Source: Acidobacteriota bacterium (GTDB lineage: Bacteria > Acidobacteriota > Thermoanaerobaculia > UBA5066). Taken from it: a stretch of 56,014 nt of DNA. Position 1 is the stretch's first letter. Every line of letters starts with the position of its first letter. Where the stretch lies: NCBI GenBank assembly GCA_003152095.1, contig PLZI01000076.1:4352-60365 (forward strand), written 5' to 3'. A program made the position numbers and the translations under genes. Of this stretch, positions 1-56,014 are shown in pieces. A model generated the notes under the pieces. That model had not been told where the DNA came from. It ran no database searches and saw nothing but the letters and a program-made list of their open reading frames with translations.

Positions 1-405
1 TTCCTCATGACCGGCCTCGAGATCGTGACCGCGACGACGCATCAGGCGGGCGTCGCCTTCTTCGTCTTCCACGACGGCGAGCTGTCGCAGATCTCGCAGG
101 GGCAGGAAATTCCCTACAACCGCAAGACCTGCACCGTGCTCGGAGAGATCAAGCTCGAAGGCATCGCGCTGGCGACCGGCGCCGGCTTCGTCTCCATCGA
201 GGACGACGCGGGCATCGATGAGGGAGTCCGCGAGGCGCTGCGCATCGCCGGCACCGGACGGCCCGTCGTCGTGGACGTCCGAATCGACTACGGCAAACGC
301 ACGCGCTTCACGCAAGGCGTCGTGAAGACCGTGCTCAAGCGCTTTCCGCTCGGCGACAAGTTCCGCTTCGTCGGGCGCGCGCTCGTCAGGAAGCTGACGG
401 GCTAG
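1..405 (+). CDS. Thiamine diphosphate-dependent enzyme, C-terminal part (acetolactate synthase-like)
   Basis: The reading frame is already open at base 1, so the gene starts upstream and only the last 134 residues are seen. The stretch THQAGVAFFVFHDGELSQI, followed by a segment on an alternating small-residue pattern and then GRPVVVDVRIDY, resembles the C-terminal ThDP-binding domain of acetolactate synthase, glyoxylate carboligase and benzoylformate decarboxylase type enzymes. The ThDP-binding GDG motif would lie upstream of the window. The substrate cannot be told from this fragment. No terminator-like hairpin follows before the next gene, 80 bases on. Confidence 0.75.
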   Translation, partial: FLMTGLEIVTATTHQAGVAFFVFHDGELSQISQGQEIPYNRKTCTVLGEIKLEGIALATGAGFVSIEDDAGIDEGVREALRIAGTGRPVVVDVRIDYGKRTRFTQGVVKTVLKRFPLGDKFRFVGRALVRKLTG

Positions 406-485
406 CCACCCTCGACGAAGGCGCGTCCGAAGCGCCGCTCCTGATGCGGATGGCGCACCCCGGTATCATGGCTCGCGAGTCCCGA

Positions 486-956
486 ATGCCACTCGACCAA
501 AGCCCCCTCGCCATCCCCGACGCGGCGCACCTTTTCGCCACGAGCGGGCGGCTTCTCGCGGCGGCAGCCCTCGGCGGGCTCATTGGCGCGCAGCGCGAGA
601 GAGTCCATAGCGCCGCGGGCTTGCGCACGCATATCCTCGTCGCCTTGGGCTCCGCGCTTTTCGTGCTCGCGGGTCGCGAGGCCGGTTTCTCGGCTTCCGA
701 CACCAGCCGCGTCGTGCAGGGCATCATCGCGGGCATCGGCTTTCTCGGCGCGGGCACGATCCTGAAGCTCGCCGATCGTGGCGAGGTGCACGGCCTGACC
801 ACTGCCGCGACCATCTGGGTGACGGCCGCGGTCGGCGTTGCCGCGAGCATCGGCCCGCTATGGGTTCCGGCGCTCGCCGCCGTCTTCACGTGGGCCGTCC
901 TCGCTTTCGCCGTCCGGCTCGAGAGCGGTCGCATCAAGAGCCCGCCGGTTTCTTGA
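486..956 (+). CDS. MgtC/SapB family membrane protein
   Basis: The protein has about 156 residues and several hydrophobic segments. GLIGAQRER near the N-terminus, RTHILVALGSALFVL, GIGFLGAGTILK and GLTTAATIWVTAAVG are hallmark motifs of the MgtC/SapB N-terminal domain, an inner-membrane fold linked in other bacteria to magnesium limitation and acid stress. The soluble ACT-like C-terminal domain of MgtC is absent, so this is the short form. In-frame ATG codons exist at 444 and 468, but a TATCAT box at 464-469 looks like the -10 element, which favours 486. The physiological role here is unknown. Confidence 0.85.
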   Translation: MPLDQSPLAIPDAAHLFATSGRLLAAAALGGLIGAQRERVHSAAGLRTHILVALGSALFVLAGREAGFSASDTSRVVQGIIAGIGFLGAGTILKLADRGEVHGLTTAATIWVTAAVGVAASIGPLWVPALAAVFTWAVLAFAVRLESGRIKSPPVS

Positions 957-1014
957 GCGATCGGACGCCTCGACTCCGTCAGACACGGGGCGCCGTACGT
1001 GTCAGACTTGATCC

Positions 1015-2052
1015 ATGAAGAAACACCCGGCCCCGATTCTTCTCGCCCTTTCCCTGCTCCTCGCCCCGACGACGTACGCCGCGGACCCGTCGTATCAGCT
1101 CACGCGCACGATCCCAGCGGGCGGCGACGGCGGATGGGACTACCTGACCGTGGACGCCACGGCCCGGCGGCTCTACGTCTCGCGGAGTACGCGCGTGGCC
1201 GTCCTGAACGCCGACTCGGGCGCGCCGGAAGGCGAGATCCCGAATACCGAGGGCGTGCACGGCATCGCGCTCGCTCCTGACCTCGGCCGCGGTTTCACGA
1301 GCAACGGCCGGGCGAACACGATCACGATCTTCGACTCGAAGACGCTCGCGACGCTCGGGACCGTCAAGGTGACGGGCGAGAACCCGGACGCGATCCTCTA
1401 CGATCCCTCTTCGCGCCGCGTGTTCACGTTCAACGGCCGCACCGCGAACGTCACCGCTGTCGAGGCCGCGACCGGCGCCGTCGCGGGCACGATCGCGGTC
1501 GGCGGCAAGCCGGAGTTCGCGGTCACCGATCTTGCCGGCCGCGTTTACGTCAACATCGAGGACAAGAACGAGGTCGTCGCTCTGAACGCGAAGACGCTCC
1601 AGGTGGAGGCACGCTGGCCGCTCACGGGCTGCGATGCACCGACGGGCCTTGCGATCGACGTGAAGTCGAGACGCCTCTTCGCGGGCTGCGGCAACCAGGT
1701 CCTCGCCGTCCTCAGCGCGGCCGACGGGCACGTCGTCGCGAAGCTGCCGATCGGGAAAGGCATCGACGCGGTGGTTTTCGATTCCGAGGCGAACCTCGTC
1801 TTCAGCTCGAACGGCGATGGCACACTGACCGTGGTCCACGAGGATTCTCCCGACGCGTTTCGAGTCGTTCAGAACCTCCCGACGAAGGAGGGCGCGCGGA
1901 CGATGGCCCTCGACACGAAGACGCACGCGATCTTTCTCGCCGCGGCGCGCTTCGAACCCGCTCCGCCCGCGTCTGCCGAAAACCCGCGTCCCCGCCGCAA
2001 GATGGTCGCGGGCAGCTTCGAGATTCTCGTGGCGGCACCTGCTGCGAAGTGA
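1015..2052 (+). CDS. Secreted YVTN/YncE-type beta-propeller protein
   Basis: The 345-residue product begins with a Sec signal peptide: MKK, then a leucine-rich core and a likely cleavage after TYAA near residue 23. The rest is made of repeats of about 40 residues with DATARRLYVS, DPSSRRVFTFNG and DVKSRRLFAGCG segments, the pattern of YncE/YVTN-type seven-bladed propellers. Such proteins are periplasmic or extracellular and usually have no known enzyme activity. Two cysteines about 15 residues apart (GCDAP and GCGNQ) could form a disulphide. The gene stands alone and is followed by a promoter-like region rather than another gene. Substrate or partner unknown. Confidence 0.85.
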   Translation: MKKHPAPILLALSLLLAPTTYAADPSYQLTRTIPAGGDGGWDYLTVDATARRLYVSRSTRVAVLNADSGAPEGEIPNTEGVHGIALAPDLGRGFTSNGRANTITIFDSKTLATLGTVKVTGENPDAILYDPSSRRVFTFNGRTANVTAVEAATGAVAGTIAVGGKPEFAVTDLAGRVYVNIEDKNEVVALNAKTLQVEARWPLTGCDAPTGLAIDVKSRRLFAGCGNQVLAVLSAADGHVVAKLPIGKGIDAVVFDSEANLVFSSNGDGTLTVVHEDSPDAFRVVQNLPTKEGARTMALDTKTHAIFLAAARFEPAPPASAENPRPRRKMVAGSFEILVAAPAAK

Positions 2053-2071
2053 CGCTCGCCCAAACTTCCCC

Positions 2072-2100
2072 TTGACGGGGCGCATTTCGCGCCCTATTGA
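2072..2100 (+). promoter_or_regulatory. Sigma-70-like promoter with a palindromic spacer
   Basis: TTGACG at 2072-2077 and TATTGA at 2095-2100 are separated by exactly 17 bases. The spacer itself is a perfect inverted repeat, GGGCGC-ATTTC-GCGCCC (2078-2094). The promoter points away from the propeller gene into a region without an open reading frame. The palindrome could be an operator, or a weak terminator stem for the gene upstream; there is no T-run after it. Confidence 0.5.
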
Positions 2101-2106
2101 TTAGTC

Positions 2107-2310
2107 AGCCCCGCGCGCCGGAATTCACGGCGGGGCCGGTCGGAAAGGCTCACAGGCAAGGTCCCTAGCCGCCCCAGCACGTCCGGGATCCGGAAAGGCA
2201 ACGCAGGACCAGCGCACAGCACGCGCAAAGCCGCTCCGCCGCCGGCAGGCCCCTCACGGGGTTCACCGGAGCCCGGGGGAACCGGCGCCCCTCGGGCTCT
2301 CTTCGTTTTT
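2107..2310 (+). ncRNA. Candidate small non-coding RNA
   Basis: About 200 bases lie between the promoter at 2072-2100 and an intrinsic terminator ending at 2310, with no plausible reading frame on the plus strand. Visible pairing includes CCCC(2250-2253)/GGGG(2258-2261), GGTCC(2160-2164)/GGACC(2206-2210) and GGTTC(2260-2264)/GAACC(2279-2283). The last is incompatible with the terminator stem and could act as an antiterminator. The word GGAAAGGC occurs twice (2142-2149, 2192-2199). I could not match it to SRP RNA, 6S, RNase P, tmRNA or a riboswitch class with confidence. A long 3' UTR of the propeller gene is the alternative. Confidence 0.35.
2269..2310 (+). terminator. Intrinsic terminator
   Basis: GAGCCCGGGGG (2269-2279) pairs with CCCCTCGGGCTC (2287-2298) with one bulged base, and the stem is followed by a T-rich run ending in TTTTT at 2306-2310. 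It ends plus-strand transcription just before the convergent glutaredoxin-like gene. No matching T-run exists on the other strand. Confidence 0.75.
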
Positions 2311-2316
2311 CCGCTC

Positions 2317-2589
2317 TCACGCGCCAAGGCGCCGGGCGATTTTGTTCGCTCCATCGCGAGCCTTCGCGACGACACGTCCCTCCCTGTCGAGGAGGATGGG
2401 GACTTCGTTCCCCCATCGCGCCGCGAGCGCCGGATCGGAGTCCACATCCACGGTCTCGAGCGAACCGCCGAGGCGATCCACGAGCGGAACGACGACGGCC
2501 CGCATTTCGTCGCAGAGATGACAGCCGGAACGCGAGAGCAGCCGGAGCGCGGGCGGCGGCCCCGCCCTCGACCGCCGAAAGAGCCTCAT
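2317..2589 (-). CDS. Glutaredoxin-like thiol-disulphide protein (DUF836 type)
   Basis: The 90-residue protein has a thioredoxin-fold layout: a beta strand (LRLLSRSG), a CHLC motif at residues 23-26 at the head of a helix (CDEMRAVVVPLVDRLGG), a second strand with ETVDVDSDP, then a cis-proline segment NEVPILLDREG. This matches the small glutaredoxin-like DUF836 family, whose substrates are not established. The ATG at 2589 is chosen because it forms an ATGA overlap with the stop of pgsA. It is the last gene of the long minus-strand block. Confidence 0.75.
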   Translation of the reverse strand: MRLFRRSRAGPPPALRLLSRSGCHLCDEMRAVVVPLVDRLGGSLETVDVDSDPALAARWGNEVPILLDREGRVVAKARDGANKIARRLGA

Positions 2590-3182
2590 GGCGGCGGGAG
2601 CGGTTTTCCCGCCACGGGCGCGGCCGGACGCGGGAGGCGCGTCACGATGCGCCACGAATAGTGAAGCCCCGAGACCGTCGCGAAGACCGCGACGAGCTGC
2701 ATGCACGTCGTCGCGACGATGACCGGCAGACGATGGATGTTCACGAGGAGAATCGCCACGACGGTCGAGATTTCCAGAAACGTGGTGAGCTTCCCGAGGA
2801 TCGAGGGCGGGAAGTCACGGATCCCGAGGGCGAGAAACATGACGAGGCAGATGACGAGGGCGAAGGTGTCGCGAAAGATCGTGAGGACGAGAAGCCAGAC
2901 GGGAATGCGGAGAGACGTGGGAGTGGAGGGCAGCGCAAAGACGACGAACGTGGAGACGAGAAAGAACTTATCGACGATCGGATCGAGCCAGGCGCCGAGC
3001 GGCGAGCCCATGCCGAACCGGCGGGCCACCCAGCCATCCATGATGTCGGTGATCGCGGCCGCGAGAAAGATCGCGAGCGCGACGGCATGCCGGCCGCCGA
3101 GAATCGCCATGATGAGGAAGGGAAGAGACGCGAGGCGTGCGAACGTCAGGAAATTCGGCAGCGTCCAGGGGCGCAATTCCAT
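2586..3182 (-). CDS. pgsA: CDP-diacylglycerol-glycerol-3-phosphate 3-phosphatidyltransferase
   Basis: The 198-residue membrane protein carries the complete CDP-alcohol phosphotransferase signature: D46-x2-D49-G50-x2-A53-R54, eight residues, G63-x3-D67-x3-D71. Four to five further hydrophobic segments follow and the tail is proline-rich. The family transfers phosphatidyl from CDP-diacylglycerol to glycerol-3-phosphate, the first committed step to phosphatidylglycerol and cardiolipin, at the inner membrane. The gene sits 12 bases after the Crp-type regulator. A second member of the family with the PssA layout lies at 31857, which supports a PgsA role here, although other alcohol acceptors cannot be excluded. 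Confidence 0.85.
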   Translation of the reverse strand: MELRPWTLPNFLTFARLASLPFLIMAILGGRHAVALAIFLAAAITDIMDGWVARRFGMGSPLGAWLDPIVDKFFLVSTFVVFALPSTPTSLRIPVWLLVLTIFRDTFALVICLVMFLALGIRDFPPSILGKLTTFLEISTVVAILLVNIHRLPVIVATTCMQLVAVFATVSGLHYSWRIVTRLPRPAAPVAGKPLPPP

Positions 3183-3194
3183 GGGCAGGAGGCC

Positions 3195-3911
3195 TCAGCC
3201 GGCCGTGGGTGCGGATGCCGGCCGCCCGTCGGGAGGAGTTCCGGCCTCCGACGGGTCGAGCTTGACGTAGACCGCCTTGCCCTTCGGGACGATGAGCTGC
3301 TCGGCGGCCATCTGCGACATCGTGCGAGACACGGTCTCGCGCGAGGAGCCGATCGTGTCGGCGATCTCGCGCTGCGAGGGGCGCACCACGACGGCCCATC
3401 CGCCGCCCGCCTTACGTCCGCGCGCGGCGGCCAGCTCGCGGAAATAGCGCGCGAGCCGGCTCTTGACGTCGAGCGACGCCAGGCCCTCGATCGTTGCGTT
3501 CGCGCGGCGCAGCCGCGCCGAGAAGGCCGCGAGGAGCGCTCGCGTCAGGACGAAGTTCGACTTCAGGAGGTCGAAGAAGACCGCACGCGAGAGAATCGCG
3601 AGATCGGACTTCTCCTGGGCGATGACGCTCGCCGACCGGGGCGCGTCGTCGAGAAGGGCCATCTCTCCGAAGTGGTCGCCTTCTCCGAGTGTGCTGAGGA
3701 CCACCTCACGCCCGTCCGGCGCGACGATTGCCACGGCCACGCGGCCCTTCACGAGAACGTAGAAGGCATCCCCGGGCTGGCCTTGCTGGACGATCGTCTC
3801 GCCGCGGCGGTACGTGCGAAGCGTGGCCGCACGCGCGAGCGCCGCCCGGTCTTCCAGCGAGATCCCCTCGAAAAGCGGAACCTTCGAGAAGAGCTCCGTG
3901 ATGACCATCAA
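3195..3911 (-). CDS. Crp/Fnr family transcription regulator
   Basis: The 238-residue protein has an N-terminal cyclic-nucleotide-binding beta-barrel (about residues 8-125) with the phosphate-binding cassette FGEMALLDDAPRSASV at 81-96, a long dimer helix, and a C-terminal winged helix. The recognition part is PSQREIADTIGSSRETVSR (178-196). The conserved glutamate, arginine and serine of the cassette suggest that it can bind cAMP or cGMP. No Fnr-type N-terminal cysteines are present, so it is not an iron-sulphur oxygen sensor. A proline- and alanine-rich tail of about 20 residues follows the winged helix. Targets are unknown. Confidence 0.9.
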   Translation of the reverse strand: MMVITELFSKVPLFEGISLEDRAALARAATLRTYRRGETIVQQGQPGDAFYVLVKGRVAVAIVAPDGREVVLSTLGEGDHFGEMALLDDAPRSASVIAQEKSDLAILSRAVFFDLLKSNFVLTRALLAAFSARLRRANATIEGLASLDVKSRLARYFRELAAARGRKAGGGWAVVVRPSQREIADTIGSSRETVSRTMSQMAAEQLIVPKGKAVYVKLDPSEAGTPPDGRPASAPTAG

Positions 3912-3920
3912 GCCCCTCCT

Positions 3921-4940
3921 CTAGCGGGCGAGCCGGAGCGTCAAGTCGATGGCGGCGAACGCCTCCCGCCCACTGACCTGCCGCGACGCCGTGTCGGGAA
4001 GTATGCCGCAGGTGGCGAGAGCGGCGGGCGCGACGAAGCAGGCGTCGTCACGGCCCCTGAGGAGGGCGGCGAGGCGCCTGAGCTGCCCGGGCATCTCGCT
4101 GCGCAAAACCGGCGCGTCCGCGCCCACGAGATGCGTCTCCTTCGAGACGGAGAAGAAGCCGAGCGCGATGGCCTTCACGAGAGCCCCGCGCTCCGGCCGG
4201 TCGAGGGCGTCGATCGCGACGTCCGCCCCCGGCGGCACGCGAGCGGACGCCACCTCGGGCACGAGAGTGACGAGGAGGGTCGAGAGCTGCGCCCGCGTGA
4301 TTCGCGGCGCGGCCGCCGCCTTCCGCGCCATGTCGGGCAGGTTCTGGACCCGGAACTCCAGGCGTGCCGCCGCCTGTCTCTCGCGCATGGCGCGGCTGCT
4401 CTTCGCGAGCCCCCCGTAAAGCGCTTCGGCCTCGGCGAAGCGCGAGGTCTTCATCGCGAGGGACGCGAGCGCCTCCGCGAGCGCCGCGTCGGCTGGAGCC
4501 CGCGCGTGGGCCGTCTGGGCCGCCGCCCACGCGTCCTCGAGCCTTCCTTCCGCCTCGGCGGCGGACGCGAGCACGTGATAGCCCGCCGGAGAGTCCGGAT
4601 CGACCTCGACGAGCGCGAGTGCCGAGCGCCGCGCCGATGCGAGGTCCCCGCGTGCGAGCGCCGCCTCCGCCTCGGCTTGAAGAGAAGTCACGAACGCCGC
4701 ACGCAGCTCCGCAGCACGACTTTGGTACTTGTCTTCCCCGGGCACGAGACGCGCGGCTTCTCGATACCCGTCGAGGCCATCGCGAAGGCGCCCTTCGGCG
4801 ACATCGTCTTCCGCGCCCTTCGCGAGGGCCGCCGCGCGCACCTCCGGCGACGACGGATCCACGGGAGGCGGGCCCGCCGAGCAGGCCGTCAGAGCCACCG
4901 CGGCAGCGAGAACGAAGCCGGGGAGAGGTCGCCCCGTCAA
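3921..4940 (-). CDS. Lipoprotein with TPR-like helical repeats
   Basis: The 339-residue product starts with a lipoprotein signal peptide ending in the lipobox LTAC, with Cys20 as the lipidated residue. The start is TTG at 4940, giving a TTGA overlap with the hfq stop. Residues 35-215 are alanine-rich helix pairs that resemble tetratricopeptide repeats (for example RLEDAWAAAQTAHARAPADAALAEALASLA). The C-terminal 120 residues are predicted mixed alpha/beta, with a few cysteines and no motif I recognise. Location is probably the periplasmic face of a membrane. Function unknown; TPRs suggest protein binding. Confidence 0.7.
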   Translation of the reverse strand: MTGRPLPGFVLAAAVALTACSAGPPPVDPSSPEVRAAALAKGAEDDVAEGRLRDGLDGYREAARLVPGEDKYQSRAAELRAAFVTSLQAEAEAALARGDLASARRSALALVEVDPDSPAGYHVLASAAEAEGRLEDAWAAAQTAHARAPADAALAEALASLAMKTSRFAEAEALYGGLAKSSRAMRERQAAARLEFRVQNLPDMARKAAAAPRITRAQLSTLLVTLVPEVASARVPPGADVAIDALDRPERGALVKAIALGFFSVSKETHLVGADAPVLRSEMPGQLRRLAALLRGRDDACFVAPAALATCGILPDTASRQVSGREAFAAIDLTLRLAR

Positions 4941-5209
4941 ACCGCCGGCGTCCGCACGGGGGCGGCAACGGGCACGGCCGCCGTGTTCCCGCCGAGAGAC
5001 GCGACCGAGGAGATGGCGTGCTTGTAGATCATCTCCTCGCGCCCGTCGACCTCGAGAACGACCGCGTACTTGTCGAAGCGGCGAATCCGGCCCACGCGCT
5101 TTTTCTCGGAGAGGAGCATGACCTCGACGAGCGTATTGTCCTTGCGCAACTGATAGAAGAAACCGTCCTGGACGTTGATGGGCGGTTTACTCGGTCCGAT
5201 CATGCTCAT
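4937..5209 (-). CDS. hfq: RNA chaperone Hfq
   Basis: The 90-residue protein has an N-terminal helix (VQDGFFYQLRKDN), a Sm1 region and the diagnostic Sm2 motif YKHAIS at residues 62-67. The residues between (KKRVGRIRRFDKYAVVLEV) keep the glycine and the FD pair of bacterial Hfq but are more basic than the Escherichia coli form. A short tail rich in alanine, valine and proline follows. Hfq hexamers bind small RNAs and U-rich 3' ends. The gene directly follows miaA with an ATGA overlap, the same order as in many proteobacteria, which supports the assignment. Confidence 0.92.
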   Translation of the reverse strand: MSMIGPSKPPINVQDGFFYQLRKDNTLVEVMLLSEKKRVGRIRRFDKYAVVLEVDGREEMIYKHAISSVASLGGNTAAVPVAAPVRTPAV

Positions 5210-6165
5210 CCCCCTTCGCGCGGTGCAGGAGAAAGAAAAAGAGGTCGCGCTTCACGCGCGACGAAATCGACGAGATCAGGCCGGTCGGCTCGAGCTGGGA
5301 CGAGACCGCTTTCGCGCCGGAACCATGCTTCCTGCCGCTTCGCGTAACGCCGGGTGTCGCGGAGGAGCCGCTCGGCCCATTCCGCCTCGGTGAGCGCTCC
5401 CGAAACGAGCGCCGCCGTGTCCCGGTAACCGATCGCCGCGAACGCGGGCGCCGCGAGCGGGACACCCGCCGCCAGCAGACGACTTACTTCCGCGGGCAGC
5501 TCGTTCACGAAGTCGGACTGAAACCTCCTCGCGATTCTTCCATAGAGCACCTCGCGCGGCAACGTGAGCAGCACCTTCACCGACGGCTTCTCCCACGCGG
5601 GCCCGGGCCGCTCTCGGAAGAGGCGCGATGGGCGCTCTCCCGACAGGAGCAGGATCTCGAGAAGCCGGATCGCGCGGGCGGCGTCGGCCGCGCCCACACG
5701 TCGCGCGCTCGCGGGGTCGAGGAGAGCGATCATCCGGACGAGGAACGCCGCGCCGCGCCGCGCTTTCACGGCCTCGAGCGCACGTCTCACTTCGTCGTTT
5801 CGGCGCGGCCCCTCGAAGAGCCCGCCGAAAAACGCGCGCACGTAGAAGCCCGTGCCCCCAGCCAGGATGGGAAGCCGCCCGCGCGCGAGGATCTCCTCGC
5901 AGAGGCGCCGCGCCTCGGCGGCGAACTCCCCCGCGCTCCAGGGCTCTCGCGGGTCGCGCACGTCCACGAGGTGGTGCGGGACGCGCGCCCTTAGAGAAGC
6001 GGGCGGCTTCGCCGTCCCGGCGTCGAAGCCGCGGTAAACCGCGAACGCGTCGGCCGAGACGATCTCGCCGCCGAGCCGCTCGGCAACGGCCGCCGCAAGC
6101 TCCGATTTGCCCGTCGCCGTCGCACCCACGATCGCGAGCACACCATTCGGGCGCGCGGTTCTCAC
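5206..6165 (-). CDS. miaA: tRNA dimethylallyltransferase
   Basis: The 319-residue product has the P-loop GATATGKSE at 14-22, then SADAFAVYRGFDAGTAKPP, VPHHLVDVRDPREPWSAGEFAAEA and LAGGTGFYVRAFFGGL, all diagnostic for MiaA. The enzyme transfers a dimethylallyl group to the N6 of A37 in tRNAs that read UNN codons. The start is GTG at 6165 and overlaps the comEC stop (GTGA). The C-terminal part with the anticodon-loop contacts (RYAKRQEAWFRRE) is present. Length is normal for the family. Confidence 0.93.
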   Translation of the reverse strand: MRTARPNGVLAIVGATATGKSELAAAVAERLGGEIVSADAFAVYRGFDAGTAKPPASLRARVPHHLVDVRDPREPWSAGEFAAEARRLCEEILARGRLPILAGGTGFYVRAFFGGLFEGPRRNDEVRRALEAVKARRGAAFLVRMIALLDPASARRVGAADAARAIRLLEILLLSGERPSRLFRERPGPAWEKPSVKVLLTLPREVLYGRIARRFQSDFVNELPAEVSRLLAAGVPLAAPAFAAIGYRDTAALVSGALTEAEWAERLLRDTRRYAKRQEAWFRRESGLVPARADRPDLVDFVAREARPLFLSPAPREGG

Positions 6166-8585
6166 GGCACCCCCCGCGCGACGCTTTCGGGAAAAAGCGG
6201 AAGGATGCGGCGGCCCGCGAAGAGAAGCGCGATGTCGCCGTCACGATCGGTCCGAAACGTCCGGACGCCCGCGGCTTTGAGCCGCTCCAGCACCTCGGGG
6301 GCCGGGTGGCCGAAGCGATTCCGTCGCCCCACGCCGATCAGCCCGACGCGCGGCGAGACGCGGTCGAGAAACGCCGCCGTGGTCGACGTCCGGCTCCCGT
6401 GGTGCGGCACCTTCAGGACGTCGGCCGCGAGGGACCTCTCGGACGCGACGAGGTCACTTTCGGCGAGGGCTTCGATGTCGCCGGCGAGAATCGCCGCTCG
6501 CTTCGCGAGCACGACGCGCAGCACGAGCGACCCATTGTTCTCTCCCGCGCGAGGATACGGGCCGTCCCCCGGATGGAGCACGTCGAACGAAAGGCCCGCC
6601 GCCATGAAATGCTGGCCCGCGCCGAAGCGTTCCAGCGTCAGGCCGCGCCGCGCGGCCGCCGCCTCGAACTCGTCGAGAAAGAGATTGCGCGGCGCAGCGC
6701 GAGGCAAGACGACGCGCCCGACCGGCAGCGACGCGAGCACGGCGAGAAGGCCGCGCGCGTGATCGGGATGAGGATGCGTGAGGACGACGGCGTCGAAGGC
6801 CACGGCCCCGAGGTCGGCGAGACGCGGTACCAGCCGGAGTCGCCCGAAGTCGTACTCGCGGTCGGGGCTGCCGCCGCCGTCGACGAGAACACGGCCCTCG
6901 GGCGAGACGAGGAGCCACGCGTCTCCCTGGCCCACGTCGAGCGCCTGAAGCAGCACCGTGCCCCGCTCGGCAACAACCGGCGGCGCAAGAACGAGCGCGA
7001 GCGCGACGGCGGCTGCTCCCGCGAGGGCCGCGCGCCGGAGCGCGCGCCGGCGGGTGAGGCCCGCGACGAGGAGCATCGCCGCCACGGCCGCGACCAGCGC
7101 GAACGCAGGTGTCGGGATGATCCTCACCGCGTGGAGCCGGTCGAGGGCCGCGAGAAGCGCGAGCATGACGTCCGACAGGAAGCGCAGAGGGATGATGGCG
7201 AACGCCGCCGCGGCCGGAGACAGCAACAGGAGTGGAAGGAGGAGCAGGCCCGCGAACAGAAAAAGGCTCGACAGCGGCACGACGAACGGGTTCGAGAGAA
7301 GCGCGACGGCCGGAACGACATTGAAGACGAAGAGCTGCACCGGGAGGACCGCGATCTCGGCGCCGGCGGTCGCGCCCAACGCGTTCGCGACGAGCCCAGG
7401 CACTCCGGCCCGGCGCAGGATCCGTGCGGCCGGCACGCCGAACGCCGCGAGGCCGAACACGGCCGCGAACGTGAGGAGAAATCCGACGTCGAAGAGGTTC
7501 GCGGGGTTTTCGATCAGGAGGACGGCAGCCGCGAAGCCGAGGACGTGTGCGGCTGAGGTCGGACGCCCGAGAAGGCGCGCCAGCAGGTAGAGACCGATCA
7601 TCAGGGCGGCGCGCACGACAGGCGGCCGGCCTCCGGCGAACACGGCAAACAGACCTGTCGCCACGAGCACGAGCGCGTCGCACGCGGCGAGAGACGCGCC
7701 GAGCCGTCGCGCCAACCAAGCGAGGAGCGCGGCCACGAGGCCGACCTGCAATCCGGAGATGGCGACGATGTGCGCGACGCCGCCGTCGCGGAAGGCGCTC
7801 ACGGTCGCTCCGGGCAGGTCCTGCGTCTCGCCCATCACGAGCGCGAGAAGGAGCGCGAGCGCGCCTCGTGCTTCTGGCGCGGCATCGACCAGGTTCGCGC
7901 GGACGCGCCGCTTCACGGCGGCGTGGGCGCGCGCGATCGGAGAGAGCGGCCCCGCGGGCGGGCCGAGCCATTCGACCTGTGCGGCGCTCTTGAGCGCGAG
8001 TCGCGGTTCGGCCGGCAGGTCGAAAGGCGAGCGCGCCGGGCCGCCCGTCTCCGGCAGCCGGAGCGTGCCGCGAATGCGCACACGGTCGCCGAGCTCGGCG
8101 ACGTCCGAGGGGTCCTGCTCTCCCGCGACGGTGAGAGTCAGCCCGGACTCGAGACGTAGCGCTCGTCCTTCCGAGGAGGCCGCTTCGGTGGCGAGCCGCG
8201 TCCTTCGAAGGGAGCCGCTCGCGGTCCACGGCGCGTCGATGCGGCCGGTCATCTCGAGAAGGGCGCCGTCGGCCCCCGGATCTGCCGACCGCGCGGCCAT
8301 GATCGCCTCGCGCGCCTCCCCGACCGTCCGAAGGGCCGGGAGCAGGAAGCGCTCGCGCGCGTTCCAGAAACCGGCGCTCGCGGCGAGGACCAGGAACGCG
8401 AAGACGCGAACTCCGCTTCCCCGTCGCGCGAGCGCGACTCCAGCCGCCGAAGCGATCGCCAGCGCGGCCCCGAGGGCGAGAGAAGGCGGCACGGCGAACA
8501 CGGCCGCCGCGAGGACGCCCGCCGCCAGGGCGCCGGCCAGAGGGAGCGACGGCGCTCCCGCCTCCTTGGACCAAGAGGCGCGCAT
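6162..8585 (-). CDS. comEC: ComEC/Rec2-type DNA uptake protein
   Basis: The 807-residue protein has the full ComEC layout. The first 110 residues contain membrane helices, followed by an OB-like segment. A central polytopic 'Competence' domain contains VAHIVAISGLQVGLVAALLAW and PVVRAALMIGLYLLARLLGR. From about residue 540 comes a metallo-beta-lactamase domain with THPHPDHARG and VPHHGSRTS. ComEC forms the inner-membrane channel for single-stranded DNA during natural transformation. It implies a potential for DNA uptake, but no pilus or ComEA gene lies in the window. It sits between rlmD-like and miaA genes in the same block. Confidence 0.9.
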   Translation of the reverse strand: MRASWSKEAGAPSLPLAGALAAGVLAAAVFAVPPSLALGAALAIASAAGVALARRGSGVRVFAFLVLAASAGFWNARERFLLPALRTVGEAREAIMAARSADPGADGALLEMTGRIDAPWTASGSLRRTRLATEAASSEGRALRLESGLTLTVAGEQDPSDVAELGDRVRIRGTLRLPETGGPARSPFDLPAEPRLALKSAAQVEWLGPPAGPLSPIARAHAAVKRRVRANLVDAAPEARGALALLLALVMGETQDLPGATVSAFRDGGVAHIVAISGLQVGLVAALLAWLARRLGASLAACDALVLVATGLFAVFAGGRPPVVRAALMIGLYLLARLLGRPTSAAHVLGFAAAVLLIENPANLFDVGFLLTFAAVFGLAAFGVPAARILRRAGVPGLVANALGATAGAEIAVLPVQLFVFNVVPAVALLSNPFVVPLSSLFLFAGLLLLPLLLLSPAAAAFAIIPLRFLSDVMLALLAALDRLHAVRIIPTPAFALVAAVAAMLLVAGLTRRRALRRAALAGAAAVALALVLAPPVVAERGTVLLQALDVGQGDAWLLVSPEGRVLVDGGGSPDREYDFGRLRLVPRLADLGAVAFDAVVLTHPHPDHARGLLAVLASLPVGRVVLPRAAPRNLFLDEFEAAAARRGLTLERFGAGQHFMAAGLSFDVLHPGDGPYPRAGENNGSLVLRVVLAKRAAILAGDIEALAESDLVASERSLAADVLKVPHHGSRTSTTAAFLDRVSPRVGLIGVGRRNRFGHPAPEVLERLKAAGVRTFRTDRDGDIALLFAGRRILPLFPESVARGVP

Positions 8586-8594
8586 GGCGCGCTT

Positions 8595-9980
8595 CTATCC
8601 GACTTTCCGCCGCACGAGCAAGGCGACCGTCTCGACGTGGTGGGTCTGGGGGAAGAGGTCGAGGAGCGTCAGCCGTTCGACGGCATAGTGGGTTTTCAGG
8701 CTTGCGAGGTCGCGGGCGAACGTCGGCGGATCACACGAGACCATCAGGAGATGCCGCGGTTCAAGGCGCAGGATGCCGGCGCGCACGGCGGGCGATAGGC
8801 CCGCGCGAGGCGGGTCGGCAACAAGCACGTCGATCGGAGGATTCGGAGATTTCTGCGAATGAAGGAAAGACTCCGCGGTCGAACGGATCGCGCGCGCGAG
8901 CAGCAAGCCCTCGGAATGCCAGGATTGAAGATTCTTAGAAAGGGAATGTGACGAAGACGGGTCGATCTCGACGGAGGTCACATCTCCCGCGCCCGCCTCG
9001 CGCGCGAGCTCGAGCAGCGGGCGTGTCATGAATCCCACGCCCGCATAGAGGTCGAGCCAACGGCGCGGGCGCAGCCCTTCGCGCCCCGCTCCCTCTTCCT
9101 TTCTAAGCACCGCGCGAAGCGCGGTCCGAATCTCGTCGAGAAAGGCATCGAGGAGATACAGATTCCCTTGAAAGAAAGACGAGACGGAGACGTCGAACGA
9201 TGCGCCGCCCGCGACGATCGATAGCGAGGCGGGGCCGTCGGCCCCGATCAACCGGCCGCCCGCGTCGACGACGCGAAACCCGTCGAACGGCCCCCTCCCA
9301 CTCTTCTTTACCTCCGAAGAAATTTGCAGACCTTGACCCTCGCCGAGACGCAACGCGCCGAGGCGCAGCTCGCCAAGCAGCCTGTCCCCGGAGCGGTCTT
9401 CGAGCGTCCAAAGCTCCCCTTCGAGCGAACCCATTGTGCCGAGGTGCTCGCGAATCGAGGGCAGCCGTGCGAGCAGAGCCTTCGAGACGATCTCGCACGT
9501 CTCGAGATTCGCGACGCTCTTCGAGCGGGGCGCAAAGAAGCCGACACGGCCGTCCCGGTCGAGATGCAGGCGGTTTCGCAGGCGGTAATTCCGGGCGGAC
9601 CCCAGCCAGCGCGGCTCGGGGAGATCCTCCGCGCGAAGGCCCGCGAGGCGGCGCAGCGCATCGAGGACGAGCGCCGTCTTCAGCTCCCGGTGGTGCTCGA
9701 GGCGCGCGGCCGGCCAGTCGCACCCGCCGCAGGAGGCATCCCGGACGCGCGGGCAGAGCTCGGCGGCCGGGCGACGCGCCTCGCCCGGGACGAGGACCTC
9801 TTCGAGAGCGCCGCGCACGAGACGATCCGAGGCCTCCGTCACACGCAGGCGCACGCGATCTCCCGTTAGCCCGCCCGGCACGAGTGTGACCACGCCCGAG
9901 AGGCGCGCCAGCCCTTCGCCCCCCGGCACGACCCGCTCGATCACGGCCTCGACGCGCTCGCCCGGGCGGAGCTCAGCCAT
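8595..9980 (-). CDS. RlmD/TrmA family RNA (uracil-C5)-methyltransferase
   Basis: The 461-residue protein has an N-terminal TRAM domain (about 1-60), cysteines for a 4Fe-4S cluster (C-x7-C-G-G-C, with a fourth in LETCEIV), a SAM-binding fold (LDLYAGVGFMTRPLLELA) and DPPRAGL. The catalytic segment SCDPPTFARDL is followed by HHVETV. The family methylates U1939 or U747 of 23S rRNA or U54 of tRNA; which target applies cannot be told. The spacing of the first two cysteines is two longer than the usual five. The coding sequence contains several AT-rich patches (8925-8944, 9300-9330) that encode SKNLQ and ISSE segments unlike the neighbouring codon use. Confidence 0.85.
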   Translation of the reverse strand: MAELRPGERVEAVIERVVPGGEGLARLSGVVTLVPGGLTGDRVRLRVTEASDRLVRGALEEVLVPGEARRPAAELCPRVRDASCGGCDWPAARLEHHRELKTALVLDALRRLAGLRAEDLPEPRWLGSARNYRLRNRLHLDRDGRVGFFAPRSKSVANLETCEIVSKALLARLPSIREHLGTMGSLEGELWTLEDRSGDRLLGELRLGALRLGEGQGLQISSEVKKSGRGPFDGFRVVDAGGRLIGADGPASLSIVAGGASFDVSVSSFFQGNLYLLDAFLDEIRTALRAVLRKEEGAGREGLRPRRWLDLYAGVGFMTRPLLELAREAGAGDVTSVEIDPSSSHSLSKNLQSWHSEGLLLARAIRSTAESFLHSQKSPNPPIDVLVADPPRAGLSPAVRAGILRLEPRHLLMVSCDPPTFARDLASLKTHYAVERLTLLDLFPQTHHVETVALLVRRKVG

Positions 9981-10656
9981 TGAGGAGCGTCAGCGGCGGA
10001 AACCCAGCGAGCTTCCGCACCTCGCGGCGCGTCAGCGCCTTCCGCATGCGTTCGACGACGTGGGGAACAAGACCGGCGACATCGCCCAACGCATCGCTCA
10101 CGCGCGTCTCGACCAGATTCTGGGAAGAGGAATTCATTGCTTTCAGACCCGCCCGCACGAGCGATACCTCGATTGAGGAGAGCTTGTGCTCGATTTCTTC
10201 GAATGGAAGATCCGGCGGAATCTCCTCAATTTGCTCCGCGGCCTTGTCCAACCCCAGCGCACGCAGCGCCAAGACGAGCGCGGCGAGCTTCTCACCCGTT
10301 GCGGCCGCGTCCGCGGCCGCTGTGGGGGGCGCGATCTCTTTGCCGACGAGGCCCCGGCGCTCCATCTCCCAGCGTTCGGAGACCGCGTCGGCGCAATACG
10401 CGAGGGAGGAGATTTTCCCGGCCTGCCCGCGCGCGCGGCGCCTCGCGAACGCCTCGCGCACGGCGCGCACGACCGTGTCGGCCGGCACGCCCGATTCGCG
10501 CCAGCCGCGAATCAGGCTCCAGTCCTTCGCCGACACGAGGAACGGCGTGCCGCGCTCGGCGATGAACGCATCCTCGACACGCGTCGCGTAGCCGGCCTCG
10601 TCGAGACCGGAGTCCGAAGGACGCGGCTCCGAACCGGCCTCTCCGCTTTCGCTCAT
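9973..10656 (-). CDS. Conserved-looking protein of unknown function
   Basis: I do not recognise this 227-residue protein. The ATG at 10656 is chosen over an upstream in-frame codon at 10749 because the upstream part would overlap birA. The stop overlaps the start of the methylase gene by eight bases. Residues 20-95 are helical and charged, with AYATRVEDAFIAERGTP, SAKDWSLIRGWRESGVP and GKISSLAYCADAVSERW. The second half is amphipathic helix with FEEIEHKLSSIEVSLV. There is no signal peptide or membrane segment, so it is probably cytoplasmic. The first domain has the look of a small winged-helix or replication-initiator type fold, but that is only an impression. Confidence 0.6.
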   Translation of the reverse strand: MSESGEAGSEPRPSDSGLDEAGYATRVEDAFIAERGTPFLVSAKDWSLIRGWRESGVPADTVVRAVREAFARRRARGQAGKISSLAYCADAVSERWEMERRGLVGKEIAPPTAAADAAATGEKLAALVLALRALGLDKAAEQIEEIPPDLPFEEIEHKLSSIEVSLVRAGLKAMNSSSQNLVETRVSDALGDVAGLVPHVVERMRKALTRREVRKLAGFPPLTLLNG

Positions 10657-10675
10657 GGAGAAGGTGCCGCTCCCT

Positions 10676-11461
10676 TCAAAAGAGGACGACGTCGCCGGAG
10701 ACGATCGTCTCCTCCCCGCGCCCGGTCGCCAGACGGAGCGCGCCGTCACCGTTCACGCCGCGGAAAACGCCGGACACCGAGCGACCCGCGTCCAGGACGG
10801 CCAGCGCGTCACCCGGCGCGTGCGTGGAGACGGACGCGAAGGCCTGAGGCAGAGGTTCATTCCCCGCCTCTCCGAGCGGGACGTCGAGGATGTCGAGGAG
10901 CGCCGAGAGCGGCACGACCCCGGCGAGCTTTCCGGCGGCCACTCCCGCGTCCTCGAGCGACGTGGCCTCCCTCAAGCCGCCGGCGTCGAGGTCCTTCCGC
11001 GTGCCGCGCACGTTGAGGCCGACGCCCACGACGGCCCAGCCTTCGCCCTCGGCGTTCGCGCGCGCCTCGATGAGAATGCCGCCAAGCTTCCTACGGTTCA
11101 CGAGGAGGTCGTTCGGCCATTTGAGCCTCACGTCGATGGCGAAGGCTCTGGAAAGGCCCCGAGCGAGCGCGATCCCGACCCGCACCGGCAGGCGGACGCG
11201 TTCCGGCCCCTCCGGCCACGGGACGATGACGGAAACCGCGAGGGCCCCCGGAACCGAGGTCCAGCTTCGGCCCAAGCGGCCGCGTCCGGCCGTCTGCTCT
11301 CCCGCCACGATGATCGTCGGCCGGACATCCTCGCTCTCGGCGAGCATCTTCTCCACGATCGCCTTGGCTACCTCGTTCGTGGACGGCGTCGACGGCAGAT
11401 AGATCACGTTCTCGATGTGCGTGAACGATCGGCCCTCGAGGGGATCGGCAATGCCGCTCAT
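10676..11461 (-). CDS. birA: Biotin-[acetyl-CoA-carboxylase] ligase, monofunctional
   Basis: The 261-residue enzyme carries GRGRLGR at 59-65 for biotinyl-AMP binding, KWPND at 114-118 and GVGLNVRG, the three core motifs of biotin protein ligases. The N-terminal helix-turn-helix of the Escherichia coli BirA repressor is missing, so it should only attach biotin and not regulate. The C-terminal SH3-like domain is present (GVFRGVNGDGALRLAT). It overlaps the valS stop by four bases (ATGA). Its placement in the same block as the biotin-containing carboxylase at 16333-18290 fits a shared use. Confidence 0.92.
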   Translation of the reverse strand: MSGIADPLEGRSFTHIENVIYLPSTPSTNEVAKAIVEKMLAESEDVRPTIIVAGEQTAGRGRLGRSWTSVPGALAVSVIVPWPEGPERVRLPVRVGIALARGLSRAFAIDVRLKWPNDLLVNRRKLGGILIEARANAEGEGWAVVGVGLNVRGTRKDLDAGGLREATSLEDAGVAAGKLAGVVPLSALLDILDVPLGEAGNEPLPQAFASVSTHAPGDALAVLDAGRSVSGVFRGVNGDGALRLATGRGEETIVSGDVVLF

Positions 11462-14133
11462 GCGTCCGGCGTCCCCACGAGGTTTCCGGAGAGGCGCCAG
11501 ATCCGCTCCTCGATTTCTCCGAGTTGCTGCCGGGTCTTCTCGACGACCGCGGCCGGCGCCCGCGACAGGAAGCCCTCGTCGGCGAGTCGAGCCCGAATCT
11601 TCGCCCCTTCGCCACGCAGGCGTTCCACGTCGCGCTGCAGCTTCTCTCTCTCTTCAGAAGAAATTTTCTTCTTCGGCAGGTCCACGACCAGCCCGAGTCC
11701 CGCCACGGCGTCGCGGAACGCTCCTGCGATGTCCACCTTCGAAGAAATCTCCACGGCCTTGAGCCGCGCGAGATGGCTGAGGAGCGGGACGTGACGGCGC
11801 ATTTCCTTCGAAAGGGGCCCTTCCGGCAGCTCGAGGCCGATGGCGAGCGGCTCGGTCTGGGCGAGCCCGTTTTCCGCCCGGAGGTTGCGGATCCGCGTCA
11901 CGACCGCGCGCAGCGTCTCGATCGCCTCGACCGCCGCGTCATCCGTCCACTCGGCGCGCGGCTCGGGGAACTTCTCCATGGTGAGCCGGAGGCCGTCGCC
12001 GTTCAGCGCCTCGCGGATCTCGCACGAGACGAACGGCATGAACGGGTGCAGGAGCGCGAGGGAGTCGAGCAGGACGCGCTTGAGGACGCCCCGCGTCTTC
12101 GCCTTCTCGGCTTCCGGAACGTCGGCGCCGCGGAGAACCGGCTTGATCATCTCGACGTAGCCGTCGCAGAACTCGGACCAGAAAAACTGGTAGAGCGCGT
12201 TCGCGGCCTCGTCGAAGCGGAACGCCTCGAGCGCGCCGTTCACCTTACCCGACGCGTCCGACAAGCGCGCGAGGATCCAGCGGTCCACCGTGCCGAGGGT
12301 CGTGAAGTCGAGCCGGTCCGGCGGGACGGCGGCCCCGCCCTCGAGCATCTGAAGCGCGAAACGCGCGGCGTTCCACACCTTCGTCGCAAAGGCGCGGTAG
12401 CCCGCAACGCGCGTCTTGCCGAATGGCAGGTCGCGCCCGGTGCCCGAGAGCACCGCGAGCGTGAACCGCACCGCGTCGGCCCCGAACTCGTCGCACATCT
12501 CGAGAGGATCGACGACGTTGCCTTTCGTCTTCGACATCTTCTGGCCCTTCTCGTCGCGCACGAGCCCGTGCAGGACGACGTCGGCGAACGGCGCGCGCCC
12601 GTCGAAGAAGGAGCCCGCCATGATCATCCGGGCGACCCAGAAGAAAAGGATGTCGAATGCGGTGACGAGAACGCTCGTCGGGTAGAAGCGCGCGAAGTCC
12701 GGGGTCTTCTCCGGCCAGCCGAGGACCGAAAGCGGCATGAGCCACGAGGAGAACCAGGTGTCGAGGACGTCGGGGTCGCGCCGGAGCGTCCTCGAGCTGC
12801 AGGTCCCGCATACGGCAGGATCGGGCTCGCCCGGCTTCGGCACCGTGACATGCCCGTCCGGGCAGTACCACGCGGGAATCTCGTGCCCCCACCAGAGCTG
12901 GCGCGAGATGCACCAGTCGCGAAGATTCCGCATCCACTCGTCGTACGTCTTTTTCCAGAGCTCGGGGACGAAGCGCGTTTCGCCTGCGTCCGTCGCCGCG
13001 ACGGCCCTCTCGGCGAGGGGCGCCACCTTCACGAACCACTGAAGCGAGACGAGCGGCTCGACGACCGTGTCGCAGCGCTGGCAACGCGCGAGAGGCATGA
13101 CGTAACTCTTCTCGCCGCGGCGCAAGCCGGCCGCCTCGAGATCCCGGAGCACCTTCTTCCGCGCTTCGACCCGGTCGAGGCCGGCGTACGCCGCGCCGGA
13201 CGCGGGCGTCATCTTTCCGTCGAATCCGATCACGACAATCGACTCGAGGGCGTGCCTTTTCCCCGCCTCGAAGTCGTTCGGATCGTGCGCGGGCGTGACC
13301 TTCACGACGCCCGTGCCGAACTTCGGGTCCACGAAGGCGTCGGCGATCACGGGGATCGAACGGCCCGTCAGCGGCAGCGTCACACGTTTTCCGACGAGCC
13401 CGGCATACCGCGCATCGTCCGGGTGAACGGCGGCGGCGGTGTCGCCAAGCATCGTCTCGGGCCGGGTCGTCGCGACGACGACCTCTCCCCCGCCGCCTTC
13501 GAGAGGGTAAGCGATCGACCACAGGTGAGCCGACGTCTCGACGTGGTTCACCTCGAGGTCGGAGAGCACCGTCGCGCAGCTCGGGCACCAGTTCACCATC
13601 CGCTCGGCGCGGTAAGCGAGGCCGTCGCGGTACAGCGTCGTGAAGACATGCCGCACGGCTCGCGAGCGGACCTCGTCCAGCGTGTAGTAGACGCGCCCGA
13701 AGTCGCACGACGATCCGAGGCGCCGAATCTGGTTCACGATGTCGCCGCGCCGCGCATCCGCCCACTCGCGACAGAGCGCGACAAAGGCCTCGCGGCCGAG
13801 GTCGTGCCGGGTCTTCCCGGTGCGATCCTTGAGGTCGCGCTCCACGACCATCTGCGTCGCGATACCCGCGTGGTCGACCCCGGGCACCCAGAGCACAGCG
13901 CGGCCCTGCATCCTCCTCCAGCGGCAGAGGACGTCCTCGAGCGTGCGCCCGAGGGCGTGCCCCACGTGCAGCCGCCCCGTCACGTTCGGCGGCGGAATCA
14001 CGAGCGTGTACGGAACGGCGTCAGGTCCGGCCGCCTCGGGCCGGAAGAACCCAGCGTCTTCCTGGGCGCGATACCAGCGCATCTCGAAAGAGGCGGGTTC
14101 GAAGTTTTTGCCGAGCTCGGGCCGCGTGGTCAT
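11458..14133 (-). CDS. valS: Valyl-tRNA synthetase
   Basis: The 891-residue class I synthetase has the HIGH-type motif HVGH at 56-59 (after PPPNVTGRL), an editing domain with ATTRPETMLGD, zinc-finger-like cysteine pairs (RCQRCD, VCGTCSS), WFSSWLMPL, and the KMSKT loop (GQKMSKTKGNVVDP). The C-terminal coiled-coil arm of about 65 residues is typical of ValRS and separates it from LeuRS and IleRS. The enzyme charges tRNA-Val and hydrolyses mischarged threonine. AT-rich patches occur in the arm (about 11640-11760). Confidence 0.96.
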   Translation of the reverse strand: MTTRPELGKNFEPASFEMRWYRAQEDAGFFRPEAAGPDAVPYTLVIPPPNVTGRLHVGHALGRTLEDVLCRWRRMQGRAVLWVPGVDHAGIATQMVVERDLKDRTGKTRHDLGREAFVALCREWADARRGDIVNQIRRLGSSCDFGRVYYTLDEVRSRAVRHVFTTLYRDGLAYRAERMVNWCPSCATVLSDLEVNHVETSAHLWSIAYPLEGGGGEVVVATTRPETMLGDTAAAVHPDDARYAGLVGKRVTLPLTGRSIPVIADAFVDPKFGTGVVKVTPAHDPNDFEAGKRHALESIVVIGFDGKMTPASGAAYAGLDRVEARKKVLRDLEAAGLRRGEKSYVMPLARCQRCDTVVEPLVSLQWFVKVAPLAERAVAATDAGETRFVPELWKKTYDEWMRNLRDWCISRQLWWGHEIPAWYCPDGHVTVPKPGEPDPAVCGTCSSRTLRRDPDVLDTWFSSWLMPLSVLGWPEKTPDFARFYPTSVLVTAFDILFFWVARMIMAGSFFDGRAPFADVVLHGLVRDEKGQKMSKTKGNVVDPLEMCDEFGADAVRFTLAVLSGTGRDLPFGKTRVAGYRAFATKVWNAARFALQMLEGGAAVPPDRLDFTTLGTVDRWILARLSDASGKVNGALEAFRFDEAANALYQFFWSEFCDGYVEMIKPVLRGADVPEAEKAKTRGVLKRVLLDSLALLHPFMPFVSCEIREALNGDGLRLTMEKFPEPRAEWTDDAAVEAIETLRAVVTRIRNLRAENGLAQTEPLAIGLELPEGPLSKEMRRHVPLLSHLARLKAVEISSKVDIAGAFRDAVAGLGLVVDLPKKKISSEEREKLQRDVERLRGEGAKIRARLADEGFLSRAPAAVVEKTRQQLGEIEERIWRLSGNLVGTPDA

Positions 14134-14187
14134 CGGGGAACGCGCAGGATCGCACGAGGGCGCGGGTCAGGGGAAGAGACCCGACCG

Positions 14188-15384
14188 TTATTCCGCGCTG
14201 TCCAGCTCGTCGAGGCGCTCTTTCACGAGGCGCTCGGCGAGTTCGGGCACCACGTCCCAGGCGATCTTTCGGACGATGCGGTCGCCGGAGAGCTCGAGGA
14301 CGCGCCGCGCGATGCGGTCGATGTCGTCGTCGGAGAGCCCGCCCGCGGCCGCGGAACTTGCCGAGCCCTGCGGGATGAGGCTCCTGAGGTCGGAAAGTCT
14401 CGCTTCGGCGGCAAGGGCTTCGAGATCTCCATGACTGTGCTCGCCGGGCGAAGCTGCCTCCGCGGCCTTCACGGCGGGTGAGTCCCAGAGGTCCGGCCGG
14501 GTGGCGCTGCGTCCGGACGCCTCGAAGGCGGCGATGTCTTCCTCCAGGTCGCGACGCGGCGGCTCGTCCTCGCCTTCACCAAGGTCCATCTCGTATGCCG
14601 GGGCCGACGCCTCCGGCGCAGGCAGCTCGGCTGCAAAGGCGATGGGCTCGGTGGGCAGATCGGGCGGCGCTGCCGACGCTTCTGGCGCAGGCAGCTCGGC
14701 TGCAAAGGCGATTGGCTCGGTGGGCAGATCGGGCGGCGGTTCGGTAGGCGGTTCGAGGGCAGCCGGTGGTGGAGCCGGCGGCGCCTCGTTTTCCCAGGAC
14801 ATGGAGATCGCCGAAGTCGTGTAGAAATTCCCCTCGAGTGGAGCCGGAGGCGCGGGTACCACAGCCATCCGAACGGTGGAGAACGGCGTCGGCCCGAATG
14901 GCGGGGGCTCGATGCTCTCCTCGATCGGAGGGGGTTGGGGTGGGGATGGCGGAGGCGGCGGTGGAGGTTCCGGCGCGGGAGGCGGTTCGGGGGGCGCGGC
15001 GGCCCGCTCTTCGGCGGCCTTCGTCACGAGGTCGCGCACGAGCGAGGCGAGGCCCTGTGAGTCGAAAGGCTTCGTGATGATGGAGTCGGCACCCGCGTGC
15101 TCGGCGCGCGGCTTGTCGAACGGCTCAAAGGTCCCCGTGAGGAGGACGACGGGTACGAATCGGCCCCCTGGCCGCCGCTTGACCTCCTCGCACAATTCGT
15201 ATCCGGTCCTGCCCGGCATGACGCAGTCCGCAAGGACGATGTCGGGCGAGAACGAGTCGAGAAGAGCCAGCGCCTGGTCGCCGTTACCGACGGCCTTCAA
15301 CTCGAAGTCCGTTCCCGAGAACGTCAGCTCGATGACCTTCTGAATGGTCAGACTGTCGTCCGCCAAGAGAATCCGATGCGGCAT
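14188..15384 (-). CDS. Response regulator with proline-rich repeat linker
   Basis: The ATG at 15384 has a GGAG ribosome site five bases upstream and gives a 398-residue protein. Residues 1-125 form a receiver domain: DD at 9-10, phosphoacceptor Asp53 in LADCVMPG, the TG-containing LLTGTFEPF and K in IITKPF. A linker of about 200 residues is rich in proline, glutamate and alanine and contains a tandem duplication of DLPTEPIAFAAELPAPEAS. The C-terminal 50 residues (DDIDRIARRVLELSGDRIV onward) form an amphipathic helix region seen in other receiver proteins of this type. There is no DNA-binding domain. It probably works by protein contact. No kinase is adjacent. Confidence 0.85.
   Translation of the reverse strand: MPHRILLADDSLTIQKVIELTFSGTDFELKAVGNGDQALALLDSFSPDIVLADCVMPGRTGYELCEEVKRRPGGRFVPVVLLTGTFEPFDKPRAEHAGADSIITKPFDSQGLASLVRDLVTKAAEERAAAPPEPPPAPEPPPPPPPSPPQPPPIEESIEPPPFGPTPFSTVRMAVVPAPPAPLEGNFYTTSAISMSWENEAPPAPPPAALEPPTEPPPDLPTEPIAFAAELPAPEASAAPPDLPTEPIAFAAELPAPEASAPAYEMDLGEGEDEPPRRDLEEDIAAFEASGRSATRPDLWDSPAVKAAEAASPGEHSHGDLEALAAEARLSDLRSLIPQGSASSAAAGGLSDDDIDRIARRVLELSGDRIVRKIAWDVVPELAERLVKERLDELDSAE
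14603..14737. repeat. Tandem repeat within the response regulator linker
   Basis: Two near-identical copies of 66 and 69 bases (14603-14668 and 14669-14737) lie head to tail and differ at only a few positions plus one extra codon. They encode the twice-repeated DLPTEPIAFAAELPAPEAS segment. This is a recent in-frame duplication in a linker. Confidence 0.85.
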
Positions 15385-15418
15385 TCGATCTCCTCGCAGG
15401 GGCCGTTGTCGCATGAGT

Positions 15419-16336
15419 TTACACCGGCCGCGGTCCGCGGGCCGACTCGAGAGCCTGATAGACGCGCGAGACGGGGCGCCGCGCGATGGCGCCGGCGAGC
15501 GCCCGTGTGGCCGCCGCGACGAGGGAAAGATCCACGCCCGTCTCGTAGCCCATGCCGTGGAGGAGATAGAGCAGGTCCTCCGTGGCGAGGTTGCCAGCAG
15601 CGCCGGGGGCGTATGGGCAGCCGCCGAGACCGCCCGCCGAGGAGTCGAAGATGCGTACGCCTTGCCGCAGACCTTCGGCCACGTTCGCGAGCGCGGTTCC
15701 ACGGGTGTCGTGGAAGTGGAGCGCGAGGCGCGCGAGCGGCATTCCCGCGTCCACGCAGCGTCCGACGACGTCGGGCACCTGGGTGGGAACGCCAATCCCG
15801 ATCGTGTCGCCGACGGACACCTCGTCGCACCCCGCGTCGAGCAGCCGCCGCGCAACGCGGGCGGTCGAGGCCGGCCTTACCGCACCCTCGTACGGGCAGC
15901 CAAAGCCGCACGACACGTACCCCCGCACCCGCATCCCGGACTCCCGCGCGCGCCGGATCACCGGTTCGAAGCGCGCGAACGACTCGTCGATAGAGGCATT
16001 GATGTTCTTCCGGTTGAACGTCTCGGAGGCCGCCGTGAAGACCGCAATCTCGCGCGCACCCGAGGCTTCGGCCCGGTCGAGCCCCCTCTCGTTAGGGACG
16101 AGAACCGGATACCGGACTCCGGGACGTTTCACGATCCGGCGGAAGACTTCCTCGCCGTCGGCGAGCTGCGGAATCGCCTTGGGCGAGACGAACGCCGTCG
16201 CCTCGACGACTGGCAGCCCCGCGGCCGAGAGGGCGTCCACGAACGCGACCTTCACGTCCGTCGGAACGGCCGCCGCCTCGTTCTGAAGGCCGTCGCGCGG
16301 GCCGACCTCGACGACCGTGACGCGCGACGTGCTCAT
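15419..16336 (-). CDS. mvaB: Hydroxymethylglutaryl-CoA lyase
   Basis: The 305-residue TIM-barrel enzyme has VVEVGPRDGLQNE at the N-terminus, the metal-binding HFHDTRGTALAN and the catalytic cysteine motif GGLGGCPYAPGAAGN. All three mark HMG-CoA lyases. The enzyme splits HMG-CoA into acetyl-CoA and acetoacetate, the last step of leucine degradation. The ATG at 16336 forms an ATGA overlap with the stop of the biotinyl-domain gene. Its place after the carboxylase and hydratase genes supports a catabolic role. Confidence 0.92.
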   Translation of the reverse strand: MSTSRVTVVEVGPRDGLQNEAAAVPTDVKVAFVDALSAAGLPVVEATAFVSPKAIPQLADGEEVFRRIVKRPGVRYPVLVPNERGLDRAEASGAREIAVFTAASETFNRKNINASIDESFARFEPVIRRARESGMRVRGYVSCGFGCPYEGAVRPASTARVARRLLDAGCDEVSVGDTIGIGVPTQVPDVVGRCVDAGMPLARLALHFHDTRGTALANVAEGLRQGVRIFDSSAGGLGGCPYAPGAAGNLATEDLLYLLHGMGYETGVDLSLVAAATRALAGAIARRPVSRVYQALESARGPRPV

Positions 16337-16725
16337 TCCATCTCCACGAGGACGTCGCCGAAGCCGACCATCTGTCCCTCGGAGACGAGAACGCGTTTCA
16401 CGGCGCCTTCCTTCGCGGCGCGAACCGCATGCTCCATCTTCATCGCCTCGACGACGACGAGCACGTCTCCCTTCGCGACCGCGCTCCCGGCCGCGACGCG
16501 CACCGCCACGATCCGGCCCGGCATCGGCGCCTCGAGAGGCGGCGTCTCCTCCGCGCCACGGGCCGCGCGGCGTGCGCGCGCCGTGGAGACGGAAGACAGT
16601 CGATACGTCTCGCCCCGGTAGGACACCCACGCGACGTCGCCATCGCGCACCGCCGTCGCGCCGGCCGGAACCTCCAGGCTCGCTGCGTCGCGCTCTTCTC
16701 CCGTCCGGAGGTCGCGCAGTCTCAC
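16333..16725 (-). CDS. Biotinyl domain of the acyl-CoA carboxylase alpha subunit (split-off C-terminal part)
   Basis: This 130-residue frame contains the biotin attachment motif AMKMEH with Lys96, preceded by a linker and the end of the BT-type domain (VRLRDLRTGEERDAASLEV). In methylcrotonyl- and propionyl-CoA carboxylases this part is fused to biotin carboxylase. Here it is in another frame and could start at GTG 16725, overlapping the stop of the preceding frame as GTGA. Adding one G to the G6 run at 16732-16737 would join both frames into one protein of 652 residues with a natural FRMGGRRVRLRD junction. Either the sequence has lost one base, or the subunit really is made as two chains. Confidence 0.85.
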   Translation of the reverse strand: MRLRDLRTGEERDAASLEVPAGATAVRDGDVAWVSYRGETYRLSSVSTARARRAARGAEETPPLEAPMPGRIVAVRVAAGSAVAKGDVLVVVEAMKMEHAVRAAKEGAVKRVLVSEGQMVGFGDVLVEME

Positions 16726-18290
16726 GCGCCGCCCCCCATGCGGAACGGCGTGTCGAACGGGCTGGGCCATCCGCCGGGCGTGGAGCTTCCTCCAGCCGCG
16801 CAAGCGGCGCGAGAGAGAACGGACGCCGCCGCGGCGAAGACTTCGTCCGGAGGCGGCGGGGGCGCGGGCAGCACGAGCGTCTCGAGCAGGGCCGTGTGCA
16901 GCTCGCCGCGGACGACGGGACCGGCCTGGAGCAGCCGGCTCAGCCACGAGAGATTCGTCATGACGCCGAGGGCGACCGTCTCGCCGAGCGCCGCGACGAG
17001 CCGCCGGCGCGCCTCTTCGCGGTCCCGCCCCTTCGCGACGATTTTCGCGAGCATGGGGTCGTAGTGAACGTCCACTGCCTGGCCCGCCGTCACACCCGAG
17101 TCCACGCGCACGCCCGGGCCCGAGGGCTCGACCCACGCGAGGAGCCGTCCGGCCTGGGGAAGGAAGCCCCCCTCGGGATCTTCCGCGTAGACGCGCGCTT
17201 CGATCGCATGCGCCGAGGGCCCGGAAGGAAGCTCGGGGAGCGGCTCTCCCGCGGCGATGCGGAGCTGCAGGGCGACGAGGTCCACGCCGAAGGCCTCCTC
17301 CGTCACGGGATGCTCGACCTGCAGGCGCGTGTTCATCTCGAGGAAGTAGAACGCGCCGGAAGGTTCGAGGAGGAACTCGACCGTCCCCGCGTTCACGTAA
17401 CCCGCCGCGCGGGCCGCGTCGCAGGCGGCCTTCTGGAGTCGCGCGCGAAGGTCCGGCGTCACCGCGGGGGACGGGCACTCCTCGATCACCTTCTGGTGGC
17501 GCCGCTGGAGCGAGCACTCGCGCTCGCCCAGCGCGACGACGTTCCCCTGCGTGTCGCCGAGAATCTGCACCTCGATGTGCCGCGGCGAGTCGAGGTACTT
17601 TTCGACGTAGACGGTCGAATCTCCGAAGGCGGCGAGAGCTTCGCGGCGGCAGGAAGCGATTGCTTCGGGAAGAGAAGCGACGTCACGCACGATTCGCATC
17701 CCTTTGCCCCCGCCGCCTGCGGAGGCTTTGACGACGACTGGAAGGCCGAGAGAAAGAATTTCTTCGAAGGTGCCTGAGGCGACGGGGCGCGGCAACGCCA
17801 CTCGACGCGCGCCGCCGCGGCCACCATCCTCTTTTCCATTCAAAGAAATCCCCGGTTCTTCTCCGAGTACGTGTGCTCCCGGAACGACCGCGACGCCTGC
17901 GGCGCGCATTCTTTCTCGAGCAGAAATCTTCGATCCCATCGCCTCCATGGCCTCGGGAGGAGGCCCAATCCAGATCATTCCCGCGTTCATGACCGCGCGC
18001 GCGAAGTCCGCGCTCTCCGAGAGAAAGCCGTAGCCGGGATGGACCGCGTCGCAGCGTGTTTCCTTCGCGGCCGCGAGAAGGCGCGGAATCGAAAGGTACG
18101 ATTCGCGCGCGGGCGCGGGGCCGAGGCGCACCGCCGCGTCCGCCAGAGCGACGTGGCGCGCGTCGCGGTCCGCGTCCGAGTACACCGCCACCGCCGCGAC
18201 GCCGGCGGTCCGGCAGGCGCGGAGCACACGCACGGCGATCTCGCCGCGGTTCGCGACGAGCACGCGGCCGAGCCGCCGGGGTTCCGTCAC
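16722..18290 (-). CDS. Acyl-CoA carboxylase alpha subunit, biotin carboxylase part (methylcrotonyl-CoA type)
   Basis: The 522-residue product starts at GTG 18290 (GTGA overlap with the hydratase stop). It has the biotin carboxylase fold: VLVANRGEIAVRVLRACR, HPGYGFLSESADFA, the glycine-rich ATP loop KASAGGGGKGMRIV, HIEVQILGD, ECSLQRRHQKVIEE and EMNTRLQVEHPVTE. The ATP-grasp entry loop has about 20 extra residues compared with AccC, encoded by an AT-rich patch (17745-17860). The C-terminal stretch is the start of the BT domain and stops at FRMGGGA. The carboxylase carboxylates its biotin with bicarbonate and ATP. Function as a single chain depends on the frame question described for the next gene. 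Confidence 0.9.
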   Translation of the reverse strand: MTEPRRLGRVLVANRGEIAVRVLRACRTAGVAAVAVYSDADRDARHVALADAAVRLGPAPARESYLSIPRLLAAAKETRCDAVHPGYGFLSESADFARAVMNAGMIWIGPPPEAMEAMGSKISARERMRAAGVAVVPGAHVLGEEPGISLNGKEDGGRGGARRVALPRPVASGTFEEILSLGLPVVVKASAGGGGKGMRIVRDVASLPEAIASCRREALAAFGDSTVYVEKYLDSPRHIEVQILGDTQGNVVALGERECSLQRRHQKVIEECPSPAVTPDLRARLQKAACDAARAAGYVNAGTVEFLLEPSGAFYFLEMNTRLQVEHPVTEEAFGVDLVALQLRIAAGEPLPELPSGPSAHAIEARVYAEDPEGGFLPQAGRLLAWVEPSGPGVRVDSGVTAGQAVDVHYDPMLAKIVAKGRDREEARRRLVAALGETVALGVMTNLSWLSRLLQAGPVVRGELHTALLETLVLPAPPPPPDEVFAAAASVLSRAACAAGGSSTPGGWPSPFDTPFRMGGGA

Positions 18291-19096
18291 GACTTTTTCG
18301 CGGCCGGCTCTACCGCCCAGGACGGCTTCCGCTTCTCCAGGAACGCCTTGAGCCCCTCCCGCGCCTCCGCCGAAGCGCGGCGCTCGCCCATTCGCTGGAT
18401 CGCGATGTTCGTGGCGTCCCGGAGCGGCATCTCCCCGACCGTGCGGGCGAGCCGCTTGGCTTCGGCGACGGCCTCGGGGCCCCCGAGCAGGATCGCGTCG
18501 AGGACCGCCTTCGTCGCGGCGCCAAGCTCCTTCTCCGGAACGACCCGGTGCACGAGGCCGGCCTGCCGGGCCTCCTCGGCATGGATGCGTTCTCCCGTGA
18601 CGAACCAGGCGCGCGCCCTCGACTCGCCCACCCGGCGCACGAGATACGGCGAGATGACGGCGGGAATGATCCCGAGCCTCACCTCGGTCGTGCCGAAGAT
18701 CGCGTCGTCGGCGGCCACGACGAAGTCGCACACGGCGAGGAGGCCCGTGCCCCCGCCCAGAGCCGCACCCTGGACGCGCGCCACGACCGGTTTGTCCAGC
18801 TCGTCGAGCGCCCGGAAGAGCGCCGCCAGCTCGGCCGAATCGCGGCGGTTCTCCTCCATCGTGAAGCCCGAGACTTTCCTCATCCAGTCGATGTCAGCGC
18901 CGGCGCAGAAGGTCTTGCCCGCGCCCGAAAGCTCGATGACGCGGGTGATCGCGTCGCTGGCCAGCTCGCGAACCGCGCGTTGCAGCGAAGCCACGAGCCC
19001 GCCGTCGAAGGCGTTCCGCCGGGCCGGACGGTTCAGGACGAGCCGCGTGATCCGGGGATCGGACGCGCGCTGAAGAAGGACGCCGGACTCGGTCAA
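18287..19096 (-). CDS. Enoyl-CoA hydratase (methylglutaconyl-CoA hydratase-like)
   Basis: The crotonase-fold protein has 269 residues from a TTG at 19096, which overlaps the stop of the preceding gene as TTGA. RNAFDGGLVASLQ, FCAGADIDWMRK and GGGTGLLAVCDFVVAA are the oxyanion-hole and active-site segments. The AGADIDWM form is common in hydratases of the leucine pathway. Sitting between the two carboxylase subunit genes, it most likely hydrates 3-methylglutaconyl-CoA to HMG-CoA, which MvaB then cleaves. The substrate is inferred from context. Confidence 0.88.
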   Translation of the reverse strand: MTESGVLLQRASDPRITRLVLNRPARRNAFDGGLVASLQRAVRELASDAITRVIELSGAGKTFCAGADIDWMRKVSGFTMEENRRDSAELAALFRALDELDKPVVARVQGAALGGGTGLLAVCDFVVAADDAIFGTTEVRLGIIPAVISPYLVRRVGESRARAWFVTGERIHAEEARQAGLVHRVVPEKELGAATKAVLDAILLGGPEAVAEAKRLARTVGEMPLRDATNIAIQRMGERRASAEAREGLKAFLEKRKPSWAVEPAAKKS

Positions 19097-19932
19097 GGCA
19101 ACACCTGCACCGATCCGGGAAGGTCGAGGGGGATCGTGAGAATCTGGTCCTTGCCCACGCGTAAAGAGACCTGCGCAACGAGTCGGCCGGCGACGCGGCC
19201 GTCGCCCGCCACCGCGTCGCCGAGGGCGGACAGAAGCTCGGCGCTCGGGGCGCTGATGGGGAGCTCGATCGCGTTCTCCCGGCCGGCATGCAGCCTCAAG
19301 CCGTGGCGCTCGCCTTCCGCGAGCTTCCGGTCGCCTGCCCACACGGCATAGACGAGATTCTTCACGTCGAGCGGGAACGACAGCGGGTTGAAAAGAGTCG
19401 CCGTCGCCTGCCCCTCGACCTGGGTGAGGGAGATTCCCGTGAAGCGCGCTCCTGAAAAGCCCGCGAGGGAACCGCCCATCGGTGCCGCCGAGCGCACCTG
19501 CGGCGTGCCGATCCTCAGAATTCCGGCCGCGCACACGCGCACGGGCGCTCCTCCGGCACCCGAGAGCGAGCCGTTCAGAGTCACGTCGAGCGCGAGCGGA
19601 TGGAGGCGCTCGAGAAGCGCCTGAGGAATCTTCGCGAGGTCGAGGTCCACGAGGAGCACGACGGCATTCCCGGCGGGTCCCTGCTGAGCCATCGCCGTCA
19701 ACGAAGGTCCGAACGGAAGCGGGGTGTTCGCCACCGCGATCTCCCCCGTGAATTCCTGCCTGCCGCCGTCGGCCGCGTTCGGAAGAGTCGTGCGCAGGAA
19801 CGCCGTGAGCTTTGTTCGCGTCAGGGACGTGACCTCGAGGGCGTCCACGCTGCCGCAGCTGAGCCGTTCTTCCGCGCGCGCGAAGAACGGCAGCAGCGCA
19901 GCGAGGAGCAACGGAAAAAGAGCGCGCCGCAT
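19093..19932 (-). CDS. Secreted LEA2/WHy-like protein
   Basis: The ATG at 19932 gives a 279-residue protein with a clear Sec signal peptide (MRRALFPLLLAALLPFFARA). The rest reads as two beta-rich domains. One has LDVTLNGSLSGAGG, and the other has GISLTQVEGQATATLFNPLSFPLDVKNLVY, similar to the LEA14/WHy fold, where NP-x-x-F-P-x-x-V marks the domain. Such proteins are usually periplasmic and linked to desiccation or membrane stress. Finding one between carboxylase beta and hydratase genes is odd. There are only two bases between it and the carboxylase gene, so it is surely in the same transcript. Confidence 0.7.
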   Translation of the reverse strand: MRRALFPLLLAALLPFFARAEERLSCGSVDALEVTSLTRTKLTAFLRTTLPNAADGGRQEFTGEIAVANTPLPFGPSLTAMAQQGPAGNAVVLLVDLDLAKIPQALLERLHPLALDVTLNGSLSGAGGAPVRVCAAGILRIGTPQVRSAAPMGGSLAGFSGARFTGISLTQVEGQATATLFNPLSFPLDVKNLVYAVWAGDRKLAEGERHGLRLHAGRENAIELPISAPSAELLSALGDAVAGDGRVAGRLVAQVSLRVGKDQILTIPLDLPGSVQVLP

Positions 19933-19934
19933 GC

Positions 19935-21548
19935 CTACATCCGGAACACGCCGAAGCGTGTCTCCCGCCGCGGTGCGTTCGCGGCGGCCGCAAGACCGAG
20001 CGCGAGAACGCGGCGCGTCTCCACCGGGTCCAAAATGCCGTCGTCCCACAGGCGCCCCGTCGCGAAATAAGGGTTTCCCTCAGCCTCGTACTTGTCCAGC
20101 GTGGGCTTTCGAAACGCGGCCCGCTCCGAATCCGTCATCTTCGTCTGTCCCTCCCGCACGCGCTGATCGTCCTTGACGGTGGCGAGAACGTCCGCCGCCT
20201 GCTCGCCGCCCATGACGCTGATCCGGGCGTTCGGCCACGTCCAGAGGAAGCGCGGCTGGTAGGCGCGCCCGCACATCCCGTAGTTGCCCGCGCCGAACGA
20301 GCCTCCCACGAGAAGCGTGAACTTCGGGACGGAGGCGTTCGCGACCGCATGCACCATTTTGGCGCCGTCCTTCGCAATGCCGCCCTGCTCGTACGCCTTT
20401 CCCACCATGAAACCCGTGATGTTCTGGAGGAAGACGAGCGGCACCTCACGCTGGCACGCCATCTCGATGAAGTGCGTCGCCTTGAGCGCTGACTCGGAGA
20501 AGAGAACGCCGTTGTTCGCGAGCACAGCCACGGGGAACCCCGCGACGTGGCCGAATCCCGTGACGAGTGTCGCCCCATACCGCGGCTTGAACTCGTGGAA
20601 ACGCGAGCCGTCGAGGAGGCGCGCGAGAAGCTCGCGCACGTCGTACGGCCTGCGGAGGTCTCGCGGGACGACGCCATAGAGCTCGTCCGCGGGATACCGG
20701 GGCTCCTCGGGGGCGATGCGCGAGGTCGTCGCCCCCCTTGCGCCTCCGAGATGGGCGACAATCTCGCGCACCTTCTCGAGCGCGTCGGCGTCGTCCTCGG
20801 CGAGATGGTCGGCGACGCCCGACAAGCGCGTATGCACGTCGCCCCCGCCCAGCTCTTCCGCGGAAACGTCCTCCCCCGTCGCGGCCTTCACGAGCGGCGG
20901 ACCGGCGAGAAAAATCGTGCCTTGGTTCTTCACGATGACGGTCTCGTCCGACATCGCCGGCACGTACGCGCCGCCCGCGGTGCACGAGCCGAGCACGGCC
21001 GCGATCTGCGGGAGGCCGGCCGCGCTCATGCGCGCCTGGTTGTAGAAGATGCGCCCGAAGTGCTCGCGGTCGGGAAATACCTCGGCCTGCAGCGGCAGGA
21101 ACGCGCCACCCGAGTCCACGAGGTAGACCGCCGGCAGAGCGTTCTCCATGGCGATCTCCTGCGCCCGAAGGTGCTTTTTTACGGTGACCGGGTAATACGT
21201 GCCGCCTTTGACCGTGGCGTCGTTCGCGACGATCACGACCTCGCGGCCCGAGATGCGGCCCACACCCGTCACGAGGCCCGCGCCGGGCGCGGCGTTTTCG
21301 TACAGACCCCAGCCCGCCAGAGGCGCGACCTCGAGAAAGGCCGTACCCGGATCGAGAAGGCGCTCGAGGCGCTCGCGCACGGGAAGCTTGCCGCGCGCGA
21401 CGTGCCGGGCCCGTTCCTTCTCGCCGCCGCCCTCGCGGGCCTTCGCGAGCTCACCGACGAGTCGCGCGGCGAGCGCGCGGTGATGGACGGCGTTCTCCCG
21501 AAACTCGGACGAGGACGGAGAAAGTTGCGAGCCGAGGACTTCGCTCAC
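19935..21548 (-). CDS. Methylcrotonyl-CoA carboxylase beta subunit (carboxyltransferase)
   Basis: The 537-residue protein has both halves of an acyl-CoA carboxyltransferase. The N-half has [37 protein letters not shown] and [14 protein letters not shown]. The C-half has [36 protein letters not shown] and [15 protein letters not shown]. The GGTYYP and [14 protein letters not shown] segments are typical of methylcrotonyl-CoA carboxylase rather than propionyl- or acetyl-CoA carboxylase. It moves the carboxyl group from biotin to methylcrotonyl-CoA. The GTG start at 21548 overlaps the B12-protein stop. Confidence 0.92.
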
Positions 21549-21949
21549 GCCCGCTCGCCCGCGAGGCGGCGGATGGCGTCGACTGTGGCGCCCGTGGTCG
21601 TGCCCGGAAGGAAGATTTCGCGCACGCCCCGGGCCTTGAGCGGCGCGATGTCCTTCTCGGGAATGATGCCGCCCACGACGACCGTGATGCTCTCGCCGCC
21701 GCCTTCCTTCAGGGCGTCTATCACCTCGGGCACGAGAACGTTGTGGGCACCCGACAGGATGGAGAGGCCCACGACGTCGACGTCTTCCTGGACGGCCGCC
21801 GCGGCGATCTGCCGGGGCGTCTGCCGGAGGCCGGAGTAGATGACCTCCATGCCGGCGTCGCGGAGAGCACGCGCGATGACCTTCGCGCCGCGGTCATGCC
21901 CGTCGAGGCCGGGCTTGGCGACGAGAACGCGAATAGGCCGGTCGCTCAT
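21545..21949 (-). CDS. B12-binding subunit of an acyl-CoA mutase (methylmalonyl-CoA mutase C-terminal type)
   Basis: The 134-residue protein is a free-standing cobalamin-binding domain with the DxHxxG motif at D16, H18 and G21 ([12 protein letters not shown]), SILSGAH and [11 protein letters not shown]. Such subunits pair with a separate catalytic chain to form methylmalonyl-CoA, isobutyryl-CoA or related mutases. No catalytic chain is in the window. It is the first gene of the long minus-strand block. A TAGAAT box lies seven bases before its ATG, so the mRNA is probably leaderless. Confidence 0.9.
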
Positions 21950-21956
21950 GCGCGCG

Positions 21957-21962
21957 ATTCTA
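21957..21962 (-). promoter_or_regulatory. -10-like box of the leucine-catabolism block
   Basis: On the minus strand TAGAAT ends seven bases before the ATG at 21949. No convincing -35 hexamer is seen at 16-18 bases. With normal geometry the transcript would start at or next to the start codon. Confidence 0.45.
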
Positions 21963-21999
21963 CAGGGAGGCGCGGTGTAAACTGCTTGTTCAATAAATC

Positions 22000-23268
22000 A
22001 TGGTGCGTCTGGGCAACCTCCTCATCGAAAAGACGCTCATCACCGACGAGCAGCGGCACCGCGCCGTCCTGAGGCAGGCCCGCCAGAAGGGGCGGTTTGG
22101 AACGGCGCTGCTCGAGGAAGGAACCTCCGAGGACGTCATTCTCCACGGCCTCTCGGTCCAGCACCGGGTGCCCCCTGCCCCGCCGGAGGCTCTCGAGCAG
22201 ATTCGCGCGGACGTCTTGCGTCTCGTGCCCGGCCGCGTCGCGCAGCGCCTGCACGCCGTGCCGTTTCGCAAGGACGGGTTCAGCCTCACGGTCGCGATGC
22301 GCGATCCCGGCAACCTGCCGGCGCTCGACGAGCTCGCGGCGCTCACGGGTCTCCACATCGTTCCTCATGTGGCCCTCGAGGTGCGGATGTACGCGCTTCT
22401 CTACCGCTACTACGCGGCCGACGTGGAGCCGCGTTACCTCTCGGCGGCCGCGTTCCTGCGCGAGACGCAGCCCCCGAGGGACGCGGACAACGCCGAGGCC
22501 ACGCAGCCGTTGCGAAGGCCGCGCCCGAAAAGTCGGCCGGACCTGCGCGTCGTTCCGCCGCCTCCGCCCGAGCTCGCTTTGGCTTACCCGAAACGCGCGC
22601 GGGGTCTCGATCAGGACGACCCGTGGCACTCCGCGACGGACGTCATCCCCGCCGCGTCGCTCGCGGTGACCGCGCGGCGCATGGAAAACGAGATCTTCGA
22701 GGATCCCCTCGAGTCGCTCGGCCCGGACCCAGACTCGATGGAGTTTCCGCTCCGGCTGGCAGATACACTCGCCGACGCGTCCGCCGAGCTCGGGAGCGTC
22801 GACCGGTTCGTCGCGCGGCTCGGCGCAGCGCAAAGCCGCGACGACATCGCCAACGCCGTGCTCGACGAGGCCATGCGCTACGTCCGCCGCGCGGCTCTCT
22901 TCGTCGCCTATTCCGACCACGTGCGCGGTTGGGCGGCGCGGCCCGCCGCGCCCGCGCTTTTGTCCTTTCACCTGCCCGACACGCAGCCCTCTGTCTTTGC
23001 GACGCTGCGCAACACCGAGGGGTTCTACGTCGGCCCGCAACCGGATCTGCCCGGGACGGCTTCGACGCTCGCGGCGCTCGGGTCGGAAGGTCGGGGGCAA
23101 GTGGGGGTCGTGCCCGTGAATCTGAAGGGCAAGACCGTCCTCTATCTTTACGGCGAAGCCGAATCCAATGAGCGTCCCGTGTCCGTGCCGGTTCTCAAAC
23201 GCCTCGCCGCGATGGCGGCGACGGCCCTCGAGATCGTCCTCCTCAAACGCCGGCTCGGACGCCTCTAG
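22000..23268 (+). CDS. MshEN-type (GspE N-terminal) protein with a GAF-like C-terminus
   Basis: The 422-residue protein opens with RLGNLLIEKTLITDEQ and, 25 residues on, RFGTALLEEGTSEDV, followed by LSVQ. This tandem pattern is that of the MshEN domain, which in type II secretion and pilus ATPases binds cyclic di-GMP. Residues 60-135 continue a GspE_N-like fold. A low-complexity linker (about 150-250) leads to a C-terminal GAF-like domain (about 270-420) ending in a long helix (KRLAAMAATALEIVLL). There is no ATPase domain. It may be a c-di-GMP receptor acting through protein contacts; this is inferred. Confidence 0.75.
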   Translation: MVRLGNLLIEKTLITDEQRHRAVLRQARQKGRFGTALLEEGTSEDVILHGLSVQHRVPPAPPEALEQIRADVLRLVPGRVAQRLHAVPFRKDGFSLTVAMRDPGNLPALDELAALTGLHIVPHVALEVRMYALLYRYYAADVEPRYLSAAAFLRETQPPRDADNAEATQPLRRPRPKSRPDLRVVPPPPPELALAYPKRARGLDQDDPWHSATDVIPAASLAVTARRMENEIFEDPLESLGPDPDSMEFPLRLADTLADASAELGSVDRFVARLGAAQSRDDIANAVLDEAMRYVRRAALFVAYSDHVRGWAARPAAPALLSFHLPDTQPSVFATLRNTEGFYVGPQPDLPGTASTLAALGSEGRGQVGVVPVNLKGKTVLYLYGEAESNERPVSVPVLKRLAAMAATALEIVLLKRRLGRL

Positions 23269-23287
23269 GCACCCCAACCGACTCGAT

Positions 23288-23317
23288 TTGAACGAGATGC
23301 CAGAGGACGGGTAGACT
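23288..23317 (+). promoter_or_regulatory. Promoter of the HU gene
   Basis: TTGAAC (23288-23293) and TAGACT (23312-23317) are 18 bases apart. The GTG start follows nine bases later with no ribosome-binding site between, so the mRNA should begin at or very near the start codon. Confidence 0.55.
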
Positions 23318-23326
23318 CCCCATTAC

Positions 23327-23665
23327 GTGATCAAGAACGACATCATCAACGCCGTCGCGGAGGCGGCGGGCGTGCCGCGCCAGAAGGCGACGCAGGCCGT
23401 CGAGACGATCATCGACGTGCTGCGCCAGGCGCTCTCGCGCGGCGAGCGCATCGAGCTGCGCGGCTTCGGTGTGTTCCTGGTCAAACCCAGAAAGCGCGGC
23501 ATCGGCCGCAACCCGAAACGTCCCACCGAGGAAGTGCAGATTCCACCCGGCTTCACGATCCGCTTCAAGCCCGGCAAGGAGCTGCGCGACATGACCGGCC
23601 CGGCCGAGGAGCGGGCCGCGAAGGCCACGGCTTCCAGCCCACCCTCCTCCGGCACGTCCTCCTGA
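23327..23665 (+). CDS. HU/IHF family DNA-binding protein
   Basis: The 112-residue protein, from a GTG start, has the histone-like fold: NDIINAVAEAAGVPRQKATQAVETI, GERIELRGFGVFLV and the DNA-binding arm KRGIGRNPKRPTEEVQIPP, followed by RFKPGKELRD. The arm keeps the RNP segment that intercalates DNA. A serine-, alanine- and proline-rich tail of about 18 residues extends beyond the usual end. It bends or compacts DNA. The site-2 protease gene follows after four bases. Confidence 0.92.
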   Translation: MIKNDIINAVAEAAGVPRQKATQAVETIIDVLRQALSRGERIELRGFGVFLVKPRKRGIGRNPKRPTEEVQIPPGFTIRFKPGKELRDMTGPAEERAAKATASSPPSSGTSS

Positions 23666-23669
23666 CCTC

Positions 23670-24578
23670 ATGAACGATGTCGGGGTGCCCGCGCCGGCCG
23701 CCGCGCCGCGGCGCAAGGAGCGGTGGTGGCTTCACGTCCTCCTCCTCGTCCTGACACTTGCGACGACAAGCTATGCAGGCGCAGGCTTCGCGATCAACTT
23801 TCGTCCCGCGCTTCTTCGAATGGGGGCGACGCCGGCCGACGTACTTGCCCATCTCGTCGAAGGGGCGTTTTCGTTCTCTCTCCCTCTTCTGGGGATTCTC
23901 GTGGCCCATGAGCTGGGGCATTACCTGGTGTGCCGAAAGTACGGCATCGACGCCTCGCCACCTTACTTCATCCCGTTCCCGTCTCTCGTCGGGACGATGG
24001 GCGCGTTCATCCGCATTCGCGAGCCGATTCGCGACAAGCGCCAGCTGTTCGACATGGCCGTCGCGGGGCCGATCGCGGGATTCGTCGTGGCCGTCCCCCT
24101 TCTCGCGTGGGGCGTCTCGCACTCGCGGGTCAATCCGTCCCCGGCGCTCGGCGACGGCACCGTGATCTTCCAGTACCCGCTGCTCGTCCAGCTCTTCCAG
24201 AAGCTCTTCGTCGGCGCCACGTACACGAGCATCGACGTCATCGAGCATCCTGTCTTCCTCGCCGCGTGGTTCGGCCTCTTCGTGACGGCGATGAATCTGC
24301 TGCCGCTCGGCCAGCTCGACGGCGGGCACACGATCTACGCCGTCTTCGGGCGCTTCCAGCGCGTCATCGCGCTGCCGCTCCTCGTCGTCCTCGCCCTTCT
24401 CGGGCTGAAATGGCCGGGCTGGTGGGTGTGGGTGCTCTTCACGCTCTTCACCGGCTTTCGCCATCCCCCGGTCCTAAACGAGGACGAGCCGCTCGACGAC
24501 CGCCGGAAGCTCGTCGCCGCGGGCGTTCTCCTGATCTTCGTCCTCTGCTTCGCCCCGGTCCCGATCGAGATTCTCTAG
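23670..24578 (+). CDS. Site-2 protease family membrane metalloprotease (M50)
   Basis: The 302-residue polytopic protein has the zinc motif HELGH at residues 80-84, within a membrane helix, and the third metal ligand in NLLPLGQLDGGHT. A PYFIPFPSLVGTMGAFIRI segment after the first motif is typical of the family branch that lacks a PDZ domain. Site-2 proteases cut proteins inside the membrane, often anti-sigma factors or signal-peptide remnants. The substrate is unknown and no sigma or anti-sigma gene is near. It is probably co-transcribed with HU. Confidence 0.88.
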   Translation: MNDVGVPAPAAAPRRKERWWLHVLLLVLTLATTSYAGAGFAINFRPALLRMGATPADVLAHLVEGAFSFSLPLLGILVAHELGHYLVCRKYGIDASPPYFIPFPSLVGTMGAFIRIREPIRDKRQLFDMAVAGPIAGFVVAVPLLAWGVSHSRVNPSPALGDGTVIFQYPLLVQLFQKLFVGATYTSIDVIEHPVFLAAWFGLFVTAMNLLPLGQLDGGHTIYAVFGRFQRVIALPLLVVLALLGLKWPGWWVWVLFTLFTGFRHPPVLNEDEPLDDRRKLVAAGVLLIFVLCFAPVPIEIL

Positions 24579-24600
24579 CCGCGAGGTGCCGTGGCGCTCG

Positions 24601-26166
24601 TCAAGGAGTGGTCCGCTTCCGTCGAAGCCCGCCCAGCACCTCGTCCACCTCCGGCGCTCCGAGGAGCTTCGCGAAGGCGAGGAAAGCAACCGTGCCGAGC
24701 GCCGCCACGGCCCCGACCCAACCCATCCGGAGCGGGAGCGTCCAGATCATCCGGTACGGCACGAGCTTCGCCGCGACGGTCCACACGACCGCGCCCATCG
24801 CGAGGCTCGCAAGAACGAGCCGGAAGAGCGACGCGAGGATCGCGCGGCCGCCCATCCCACCGAGCCTCTGACGGAGGAGGACGAGGAGGATCAGGAAGTT
24901 GATCCAGAACCCGGCAGCTGTGGCGAGGGCGACACCCGCGTGCTGCATGGGGCCGGCCAGCGCGACGCAGAGGATCCAGAACGCGGCGAGGTCGAACGTG
25001 GCGACGAGGACGGGTGTTCGGGTGTCGTGGAGCGCGTAGAACGCCTGCGTGAGGATCTTCACGCCCGCCGCCGCGAAGAGCCCGAGCGCGAAGAAGCCGA
25101 CCGCGAGCGCCGTCTTGTCCACGTCCGCCGTCCCGAAACGCCCGCGGCGGAAGACGACGTCGATCAGCGGCGTCGCGAGCAGGATGAGCCCCACCGTCGA
25201 CGGAATGGTGATGAAGCCGATGAGCCGGAGCGCGAACGCGATCGTGCCGCGGTACGCCGTCCGGTCCGTCTCGAGCGCCTGATCCGACAGCGACGGCAGG
25301 ATCGCCCGCGTGATCGAGACGACGAACCCGCCGAGGACGAAGTCCGTGACGCGCCACGCGCAGAAGTTGTACGTCACGAACGCGTCGCCGAGCGCCGCCA
25401 GCGTGCGGGTCGACACGAGAAACGAGAGCTGCCCCACGCCATAGCCGTAGAGGCGCGGCGCGATCTGGAGCGTCGTCCGCTTCACCTCCGCGTCGCGGAA
25501 AGGCGAGCCCGAAAACCGCAGGCCGAGGCGCCGCACGGCCGGCCCCTGGAGCGCCACCTGGAGGCCGCCTCCGATGAGCACGCCCACCGTAAGCGCCGCG
25601 ACCGGCGACACGCCCGCGGGCGCGAGGGCCCACGCGGCCGCGACGATCGCGAGGTTCCATGCGATGGGGGTCGCCGCCGAGAGCTGGAAGAAGCCCTTGG
25701 AGTTCAGGAAGGCCTCGAGCAGGGCGGCCACGGAGACGAGCAGAACGTACGGGAACATCCAGCGCGTCAGGCGCACGGTCAGCTCGAACTTTCCGGGCGT
25801 CGCCTTGAAGCCGTTCGCGAAGAGCGCGACGAGAGGCCCCGCGAAGATGATCCCGAACACCACGATCCCCACGAGGACGCAGACGAGCAGGACGAGAACG
25901 CGGCCGGCGTAGACGCCCTCCTCGCCCGGCCGCTCCCGCTCGACCTTCTTGGCCATCGGGACGAACGCCCCCGGCAGGCCGCCCTCTCCTACGATCGCCC
26001 GGAACGTGTTCGGGATGCGAAGCGCCGTGTAAAAGGCGTCCGACAGGGCCGAGGCCCCGAGGAACCGCGCGATCGTCGCGTCGCGCAGGACCCCGGCCAC
26101 CCGGGAGACGGCCGTCCACGCGGTGATGCCCCAAGTCGACCGGACCAGCTTCCGCGTTTCGCTCAA
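24601..26166 (-). CDS. murJ: Lipid II flippase MurJ
   Basis: The 521-residue protein has about 14 hydrophobic segments and the MurJ/MviN signatures: SRVAGVLRDATIARFLGASALSDAF split by short turns, RIPNTFRAIVGEGGLPGAFVP, and LTRWMFPY. It moves undecaprenyl-linked peptidoglycan precursor across the inner membrane. The start is TTG at 26166. A TACAAT box sits nine bases upstream on the same strand. The gene converges with the protease gene with about 20 bases between stops. Confidence 0.93.
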   Translation of the reverse strand: MSETRKLVRSTWGITAWTAVSRVAGVLRDATIARFLGASALSDAFYTALRIPNTFRAIVGEGGLPGAFVPMAKKVERERPGEEGVYAGRVLVLLVCVLVGIVVFGIIFAGPLVALFANGFKATPGKFELTVRLTRWMFPYVLLVSVAALLEAFLNSKGFFQLSAATPIAWNLAIVAAAWALAPAGVSPVAALTVGVLIGGGLQVALQGPAVRRLGLRFSGSPFRDAEVKRTTLQIAPRLYGYGVGQLSFLVSTRTLAALGDAFVTYNFCAWRVTDFVLGGFVVSITRAILPSLSDQALETDRTAYRGTIAFALRLIGFITIPSTVGLILLATPLIDVVFRRGRFGTADVDKTALAVGFFALGLFAAAGVKILTQAFYALHDTRTPVLVATFDLAAFWILCVALAGPMQHAGVALATAAGFWINFLILLVLLRQRLGGMGGRAILASLFRLVLASLAMGAVVWTVAAKLVPYRMIWTLPLRMGWVGAVAALGTVAFLAFAKLLGAPEVDEVLGGLRRKRTTP

Positions 26167-26175
26167 ACCGGACCG

Positions 26176-26181
26176 ATTGTA
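26176..26181 (-). promoter_or_regulatory. -10-like box of murJ
   Basis: TACAAT on the minus strand lies nine bases before the TTG start of murJ. It overlaps a TAGGAT box on the plus strand (26180-26185) that could serve the divergent ssb gene. Confidence 0.4.
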
Positions 26182-26207
26182 GGATCCAGGACGATCGGAG
26201 GACGGAC

Positions 26208-26639
26208 ATGGCTGGATCCGTGAACAAGGTGATCCTCATCGGCCACCTCGGGGCCGACCCGGAGATGCGCGCCACCACGGGCGGCGTGCCCATCGCGCGC
26301 CTGCGCATCGCCACGACGGAAACGTGGAACGACCGCGCCAGCGGGCAGAAGCAGGAGAAGACCGAATGGCACACGGTCATCGCGTTCGACAAGCTCGCGA
26401 GCATCTGCGAGCGGTACTTGTCGAAGGGGCGCCTCGTCTATATCGAGGGCGCGCTCCAGACGCGCACGTGGGACGACAAGGAGTCGGGCCAGAAGCGCTA
26501 CGCCACCGAGATCAAGGCGCGCGACATGAAGATGCTCGGCGGGCGCCCCGATGGGGCCGCTGGCGCGGCCGGCGCTTCGACTCCGCCCGGACCTGATTCC
26601 TCGGCGGGCGGGGATGCCGACGACGACGTGCCGTTCTAG
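26208..26639 (+). CDS. ssb: Single-stranded DNA-binding protein
   Basis: The 143-residue protein has a single OB-fold domain (SVNKVILIGHLGADPEMR, TEWHTVIAFDKLASICERYLSKG, VYIEGALQTRTW) and a flexible glycine-, alanine- and proline-rich linker. It ends in the acidic tip DDDVPF that recruits partner proteins. A GGAGG site precedes the ATG. The stop codon overlaps that of the convergent nagZ-like gene by four bases. The role is coating of single-stranded DNA in replication and repair. Confidence 0.95.
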   Translation: MAGSVNKVILIGHLGADPEMRATTGGVPIARLRIATTETWNDRASGQKQEKTEWHTVIAFDKLASICERYLSKGRLVYIEGALQTRTWDDKESGQKRYATEIKARDMKMLGGRPDGAAGAAGASTPPGPDSSAGGDADDDVPF

Positions 26640-27703
26640 AAAAATCCGAAATCTCTGTCTTCTCTCCTAGGCCTCGGCTTACTGAGGAGCTCGCTGAAGG
26701 CCGAAGCTTCTTCTGACAGCTTTTGCCACACCGCCTCGTCGAACCGCGGACGCGGCGCGTCCGCGACGCGGCGGCGAAGCGCTGCGAAGCGGGTGGCGCG
26801 CGCCGGGTCCTCGCCCAGAGCGGCGACCCGCGATACGCACTCCTCCCACGCATCGCTCCGACCCGAGACGATGAGCGCGTCGCAGCCCGCGCGCGCGGCG
26901 CGCTCCGCGCGATCCGGCAATGCTCCGTCGAGGGCGCCCTTCACGAGGTCGTCGGCAAACGCCACGCCCTCGAAGCGCACCGGCCCGCGCAGCACGCCGA
27001 GGAGCTTCGGCGAGAGCGACGCCGGCGTGTCGTCGCCCGTGAAGCCCGGGTACGCCGCGTGCCCCACGACGACGCCGTCCGCGCCCCGGGCGAGCTTCGT
27101 GAAGGGGGCGACGTCGGTGACCATGAGGTCCACGTCGTGCGCGTCGACGACCGGCCGCGTGAGGCGCGTGTCCGCGCTCGCGCGCCCGAGCCCCGGGAAA
27201 TGTTTCAGCGCGGTCGCGAGGCCCGCACGGGCAAGGCCGTGCAGGAACATCATGCCCGACAGAACGACGTCCTCGGCGTGAAAGCCGAAGCAACGCCCTT
27301 CGAGGACGACGGCGCCCGTGCCCGGCTGCGCGAGGTCGAGGACCGGCGCGAGATCCACGTCGAAGCCGAGCAGCCGCGTCGCACGTCCCATCAAGTACGC
27401 GTTCTCGTGCACGCGGTCCGTGCCGGCCGCCGCGCACGCGGCGGCCGAGCGGGACGGCGTCCCGAGGAGCGGGCCGATCGGATCCTCGCTGCCGCCTTCC
27501 TGGGAGACGAAGAGGAGAGGCGCGGGAGAAAAAAGCCCTCTCGACACCTCCAGCAGCGAAGCGCTCTGCGACGGTGTTTGAAGATTTTGCTTAGAAAGGA
27601 GAATGCCGAAGGGCCGAAGCGCGACGAGCAAGAGGCGCTCTGAATCCGAGAGCTGGGAGCCGCTCAGACCGAACACGAAACGCGAGGCCGTTGACTCAGC
27701 CAC
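26636..27703 (-). CDS. Glycoside hydrolase family 3 protein (NagZ-like beta-N-acetylhexosaminidase)
   Basis: The 355-residue protein keeps the NagZ core: FVSQEGG, FDVDLAPVLDL, the KHFPGLGRASADTRL segment with the flexible catalytic loop, and FADDLVKGAL with the nucleophile aspartate. In NagZ the consensus is KHFPGHG; here the second histidine is replaced by leucine, a notable change. The catalytic acid-base histidine normally follows in a D-S/T-H triplet, where this protein has DTR. The enzyme class removes GlcNAc from peptidoglycan fragments; activity here is uncertain. Start is GTG. AT-rich patches encode SKQNLQTPSQSASL near the N-terminus. Confidence 0.8.
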   Translation of the reverse strand: MAESTASRFVFGLSGSQLSDSERLLLVALRPFGILLSKQNLQTPSQSASLLEVSRGLFSPAPLLFVSQEGGSEDPIGPLLGTPSRSAAACAAAGTDRVHENAYLMGRATRLLGFDVDLAPVLDLAQPGTGAVVLEGRCFGFHAEDVVLSGMMFLHGLARAGLATALKHFPGLGRASADTRLTRPVVDAHDVDLMVTDVAPFTKLARGADGVVVGHAAYPGFTGDDTPASLSPKLLGVLRGPVRFEGVAFADDLVKGALDGALPDRAERAARAGCDALIVSGRSDAWEECVSRVAALGEDPARATRFAALRRRVADAPRPRFDEAVWQKLSEEASAFSELLSKPRPRREDRDFGFF

Positions 27704-27814
27704 GCCCCTCTTCCCCTTCTAAGAAAATCTTCTCTTCATTCTCTTCCTCTTCTAAGCAAATCTTTCTTTTCTTCTCTTCTCTTTTTCCGAAGCAAAAGTT
27801 TCTTTCTCTTCTCT
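27704..27814. repeat. AT-rich polypyrimidine gap with degenerate repeats
   Basis: The 111 bases between nagZ-like and mutS genes are almost pure C and T on the plus strand, in sharp contrast with the surroundings. Three degenerate copies of a unit of about 35 bases can be seen, starting TTCTAAGAAAATCTTC (27717), TTCTAAGCAAATCTTT (27750) and CCGAAGCAAAAGTTTC (27786). Related words recur inside coding genes elsewhere in the window. No promoter or terminator is evident. Confidence 0.5.
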
Positions 27815-30442
27815 TCATTCCTCCCCCCGCAGCCGATGCTGGAGCGAGGCGAGGAGCTGGAGCGCCGCCAGCGGGGTGAGGTGGTCGACGTCGACGCGTC
27901 CGATCGCGTCGAGGACAAGCTCGCCCTGGCCTCGGAAGAGGTCGAGCTGCGCCTCCTTCTGGGGCGGCTCTCCCGCGTGCTCGGCAAGCCGGGGGCGCCC
28001 GCCGACGTCCATCTGCTGGCGCTCGAGATTGCCGAGAATCTCGCGCGCCCGCGCGAGTACCGCCTCGGGGATTCCCGCGAGGCGCGCCACCTGCACGCCA
28101 TACGAGCGATCGGCCGTCCCATCCGCGACCTTCCGCAGGAAGACGACCTCGCCGTTCCACTCCTTGGCGGTCATCGTGCGGTTTTTCACGTCCGGCTTCA
28201 CGAGCGCCATCTCCGTCAGCTCGTGATAGTGCGTCGCGAACAGGACGCGCCGAAGCCCCTGGTCGTGCAGGTGCTCGGCGATCGCCCACGCGAGCGAAAG
28301 CCCGTCGAACGTGGACGTGCCGCGTCCGATCTCGTCGAGGATGACGAGGCTGTGCACCGTCGCGTGCCTGAGGATGTGCGCCGTTTCGGCCATCTCCACC
28401 AGGAAGGTCGACTCGCCGCGCACGAGCGAGTCCGAGGCGCCGACGCGCGTGAAGATTCGGTCCGTGAGGCCGATCGTGGCCGACGCCGCGGGGACGAAGG
28501 AGCCGGCGTGCGCGAGGAGCACGAGGAGCGCGTTCTGCCTCAGGTACGTCGACTTGCCGCCCATGTTCGGGCCGGTCAGGACCACGAGATGCTCGCCTTC
28601 CCCTCCGAGCGCCGCGTCGTTTGGTACGAAGGCCTCGCGCGGGCGCAGGGCCTCGACCACGGGATGGCGGCCGCCTTCGACGAAGAGGACGGGCTCCTCC
28701 ACGATGCGCGGCCGCACCCAGCCCCCGGCCCGCGCCGTGCGCGCGAGCGACACGAGCGCGTCGAGGAGACCGAGGCGAGCGGACGCCGCGAGAATGCGCG
28801 ACGACGACGCCACGACCTCCGCCACGAGCGCGAGGAAGAGCTCCTGTTCGCGGGCGGCGAGGCGCGCGTCCGCCGAGCGGAGCTTCTCGTCCACTTCCAC
28901 GAGCTCGGGCGTCGCGTAGCGCTCGACGTTCGCGAGCGTCTGCCGCTTGAGCGCGTCCTCCGGAATGCGCGCCCGCGCCGAGCCGGGCACCTCGAAGACA
29001 TGGCCGAAGACCTGGTTGAACTTCACGCGCAGCGTCGGGATGCCGCGCGCGGCGCGCTCGGCGGCCTCGACGCGCGCGAGAATCGTGGCGGACTCGCGGC
29101 GCAGGGTGCGTCCCTCGTCTACGTCGGCATCCACCCCGTCGCGGAAAATCCCCCCGTCCTTCGCATTCGGCGGCGGCTCGGACACGACGCGCGCGGCGAT
29201 CGACTCGCCGAGCGCGAACGGCACGCCTTCCACCGACGCTTCGCCGCCCGGCGCGAGAACGGCGGCGTGCGCCGGAGCGAGGCCGGCGGCGAGACGGCCG
29301 GCCCGCACGAGGCCGCCGGCGAGGGTGGCCACGTCGCGCGGCGAACCAGCACCGACCGCAAGGCGCGCGAGAAGGCGCGGCAGATCGGGGATCTCACGGA
29401 AGGAGGACGCGATGTTCTCGAGGCCCGCCGCGTCCTCCTGCAGCTCCTCGACGGCGTCGAGGCGCGCCTCGATGTCGGCGCGGCGGCCGAGCGGCCGCTC
29501 GAGGAGCCGGCGGAGGATGCGCGCGCCGAACGAGGTGCCTGTGCGGTCGAGAAGCGAGAAGAGAGTCCCCTTCGGGCCGCCGTCGCGCGCCGAGCGGAAC
29601 AGTTCGAGGTGCCCGGCGGTCACCGCGTCGACGACGAGCCCGTCGTCGGGCGCCTCGGAACGCAGCGAGCGCACGTGATCGCAGTCGGCACGCTGCGTGG
29701 CGCGCGCGTAGGACAGGAGCGCCGCCGCCGCGTCGGCGGCCGGCCCCGGACCGGTCAGGCCGAACGGTTCGAGCGTCGCGGTGCGGAAGTGCCGCTTCAG
29801 AAAGTCCACGGCCCCGGCCCCGCGCGGCGCGTCGTCCCGGAGCAGGGAGAGCGCGGGCGCCTCGGCGCCCGTCGACGCGAGCGACGCGACGAGCGGCTCG
29901 GCGGCGGGCCGGTCGGACGGGAAGACGACGAGCTCCCGAGGCATGCGGCGCAGCAGCCACTCGACGAGAGCCGCCCTCTCGGGCAGCTTCACGACCGCGA
30001 AATCGCCCGTGGAGAGATCGAGAGTCGAAACGGCCGCGCCGTCGCCATGCCAGGTCACCGCCGCCATCTCGTTCGGCCGCCGCGCGTCGAGGCGCTCCGG
30101 ATCCACGATCGTCCCGGGCGTGACGATTCGGACGATCTTCCGCGAGACGAGGGCGCGGCCCTTGGCCGGAGCTTCCGTCTGCTCGCTGATCGCGACCTTT
30201 CTCCCCGACGCGACGAGCCGCGCGAGATACGGCTCGAGCGCGTGCTGCGGGATACCGCACATCGGAGCCTCGACGTCGCTGTCCCTGTGGCGAGCGGTCA
30301 GGACGAGGCCGAGGAGAGGTGCCGCGTAAGCGGCGTCCTCGAAGAACATCTCGTAGAAGTCTCCGAGGCGGTAAAGAAGGAGGGCGTCTCCCGCCTCCCG
30401 CTTGAGAGCCCAGTACTGCTCGAGCATGGGCGTCGCGCGCAT
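27815..30442 (-). CDS. mutS: DNA mismatch repair protein MutS
   Basis: The 875-residue protein is complete: mismatch-binding domain with the phenylalanine wedge in YRLGDFYEMFFEDA near residue 28, the lever and clamp domains, Walker A GPNMGGKSTYLRQ, Walker B DEIGRGTSTFDG and the C-terminal dimerisation helix (LTPLAALQLLASLQ). It recognises mispairs and small loops. No mutL lies in the window. It is divergent from tsaB, and the two share a palindromic -10 region. Confidence 0.96.
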   Translation of the reverse strand: MRATPMLEQYWALKREAGDALLLYRLGDFYEMFFEDAAYAAPLLGLVLTARHRDSDVEAPMCGIPQHALEPYLARLVASGRKVAISEQTEAPAKGRALVSRKIVRIVTPGTIVDPERLDARRPNEMAAVTWHGDGAAVSTLDLSTGDFAVVKLPERAALVEWLLRRMPRELVVFPSDRPAAEPLVASLASTGAEAPALSLLRDDAPRGAGAVDFLKRHFRTATLEPFGLTGPGPAADAAAALLSYARATQRADCDHVRSLRSEAPDDGLVVDAVTAGHLELFRSARDGGPKGTLFSLLDRTGTSFGARILRRLLERPLGRRADIEARLDAVEELQEDAAGLENIASSFREIPDLPRLLARLAVGAGSPRDVATLAGGLVRAGRLAAGLAPAHAAVLAPGGEASVEGVPFALGESIAARVVSEPPPNAKDGGIFRDGVDADVDEGRTLRRESATILARVEAAERAARGIPTLRVKFNQVFGHVFEVPGSARARIPEDALKRQTLANVERYATPELVEVDEKLRSADARLAAREQELFLALVAEVVASSSRILAASARLGLLDALVSLARTARAGGWVRPRIVEEPVLFVEGGRHPVVEALRPREAFVPNDAALGGEGEHLVVLTGPNMGGKSTYLRQNALLVLLAHAGSFVPAASATIGLTDRIFTRVGASDSLVRGESTFLVEMAETAHILRHATVHSLVILDEIGRGTSTFDGLSLAWAIAEHLHDQGLRRVLFATHYHELTEMALVKPDVKNRTMTAKEWNGEVVFLRKVADGTADRSYGVQVARLAGIPEAVLARAREILGNLERQQMDVGGRPRLAEHAGEPPQKEAQLDLFRGQGELVLDAIGRVDVDHLTPLAALQLLASLQHRLRGEE

Positions 30443-30454
30443 GTGGAGGCGGGG

Positions 30455-30464
30455 ATGCTAGCAT
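30455..30464. promoter_or_regulatory. Palindromic -10 shared by mutS and tsaB
   Basis: ATGCTAGCAT is a perfect ten-base palindrome that reads as an extended -10 (TGC-TAGCAT-like) on both strands. It is 12 bases from the mutS start on one side and 16 from the tsaB start on the other. Only 38 bases separate the two start codons. Confidence 0.4.
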
Positions 30465-30480
30465 CGCCGGGAGGCGGCGG

Positions 30481-31083
30481 ATGCTCATCCTTTCGCTCGA
30501 CACGGCCTCGCCTTTCCCGTCTCTGGCGATCGGAGGCGGTGACGGCCCCGAAAGGATCCGGCCCCTTCCTCCGAACGCTGCCGAAAGCCTTCCGATCGCG
30601 CTCAGGGCTCTCCTCGCCGACGCCGGCCAGACGGTCCGCGATCTCGGCCGCGTCGCCGTATTGTCGGGCCCCGGCTCCTTCACGGGGCTCCGCGCGGGGC
30701 TCGCGTTCGCGCGCGGCCTCGCGAGGGGGCGCGGCATTCCGCTCGTCCTCGTCCCCACGTTCGCGGCAGCGCACGAGGCCGTGCCGGAACCCGCGGACGC
30801 CCTCTTCGTCCTCGACGCCGGCCGCGGCGACGTGCATGCGGCCCTGCGCACGAAAGGCACCCTTGCGGATGCCGATCTTCCGCGCCCCAGGCCGGACGTC
30901 GAAGCCGGCGCTAGGACCCGCGGGATTCCCGTCGTGGACCTCGGCCGGGAGGCCCTGCCACTCGCGGCCGCCGCCACGCGGATCGCCGCTCGGGACGAGA
31001 CCGGCGCACGCGCCGTGGTCTACGGAAGGCCGAGTGCCGCCGAGGAAAAGAGGGCTCATCTGGAGGCCCTGGAGGCTCCGTGA
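30481..31083 (+). CDS. tsaB: tRNA threonylcarbamoyladenosine biosynthesis protein TsaB
   Basis: The 200-residue protein has the actin-like ASKHA N-terminus MLILSLDTASPFPSLAI and the TsaB signature SGPGSFTGLRAGLAFARGLA. TsaB is the non-catalytic partner of TsaD in making t6A37 in tRNAs that read ANN codons. A GGGAGG site lies before the ATG. The rimI-like gene follows with a GTGA overlap, the order found in many bacteria. TsaD is not in the window. Confidence 0.9.
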   Translation: MLILSLDTASPFPSLAIGGGDGPERIRPLPPNAAESLPIALRALLADAGQTVRDLGRVAVLSGPGSFTGLRAGLAFARGLARGRGIPLVLVPTFAAAHEAVPEPADALFVLDAGRGDVHAALRTKGTLADADLPRPRPDVEAGARTRGIPVVDLGREALPLAAAATRIAARDETGARAVVYGRPSAAEEKRAHLEALEAP

Positions 31084-31586
31084 GCGCCCTCCCAGAGCCC
31101 TTCACGCTGCGAGACGCGCGCCATGCCGACCTCGACGGGATCGCCAGCCTCGAGCGCCTCTCGTTTCCGGTACCCTGGAAGCCGGATTATTTCGAGGTGG
31201 AGATTGGGGCTCCCTGGCGCTTCAACCGCGTGGCCCTCTTTGGCGGCACTCTCACCGGCTACGTCTTCTGCGCGTTCGCGGGGGGTGAGGTTCACGTGAA
31301 CAAGATCGCCGTCGGACCGGCCTTTCGCCGTCAGGGCGTCGCTTCAGCGCTCATGGACGAGGTCCTTGCCTTCTCGACCCGCGTGAATGCCGAGGAGATC
31401 TACCTCGAGGTGCGGATCTCGAATCAGCCGGCGAAGGCGTTTTACGCGGGGCTCGGCTTCGCCGAAGCCGGGCGCAGAGGGCGGTACTACCTCGACGGCG
31501 AGGACGCTCTTGTGATGGTCCGAAAGCTGGCGGGGCCGCGTCGTCTTGACGGGCCCCCGGCGATGAAGGGAGACTCCGGTCGCTGA
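31080..31586 (+). CDS. rimI: Ribosomal protein N-acetyltransferase RimI-like (GNAT)
   Basis: The 168-residue protein is a GNAT acetyltransferase: LRDARHADLDGIASLE, the acetyl-CoA loop VGPAFRRQGVASALMDEV, and YLEVRISNQPAKAFYAGLGF. The EVRISNQPA-x-x-FY signature and the GTGA overlap with tsaB support RimI, which acetylates the N-terminal alanine of ribosomal protein S18 in Escherichia coli. The tail of about 20 residues after RKLAGPRR is longer than usual. Confidence 0.87.
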   Translation: MSALPEPFTLRDARHADLDGIASLERLSFPVPWKPDYFEVEIGAPWRFNRVALFGGTLTGYVFCAFAGGEVHVNKIAVGPAFRRQGVASALMDEVLAFSTRVNAEEIYLEVRISNQPAKAFYAGLGFAEAGRRGRYYLDGEDALVMVRKLAGPRRLDGPPAMKGDSGR

Positions 31587-31611
31587 CCAATTTCACCAGG
31601 AGGAGGTGGCG

Positions 31612-31848
31612 ATGCAGACCTTGACGGAGGAGTTCAAGCACGAGCTCGAGAGCCAGAATGAGGAGTTCCGTTCTCTTCTGCGGGATCATCACGATCACGA
31701 GAAGCGGCTCGCCGAGCTCGCCTCCAAGACATTTCTTTCCACGGACGAGGAGATCGAGGAGAAGCGCCTGAAGAAACACAAGTTGCACCTGAAGGACCGG
31801 ATGGAAGAGATCGTGCGCGAACACCGCGCTCGCGTCTCGGCCCACTAG
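31612..31848 (+). CDS. YdcH-like (DUF465) small helical protein
   Basis: The 78-residue product is a charged helical hairpin: HELESQNEEFRSLLRDHHDHEKRL, a turn, then EEIEEKRLKKHKLHLKDRMEEI. This is the DUF465/YdcH pattern with its conserved KK-x-K-L-x-L-KD segment. A strong AGGAGG site five bases before ATG 31612 fixes the start, although GTG 31606 is in frame. Function unknown in the family. It lies between rimI and pssA. Confidence 0.8.
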   Translation: MQTLTEEFKHELESQNEEFRSLLRDHHDHEKRLAELASKTFLSTDEEIEEKRLKKHKLHLKDRMEEIVREHRARVSAH

Positions 31849-31856
31849 GCCCGCCC

Positions 31857-32606
31857 TTGGCCGAGGCCCCTCCTTCGCCGCGACGCGGCGTGCGCCGGGG
31901 GGTGTATGTGCTGCCCGCTGTCTTCACGGCGGGAAACATCCTCTGCGGGTATCTCTCGCTCGATGCTTCCGCGCAGGGTGCCTTCGAATACGCCGCGAAG
32001 CTCATCTTCCTCGCGGCCATCCTGGATGGGTTGGACGGGCGCATCGCCCGCTGGACGAGCACCACGTCGGCGTTCGGCGAACAGCTCGACTCCCTCGCGG
32101 ACATCGTAAGCTTCGGCGTCGCGCCCGCCTTCCTCGTCTACCGCTGGGGGCTCACGGACTTCGGCCGCGCGGGGCTCGTCGTCTCCTTCCTGTTCGTCGT
32201 GTGCGGGGCGTCGCGCCTCGCGCGCTTTAACGTGCAGGTCCATGTCGTGGACAAGCGCTGGTTCGTCGGCCTCCCGATCCCTTCGGCGGCCGGCGCGCTC
32301 TGCGGGCTGATCTGGGCCGTCCCGGCCTCCGCCCTCACGGACACGCTCCGCGCCGTCTTCCTCGGCGTCACGGCCGTCCTCGCATTCCTCATGGTCTCGA
32401 CGTTCCGGTACCGGTCGTTCAAGGACGTCGACGCGAAATCGCGTCGCGGACGGCTCTATTTCCTGCTCTTTGCCGCAATCCTCGGGCTGATCTGGTGGCT
32501 CCGCCAGTACGCTCTCGCGGGCCTGCTCGTGACGTACGCCGCCTCGGCGCCCCTCGCGCGGCTCGCCGGACTCTTCCGCGGGCGCCCGAAAGGCGCGGCC
32601 GTGTGA
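31857..32606 (+). CDS. pssA: CDP-diacylglycerol-serine O-phosphatidyltransferase
   Basis: The 249-residue membrane protein has the CDP-alcohol phosphotransferase motif (DGLDGRIAR, then G-x3-D-x3-D in FGEQLDSLAD) placed after the first helices, with VLPAVFTAGNILCGYLSL and GLPIPSAAG, which are typical of PssA type II. It makes phosphatidylserine, the precursor of phosphatidylethanolamine. The likely start is TTG 31857; a later GTG is possible. The next gene overlaps its stop as GTGA. A decarboxylase (psd) is not in the window. Confidence 0.88.
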   Translation: MAEAPPSPRRGVRRGVYVLPAVFTAGNILCGYLSLDASAQGAFEYAAKLIFLAAILDGLDGRIARWTSTTSAFGEQLDSLADIVSFGVAPAFLVYRWGLTDFGRAGLVVSFLFVVCGASRLARFNVQVHVVDKRWFVGLPIPSAAGALCGLIWAVPASALTDTLRAVFLGVTAVLAFLMVSTFRYRSFKDVDAKSRRGRLYFLLFAAILGLIWWLRQYALAGLLVTYAASAPLARLAGLFRGRPKGAAV

Positions 32607-33625
32607 CGCAGGCGGCGCCCGGATCCGGCCTCGTCGTCGCGCTCGTCGAGCCGACGACGCTGCTCGGGCGCGACGTGCGCGCCGTCCTGACCGAGCGGAA
32701 GTTCCCCGCGTCCCGCATCCATCTCTTCCATCAGACCGCGGGCCAGACAGGAGTTCTCGGCACGGACGACGACGAGGTCGCCTTCATCGCGCCGCTCACG
32801 AATGACGCTTTCGAAACGAGCCGCATCGCCTTCCTCTGCGGAAGTGCGGCCGAGACGGCGCGCTTCCTCGCGACCCGCACGGATGACGCCCTCGCGATCG
32901 ACCTCTCGGGCGTCCGAAACGGCCAGCCTCTCGTCGTGCCCGCCGAGGAGGGCGACCCGCGACGGCTCCCCGAAGGCGCGCTGTTCCTGACGCCGCATCC
33001 CGTGGCGTTCGTCCTTGCCGAGGCCGTGCGGACCGTGGACGCCGTCGTCCCCGTCGCGGGCGTCACGGCAGCCGTGGACCGCCCGGTGAGCGAGCTGGGC
33101 AAAGCCGCGCTCGACGAGCTCTTCCAGCAGGCCCTCGCGCTCGCCACGTTCCGGCCCGTCCCGAAGGAGATCCTCGGCACGCAAGGAGCGTTCAACGCTT
33201 ACACGTCGGCCGACGCCCAGGCCTTCGAGACGCGCGTCGCCGAGGACACGGCCGCTCTTCTCGGACGGGAGCTTCCCCTCGCGATCCTCTCGATCCGCGC
33301 CGGCGTCTTTCACGGGCACCTCCTGCGCGTCGAGCTGCGCCTCTCAGGAGAAGCTCCGGTCGCGGCGGAGCTTCTCTCCCGCTTCGGCGCGCAAAAGCAG
33401 GCGTTCGACATCGTCGATCCCGAGGATCTCTCGGGCCCCGTGGAATCGGCCGGGCGCGACGAGACGCTGCTCCTCAGGTGCGAGACGTCGGGCCGGCGCG
33501 TCACACTCGTGCTCGCGGCCGACCACCTGAGGCGCGCCGGTGCGATCCTCGCCGTCCGCCTTGCCGAGCAGGCCGCGCGAGAGCGAGGCTGGTGCGGGCC
33601 GCGGGCGATGCCGGCTGACGTCTAA
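32603..33625 (+). CDS. Aspartate-semialdehyde dehydrogenase-like protein lacking the catalytic cysteine
   Basis: The 340-residue protein from GTG 32603 follows the Asd layout: an N-terminal nucleotide-binding domain (VALVEPTTLLGRDVRAVL, IAFLCGSAAETARF, AIDLSGVRN) and a dimerisation domain with FRPVPKEILGTQGAFNAYTS and GVFHGHLLRVELRL. At the place of the PNC active-site motif it reads LTPHPVAFVLA, and no cysteine is near. The glycine-rich GxxG of the first domain is also altered (EPTTLLG). It resembles USG-1-type Asd paralogues, whose role is unclear. It is probably not a working dehydrogenase. It converges with the next gene, with two bases between the stops. Confidence 0.75.
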   Translation: MTQAAPGSGLVVALVEPTTLLGRDVRAVLTERKFPASRIHLFHQTAGQTGVLGTDDDEVAFIAPLTNDAFETSRIAFLCGSAAETARFLATRTDDALAIDLSGVRNGQPLVVPAEEGDPRRLPEGALFLTPHPVAFVLAEAVRTVDAVVPVAGVTAAVDRPVSELGKAALDELFQQALALATFRPVPKEILGTQGAFNAYTSADAQAFETRVAEDTAALLGRELPLAILSIRAGVFHGHLLRVELRLSGEAPVAAELLSRFGAQKQAFDIVDPEDLSGPVESAGRDETLLLRCETSGRRVTLVLAADHLRRAGAILAVRLAEQAARERGWCGPRAMPADV

Positions 33626-33627
33626 GA

Positions 33628-35136
33628 TCAGCGGCCGCGCCCGCGAGGCCGCGCTTTAGCGGGCTTCGCGGCCGGGGTCGGCACCGTCACCGTCGCCTCA
33701 ATTTCCGGCCCACTCGTCACCTTCCCGTCCGGCAACATGAGGTGCCAGCTCAGAAAGACGCGCGGCTCTGATCCGGCGACCCGAATCGGACCCGATTGAT
33801 TCACCTCGCCCGGCGCGAAAATGTTCTCGAAGAGCCGGCACACGACCGCCCCGCCCGAGCCCGTGGGCTTGTAGCCATGGGCCGCAGACGTGAGCTGCTC
33901 GTAGCGATCGAAGTCGCCCGGCTTGACCGCCTCGACCGTGCCGCCCTCGGCCCGGATCTGGACCCAGCTGTTGTAATGCGAGAGGTCGGTCGGCGTCGGA
34001 CCCGCATTCGTGGCGCGGATCGTGAACTCGACGTAGCCGCGTCCCGACTCCACCGGGAGCGCTTCGACCGCCAGCCGCGGCTCGAGTGGCTTGCCCGTCA
34101 GGAGAGCCCGCACCGCCGCATAGCCCACGAGGTAACCGTCCTTGGGCACGCCGCCCAGAAGAAAGACCCGCCCGCGGAGGTTCGGGATGGCCCATCGGCC
34201 GGCGGTCGACAGAAAGCGCAGCCCCTCGGCCATCGTCGGAAACTGGAAGCGCGCGTGGCCTCCGTCCGCGGCGAGAGACGAGCCCTTCGTTCCCACGCGT
34301 GGATTGAAAGTGCAGACGGTTCCGGGCTCGGTGGAGAACACCTGACCGAAGTCGAAGTCGAGGGCACGGTCCTCGGACAGCTCGTCGATCATTCCGTCCG
34401 GCAGGATACGTCCGGCGAACGTCGTCCCGTCGCCCGTGCGGCCGTATCCACCGAAGACCACGAGCAGCCGAAACGGAAGCGGAAACTCGTGAGCGATCTC
34501 CTCGGGCAGCTCGCTCACGATCCGGCCGCCGAGCTCAGGCCGGCGCCCGAAAGCGAGGACGAGCGCCTCGCTGGCGACTCCCGCGAGCGGCTTCCAAACA
34601 TCCGGCTTCGCGGACGGCGGCAGCGTGACGGAGACCGGCACGCCGAGAGCCTGGCGGACGGCGGCGAGCGCGGCGCCGAGATCTTTCGCCAGGTCCGGCG
34701 AGGGCCAGAGGTGGAAGTGGACGCCTTCAATACGACCCCAGCTCTTGGCGTCCGCGAGAATCCTGACGAGCGCCCGGGCCCACTCCGCGCCCGCCGCGGC
34801 CCCGCGGCCGGCAACGCTCGCCGCCGCGCCCTCCTCCCCGAGAACCGTGAGCACGAGAGGCCGCTTGATCGGCGTGGGAGGCGGCGGCAGAGGCGTGATG
34901 GCGCCGCCGCGGGACAAAGTCGCCGCAGGCACATAGAGGCGCACGATCCGCATCGACTCGAGCTCGGAATCGACGTCGTCCGGCACGAACGCCGGCGCTT
35001 CCACGAGAAAGAGAGCGTCTCCGCGCGGGGCCGAAGGCAGCGCGTCGGGCAAGGGCTCTCTCTCCGTCTTTCGACACGAGGCTGCGGCCAGAACGAAAAA
35101 GGCGAAGAGAACAGCGGAGACGCGCCGGCCGGCCAT
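33628..35136 (-). CDS. Large lipoprotein of unknown function
   Basis: From ATG 35136 the protein has 502 residues with a lipoprotein signal peptide and lipobox ending AAASC near residue 20. A GTG at 35184 would overlap the kinase stop as GTGA but puts 16 residues before the signal. The central part resembles a TIM-barrel-like or glycosidase-type layout (GRIEGVHFHLWPSP, VPVSVTLPPSAKPDVW, LVVFGGYGRTGDG). The C-terminal part from about 330 has beta-sandwich features (GRGYVEFTIRATNAGPTPTDLSHYN). The last 20 residues are proline-, lysine- and arginine-rich. I cannot assign a function. It is coupled to the sensor kinase and may be part of its sensing. Confidence 0.65.
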   Translation of the reverse strand: MAGRRVSAVLFAFFVLAAASCRKTEREPLPDALPSAPRGDALFLVEAPAFVPDDVDSELESMRIVRLYVPAATLSRGGAITPLPPPPTPIKRPLVLTVLGEEGAAASVAGRGAAAGAEWARALVRILADAKSWGRIEGVHFHLWPSPDLAKDLGAALAAVRQALGVPVSVTLPPSAKPDVWKPLAGVASEALVLAFGRRPELGGRIVSELPEEIAHEFPLPFRLLVVFGGYGRTGDGTTFAGRILPDGMIDELSEDRALDFDFGQVFSTEPGTVCTFNPRVGTKGSSLAADGGHARFQFPTMAEGLRFLSTAGRWAIPNLRGRVFLLGGVPKDGYLVGYAAVRALLTGKPLEPRLAVEALPVESGRGYVEFTIRATNAGPTPTDLSHYNSWVQIRAEGGTVEAVKPGDFDRYEQLTSAAHGYKPTGSGGAVVCRLFENIFAPGEVNQSGPIRVAGSEPRVFLSWHLMLPDGKVTSGPEIEATVTVPTPAAKPAKARPRGRGR

Positions 35137-35180
35137 GCGGTTCACGGCGAGCGCGCCATACCGGCGAGGAGCCGGGAGAG

Positions 35181-38100
35181 TCACGCCGAGGATGATAGCG
35201 TGGGCAACGTGAATCCCACGACGAGCCCGCCGCCGGGGCGTGGGTGGGCGAAGACGCTTCCCGCGTGGCGTTCGGCCGCGCGCCGAACGGCGGCAAGGCC
35301 CATCCCGGAGCCGCGGGACTTCGTCGAGAACGTCGGCTCGAACAGATGGCCCGCGGCCTCTTCCGGCACTCCCGGCCCGTCGTCGGCGCACGCGAAGCGC
35401 ACGCCAGGCGCGCCGTCGGCGAGCGTCGCGTTCTCGGCGGAAAGCCGCACGTGTCCGGGCGCGACGCCGATCGCTTCGACCGCGTTCACGACGAAATTCG
35501 TCAGGGCGTCGCGCACGAGGAACGGGTCCGCGGCGAACGCATGGAGGTCCGGCGCGGTTTCGACTTCGATCGCGAGCGTCTCGTGCACGCGGAAGTCGGC
35601 GGCGACCTCTTCGAGGAGCGCGGCCACCCGAGCCCGGTCGAGGATGCGCCGCTCCACAGCCGCGGGATTGCCGAACCGCCCGAGCCGTCCGATGCGGTCC
35701 GTGAGAATTCCGACCTGCCGCAAAATACCCGCCGCGACGTCGCCGAACGCACCCGGAGGAGGCGCCTCGTGCCTGGCCTCGAAGCGGCCCAGGCGCTCTG
35801 CCGCGAGCCGGATCGGCGTGAGGGGGTTCTTGATGTCGTGCGCGATCGAGCGAGTGGCGTCGACCCACGCCGCCAGCCGATCGGCCCGGAGGAAGTCCGT
35901 GAGGTCCTCGAGGAGCAGGATGACGCGGGGCGCGCGCTCCTCTCCCGGCAGCGTGACGATCGCCACGCGAAAGAAGCGCTCGCCTGAGGGACCCGGAATC
36001 GTCACGCGCAGCTCGTAGGGCGACGGGCGGACGGCCGCCTCCTCGAGGGCGGCCCGCAGCGGTGCCCACCCGGCGCCTGAGAGCCGCTCGGGGAGCGTGC
36101 CTCCGGGTAGCAGACGATCCGCCGCCGGATTCGCGAGAAGGACGGTTCCGTCGCCTCGGCGGAAGAGCAGGACGGCCGCCGTGAGGTTTCCGAGAAGGCC
36201 CACGGCGGAGGCCCGCTCCTCGGCCAGAGACTCCGTGCGCTCCTCGACACGCGCCGACATCTCGGTAAACGCGTCGACGAGGCGCGCGAGATCTGCGTTG
36301 ACCGGCCGGACGAGCGGCGGCAGCGGCCGCCCCTCGCCGACGTTCGCCGTGGCCGCGATGAGCTCCTCGAGGGGCCCCCCCAGCGTGAGCGCAGCCCGTC
36401 CGCCGAGGCCCACGGCCGCGAGTGCGACCGCCACGGAAAGCAGGAGCAGCGCGTCGGCCGCAGACCGCACGGCCTCGTCCTCGGCGACGACGACCGCGAG
36501 CGCCTCGCGCCCGTCTGCCGACACGGCCTCGGCCGCCTCGACGACGCGCGGTGCTCCGGGCGCCACCGCGCCGCGCGACGAGAACGCCCACGGCCGCCCT
36601 TCCGCGAGCTCCTGCGCGATCGGGGAGGCGAGCCTTTCTCGCGCGACCTCCGCGGCGACGGGCAGCGCCCGCGACGCGTACACGAGCTTCCCGTCCCGAT
36701 AGCGGAGGAGGTCCCATCCAATGACGGCGGCGGCGCGGTTCAACACCGCTTCCGGCGACAGGGCGCCTCCGCTTTCCTCGCCCTCGAGCAGCCGCATTCC
36801 CTCGGCGACGACATCGCGCGACCTCCGCGCCGTCTCCCGTGAGGCGTGTCGTTCGAGCGCCACTCTCACGAACACGACGCTCAGGGAGAGCGGAAGGGCG
36901 CCGAAGACCAGGACGAGCGCGACGAGCCGGGCCCGAAACGTCGCGAAAAAGCGCCGCGAAAAGCGGAGCGAGACAGACCGACCCTCTGTGCCCGCGAACA
37001 GCAACGGCACGAGGACGATGAGCGCGGCCTCCCCCGCCGCCACGGCGGCTCCCCCCACGGCGAGGGACGAATCGGCCGGCGCCACGAATCCTTCAAAACC
37101 CGAGGCCACGGCCGAGACGTGCACGCGGCGGAGTCCGTCCGGAGTCGGGACCGTATCGACGGCCTCCCCGGTCCGGCGGGCTTCATCGAGGACGCGGGAC
37201 GGCATCTCGACGCCCTCGCCCCGCGACCCCGTCGGCCGGCCGGCGGCATCCCACTCCAGCCTCTCGATGGCGACCCGGTCCGGCACGTCGCGCGACGCCA
37301 CGGCCGACAGCACCGGGTCGCGGTCGGACTCGCGCGGCCAGGGCACGTGCAGAAACACCGCGGGAAACAGAGCGGGAATTGCCGCCGGCAGCACGAGATC
37401 CGGGGCCCTCCGCCCCGGGCGGATGACGCCGAACGACGAGACCGTCGCGCCCAGCGGGCTCCGGATCGCGAGCGTGTCACCGAGCTCGGGGAAGCTCTCG
37501 TCGGCGCCCCGCGCCCAAAGCGCGCGGGCGAAATCGTCGGGGTCCGTACGCTCCCCCGCGGGCAGCCAGGGCTCCAGGGCCGCCACCGACACGCGGCGCT
37601 CCCAACGTCGCAACGCCTCTGTCCGCACGCCGGCCGCGTCTCCGCGGGAAAGCGCCTCCGCACGCGCGATCGCCGCGTCCGCGTGCCTGAGGCGGCCGTC
37701 GGCGAGGCCCGTCGCGAAGAGAAGGGTCGCCGCCGCGAGGACGAAGACCGCAGTCGCGGCGCGGGAGAGGAAATCGGTGCCCGAAGACGGTCGCGCGCGC
37801 CCCGCGAGCGCGAGCGCGAGGGCGACGGATGCGACCGTGAGAAACGGGGCGTGAAGCGGCGAGCCGGCCGAGGCGAAGGCCGCCGCGAGAGCGCCAAGCC
37901 CCACCGCGGCCGCGGCCCGCGCGCCGCGCCTCATCACCGCACCGGGCCGCAGGAGATGAGACGCCGCGGAGAGCCCGGCCGCGGCAAGCGCAAGAAGGCC
38001 CGTCTGCGCCAGGAAGTCCGGGACGCCGGGGGGCATGAGGCTCATGGTGTCGAAGAGCCCCGGCGCGACGAGGGCGGCGGCACGCCCGAGGAGGCCCGGC

Positions 38101-39074
38101 GCAATCGCCAGGGGGAATGCGAAGAGGACGCCGAGGGCGCCCGGCACCGCGTCGCGGTTCCGCGCGCCGCGGGCGAGCGCCCGCGCGAAGACCAGCGCGG
38201 CGAGGCCCGTGAGAAACACGTCCGCCGGCGTCGCGAGGAGCCCAAGGAGCGGCGCCGGATCCCATCCGATGGCGAACATGCCGGAGGCGCCGCGCGGCGC
38301 TCCGAGCAGGAAAGCGAAGCGGGCGGCGACGAGACCGGTCGCGGGTCGCCCGGCAGCGAATCCGAGGACGGCGGCGAGAAGGGCGAGAACGAGCGCGGGC
38401 CCGCGGGCGCGGGCGCGTGCCGCGTCCTCCTCGGCCACCTCGGGCTCCGACCCCTCCAAGGAGAGCGCGAGCAGCCGGTCGCGCCGCCCGGGCGCCGTCA
38501 GGCGCAATCTCAGACGCGTCGGGCCGTCCAAGAGCTCGAGAAACTCGATGAGGTCGGGCCGCAGGATTCCGGTCGGATAGCGGCGCGTGACCACGAGCGT
38601 GCCGCGCTCTCCGCGCACGCCCCGGGGCGCCACCCAGCCGAGGAACACGCGCGTGACGTGGAACGAGGTGACGAATCCCGATGTCGCCGTACCCCGCTCG
38701 GCCTCCAGCCCAGCGGCCTCGCCCGCCCACGCGACGGGCCGGCTCGTGCGGTCGAAGAAGACCGCGCCCCATCCCGCACCCTTCGGAAGCGACGTTCCCA
38801 GGATCGAGAAGAGCCGAGCGGGGCGCACCTCCGCGCCGCCCCCGTCCGCGATCGCGGCGAATTCCGGCCCGGCGTGGATTTGTTCGGCGGTCCGTCGAAG
38901 CGTCTCGGCGTCACGCTCGAGAGCCTCCTCCGCCGCACCGAGGAAAAGCCGGGCCCGAGCGTCGCGCGCCGCAGCGTCGGGCGGCGCGAGGCGCGCGGCG
39001 ACTGCCAGAGCGAGCGCGACGAACGCCGCGGCAAACAGGCCGAAAACGGTGAAACGGCGTCGGCGCGGCGTCAA
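35181..39074 (-). CDS. Very large NtrY-like membrane sensor histidine kinase
   Basis: About 1297 residues from TTG 39074 (CTG 39083 also possible). An N-terminal membrane helix (FTVFGLFAAAFVALALAVAAR) is followed by a roughly 190-residue extracytoplasmic domain and a block of about eight to ten hydrophobic helices (220-540). A second periplasmic part, another helix pair, a HAMP-like segment and a PAS domain (LLFRRGDGTVLLANPAA) come next. The kinase core has the H box HDIKNPLTPIRL with His at about 1079, the N box NFVVNAVEAIG, and G boxes DDGPGVPE and SRGSGMGLA. This is the NtrY arrangement with an enlarged membrane sensor. No response regulator is adjacent. Confidence 0.85.
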   Translation of the reverse strand: MTPRRRRFTVFGLFAAAFVALALAVAARLAPPDAAARDARARLFLGAAEEALERDAETLRRTAEQIHAGPEFAAIADGGGAEVRPARLFSILGTSLPKGAGWGAVFFDRTSRPVAWAGEAAGLEAERGTATSGFVTSFHVTRVFLGWVAPRGVRGERGTLVVTRRYPTGILRPDLIEFLELLDGPTRLRLRLTAPGRRDRLLALSLEGSEPEVAEEDAARARARGPALVLALLAAVLGFAAGRPATGLVAARFAFLLGAPRGASGMFAIGWDPAPLLGLLATPADVFLTGLAALVFARALARGARNRDAVPGALGVLFAFPLAIAPGLLGRAAALVAPGLFDTMSLMPPGVPDFLAQTGLLALAAAGLSAASHLLRPGAVMRRGARAAAAVGLGALAAAFASAGSPLHAPFLTVASVALALALAGRARPSSGTDFLSRAATAVFVLAAATLLFATGLADGRLRHADAAIARAEALSRGDAAGVRTEALRRWERRVSVAALEPWLPAGERTDPDDFARALWARGADESFPELGDTLAIRSPLGATVSSFGVIRPGRRAPDLVLPAAIPALFPAVFLHVPWPRESDRDPVLSAVASRDVPDRVAIERLEWDAAGRPTGSRGEGVEMPSRVLDEARRTGEAVDTVPTPDGLRRVHVSAVASGFEGFVAPADSSLAVGGAAVAAGEAALIVLVPLLFAGTEGRSVSLRFSRRFFATFRARLVALVLVFGALPLSLSVVFVRVALERHASRETARRSRDVVAEGMRLLEGEESGGALSPEAVLNRAAAVIGWDLLRYRDGKLVYASRALPVAAEVARERLASPIAQELAEGRPWAFSSRGAVAPGAPRVVEAAEAVSADGREALAVVVAEDEAVRSAADALLLLSVAVALAAVGLGGRAALTLGGPLEELIAATANVGEGRPLPPLVRPVNADLARLVDAFTEMSARVEERTESLAEERASAVGLLGNLTAAVLLFRRGDGTVLLANPAADRLLPGGTLPERLSGAGWAPLRAALEEAAVRPSPYELRVTIPGPSGERFFRVAIVTLPGEERAPRVILLLEDLTDFLRADRLAAWVDATRSIAHDIKNPLTPIRLAAERLGRFEARHEAPPPGAFGDVAAGILRQVGILTDRIGRLGRFGNPAAVERRILDRARVAALLEEVAADFRVHETLAIEVETAPDLHAFAADPFLVRDALTNFVVNAVEAIGVAPGHVRLSAENATLADGAPGVRFACADDGPGVPEEAAGHLFEPTFSTKSRGSGMGLAAVRRAAERHAGSVFAHPRPGGGLVVGFTLPTLSSSA

Positions 39075-39079
39075 CGGAG

Positions 39080-40771
39080 TCAGCGCGCCATCGGGATCCG
39101 TATCCCGTGACGCGCGGCGCAGGCAAGCGCCTCCTCGTAGCCGGCGTCCGCGTGGCGGACGATCCCCATTCCCGGGTCCGTGGTGAGAACGCGCGCGAGG
39201 CGCGCCGCGGCCTTTTCGGTCCCGTCCGCGACGACGACCATCCCGGCGTGAATGGAGTAACCGATCCCCACGCCGCCACCGTGGTGGAGCGAGACCCACG
39301 TCGCACCGGCGGCCGTGTTGAGGAGTGCGTTCAGGAGCGGCCAGTCGGCAATCGCATCGCTGCCGTCCTTCATGGCCTCCGTCTCGCGGTTCGGGGAGGC
39401 GACGGAGCCGCAGTCGAGATGGTCACGCCCGATGACGATCGGGGCCTTCACGCGGCCCGTGCGCACCAGCTCGTTGAACGCAAGGCCCGCCTGCTCGCGT
39501 TCCCCGTAACCGAGCCAGCAGATCCGCGCCGGCAGGCCCTGAAACGCGACGCGCTCGCCCACGAGCGTGATCCAGCGCTTCAGCGCGGCATTCTCCGGGA
39601 ACAGGCGGAGGATCTCCCGGTCCGTCTCCGCGATGTCGGCCGGGTCTCCCGAGAGCGCGGCCCAGCGGAACGGCCCCTTGCCCTCGCAGAAGAGAGGGCG
39701 GATGTAGAGCGGGACAAAACCGATGATGTCGAAGGCGTTGACGACACCGGCTTTCACCGCCCCCGCCCGCAGATTGTTGCCGTAGTCGAACGTCACGGCG
39801 CCGCGTGCCCTGAGAGCGAGCATCGCCTTCACGTGAGCGCCCATCGAGGCGATCGCCCGGCTGCGGTAGACCTCGGGGTCGGCCACGCGCAGACGGAGCG
39901 CCTCCTCGTACGGGAGGCCGTGCGGAACGTAACCGTTCAGCTCATCGTGCGCGGACGTCTGGTCGGTGAGGACGTCGGGCACGAGGCCGCGCGCGAGGAG
40001 CCGCTCGAGAAGGTCCACCGCGTTCGCGCGGACGCCGAAGGAACGGGCTTCACCGCGGTCTCGCGCCGCGAGCGCCCGGTCGATCCCGATGTCGAGGTCA
40101 TCGACGCGCTCGTCGACGTAACGCGTGGCAAGGCGCTTGTCGATGCGCGTTCCGTCCACATCCGCCACGAGCGCGGTCCCGCCGCACATCGTCGCGGCCA
40201 GCGGCTGCGCGCCGCCCATGCCGCCGAGGCCGGCCGTCACGACGAGGCGCCCGGCAAGCGAGCCGTCCTTCGACGAGAGGTCGCGGCGCGCGGCCTCGGC
40301 GAAGGTCTCGTACGTGCCCTGCAGGATCCCCTGCGTGCCGATGTAGATCCACGAGCCTGCCGTCATCTGGCCGTACATCGTCAGGCCGAGAGCCTCGAGC
40401 CGCCGGAACTCGTCCCACGTGGCCCAATGCGGCACGAGGTTGGAGTTCGCGATGAGGACGCGCGGCGCGTCCTCGTGCGTACGGAAGACCCCGACCGGCT
40501 TTCCCGACTGGACGAGGAGCGTCTCGTCGTCGCCGAGACGGCGCAGCTCGTCGAGGATCCCGGCGAGACACTCGGGGTTCCGGGCGGCCTTCCCCGATCC
40601 GCCGTAGACGACGAGGTCCTCGCGGCGCTCGGCGACCTCGGGGTCGAGGTTGTTCAGGAGCATCCGGTACGGAGCCTCCGTGAGCCACGAACGGCACGTG
40701 AGGGACGTTCCCTTCGGGAGCGCCGGCGGCGAGAAGATGGCGGGGTCCGAGGGGCCGCGCATGGCTTCCAT
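39080..40771 (-). CDS. hutU: Urocanate hydratase
   Basis: The product has 563 residues from ATG 40771, or 560 from ATG 40762. [65 protein letters not shown] and [19 protein letters not shown] cover the NAD-binding and catalytic regions of HutU. The enzyme turns urocanate into imidazolone propionate with NAD as electrophile. The histidine ammonia-lyase gene is 7.6 kb away at 48402, and hutI and hutG are absent from the window. The kinase gene follows within a few bases. Confidence 0.95.
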
Positions 40772-40787
40772 GTTAGACGGGGGACGG

Positions 40788-40837
40788 ATAACGCGATGCG
40801 TCAGATTTCCCTTGACAGGTATTACGCGACGCGTTAT
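40788..40837. promoter_or_regulatory. Twin operator-like palindromes between hutU and the PhaR-type gene
   Basis: ACGCGATGCGT (40791-40801) and ACGCGACGCGT (40824-40834) share the pattern ACGC-N3-GCGT, 33 bases apart, about three helical turns. With flanks they also form a larger inverted repeat (40788-40801 against 40824-40837, 12 of 14 matching). The right copy lies in the spacer of the PhaR-gene promoter, where a bound protein would block RNA polymerase. This fits autoregulation, and possibly joint control of hutU. Confidence 0.55.
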
Positions 40838-40840
40838 CTT
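40812..40840 (+). promoter_or_regulatory. Promoter of the PhaR-type regulator gene
   Basis: A perfect TTGACA (40812-40817), 17-base spacer and TATCTT (40835-40840). The ATG follows seven bases later, so the transcript should be leaderless. Confidence 0.75.
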
Positions 40841-40847
40841 TCTCGGC

Positions 40848-41570
40848 ATGAGCGATTCCCGCCGCATCGTCCGCTACCGAAACCGCAAGCTCTACGAGGC
40901 GCGCGAGCGCCGTTTCGTGACCTTGGGCGACCTCGCGAAGGCCGTTTCCGAGGGTGAGCGGGTGGAAGTCATCGCCGCCGACACCGGCGAGGACATCACG
41001 GCCCGGATCCTCTCGCGGGCCATCGGTTCCGGGCGGGCGCCCGTCGCGGCCTCGGCCGACACGCTGGCCCGCCTGCTCCGCGCGGGCAGGGAGGCGGCCG
41101 AAACCGTCGCGGGAGCCGTCGAGCTCGTCGGCGGCGCCCGCGTGGCGGAGTCGCTCCGCCGGGCCTCGCGCCCCGAGAGCCTCGGCCGGACACTGGCCCC
41201 GCTCACGCGCCGGCTCGAAGACGCCCGTCAGGACGTCGAGAAGATCGTCGGCGGGCTCGTCGAGAAGGGCCGGCTCACGTGGGAGGAGGGAACGCGCCTG
41301 CGCGAGGACGTCGGCCTCGTCTTCCAGGAGAGCCTTTCCGACTTCGTCAGCAGCGTCCGCGAGATCGCGAGCCGGCTGTCTCCGAGCACGCAGCCCGGGC
41401 TCGCGAAAGAGATCGGCGACCTCAAGACGCGCCTCGACCAGCTCGAGTCCCTCGCAAAAAACGCCTTTCCCGCGGAGTTTCCGAAAGGGGCTCTCCCGCA
41501 CCGCGGCGCGGTACAAACCGGCACCCATCCCAGGAAAAAGACCCAGAACAAGAAAAGGAGAACCACATGA
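40848..41570 (+). CDS. PhaR-type regulator fused to a phasin-like helical domain
   Basis: The 240-residue protein begins with the PHA-accumulation regulator DNA-binding domain (PF07879 type): [29 protein letters not shown], then [15 protein letters not shown]. The rest is helical. [19 protein letters not shown] and [19 protein letters not shown] resemble granule-associated phasin (PhaI/PhaF) helices, and the tail is basic. In known systems PhaR binds both polymer and DNA and represses phasin genes. The fused phasin-like part would let one chain sense the granule surface. Twin palindromes overlap its promoter, and it is coupled to the next gene by ATGA. Confidence 0.82.
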
Positions 41571-42073
41571 AAACCACTGCGCGCAAGACCTCTCCGAAGC
41601 ACCCCGTCCACGTTCCGACGCCCGTCGAAAAGGTCCTGAAGACGGCGGGCCACCGCTTCGACGCTCTCAGCCTCAAGGCGAAGAGCGTCGCGGCCCAGAC
41701 CGAAAGGAAGGTCAAGGTCGCGGCGCACGACCTCAAGAAGACCGGCCAGTCGCTCGCGAAGGACCCGCGCGCCTTCGTCGAGGAGGTCATGGAGTCGGGC
41801 CGGGATCTCGGCCACATGCTCCGCACGAACGCGGGGAAGGTCCGGGGCGACGTCCAGGTGCGCGTTCAGAAGGCGGGCGCCGAGGCGGCTCGCCGCGCCG
41901 AGGGCGTCGCGAAGAACGTGACCGAGACCGTCGGCACGGCCGTGGAGAAAGGCCTCCACAGCCTGAACGTCCCCACGCGCAAGGAGCTCCGCTCGCTCTC
42001 GGCCAAGGTCGACGGCCTCGGCAAGAAGATCGACGCGCTCAAGGCCCGCAAGCCGGCGCGGCGCGCCCGCTGA
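41567..42073 (+). CDS. Phasin-like granule-associated protein
   Basis: The 168-residue product is lysine- and alanine-rich and almost all helix. The middle part is amphipathic (VRVQKAGAEAARRAEGVAK). The C-terminal segment GLHSLNVPTRKELRSLSAK plus VDGLGKKIDAL matches the PhaF/PhaI signature, a leucine-zipper-like helix after a PTRKE turn, and is followed by a basic tail KARKPARRAR that could bind DNA. Phasins coat PHA or lipid granules. An ATGA overlap and an AAGGAG site tie it to the regulator gene. An intrinsic terminator follows 26 bases after the stop. Confidence 0.75.
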   Translation: MKTTARKTSPKHPVHVPTPVEKVLKTAGHRFDALSLKAKSVAAQTERKVKVAAHDLKKTGQSLAKDPRAFVEEVMESGRDLGHMLRTNAGKVRGDVQVRVQKAGAEAARRAEGVAKNVTETVGTAVEKGLHSLNVPTRKELRSLSAKVDGLGKKIDALKARKPARRAR

Positions 42074-42099
42074 GCCAGAGCGAGAATCGGCTAGACTGC

Positions 42100-42133
42100 G
42101 AGGCGCCGCCCGAAAAGCGGCGCCTCTTTCATT
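42100..42133 (+). terminator. Intrinsic terminator between phasin and patatin genes
   Basis: GAGGCGCCGC (42100-42109) and GCGGCGCCTC (42117-42126) form a perfect ten-base-pair stem with a seven-base loop, followed by TTTC and ATTTC. A TAGACT box lies just upstream (42092-42097), so the hairpin may also sit at the 5' end of a patatin transcript. Confidence 0.8.
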
Positions 42134-42144
42134 TCAAAAGCAAA

Positions 42145-43449
42145 ATGGCCGGCCAACGTCGACAACCCGGGCCCGAGACACCCGGGACAGATTCCTCCGA
42201 GCTCGCGTTCCTGCCGTTTCCATCCCCCAACCCCAAGCGTCTCGCGGTCGTGTGCGCGGGCGGGGGGGTGACCGGTGCGTTCTACGAGATCGGCGCGCTC
42301 GCGGCCCTGGAGGACCGGCTCGAGAACGTCTCGATCACCGATTTCGACGTCTTCGTCGGCGTCTCGGCGGGCGCCTACATCTCGGCGCTGCTCGCGAATG
42401 GCGTGACGCCGGGCGTGCTCTTCCGCAACGTGACGCGCTCGGCCGGCACGCGCACCCCCCTCGACGACCTCGCGCTCTTCCGCTTGAACCTCGGCGAGAT
42501 CGTGACCCGCCTCACCACGGTTCCCTTCACGGTACTCGACGCCGCCTGGGATTTCTACAAGAACCGGAAGGAGACGACGCTCACGGACCTCGTGCAATCG
42601 CTCGGGCAGCTCCTGCCGTCAGGGGTGTTCCACAACGAGGGGCTCGAGGAGTGGATGCGGAATTGGCTGACGCAGCCGGGGCGCACGAACGACTTTCGCC
42701 GCCTGGGCAAGACGCTCCGCCTCGTCGCCGTGGACCTCGACTCAGGCGAGACGACGGCGTTCGGTTCTACGGGGTTCGACGCCGTGCCGATCTCCAAAGC
42801 GGTCGCGGCCTCGTGCGCGATTCCGGGGCTGTACCGCCCCGTGCGCATCGGCGGCGTGGACTACATCGACGGCGGCGTCCGCAAGACGGCGCACATCTCG
42901 CTCGCACTCCGTGAGCGCTGCGGCCTCACGATCTGCGTGAATCCGCTCGTCCCCGTGCGCATCCCGCATCCCAAGGGCGCCGTGACGTGGCTGGGCGCCG
43001 ACGAAGCGGGCCCGCTGCGCAGCCACGGCCTCCCCACAATCCTCGATCAGGTCTTCCGAGTGACGCTCCACTCGCGCCTGCGGTACGGCCTCTCGCGCTA
43101 CCGGCGCGAGGACCCCGACGCCGACATCGTCGTCTTCGAGCCGAGGCCCGAGGACCTGCCGCGTTTCATGCGCAACATCATGCGCACGTCGGGTCGCGTC
43201 CGCATCGCCGAGTACGCCTACCGTTCGACGATGGCGCTCCTCGACTCCGACTTCAGGCACTTCCAGCGCGTCTTCGCAAAGCACGGCCTCACGCTCCGAC
43301 CCGCGTGCGCGCGGGATCTCTCGCGCGCGAAGCTCCACGCGGACCGCTCGAGCGACCGGATCACGACCCGTCTCTCGACCTCCCTCGCGGCCCTGGAGGC
43401 CGACCTCGAGCGCCGGTCGCTCCGCGCGGGAACGCGTACGAGATCTTGA
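42145..43449 (+). CDS. Patatin-like phospholipase/lipase
   Basis: The 434-residue protein has the patatin fold: oxyanion loop CAGGGVTGAFYEIG (38-50), nucleophile Ser74 in GVSAG, and the catalytic aspartate in IDGGVRK. No signal peptide or membrane helix is seen, so it is probably cytoplasmic. The C-terminal 150 residues are charged and helical (RFMRNIMRTSGRVRIAEYAY). Patatins hydrolyse acyl esters of phospholipids or triacylglycerols, and related enzymes act on intracellular lipid bodies. Its place beside phasin-like genes points to such a substrate here; that is inferred from context. Confidence 0.85.
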   Translation: MAGQRRQPGPETPGTDSSELAFLPFPSPNPKRLAVVCAGGGVTGAFYEIGALAALEDRLENVSITDFDVFVGVSAGAYISALLANGVTPGVLFRNVTRSAGTRTPLDDLALFRLNLGEIVTRLTTVPFTVLDAAWDFYKNRKETTLTDLVQSLGQLLPSGVFHNEGLEEWMRNWLTQPGRTNDFRRLGKTLRLVAVDLDSGETTAFGSTGFDAVPISKAVAASCAIPGLYRPVRIGGVDYIDGGVRKTAHISLALRERCGLTICVNPLVPVRIPHPKGAVTWLGADEAGPLRSHGLPTILDQVFRVTLHSRLRYGLSRYRREDPDADIVVFEPRPEDLPRFMRNIMRTSGRVRIAEYAYRSTMALLDSDFRHFQRVFAKHGLTLRPACARDLSRAKLHADRSSDRITTRLSTSLAALEADLERRSLRAGTRTRS

Positions 43450-43535
43450 GAAAGGAGTCCCGCCCGGATTTCAGGAGCTGCGCCTGCTCCCTGGAGGACG
43501 CGTTCGTCGCCGCATCCGGCCGAAGAAGTTAGGGC

Positions 43536-44531
43536 TCAATCCCCCGTGAACAGGTTGCCGCGGCGCGCGAGGCGCGAATCGATCATCGTCTGGAGCGTCG
43601 AGCGCACGTGATCCGCGAGCTCGTTCACGATCATGGGGCGGTCGGCGACGTCGGGCCCATGGTCGAACGCGATCGGCTTGCCGATGTCGATCCACCACTT
43701 CGTCGGCAGCGGCAGGACGCCGAGCGGGCCGAGAAGCGGGAACGTGGGAGTGAGCGGGAAGTACGGCAGTCCGAGCGGCCTGCCGATGAAATCCATGTGC
43801 GCGAGGTTCGGGTGGATCTCCTCTGCGCCCACGACGGCCACCGGGATGATCGGGGCGCCTGTGAGCAGCGCGAGGCGCACGAAGCCGCCACGCCCGAAGC
43901 GCGCGAGGCGGTAGCGGTCGCGAAAGAGCTTGCCGACGCCCTTGACACCCTCGGGGAAAACCCCGACGAGCTCGTCGCGCCGAAGCAGCCGCGCGCCGTT
44001 CTCGGGGCAGGCGCGTACCTCGCCCATGTGGCGTAGCCACGGCTGCAGGAACGGCAGCGTCGTGAACATGTCAAGGACGAGCATGCGCGCCGTGCGGTGC
44101 GCGGGGTGCTCGCGCGCGATGCCGCGCTTGACCATCGCGCCGTCCCACGGCAGGACTCCGGAATGATTCGCGACGAGGAGCGCGCGGCCCACATTCGGCA
44201 CGTTCTCGACTCCGTTCAGCGTCACGCGCCACCACACGGTGTAAAGGAAGTCGAAGAGCTCGGCCCACGGGCGCGCCGCGACCTCGTCATAGCCGAAGTC
44301 GTCGAGAAGGAACGTGCGCGACCGGTTGCGGAAGAGGTTCCAGGCGTCCACGAGCGCGCGCGGCGATCTAAATTCCGGATGCGCGTCGAGGAACCGGGCG
44401 GCCTCGCCGAGGAGAACGTGCCGGAGGTCGTCCGGATTCTTCCGGAGGAGCGACGGCGTCAGGCCCGCGTCGTACGCGGGCTCGGAGGGGGCCGGGGCGG
44501 CGTGCGGGGAAGAATGGCGGCGGGCGCTCAA
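43536..44531 (-). CDS. Lysophospholipid acyltransferase (PlsC-like)
   Basis: The 331-residue product starts at TTG 44531, overlapping the SDR stop as TTGA. It has the acyltransferase blocks NHSGVLPWD (the H-x4-D catalytic pair), FPEGVKGVGKLF (block III) and PIIPVAVVGAEE (block IV). GYDEVAARPWAELFDFLYTVWW precedes the first block. The family moves acyl chains to lysophosphatidate or related acceptors at the membrane surface. It forms a pair with the SDR gene, an order I recall from other high-GC bacteria but could not check. Acceptor unknown. Confidence 0.85.
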   Translation of the reverse strand: MSARRHSSPHAAPAPSEPAYDAGLTPSLLRKNPDDLRHVLLGEAARFLDAHPEFRSPRALVDAWNLFRNRSRTFLLDDFGYDEVAARPWAELFDFLYTVWWRVTLNGVENVPNVGRALLVANHSGVLPWDGAMVKRGIAREHPAHRTARMLVLDMFTTLPFLQPWLRHMGEVRACPENGARLLRRDELVGVFPEGVKGVGKLFRDRYRLARFGRGGFVRLALLTGAPIIPVAVVGAEEIHPNLAHMDFIGRPLGLPYFPLTPTFPLLGPLGVLPLPTKWWIDIGKPIAFDHGPDVADRPMIVNELADHVRSTLQTMIDSRLARRGNLFTGD

Positions 44532-45682
44532 GAGGCGATCCCCTGCGCGCGAACCCGCGGCCGAGGACGGACGCGCTGCTCGTAGGCATAGCGTGCCGCG
44601 CGGGCCGCGTCCGCGACGGCGTCGAAGTCCACGAGGCGTCCCGACCCGAACCGGGCGCGCGCCGTCTCGAGAACGACCTCGAGCGTCGTGTGCTTCGCCG
44701 AGAAGCCCAGTACCCGCCGGGCTTTCTCGTCGTCCACGACGCAGGAATAGCGGAGATAGTCCACGTGAACGCCCGGCATCAGGCCCACGCCCGCGAGCCA
44801 CGTGCCCTCGTACAGCGCGTAGCCGAGCGGATGCGGCACGGGGATCCCGAGGGAACCGAAGAGCAGGCGCACCGTGGAGAGAGGCACGACGCCCTCGGGC
44901 GCGATGTTGAAGACGCCCTGCGCTTCGGGCCGGTCCAGCGCCCGGACGAGCGCGTCGACGGCGTCATCCGGATGCAGCGCCTGCAGGAGCGGGTCGTACC
45001 CCATGAGCTGCCACGAGAACGGGGCCGCAAAGAGCCGGGCCCGGTAATCGCGGACCTCGGGCGACAGCAGCGGGACGAACCTCAGGATCTGCACGCGCGA
45101 CTCCGGATGGCGGCGCACGTGAGTTCGCGCGTGACTCTCGGCCTCGACGAAGTCACGCACGAACCGGTCTTCCGGATCGGGCAGAAGGGGATGCTCTTCC
45201 GTGAGGAAGTTCGGGTTGTCGCCGCGCGCGCCGTACACGAGCGAGGTCGAGCCGAGGATGATGCGCGGCACCCTCGCCTCGCCGGAGGCCGCGAAAACAT
45301 GCAGCGCGCCGATGGCGTTCAGCTCGTGTGCGTACGTGACCTCGCGCGAAGGGCTGCGGAGCTGCGCGAGATGGACGATGACGTCGGGCTTCTCTTCCTT
45401 CAGGAGCTTGAAGAGCGTGCCGTCGGCGAACGGCAGGTTCAGATCGAGGAAGCGGTGCTTCACCTCCGGCAGGTCCGCCGGAGGCACGAGGTCGAACACG
45501 ACGACCTCGCGATCGCCGCGGGCAAGGAGCGCGCGAACGAGCCGTTCTCCGAAGAAGCCGCTGCCGCCCGTGACGACGACCTTCAACTGCTTCGTCGCGG
45601 CGTTCACGACCTTCGGAAAGCGCACGACGCGCCCGCCGGATCCATTCCGGCGCGGGGCCTTCGCGTCGCGCTTCCCCGCCAT
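44528..45682 (-). CDS. SDR family NAD-dependent epimerase-like protein
   Basis: The 384-residue protein has a basic N-terminal extension of about 32 residues, then the Rossmann motif TGGSGFFGE (38-46) and PDVIVHLAQ, typical of extended SDRs. The active-site region keeps STSLVYG, but the YxxxK catalytic pair expected about 25 residues later is not visible (DRFVRDFVEAE instead). It may therefore bind a nucleotide without being a normal dehydrogenase. It could act on a sugar or lipid head group. It overlaps the acyltransferase gene and lies seven bases after the small phasin-like gene. Confidence 0.78.
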   Translation of the reverse strand: MAGKRDAKAPRRNGSGGRVVRFPKVVNAATKQLKVVVTGGSGFFGERLVRALLARGDREVVVFDLVPPADLPEVKHRFLDLNLPFADGTLFKLLKEEKPDVIVHLAQLRSPSREVTYAHELNAIGALHVFAASGEARVPRIILGSTSLVYGARGDNPNFLTEEHPLLPDPEDRFVRDFVEAESHARTHVRRHPESRVQILRFVPLLSPEVRDYRARLFAAPFSWQLMGYDPLLQALHPDDAVDALVRALDRPEAQGVFNIAPEGVVPLSTVRLLFGSLGIPVPHPLGYALYEGTWLAGVGLMPGVHVDYLRYSCVVDDEKARRVLGFSAKHTTLEVVLETARARFGSGRLVDFDAVADAARAARYAYEQRVRPRPRVRAQGIAS

Positions 45683-45689
45683 CGTGCCC

Positions 45690-45989
45690 CTAGCCCTTCC
45701 GTCCGGAAGCCTTGCGGGCGCGCGCGGGTTTCGCGGTCGCGTTCGCCTTCATGGCCCGGAGCTCGGCTTCCATCTCGGCGAGACGCTTCTCCAGTCTCAA
45801 GACGTCCTTGCGCGCCGCGACGTTCATCACCTTGAGGCCCTCGGCCACGCGCTTGTCGACCTCTTCCTTCGCGGCGATGCCCTTCTTCAACACCTCGATG
45901 AAGCCCGGGTTCGCCATCAGGTTGTTGGAGATCTCCGTGAGGAAACCCTCGCCGCGGGCCTTGAGCTGGTCGAACAGGGATTCGGACAT
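45690..45989 (-). CDS. Small phasin-like protein
   Basis: The 99-residue helical protein has LKARGEGFLTEISNNLMA, then GLKVMNVAARKDVLRLEKR, the same PhaF-like turn and heptad helix seen in the phasin-like protein at 41567, and a basic alanine/lysine tail (KPARARKASGRKG). An AAAGG site precedes the ATG. Its signature and position at the head of the SDR-acyltransferase unit suggest a structural coat protein of the same body. Its small size matches PhaI-type phasins. Confidence 0.72.
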   Translation of the reverse strand: MSESLFDQLKARGEGFLTEISNNLMANPGFIEVLKKGIAAKEEVDKRVAEGLKVMNVAARKDVLRLEKRLAEMEAELRAMKANATAKPARARKASGRKG

Positions 45990-46032
45990 GCCATTGCCTT
46001 TCGCGGAGGCCCGGTCGGGCAGCGCCTCCTGC

Positions 46033-46038
46033 TAGAGT
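46033..46038 (+). promoter_or_regulatory. -10-like box of the SCP2-like gene
   Basis: TGC-TAGAGT forms an extended -10 (TAGAGT at 46033-46038), eight bases before the ATG at 46047, so the mRNA would be leaderless. Confidence 0.45.
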
Positions 46039-46046
46039 GCCGGATT

Positions 46047-46487
46047 ATGCGGCCATTTCGCGGGAAGGACGAGTTCCAGAGGATCTTCGACCGCCTCTTC
46101 ACCGCGCTCGCGACGGATCCCGAAATCGGACCGAAGCTGGCGGCGACGAAGACCCCGCAACGATTCGTCTTCGAAGGCTCCGGCCTCGTCCTGAACGTGA
46201 CGCACGCGAACGCGAAGACCGCGAAAAAGGGCCGGCACCTCATGTGGGTCTGGGGCGATCGGAAGCGCACCTGGGAGCCCGTCGTCAGCATGACGATGGC
46301 CCCGGACGTCGCGAACCGGTACTTTCAAGGCAAAGAGAACATCCCGCTCGCGATCGCGCGCAAGATCATCGTCCTCGACACAGGTGATCTCGCGCGGGTG
46401 CTCGACCTCCTCCCCATCGTCGCGCCGTTCCACCGGAAATGGGTGGCGATCCTGAAGGCCGAAGGATTCGCGCACCTCCTCGCGTAG
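46047..46487 (+). CDS. SCP2-like sterol/lipid-carrier domain protein
   Basis: The 146-residue protein shows the order of an SCP2 domain: helix (FQRIFDRLFTALATDPEIG), strands RFVFEGSGLVLNVTH and HLMWVWGD, then VVSMTMAPDVANRYFQGKENIPLAIARKII and a closing helix with FHRKWVAIL. SCP2 folds bind acyl-CoAs or other lipids in a tunnel. The usual PDLT segment is changed to PVVSMTMA. Assignment is by eye and moderate. Six bases separate it from the ArsA-like gene, so they form one unit. Confidence 0.6.
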   Translation: MRPFRGKDEFQRIFDRLFTALATDPEIGPKLAATKTPQRFVFEGSGLVLNVTHANAKTAKKGRHLMWVWGDRKRTWEPVVSMTMAPDVANRYFQGKENIPLAIARKIIVLDTGDLARVLDLLPIVAPFHRKWVAILKAEGFAHLLA

Positions 46488-46493
46488 GCTGCC

Positions 46494-48398
46494 GTGCGCC
46501 CGACGCCCCTTCTCGAAAGCCTCGTCTCCCGCCGTCTCCTCGTCGTGTCGGGCAAGGGCGGCGTCGGGAAAACCACGGTCGCCGCCGCCCTCGCGAAGCT
46601 CGCGGCGGAGGCGGGCAGGACGACCCTCCTCGTCTCGACGGACGGCCGGGGCGACGCCACCACCCTGTTTGGAAAGCGGGATGCGGGCTACCAAGAGGCC
46701 GAGCTGGCCCCGCACCTCCATGGCCTCACCGCAGACTTCGACACGCTCCTTGCCGACTTCGTGGGGGCCCTCGCTCCGGTGCGCGCGCTCGGAAACCGAC
46801 TCCTCGCCGTCCCGGCGTTCCGCTTCTTCACGCGCGCCACGCCCGGCCTTCCCGACCTCCTCCTCCTCGGAAAGATCCGGGAGATCCTCAGGCGAAAGGA
46901 AGCGACCGCGCGCGCGCCGAAAGTCGATCTCGTCGTCCTCGACGCCCCAGCGACCGGTCACGCGCTTTCCCTCGTCGCGCTCCCCCGCACCCTTCTCGGA
47001 ACGGTTCCCGCGGGACCCGTGCGAAAGCTCGCGGAGTGGCTCGACGCGCTTCTCGAGGAACCGAAGGACGCCGCACTGGTCGTCGTGTCCGAACCCGAGG
47101 ACTTCGCGGCGAAAGAGACGGAGGAGCTGATCGCGGGGGCACGGCAAAAGGCCGGCCTGTCGACCGCGCTGGTCGTCGTGAACCGCATGGGACGAGGGGA
47201 AAGACAAGAGAGAGAAACGCTTCCGAAGACGGATGCAGGAATCCCGCTGACCCTGATTCCAGAGATCGAACCTGAAACGGAGGCCTCGCGGTTCTTCGAA
47301 ACTTTTCTCACCACATTCGAGGAGAATTCGGCGTTACCTTCGCGAGATTTCAGCCGTACGGGTTCGGCCCGTCGGCCTGCTCGGGAAAGCAGAGAATTCT
47401 TCTCTTCTCTTCTTTCTCGGTCGAACACCCTCGATCTCCGCCCGTGGCTCGACCACGAGAAGCTGATCGTCCTCACCGGACCAGGGGGCGTCGGGAAGAC
47501 GACTCTCGCGGCCGCGCTCGCGCTTGCGGCCGCGCGCCGCGGGCGGCGCGCCCTCGTGCTCACCGTCGATCCCGCGCGGCGCCTCGCACAGGCCCTCGGC
47601 ATTTCCGAAAGGGACGCGCGGTCCGGCCACCCCTCCGAGGTGAGCGCCTCCGGCATCCCGAAGAGCGGCCGCCTCCTCGCGCTTCAGATCGACCCCAGGG
47701 CCACCTTCGAGCGCCTCCTCGCGCGCACCGCGAGCCCCGAGGCGCTCGAGAGAATCCGCGGGAACCGCCTTTACTCGGGGCTCGTCGATTCGCTGCCCGG
47801 CGTCCTCGAGTACATGGGCGTCGAAGCGCTGCACGAGCACGCGGCGGATCCCGAGGTCGACCTCCTCGTGCTCGACACGCCCCCCGCTGCGCGCGGCCTC
47901 GATTTCCTCGCGGCGCCGGAACGCATGGTCACGCTCCTCGAGAACGACGCCCTGCGCTTCTTTCTCCGGCACGACGGTTTCTTCGGGCGCGCGCTTTCCG
48001 AAGCGTCGCGCGGCGGCGCGATCCTTTTGCGCGCCGCCGATCGCGTCCTCGGCCTCGGCTTCCTCGCCGACCTCGCGGACTTCTTCCGCGCTTTTGACGG
48101 CCTCTACGACGGCTTCCAGGCCAGGAGTCGGGAGGCGGCGAGGCTTCTTTCGGCGGGGCGCTTCCTCGTCGCGACGACGCTGGACTTCTCCGCGCTCGCA
48201 ACCTCCGAGGACCTCGCCGCTGGCCTCGCACGCCGCGGCGCCGCGCCGGGCCTGATCCTGAACCGCGTGAGCAGCCGCGTTACGAGCGCGCCGAGACTTT
48301 CCGGATCGCTCGCCGCGCTCCCTGCGCTCGCCCTCCCCGAGATGGACGTGCCCGCGGACGACCTGCCGTCGGCCCTTGCGTCCGCGCTCGCGGATTGA
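46494..48398 (+). CDS. Tandem ArsA/Get3-like ATPase
   Basis: The 634-residue protein, from GTG, consists of two ArsA-family ATPase halves. The first has the deviant Walker A GKGGVGKTT (20-28), DGRGDATTLFG and DAPATGHALSL. The second, from about residue 315, has GPGGVGKTT, TVDPARRLAQALG and DTPPAARGLDFL. The second Walker A lacks the signature lysine (GP instead of GK). A linker encoded by an AT-rich patch (47180-47420) joins them. Family members energise arsenite extrusion or, as Get3, carry hydrophobic membrane proteins. No ars genes lie nearby, so arsenic is unlikely; cargo delivery is a better guess. Confidence 0.88.
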   Translation: MRPTPLLESLVSRRLLVVSGKGGVGKTTVAAALAKLAAEAGRTTLLVSTDGRGDATTLFGKRDAGYQEAELAPHLHGLTADFDTLLADFVGALAPVRALGNRLLAVPAFRFFTRATPGLPDLLLLGKIREILRRKEATARAPKVDLVVLDAPATGHALSLVALPRTLLGTVPAGPVRKLAEWLDALLEEPKDAALVVVSEPEDFAAKETEELIAGARQKAGLSTALVVVNRMGRGERQERETLPKTDAGIPLTLIPEIEPETEASRFFETFLTTFEENSALPSRDFSRTGSARRPARESREFFSSLLSRSNTLDLRPWLDHEKLIVLTGPGGVGKTTLAAALALAAARRGRRALVLTVDPARRLAQALGISERDARSGHPSEVSASGIPKSGRLLALQIDPRATFERLLARTASPEALERIRGNRLYSGLVDSLPGVLEYMGVEALHEHAADPEVDLLVLDTPPAARGLDFLAAPERMVTLLENDALRFFLRHDGFFGRALSEASRGGAILLRAADRVLGLGFLADLADFFRAFDGLYDGFQARSREAARLLSAGRFLVATTLDFSALATSEDLAAGLARRGAAPGLILNRVSSRVTSAPRLSGSLAALPALALPEMDVPADDLPSALASALAD

Positions 48399-48401
48399 GT
48401 G

Positions 48402-49922
48402 TCAGGCCAGCGGCGCGAGCACGTCGTCGAGATCCCCGCTCAGCACCGCTCGCGCACCTTCGATCGCGGGCGCCGCGTGGCGGTCGGAATCCCAGAAGGG
48501 CACACGCGCACGCACGAGGCGATGCAGCTCCTCGAGCGGCGCCGAGGTCGTGAGCGGGCGCCTCAGATCCAGCGCCTGCGCAGCCGCGAGCAGCTCGATC
48601 GCGAGCACGGTCTCGAAGAGGTCGACGTTCTTCGCGAATTTGCGGGCCGCGATGGGACCCATCGAAACGTGGTCTTCCTTCCCGGCCGAGGTCGGGATCG
48701 AGTCTACGGACGCCGGGAAGGAGTTCGACTTCGCCTCGGAGACGAGCGCCGCCGCGGTGACGTGAATCATCATGAGGCCCGAGTTCAGCCCGCCGTCCAA
48801 CGTGAGAAACGCCGGCAGGTCTCCGGAGAGCGCCGGGTTCACGAGCCGCTCCGTCCGCCGCTCGGACAGCGAGGCCATGTCCGCCGCGGCCGCGGTGAGA
48901 AAATCGCACACGAGCGCCACGGGCGCGGCGTGAAAGTTACCACCCGAGACGAGCGTGCCCGTCTCCGCGAAGACCATCGGGTTGTCGGTCGCGGCGTTCA
49001 TCTCGATCTCGATCACGCGCCGCGCGTGCGCCGCCGCGTCGCGGGAAGTGCCGTGCACCTGCGGGATGCAGCGCAGCGCGTAGGCGTCCTGCACGACACC
49101 GCAGTCGCGGTGGCTCTCGCGCAGGGCCGAGCTCGCGAGGAGCGCGCGGAGATTCCGGGCCGATTCGATCTGGCCGGGATGCGGGCGCGCCGCGTGGATG
49201 CGCGGGTCGAATGCGGCGTCGGTGCCCTTCAGCGTGTCCACCGTGAGCGCCGCCACGAGATCCGCCGCCTTCAGGAGCCGGAGGAAACGATACAGCCCGA
49301 GCGCCCCGAGCGCCGTCGTGAGCTGCGTGCCGTTGATCAGTGCGAGCCCCTCTTTCGCCTCGAGCACGGCCGGAGAAAGGCCCGCGGCCCGAAGCGCCTC
49401 GCCGGACGGCAGGCGGCGTCCGTTCCAATCCACTTCCCCTTCCCCGACGAGCGCGAGCGCGAGGTGCGCGAGCGGGGCGAGATCTCCCGACGCGCCGACC
49501 GAGCCCTGCTCGGGGACGACGGGGTGAATTTCCTTCGCGAGACACGCGAGGAGAAGCTCCAGCGTTTGACGCCGGACGCCCGAAAATCCTTTCGCGAGAC
49601 AGTTCGCACGCAGCAGCATGACCGCCCGCACGGCGGGCCTGGCAAGCGGCGCGCCCATACCGGCCGCGTGGCTTCGCACGAGGTTGAGCTGGAGCGCCCC
49701 GAGCTTCTCCTTCGGGATCACGACGTCGGCGAACTTTCCGAACCCCGTCGTGACGCCGTAGACGATCCGGTTCTCGGCGACCGCGCGGTCGATGACGGCG
49801 CGCGCCGCATCCACGCGCGCGGCCGCGCGCGGCGCGAGCGCCGCGGACTTCTCGCCGCGGGAGACGGCAGAAAGATCTTCGAGTGAGAGAGAGTCCCCGT
49901 CGAGCTCAATGGTCTCGTGCAC
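48402..49922 (-). CDS. hutH: Histidine ammonia-lyase
   Basis: The 506-residue protein has the ASG triad (GSVGASGDLAPLAH) that cyclises to the MIO cofactor, the active-site loop YGVTTGFGKFA, QDAYALRCIPQVHG and NSFPASVDSIPTSAGKEDHVS, all diagnostic for HutH. It removes ammonia from histidine to give urocanate, the substrate of HutU at 39080. Start is GTG 49922, eight bases after a CACAAT box. Its stop is three bases from that of the convergent ArsA-like gene. Confidence 0.95.
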   Translation of the reverse strand: MHETIELDGDSLSLEDLSAVSRGEKSAALAPRAAARVDAARAVIDRAVAENRIVYGVTTGFGKFADVVIPKEKLGALQLNLVRSHAAGMGAPLARPAVRAVMLLRANCLAKGFSGVRRQTLELLLACLAKEIHPVVPEQGSVGASGDLAPLAHLALALVGEGEVDWNGRRLPSGEALRAAGLSPAVLEAKEGLALINGTQLTTALGALGLYRFLRLLKAADLVAALTVDTLKGTDAAFDPRIHAARPHPGQIESARNLRALLASSALRESHRDCGVVQDAYALRCIPQVHGTSRDAAAHARRVIEIEMNAATDNPMVFAETGTLVSGGNFHAAPVALVCDFLTAAAADMASLSERRTERLVNPALSGDLPAFLTLDGGLNSGLMMIHVTAAALVSEAKSNSFPASVDSIPTSAGKEDHVSMGPIAARKFAKNVDLFETVLAIELLAAAQALDLRRPLTTSAPLEELHRLVRARVPFWDSDRHAAPAIEGARAVLSGDLDDVLAPLA

Positions 49923-49930
49923 GAGAAGAG

Positions 49931-49936
49931 ATTGTG
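49931..49936 (-). promoter_or_regulatory. -10-like box of hutH
   Basis: CACAAT on the minus strand, eight bases before the GTG start. No clear -35 was found. Weak on its own; listed because the spacing repeats at other genes. Confidence 0.3.
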
Positions 49937-50058
49937 CACCGGGAGACGGCGCTTTTTCTTAGAAGGGTGAATGAGGCTTCGGCCACGAATCACGGCCCCA
50001 GCGCAACCCCCACCCCGGCAGCACTCACCCTTCTGAGAATCCTCCTCCTCCCGTCCGG

Positions 50059-50064
50059 TACAAT
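50059..50064 (+). promoter_or_regulatory. -10-like box of purA
   Basis: TACAAT ends six bases before the GTG start of purA, with no ribosome site between. The -35 region is not recognisable. Confidence 0.45.
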
Positions 50065-50070
50065 CCAAAA

Positions 50071-51411
50071 GTGACACACATCAAAGGTTCGGCCCTCGCC
50101 GTCATCGGAGGCCAGTGGGGCGACGAAGGCAAGGGCAAGGTCGTCGACCTCATCTCCCCTTCCTTCGACCTCGTCGCCCGCTATCAGGGCGGCCACAACG
50201 CCGGCCACACCGTGAAGTTCGGCGACAAGCACTTCGCGCTACGTCTCGTCCCGTCGGGCATCTGCCGCACGGGCGTCGTGAACGTGATCGGGAACGGCCT
50301 CGTCATCGACCCGCGCGCGCTCCTCTCGGAGATGGAGTCGCTGCGCGCCGCCGGCGTCACGATCGGCGACAACGTCCTCGTCTCCGACCGCGCGCACGTC
50401 ATCCTGCCCACGCATGCGCTCCTCGACGGGGCGCGCGAGAAAGCGCTTGGCGGCGCGAACATCGGAACGACGTCGCGCGGCATCGGGCCGGCGTACGAGT
50501 CGAAGGCGAACCGGACCGGGATCCGCATGGCCGACCTCGTCGACCCCGACCGGTTCCGCACGGTCGCGCGGCCTCTCGTCTCCCACCACGACGCCGTGCT
50601 GAAGCACTTCTACGGCGTCGAGGGCGCGCCCGTGGACGAAACGCTCGACATCTACATCGAATGTGGCAGGAAGCTCGCGCGCTTCGTCACCGATACCTCG
50701 GTCTTCCTCCATGGAGAGCTCACGAAGGGCAAGAAGCTCCTCTGCGAAGGCGCGCAGGGAATCATGCTCGACGTCGACCACGGGACATATCCCTTCGTCA
50801 CCTCGTCGTCCTGTGCGCCGGGCGGAGCGTGCACGGGCCTCGGGCTCCCGCCGTCGGCGCTGGGCGCCGTCGTCGCCGTCATGAAGGCGTACACGACGCG
50901 CGTCGGGTCCGGCCCCTTCCCGACCGAGCTGAACGACGAGACCGGCGAGCGGATTCGCGCGCGCGGGAACGAGTTCGGCACCGTCACGGGCCGGCCGCGT
51001 CGCGTGGGATGGTTCGACGCCGTCGTCGCGCGAACGGCCGTGCGGGTGTCGGCCCTCGACGCGATCGCCCTCACGAAGCTCGACGTGCTCGACGAGCACG
51101 ACGAGATCCGCATCGCCACCGGCTACACGATCGATGGAAAACCCGTTTCGGCCGTGCCCGCGCGCGCGGACCTCTACGAGCGCGCGCGGCCGGTTTATCG
51201 GACGTTTCCGGGGTGGAAAACCTCCATCGCGGGCGTCGAGAGCTGGGAGGCTCTGCCCGCGCGCGCCCGCGAGTACGTCTCCGCCCTGGAGGAGATCGTC
51301 GGGGCGAAGGTAGGCCTCCTCTCCACGGGCGCCAAGCGCGAAGAGACGATCGTCCGCCCGGGCACCGCGCTCGACGATTGGCTGAAGGCGACCGTCGGTC
51401 AGACGGCGTGA
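50071..51411 (+). CDS. purA: Adenylosuccinate synthetase
   Basis: The 446-residue protein has the GTP loop [57 protein letters not shown] and [12 protein letters not shown], all signature regions of PurA. It joins aspartate to IMP in the first step from IMP to AMP. Start is GTG 50071. The two tRNA genes follow 38 bases after the stop. Confidence 0.97.
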
Positions 51412-51449
51412 CGCGTCCCGAATCAGCCCTGCTACACTCCGCCCCCGGC

Positions 51450-51526
51450 GGGCCGTTAGCTCAGTTGGTTAGAGCACCTGCCTTTTAAGCAGGGGGTCGC
51501 TGGTTCGAGTCCAGCACGGCTCACCA
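51450..51526 (+). tRNA. tRNA-Lys (anticodon TTT)
   Basis: The acceptor arm GGGCCGT pairs with ACGGCTC, with one G-T pair. The anticodon stem CCTGC/GCAGG holds the loop CTTTTAA with TTT as anticodon. The T arm contains GGTTCGAGTCC. CCA is encoded (51524-51526). A TACACT box lies at 51433-51438. Confidence 0.96.
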
Positions 51527-51557
51527 GTCCTCCGATGAAATCGCCGTCAGGTCCGGG

Positions 51558-51635
51558 TGCCCCCATCGTCTAGCGGCCCAGGACGCCACCCTTTCAAGGT
51601 GGAGATCGAGGGTTCGAATCCCTCTGGGGGTACCA
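51558..51635 (+). tRNA. tRNA-Glu (anticodon TTC)
   Basis: GCCCCCA pairs with TGGGGGT. The anticodon stem CCACC/GGTGG encloses CTTTCAA with TTC as anticodon. The D arm CGTCTAGCGGCCCAGGACG and the T arm GGTTCGAATCC are close to those of other bacterial tRNA-Glu. CCA is encoded at 51633-51635. Only 31 bases separate it from tRNA-Lys. Confidence 0.95.
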
Positions 51636-51959
51636 CACTTATCCCTCCCGCCACGGCCTGAGCGGCGGGCTCCGAGAGCTTCCTGTTTACCGAGATAGTT
51701 CCGGGCGCGGGGCCCGGACAGCCGTTATCGGCAGAATGCGTGCCAGGATCAGGGCGTCGTAACGACGGGAGGGGCGTGGGCGCGAGAGGTTGAAAAAGCG
51801 TTCCTGTTCTGAGAGGCTCGGATCTTGCGTGCGAGCGTCGACGGTCGGGGTCTGTCCAGGGTCGAACCCCCCATGAGTCCAGTGCAAGTCGGGAGTCCTC
51901 CGGTCGAGCCGACGGCGGCGACGGCTCAGCGGTCCGAAAACCGTGCGAGGGAGAATTTC
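51636..51959. other. Gap between tRNA-Glu and the efflux operon
   Basis: No gene is evident in these 324 bases. CCCGCC and GGCGGG near 51648-51670 can form a short stem without a T-run, and TCCGGGC/GCCCGGA near 51701-51720 another. A TTGAAA word at 51791 has no -10 partner at the right distance. The efflux reading frame is open from 51825, but the better start is at 51960. Confidence 0.5.
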
Positions 51960-53234
51960 TTGAACACGTCTTCAGAAGAGCGCCAGCCGGCAAAAAACGA
52001 TGACGAACGGGGTGGGCGGCCGTCGGGGAAGCGCCGGTGGCCGTGGATCGTGGGAGCGATCGTGCTCCTCGTCGTCGCGATCATCCTCATCGCCGGCGCG
52101 CACCGCAAGCGCCTGCGGAGCGAGGCCGACGCGAAGGCGCGTCCTCGCGCGGTGTCGGTCGTGACCGCGGTCGCGCGCACGGGCGACATGCCGGTCTACC
52201 TGACGGGGCTCGGAACCGTCACGGCGCTGAACACGGTCACGGTGAGGAGCCGCGTGGACGGCGAGCTCGCCACCGTGGCCTTCCGGGAGGGACAGATCGT
52301 CCAGAAGGGCGACCTCCTGGCCGAGATTGACCCGCGCCCCTTCCAGGTACAGCTCGAACAGGCCTCTGGGCAGCTCGCCAAGGACGAAGCCACCCTGCAG
52401 AACGCGAAGCTGGACCTCGAGCGCTATCGGGTTCTCGCGGCGCAGGACTCCATTCCGAAGCAGCAGCTCGACACGCAGGCCGCGACCGTCGGGCAGAGCG
52501 AGGGCGCGCTCAAGACCGATCAGGGCCAGGTCGACGCGGCGCGGCTCAATCTCACGTACACGCGCATCACGGCGCCGCTCAGCGGCCGGGTCGGGCTCCG
52601 GCTCGTCGACGCGGGGAACATGATTCACGCCGCGGACGTGAATGGGCTCGTCGTGATCACGCAGGTGCAGCCCATCGCCGTCCTCTTCACGCTCCCGGAG
52701 GATCAGGTCAACGTCGTGCGCGAGAAGCTGCATCAGGGACAGAAGCTTCCGGTTGAGGCGTTCGACCGCGACCTCAAGCACAAGCTCGCGACGGGCGAGC
52801 TGACCACGCTGGACAACCAGATCGACACGACGACGGGCACGTTGAAGCTCAAAGCCGTCTTCGCGAACGCCGACGATGCGCTCTTCCCGAACCAGTTCGT
52901 GAATCCGCGGCTCCTCATCGACACGCTCAAGGGTGTCGTCCTCATCCCGAACGCCACGATCCAGCGCGGCACGCAGTCCACGTTCGCGTTCGTGGTGAAG
53001 AAAGACCAGACCGTCGAGGTGCGGCCGGTCGAGGTACGGCTCACGGAGGGCGACACGACCGCCATCTCGAAGGGTCTCGCCGCGGGCGAGGTCGTCGTGA
53101 CCGAGGGCGTCGACAAGCTGCAGGCGGGCTCGACGGTCGAAACGGCCAGGCCCGGCGCTCCCGCCGGGACGGCGGCCGCCGCTCCCGCGACCTCGACGCG
53201 AGCCCCCGGCGCGGGGACCTCGACGGGTCGATGA
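51960..53234 (+). CDS. RND efflux periplasmic adaptor subunit (MdtA-like)
   Basis: TTG 51960 has a GAGGGAG site six bases upstream and gives 424 residues; ATG 51873 in the same frame would add 29. A charged N-terminus and one membrane helix ([20 protein letters not shown]) are followed by the lipoyl-like half ([20 protein letters not shown], then [15 protein letters not shown]) and a coiled-coil hairpin with [38 protein letters not shown] and the barrel and membrane-proximal domains complete it. [16 protein letters not shown] is typical of MdtA. It links the inner-membrane pump to an outer-membrane channel not in the window. The alanine-, proline- and threonine-rich tail is long. Confidence 0.9.
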
Positions 53235-56014
53235 ACCCATCCCGTCCATTCATCCTGCGGCCGGTCGCGACATCGCTTCTGATGGCCGGCCTGCTTTTGG
53301 TGGGCATCGTGGGTTTCCAGTTTCTGCCGGTCTCGGCGCTGCCCCAGGTCGACTACCCGACGATCCAGGTCCTGACTTTTTACCCGGGCGCGAGCCCGGA
53401 CGTGATGGCCTCCTCGGTGACCGCGCCTCTCGAGAGGCAGTTCGGCCAGGTGCCGGGTCTCAACCAGATGACCTCGACCAGCTCGCAGGGCGCGTCGGTC
53501 ATCACGCTCCAGTTCACGCTCGAGCTCAACATCGACGTGGCCGAGCAGCAGGTCCAGGCTGCGATCAACGCAGCGGGGACGTACCTCCCGAAGGACCTGC
53601 CGAACCCCCCGATTTACAGCAAGACGAATCCCGCCGACGCGCCGATTCTCACGCTCGCCCTCACCTCGAAGACGTTGGCTCTCTCCCAGGTGGAGGACAT
53701 CGCCGACACGCGGCTCGCGCAGAAGATCTCGCAGCTCCCGGGCATCGGCCTCGTCTCGATCAGCGGCGGTCAGAAACCCGCCGTGCGCGTCCAGGTCAAC
53801 TCCACCGCGCTCTCGTCCTACGGCCTCACGATGGAGGACGTGCGCGCGGCACTCGCCCAGGCGAACGTCAACCAGGCCAAGGGCAGCTTCGACGGGACGA
53901 CCCAGTCCTACACCATCGGCGCGAACGACCAGCTCCTCACGAGCACCGACTACCTGCCCCTCGTCATCGCCTACAGGAAGGGCGCGCCGGTCCGTCTCTC
54001 CGACGTTGCGCTCGTCATCGACAGCGCCGAGAACGTGAAACAGGCCGCCTGGATGAACCAGACGCCGGCCGTCATCCTGAACATCCAGCGGCAGCCCGGC
54101 GCGAACATCATCGCGGTCGTCGACCGCGTGAAGGCCCTCCTCCCGCAGCTCAAGGCCGGCCTGCCGGCCGCGATCGACCTCGCGATCCTGACGGACCGCA
54201 CGACGACCATCCGCGCGTCGGTCAAGGACGTCGAGTTCGAGCTGATGCTCGTGGTCGCGCTCGTCGTCATGGTCATCTTCCTGTTCCTGAGGAGCGTCGC
54301 GGCCACGATCATCCCGAGCGTCGCGGTCCCGCTCTCCCTCGTGGGCACGTTCGCCGTGATGTACGCCCTCGGCTACAGCCTCAACAACCTCACCCTCATG
54401 GCGCTCACGATCTCGACGGGATTCGTCGTGGACGACGCCATCGTCATGATCGAGAACATCTCCCGCTATCTCGAGCAGGGGGACAAGCCGCTCGAGGCCG
54501 CCCTGAAGGGCTCCGAGCAGATCGGCTTCACGATCCTCTCGCTGACCGTGTCCCTCATCGCGGTCCTCATCCCGCTGCTCTTCATGGGCGACATCGTGGG
54601 GCGCCTGTTCCGCGAGTTCGCGGTGACGCTCTCGGTGACGATCCTCATCTCGGCGGCCGTCTCGCTCACGCTCACGCCGATGATGTGCGCGCGCCTGCTT
54701 CATCACGTGCCCGAGTCCGAGCAGGGGAGGTTCTACCGGGCTTCCGGGCGCGTCTTCCAGCGCATCATCGACTTCTACGAGCGCACCCTCCACTGGGTGC
54801 TCCGGCATCAGCCGGCCACGCTCGTCGTCGCGGTCGTCACGTTCGTCGCGACAATCCTCCTCTATATCGTGATCCCGAAGGGCTTCTTCCCGGTGCAGGA
54901 CACGGGCGTGATCCTCGGGATCTCCGAGGCGTCGCAGACCGCTTCCTTCGCGACGATGTCCGCCAAGCAGCAGCAGCTCGCGGCCGTCATCCTCAAGGAC
55001 CCTGCCGTCGAGAGCCTCTCGTCGTTCATCGGCGTCGACGGAACCAACGCCACGCCGAACAGCGGGCGGATCCAGATCAACCTCAAGCCCCTCGACGACC
55101 GGAAGATCCACGCGGACGACCTGATCCGGAGGCTCCAGCCGGAGCTCGCGAAGGTCCCGGGGATCACGCTCTTTCTCCAGCCCGTGCAGGACCTCACGGT
55201 GGAGGATCGCGTCAGCAAGACGCAGTACCAGTTCAGCCTCGAGGATTCCGATGCCGCCGAGCTCAACATCTGGGTTCCGCGCTTCGTCGACAAGCTGAAG
55301 GCTCTCCCGGAGCTGCGCGACGTCGCGAGCGACCTTTCGAACTCGGGGATCCAGGCGCGGGTCGTCATCGACCGCGGCTCGGCGTCGCGCTTCGGCATCA
55401 CGCCGCAGCAGATCGACGACGCGCTCTACGACACCTTCGGCCAGCGCCAGGTCACGACGATGTTCACGCAGCTGAACCAGTACCGCGTCGTCCTCGAGGG
55501 CCGCCCCGAGCTGCAGGTCCGGCCCGAGGACCTCCAGAACGTCTACCTGCGCTCGTCGGCGGGAGGCTCGGTGCCGCTGCGCGCGCTCGCCACCGTCGAG
55601 ACGGTCAACGCCCCTCTCGCCGTGAACCATCAGGGGCAGTTCCCGGTCGCGACCGTCTCCTTCAACCTCGCGCCCGATGCGGCCCTCGGGGCGGCCGTAA
55701 AGGCCATCGAGAAGGCTCAGGCGGAGCTCGGCCTGCCCAAGAGCGTCCAGGCGCAGTTCGAAGGCACGGCGCGGGCGTTCGGCGCCTCGCTCACGAACAC
55801 CCCTCTCCTCATCCTCGCCGCGCTCGTGACCGTCTACATCCTGCTCGGCGTCCTGTACGAGAGCGCGATCCACCCGATCACGATCCTCTCGACCCTCCCG
55901 TCGGCGGGCGTCGGAGCCCTGCTCTCGCTCATGCTCTGCCGGCTCGACTTTTCGGTCGTCGCGCTGATCGGCATCATTCTTCTCATCGGGATCGTGGAAA
56001 AGAACGCGATCATG
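53231..56014 (+). CDS. RND efflux pump permease (MdtB/MdtC-like), 3' end missing
   Basis: The frame opens at ATG 53231, overlapping the adaptor stop as ATGA, and is still open at the window end, giving 928 residues of an expected 1020-1060. The N-terminus [19 protein letters not shown] and [16 protein letters not shown] are typical of MdtB/MdtC. LIYS-like [17 protein letters not shown], the proton-relay pair in [13 protein letters not shown], and a second periplasmic half with [11 protein letters not shown] are present. It exports drugs or other amphiphiles using the proton gradient. A second permease gene (MdtC) may follow outside the window. Confidence 0.93.

What the first reader, a model, noticed from the sequence alone, without database searches (positions are those of the whole stretch)
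46047..48398. SCP2-like protein coupled to a two-headed ArsA/Get3-like ATPase
A lipid-carrier domain protein six bases before a tandem ArsA-type ATPase, with no arsenic gene nearby, suggests hydrophobic cargo transfer. The second half has lost the Walker A signature lysine (GPGGVGKTT), so the two halves may have unequal roles.
Basis: partly seen in the sequence, partly recalled or inferred. Interest (0 to 1): 0.55.

Follow-up and report, generated by a model that had tools for sequence, protein, structure and literature searches.

The report
Fused Get3-like ATPase of storage-granule locus
In an acidobacterium, a small lipid-carrier-like protein sits just before a fused two-part ATPase related to the tail-anchor chaperone Get3, inside a gene neighbourhood for fat- or polymer-storage granules, which suggests that this poorly understood ATPase family helps to build or service such granules.

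Summary
P0001 (46047-46487) reaches no Pfam cut-off, but its confident AlphaFold model is an SCP-2 fold (Z 12.3) and 3 of 13 relatives scanned pass the SCP2 cut-off. P0002 (46494-48398) is not an arsenic ATPase: its halves are relatives, in order, of mycobacterial BagA and BagB, bacterial Get3-like ATPases, here fused; it has no cysteine. The 'lost' signature lysine is no local decay: in 33 loci counted, 33 of 33 BagA-type P-loops have it and 33 of 33 BagB-type ones lack it.

The new point is the neighbourhood. In Acidobacteriota, 14 of 23 bagB loci outside the window's family lie beside phaR-phasin-patatin, long-chain acyl-CoA ligase or SCP2L-WS/DGAT genes. BagB co-occurs with phaR in 20 of 21 genomes; none of the 21 has a PhaC_N match. 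P0001's family recurs beside SDR-acyltransferase genes or WS/DGAT. The exact SCP2L-bagAB pair is patchy: 2 of 13 family genomes with a visible junction.

Best reading: an ATPase of storage inclusions with an asymmetric ATP site, next to a lipid carrier. Neutral lipid is favoured over PHA, but G009 has a PHA-synthase-like gene. Cargo, and contact between the two proteins, are inferred. New variant of a known kind.

The parts
46047..46487 (+). P0001, SCP2-fold lipid-carrier-like protein, 146 aa, no cysteine
46494..48398 (+). P0002, fused BagA-BagB (Get3/ArsA-type) ATPase, 634 aa, no cysteine
46551..46574 (+). P-loop of the BagA half, GKGGVGKT (residues 20-27), signature lysine K21 present
47478..47501 (+). 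P-loop of the BagB half, GPGGVGKT (residues 329-336), signature lysine replaced by proline, P-loop lysine K335 kept
45690..45989 (-). 99-aa coiled, phasin-like protein (Phasin E 7e-4, 20.1 bits, below the cut-off of 28.8), conserved beside bagAB in the family and beside some P0001 relatives
44528..45682 (-). SDR-type epimerase/dehydratase family protein
   Evidence: PF01370 76.1 bits
43536..44531 (-). PlsC-type acyltransferase (the open frame extends to 44801)
   Evidence: PF01553 54.4 bits
42145..43449 (+). patatin-like lipase/phospholipase (start chosen by me at an in-frame ATG)
   Evidence: PF01734; translation
41567..42073 (+). phasin
   Evidence: PF05597 38.9 bits; gene start
40848..41570 (+). 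PhaR-like regulator (PHB_acc_N)
   Evidence: PF07879 55.9 bits

Best explanation
The pair is part of a locus for storage inclusions, more likely neutral lipid (wax ester or triacylglycerol) than ordinary PHA in this genome. P0002 is a BagA-BagB heterodimer made as one chain. Like Get3, ATP binding should close the two halves around a hydrophobic surface formed by their helical subdomains; hydrolysis should release a hydrophobic cargo, most likely granule-surface proteins (phasin, patatin lipase, acyltransferase) or a lipid, at the growing inclusion. Only the BagA half has the signature lysine, which in this ATPase class reaches the nucleotide of the partner (recalled), so the nucleotide bound by the BagB half should be the one hydrolysed and the BagA-half nucleotide structural or regulatory. 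P0001 is an SCP2-type pocket protein that would carry acyl-CoA, fatty alcohol or a similar lipid for the same pathway. Shown here: homology, fold, lysine asymmetry in every locus counted, absence of cysteine, recurrent linkage and co-occurrence with granule and neutral-lipid genes. Inferred: cargo, which site hydrolyses ATP, ligand of P0001, kind of inclusion, and any contact between P0001 and P0002.
For: Halves match BagA then BagB models (E 1e-44, 6e-67) and 6bs3 chains A and B; the model aligns full length with ArsA (Z 27.0, 505 residues) and its second half with 6bs3_B (Z 25.8, 308 residues). P0001 model (pLDDT 94.7) is an SCP-2 fold. Signature lysine in 33/33 BagA-type and 0/33 BagB-type P-loops. 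Fused bagAB lies beside the phasin-like coil gene in 13 of 14 family genomes, with phaR-phasin-patatin visible in 7 of 14 (the others are cut by contig ends). Outside the family 14 of 23 bagB loci have granule or lipid genes close by: phaR-phasin-patatin in 8, acyl-CoA ligase just upstream of bagA in 4 more, acyl-CoA ligase plus SCP2L plus WS/DGAT in 2 (recount). In 297 phylum genomes BagB occurs with phaR in 20 of 21 (40 of 276 without BagB) and with WS/DGAT in 12 of 21 (27 of 276); PhaC_N in 0 of 21. The P0001 family is found in 4 of 297 at E below 1e-10, all 4 BagB-positive. P0001 relatives lie beside WS/DGAT in 8 and beside SDR plus acyltransferase in 12 of 62 loci. A paper reports WS/DGATs with a C-terminal SCP2 domain in Bacteroidota (PMC10351704, passages).
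Against: No experiment. Gene linkage does not give the cargo. P0001 sits beside bagAB in only 2 of 13 family genomes with a visible junction; 5 of 14 family genomes lack the family altogether. Weaker P0001 matches (E 2e-5 to 2e-8) occur in BagB-negative genomes (G023, G072, G173). The own WS/DGAT gene lies on another contig, and WS/DGAT is missing in 9 of 21 BagB genomes. Against 'not PHA': G009, the only other genome with the exact pair, has a PHA-synthase-like gene cut by a contig end (TIGR01836 198 bits, cut-off 365), and 3 of the 4 positive controls also score below that cut-off, so the cut-off does not decide. Three loci (L220, L221, L223) carry a BagA-BagB pair in a different context, with a third ArsA-type ATPase; 6 other loci outside the family show no granule gene or could not be read. 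Mycobacterial data link bagAB to glycerol and nitric-oxide tolerance (cited in PMC10597346). The P0002 model is only moderate (pLDDT 76.7), and no groove was inspected.
Confidence: 0.47

Rival explanations
1. P0001 and BagAB share only a neighbourhood. P0001 belongs to a coil-SDR-acyltransferase or WS/DGAT lipid module and was placed before bagAB by chance in part of the family; the two proteins do not act together.
For: P0001 relatives occur beside SDR and acyltransferase (12 of 62 loci) or WS/DGAT (8 of 62), with bagAB in only 2 of 62 (many contigs are short). 11 of 13 visible junctions in the family lack P0001, with the other neighbours in place.
Against: All 4 of 297 genomes with a P0001-family match below 1e-10 have BagB. 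The association recurs in distant genomes, G110 and L151.
Confidence: 0.35
2. BagAB is a bacterial Get3 for tail-anchored or other membrane proteins in general, with no special tie to storage inclusions.
For: Get3 structures, including TA-bound ones, are among the best matches of the first half (Z about 25). TIGR00345 126 bits, just under its cut-off of 135.
Against: BagB is found in only 21 of 297 phylum genomes, 20 of them with phaR; a general insertion factor should not track granule genes. No CxxC in 13 of 13 fused proteins.
Confidence: 0.15
3. As reported for mycobacteria, BagAB guards against toxic glycerol metabolism and nitric oxide; the granule genes are incidental.
For: A citing paper reports that role (PMC10597346, passages). 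NCBIfam BagA and BagB are the best-scoring models.
Against: Scores are far below the equivalog cut-offs (226 against 521, 153 against 400), so function need not carry over. The linkage with phaR, phasin and acyl-CoA ligase is repeated in several families. Glycerol toxicity could itself reflect lost flow into acylglycerol (inference).
Confidence: 0.12
4. A ParA/MinD-like positioning or partition ATPase for granules: it moves or spaces inclusions rather than loading them.
For: Same ATPase class (ParA and MinD models match the P-loops). Granule partners beside it.
Against: The closest relatives by sequence and fold are Bag, Get3 and ArsA, not ParA or MinD.
Confidence: 0.1
5. Arsenite-pump ATPase (ArsA).
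For: PF02374 144.3 bits; full-length fold match to ArsA.
Against: arsen_driv_ArsA 70.6 bits against a cut-off of 650. No cysteine at all in P0002, so no thiol arsenite site.
Confidence: 0.02

Closest known systems
BagA/BagB (Rv3679/Rv3680), Mycobacterium tuberculosis, PDB 6bs3-6bs5
   Same: A-type and B-type partners, signature lysine only in A (GKGGTGKST in 6bs3_A, GAGGVGKTT in 6bs3_B; alignments), Get3-like fold.
   Different: Fused into one chain here; well below the equivalog cut-offs; neighbourhood of granule and lipid genes, which I recall is not the mycobacterial one (recalled, not tested).
Get3/TRC40
   Same: Fold (Z about 25), P-loop class.
   Different: Homodimer with two signature lysines and CxxC (recalled); here one lysine per pair and no cysteine.
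ArsA
   Same: Two ATPase halves in one chain; full-length fold match.
   Different: No cysteines, no signature lysine in the second half, ArsA model cut-off not reached.
SCP-2 / SCP-2L lipid carriers (human MFE-2 domain, UbiJ, alkylsulfatase C-domain)
   Same: Fold (Z 8 to 12.3).
   Different: P0001 itself is not recognised by PF02036.
WS/DGAT proteins with C-terminal SCP2 domain (Bacteroidota)
   Same: SCP2 domain tied to neutral-lipid synthesis (PMC10351704, passages).
   Different: Fused to the synthase there; separate gene here.

Membership tests
SCP2 (PF02036) | Pfam gathering score by the protein itself | tested here: not met
   No SCP2 hit for P0001
SCP2 (PF02036) | Profile score reached by relatives | tested here: met
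   3 of 13 scanned pass 21.3 bits (L133 22.5, L040 domain 22.0, L177 21.4); L153 20.8, L038 20.4, L039 17.5, L037 16.3 below; L029, L031, L032, L033, L035, L041 no SCP2 hit
SCP2 (PF02036) | SCP-2 fold | tested here: met
   Foldseek E 7e-5 to an SCP2-type domain; Z 12.3, rmsd 2.4, 112 residues aligned to 8af3
SCP2 (PF02036) | Lipid binding | not testable with these tools
   needs a binding assay
ArsA_ATPase superfamily (PF02374) | Gathering score | tested here: met
   144.3 against 24.3 bits
BagA/BagB equivalogs (NF053622, NF053621) | Curated cut-offs | tested here: not met
   153.1 against 400; 226.4 against 521
BagA/BagB type | A-type half with, B-type half without, signature lysine | tested here: met
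   P0002 and all 33 loci counted
Get3/TRC40 (TIGR00345) | Model cut-off | tested here: not met
   126.1 against 135
Get3/TRC40 | CxxC zinc motif | tested here: not met
   0 of 13 fused proteins
Get3/TRC40 | Hydrophobic cargo groove | not tested
ArsA arsenical pump ATPase (TIGR04291) | Model cut-off | tested here: not met
   70.6 against 650
ArsA arsenical pump ATPase | Cysteine arsenite site | tested here: not met
   no cysteine in 634 residues
PHA granule locus | PHA synthase in the genome | tested here: not met
   G000 has no match to PF07167 or TIGR01836; but G009, the other genome with the pair, has a PhaC-like gene (198 bits), and G005 a weak match

The most novel reading that the evidence does not exclude
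Bag-type ATPases are a dedicated biogenesis machine of bacterial storage inclusions: a Get3-like pathway in which an asymmetric, single-lysine ATPase loads phasins and lipases onto nascent wax-ester or triacylglycerol droplets, with an SCP2 protein shuttling the lipid, in bacteria that have PhaR and phasins but mostly no detected PHA synthase. The mycobacterial glycerol phenotype of bagAB would then be a secondary effect of failed acylglycerol storage.
Probability: 0.28. Interest if true: 0.85.

Novelty: new variant of a known kind. Interest (0 to 1): 0.57.

Why it matters
The role of bacterial Get3-like (Bag) ATPases is open, and I recall no ATPase of this class tied to bacterial lipid-inclusion formation. 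A repeated bagAB-phaR-phasin-patatin and acyl-CoA-ligase context gives a concrete, testable role. PhaR and phasin genes in genomes where no PHA synthase was detected suggest that these 'PHA' proteins may serve neutral-lipid inclusions in part of Acidobacteriota. The single signature lysine per pair gives a clear biochemical prediction of an asymmetric ATP cycle.

Tried and rejected
ArsA arsenic function: rejected (no cysteine, model cut-off far off). Local decay of the second P-loop: rejected (33 of 33 BagB-type loops lack the lysine). In that count I sorted loops by the switch I motif behind them; the motif list was written after I had seen these loci, and L111, L219, L222 and L224 (cut or unread) were not given to it.

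Ordinary PHA locus: disfavoured for the window (G000 has no match to PF07167 or TIGR01836) and for the 21 BagB genomes of the sample (PhaC_N 0 of 21; TIGR01836 tested in 16 of these 21 and in six more family genomes). Not clean: G009 has a PhaC-like gene at a contig end (198 bits), G005 a weak match, and only 1 of 4 positive controls passes that model's cut-off.

Sequence search of PDB with the P0001 profile gave only one weak match, apparently to an expression-tag stretch (8u1j, E 0.034). A tree of 69 P0001-family proteins did not settle whether the two genes in the bagAB slot have one origin (long branches). The 142-aa gene just after bagB in L123 looked SCP2-like to me by eye, but Pfam finds nothing; left open. 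The own WS/DGAT contig (7.6 kb) shows no link to bagAB (genes). Loci L120, L222 and L224 could not be read near bagB with my simple gene finder; they are counted among the 9 of 23 without granule or lipid genes, together with L122, L126, L214 and L220, L221, L223. In L214 an LCAT-like lipase lies near; I did not count it.

Literature: all ten searches used, of which I saw the listings. In these listings I saw no paper that ties bagAB to phasins, WS/DGAT or lipid inclusions; several searches had more papers than were listed. The two primary bagAB papers were not held and are known to me only through a citing paper's passages and reference list and recall. PMC12216072 (passages) reports Rv3679/Rv3680 insertion mutants with altered fitness under two antibiotics. 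PMC10248533 was searched for six terms without a hit.

Co-occurrence tests treat genomes as independent, which they are not; BagB genomes span 15 families, 14 of them with phaR. The P0001 threshold of 1e-10 was my choice; weaker matches (G023, G072, G173) are BagB-negative.
Full report
What is there. The window is part of contig C21 of a 3.6-Mb genome, 99% complete.

P0002. NCBIfam names the halves: the BagA model's best stretch is residues 12-234 (E 1.2e-44) and the BagB model's 321-613 (E 5.7e-67), both below their equivalog cut-offs. The best solved relatives are 6bs3 chain B for the second half (E 3.6e-41) and chain A for the first (E 2.2e-22), the M. tuberculosis Rv3680/Rv3679 complex. 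The AlphaFold model (pLDDT 76.7, pTM 0.77) aligns full length with two-domain ArsA (Z 27.0, rmsd 3.5, 505 residues) and its second half with 6bs3_B (Z 25.8, rmsd 3.6, 308 residues). Thirteen of the 14 genomes of the family (own included) show the two halves in one open frame with both P-loops; in the fourteenth, G003, the contig starts inside the first half. Other families carry separate, adjacent bagA and bagB genes.

The signature lysine. I read the residue in the second place of GxGG[VTA]GK in 33 loci, sorting the loops by the switch I motif that follows (motif list made after seeing the loci): BagA-type K in 33 of 33; BagB-type P 13, S 9, A 8, G 3. The mycobacterial pair shows the same (K in chain A, A in chain B; alignments). 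So the asymmetry is an old family trait. In this ATPase class the signature lysine contacts the partner subunit's nucleotide (recalled), which predicts one complete ATP site, that of the BagB half. Both halves of P0002 keep the switch I aspartate (TDGR, TVDP). P0002 and P0001 contain no cysteine; none of 13 fused proteins has a CxxC. That speaks against an ArsA thiol site and a Get3 zinc site.

P0001. Pfam finds no SCP2 domain in it. With an alignment of 11 relatives it folds with high confidence (pLDDT 94.7, pTM 0.87) into an SCP-2 fold: Foldseek's leading matches are alkylsulfatase SCP2 domains, archaeal and eukaryotic SCP-2 and UbiJ (E from 7e-5), and VIA-align gives Z 12.3, rmsd 2.4, over 112 residues to human SCP-2L. 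Of 13 relatives scanned, 3 pass the Pfam SCP2 cut-off, 4 hit below it, 6 show no SCP2 hit.

Is the pair conserved? In the family f1 (14 genomes, own included) 9 have a P0001 relative, but only the window and G009 (another genus) have it in the slot between the 99-aa coil gene and bagAB; 11 of the 13 junctions that can be seen lack it, including two of the own genus (G001, G002; the third, G003, has no P0001 match at all). Beyond the family, a P0001 relative lies about 4 and 6 kb from bagA-bagB in two distant loci, G110 and L151 (Vicinamibacteraceae). There the order is bagA, bagB, deacetylase-fold gene, acyl-CoA ligase, P0001 relative, WS/DGAT, with a coil gene between the last two in G110 and three small genes before the P0001 relative in L151. 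In a sample of 297 phylum genomes 4 have the family at E below 1e-10 and all 4 are BagB-positive, while 21 of 297 have BagB (chance 2e-5 if genomes were independent, which they are not). Weaker matches in other genomes (G023, G072, G173) are BagB-negative.

What P0001 relatives keep company with. Of 62 loci found in named genomes, WS/DGAT is near the gene in 8 (Acidobacteriota, Myxococcota), SDR plus acyltransferase together in 12 (records labelled Actinobacteria, mostly Thermoleophilia) and acyltransferase alone in 2, bagAB in 2. Many contigs are short, so these are lower bounds. A phasin-like coil cluster is present in 34 of 62 and a long SDR cluster in 11 of 62; the one long SDR scanned scores 914 bits against a cut-off of 549 for PRK07201. 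That SDR resembles the Marinobacter fatty acyl-CoA reductase of wax-ester synthesis by recall only. The window has a like set: coil, SDR and acyltransferase genes lie directly before P0001 on the other strand. A paper on WS/DGATs reports Bacteroidota enzymes of about 613 residues with a C-terminal domain in which SCP2 was detected in two of four (PMC10351704, passages).

What bagAB keeps company with. In the window and its family the fused gene sits in the row phaR, phasin, patatin, acyltransferase, SDR, coil, bagAB, hutH-type lyase, purA-type gene; the coil is seen in 13 of 14 and phaR-phasin-patatin in 7 of 14, the rest being cut by contig ends. Conserved order inside one family proves little (hutH and purA are also kept), so I looked further out. 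Of 23 bagB loci outside the family, 8 have phaR, phasin(s) and patatin directly beside the pair (L121, L212, L213, L215-L219), 4 others have a long-chain acyl-CoA ligase just upstream of bagA (L123, L124, L125, L127; L212 has both), and 2 have acyl-CoA ligase, SCP2L and WS/DGAT (L037, L151): 14 of 23. The other 9 show none (L122, L126, L214, L220, L221, L223) or could not be read near bagB (L120, L222, L224). By coordinates, phaR lies within 7 kb of bagB in 10 of the 20 sampled genomes that have both, from six families; my rough estimate for chance is about 0.06 genomes.

Co-occurrence. In 297 phylum genomes: BagB 21 (E below 1e-30), phaR 60, WS/DGAT 39 (38 over the cut-off), PhaC_N 23. BagB with phaR 20 of 21, against 40 of 276 without BagB (the exception, G262, is 77% complete); BagB with WS/DGAT 12 of 21 against 27 of 276; BagB with PhaC_N 0 of 21, against 23 of 276, which by itself is not significant (p 0.39); WS/DGAT with phaR 38 of 39. 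Within the 60 phaR genomes 20 have BagB, 22 have PhaC_N, none both (p 9e-6). A class III synthase model was run on 22 BagB genomes (16 of the 21 and six more of the family): two match, G009 (199 bits) and G005 (36 bits); the four PhaC_N-positive controls all match, one of them over the cut-off of 365. The G009 gene is cut by a contig end and its best model is that synthase (198 bits). So the window's genome, with one WS/DGAT on another contig and no detected PHA synthase, looks like a neutral-lipid case, while the other genome with the exact pair may make PHA. The kind of inclusion is therefore open.

Mechanism. I read P0002 as an ATP-driven clamp of the Get3 kind that handles a hydrophobic cargo for storage inclusions, with one productive ATP site, and P0001 as a lipid carrier of the same pathway. 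The links from gene context to granule, and from family to clamp, are reasonably supported; the cargo (phasin, lipase, acyltransferase or lipid) and a contact between P0001 and P0002 are guesses. The rival that the two merely share a lipid neighbourhood is serious, because most relatives of either gene live without the other nearby.

Known or new. BagA/BagB are known, solved and studied in mycobacteria, where a citing paper reports a role against glycerol and nitric-oxide toxicity (PMC10597346, passages; the primary papers were not held). In the listings of ten literature searches I met no paper that connects them with inclusions. The fused form, the granule neighbourhood and the SCP2 neighbour make this a new variant of a known kind.

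Noticed in passing
L220, L221, L223: Three ArsA-type ATPases in a row: BagA-type, BagB-type, and a third (in L221 shown to carry ArsA_HSP20), followed by a 69-92 aa protein (the L221 one has no Pfam match). The L221 BagB scores higher against the mycobacterial BagB model (339 bits) than the window's (226) or L037's (221).
   Followed up: partly
L039:3-2162 (-), L040:14489-16342 (+): An SCP2-like N-terminal domain fused to a dehydrogenase E1 / transketolase protein; in L039 it lies next to an SDR gene.
   Followed up: partly
297 phylum genomes: phaR occurs in 38 of 39 genomes with WS/DGAT, but PhaC_N in only 22 of 60 phaR genomes: PhaR may be a general storage-inclusion regulator in this phylum.
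   Followed up: partly
G000:C160:17247-18676 and G000:C122:22-654 (L002-L004): Further ArsA-type matches in the own genome, two adjacent at one contig end and one at another contig's start; not studied.
   Followed up: no
L165, L176, L178: Records titled 'Bifidobacterium breve' whose P0001 relatives group among Solirubrobacterales rows in the tree and whose neighbour genes match theirs: probably mislabelled metagenome bins.
   Followed up: no
L123:11160-11588 (+): A 142-aa gene right after bagB that looked SCP2-like by eye but has no Pfam match at E 0.01.
   Followed up: partly
L037:11897-13630 (-), L151:2369-4165 (+): A deacetylase-fold gene (PF00850 in L037; 59% identical in L151) directly after bagB in the two loci that also have SCP2L and WS/DGAT.
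   Followed up: no
L116 (G010) BagB half: Switch I aspartate replaced by alanine (TVAP) in one fused protein; could be real or a sequencing error.
   Followed up: no
L232:1-1140 (-) (G009): A PHA-synthase-like gene cut by a contig end in the only other genome with the exact SCP2L-bagAB pair.
   Followed up: partly
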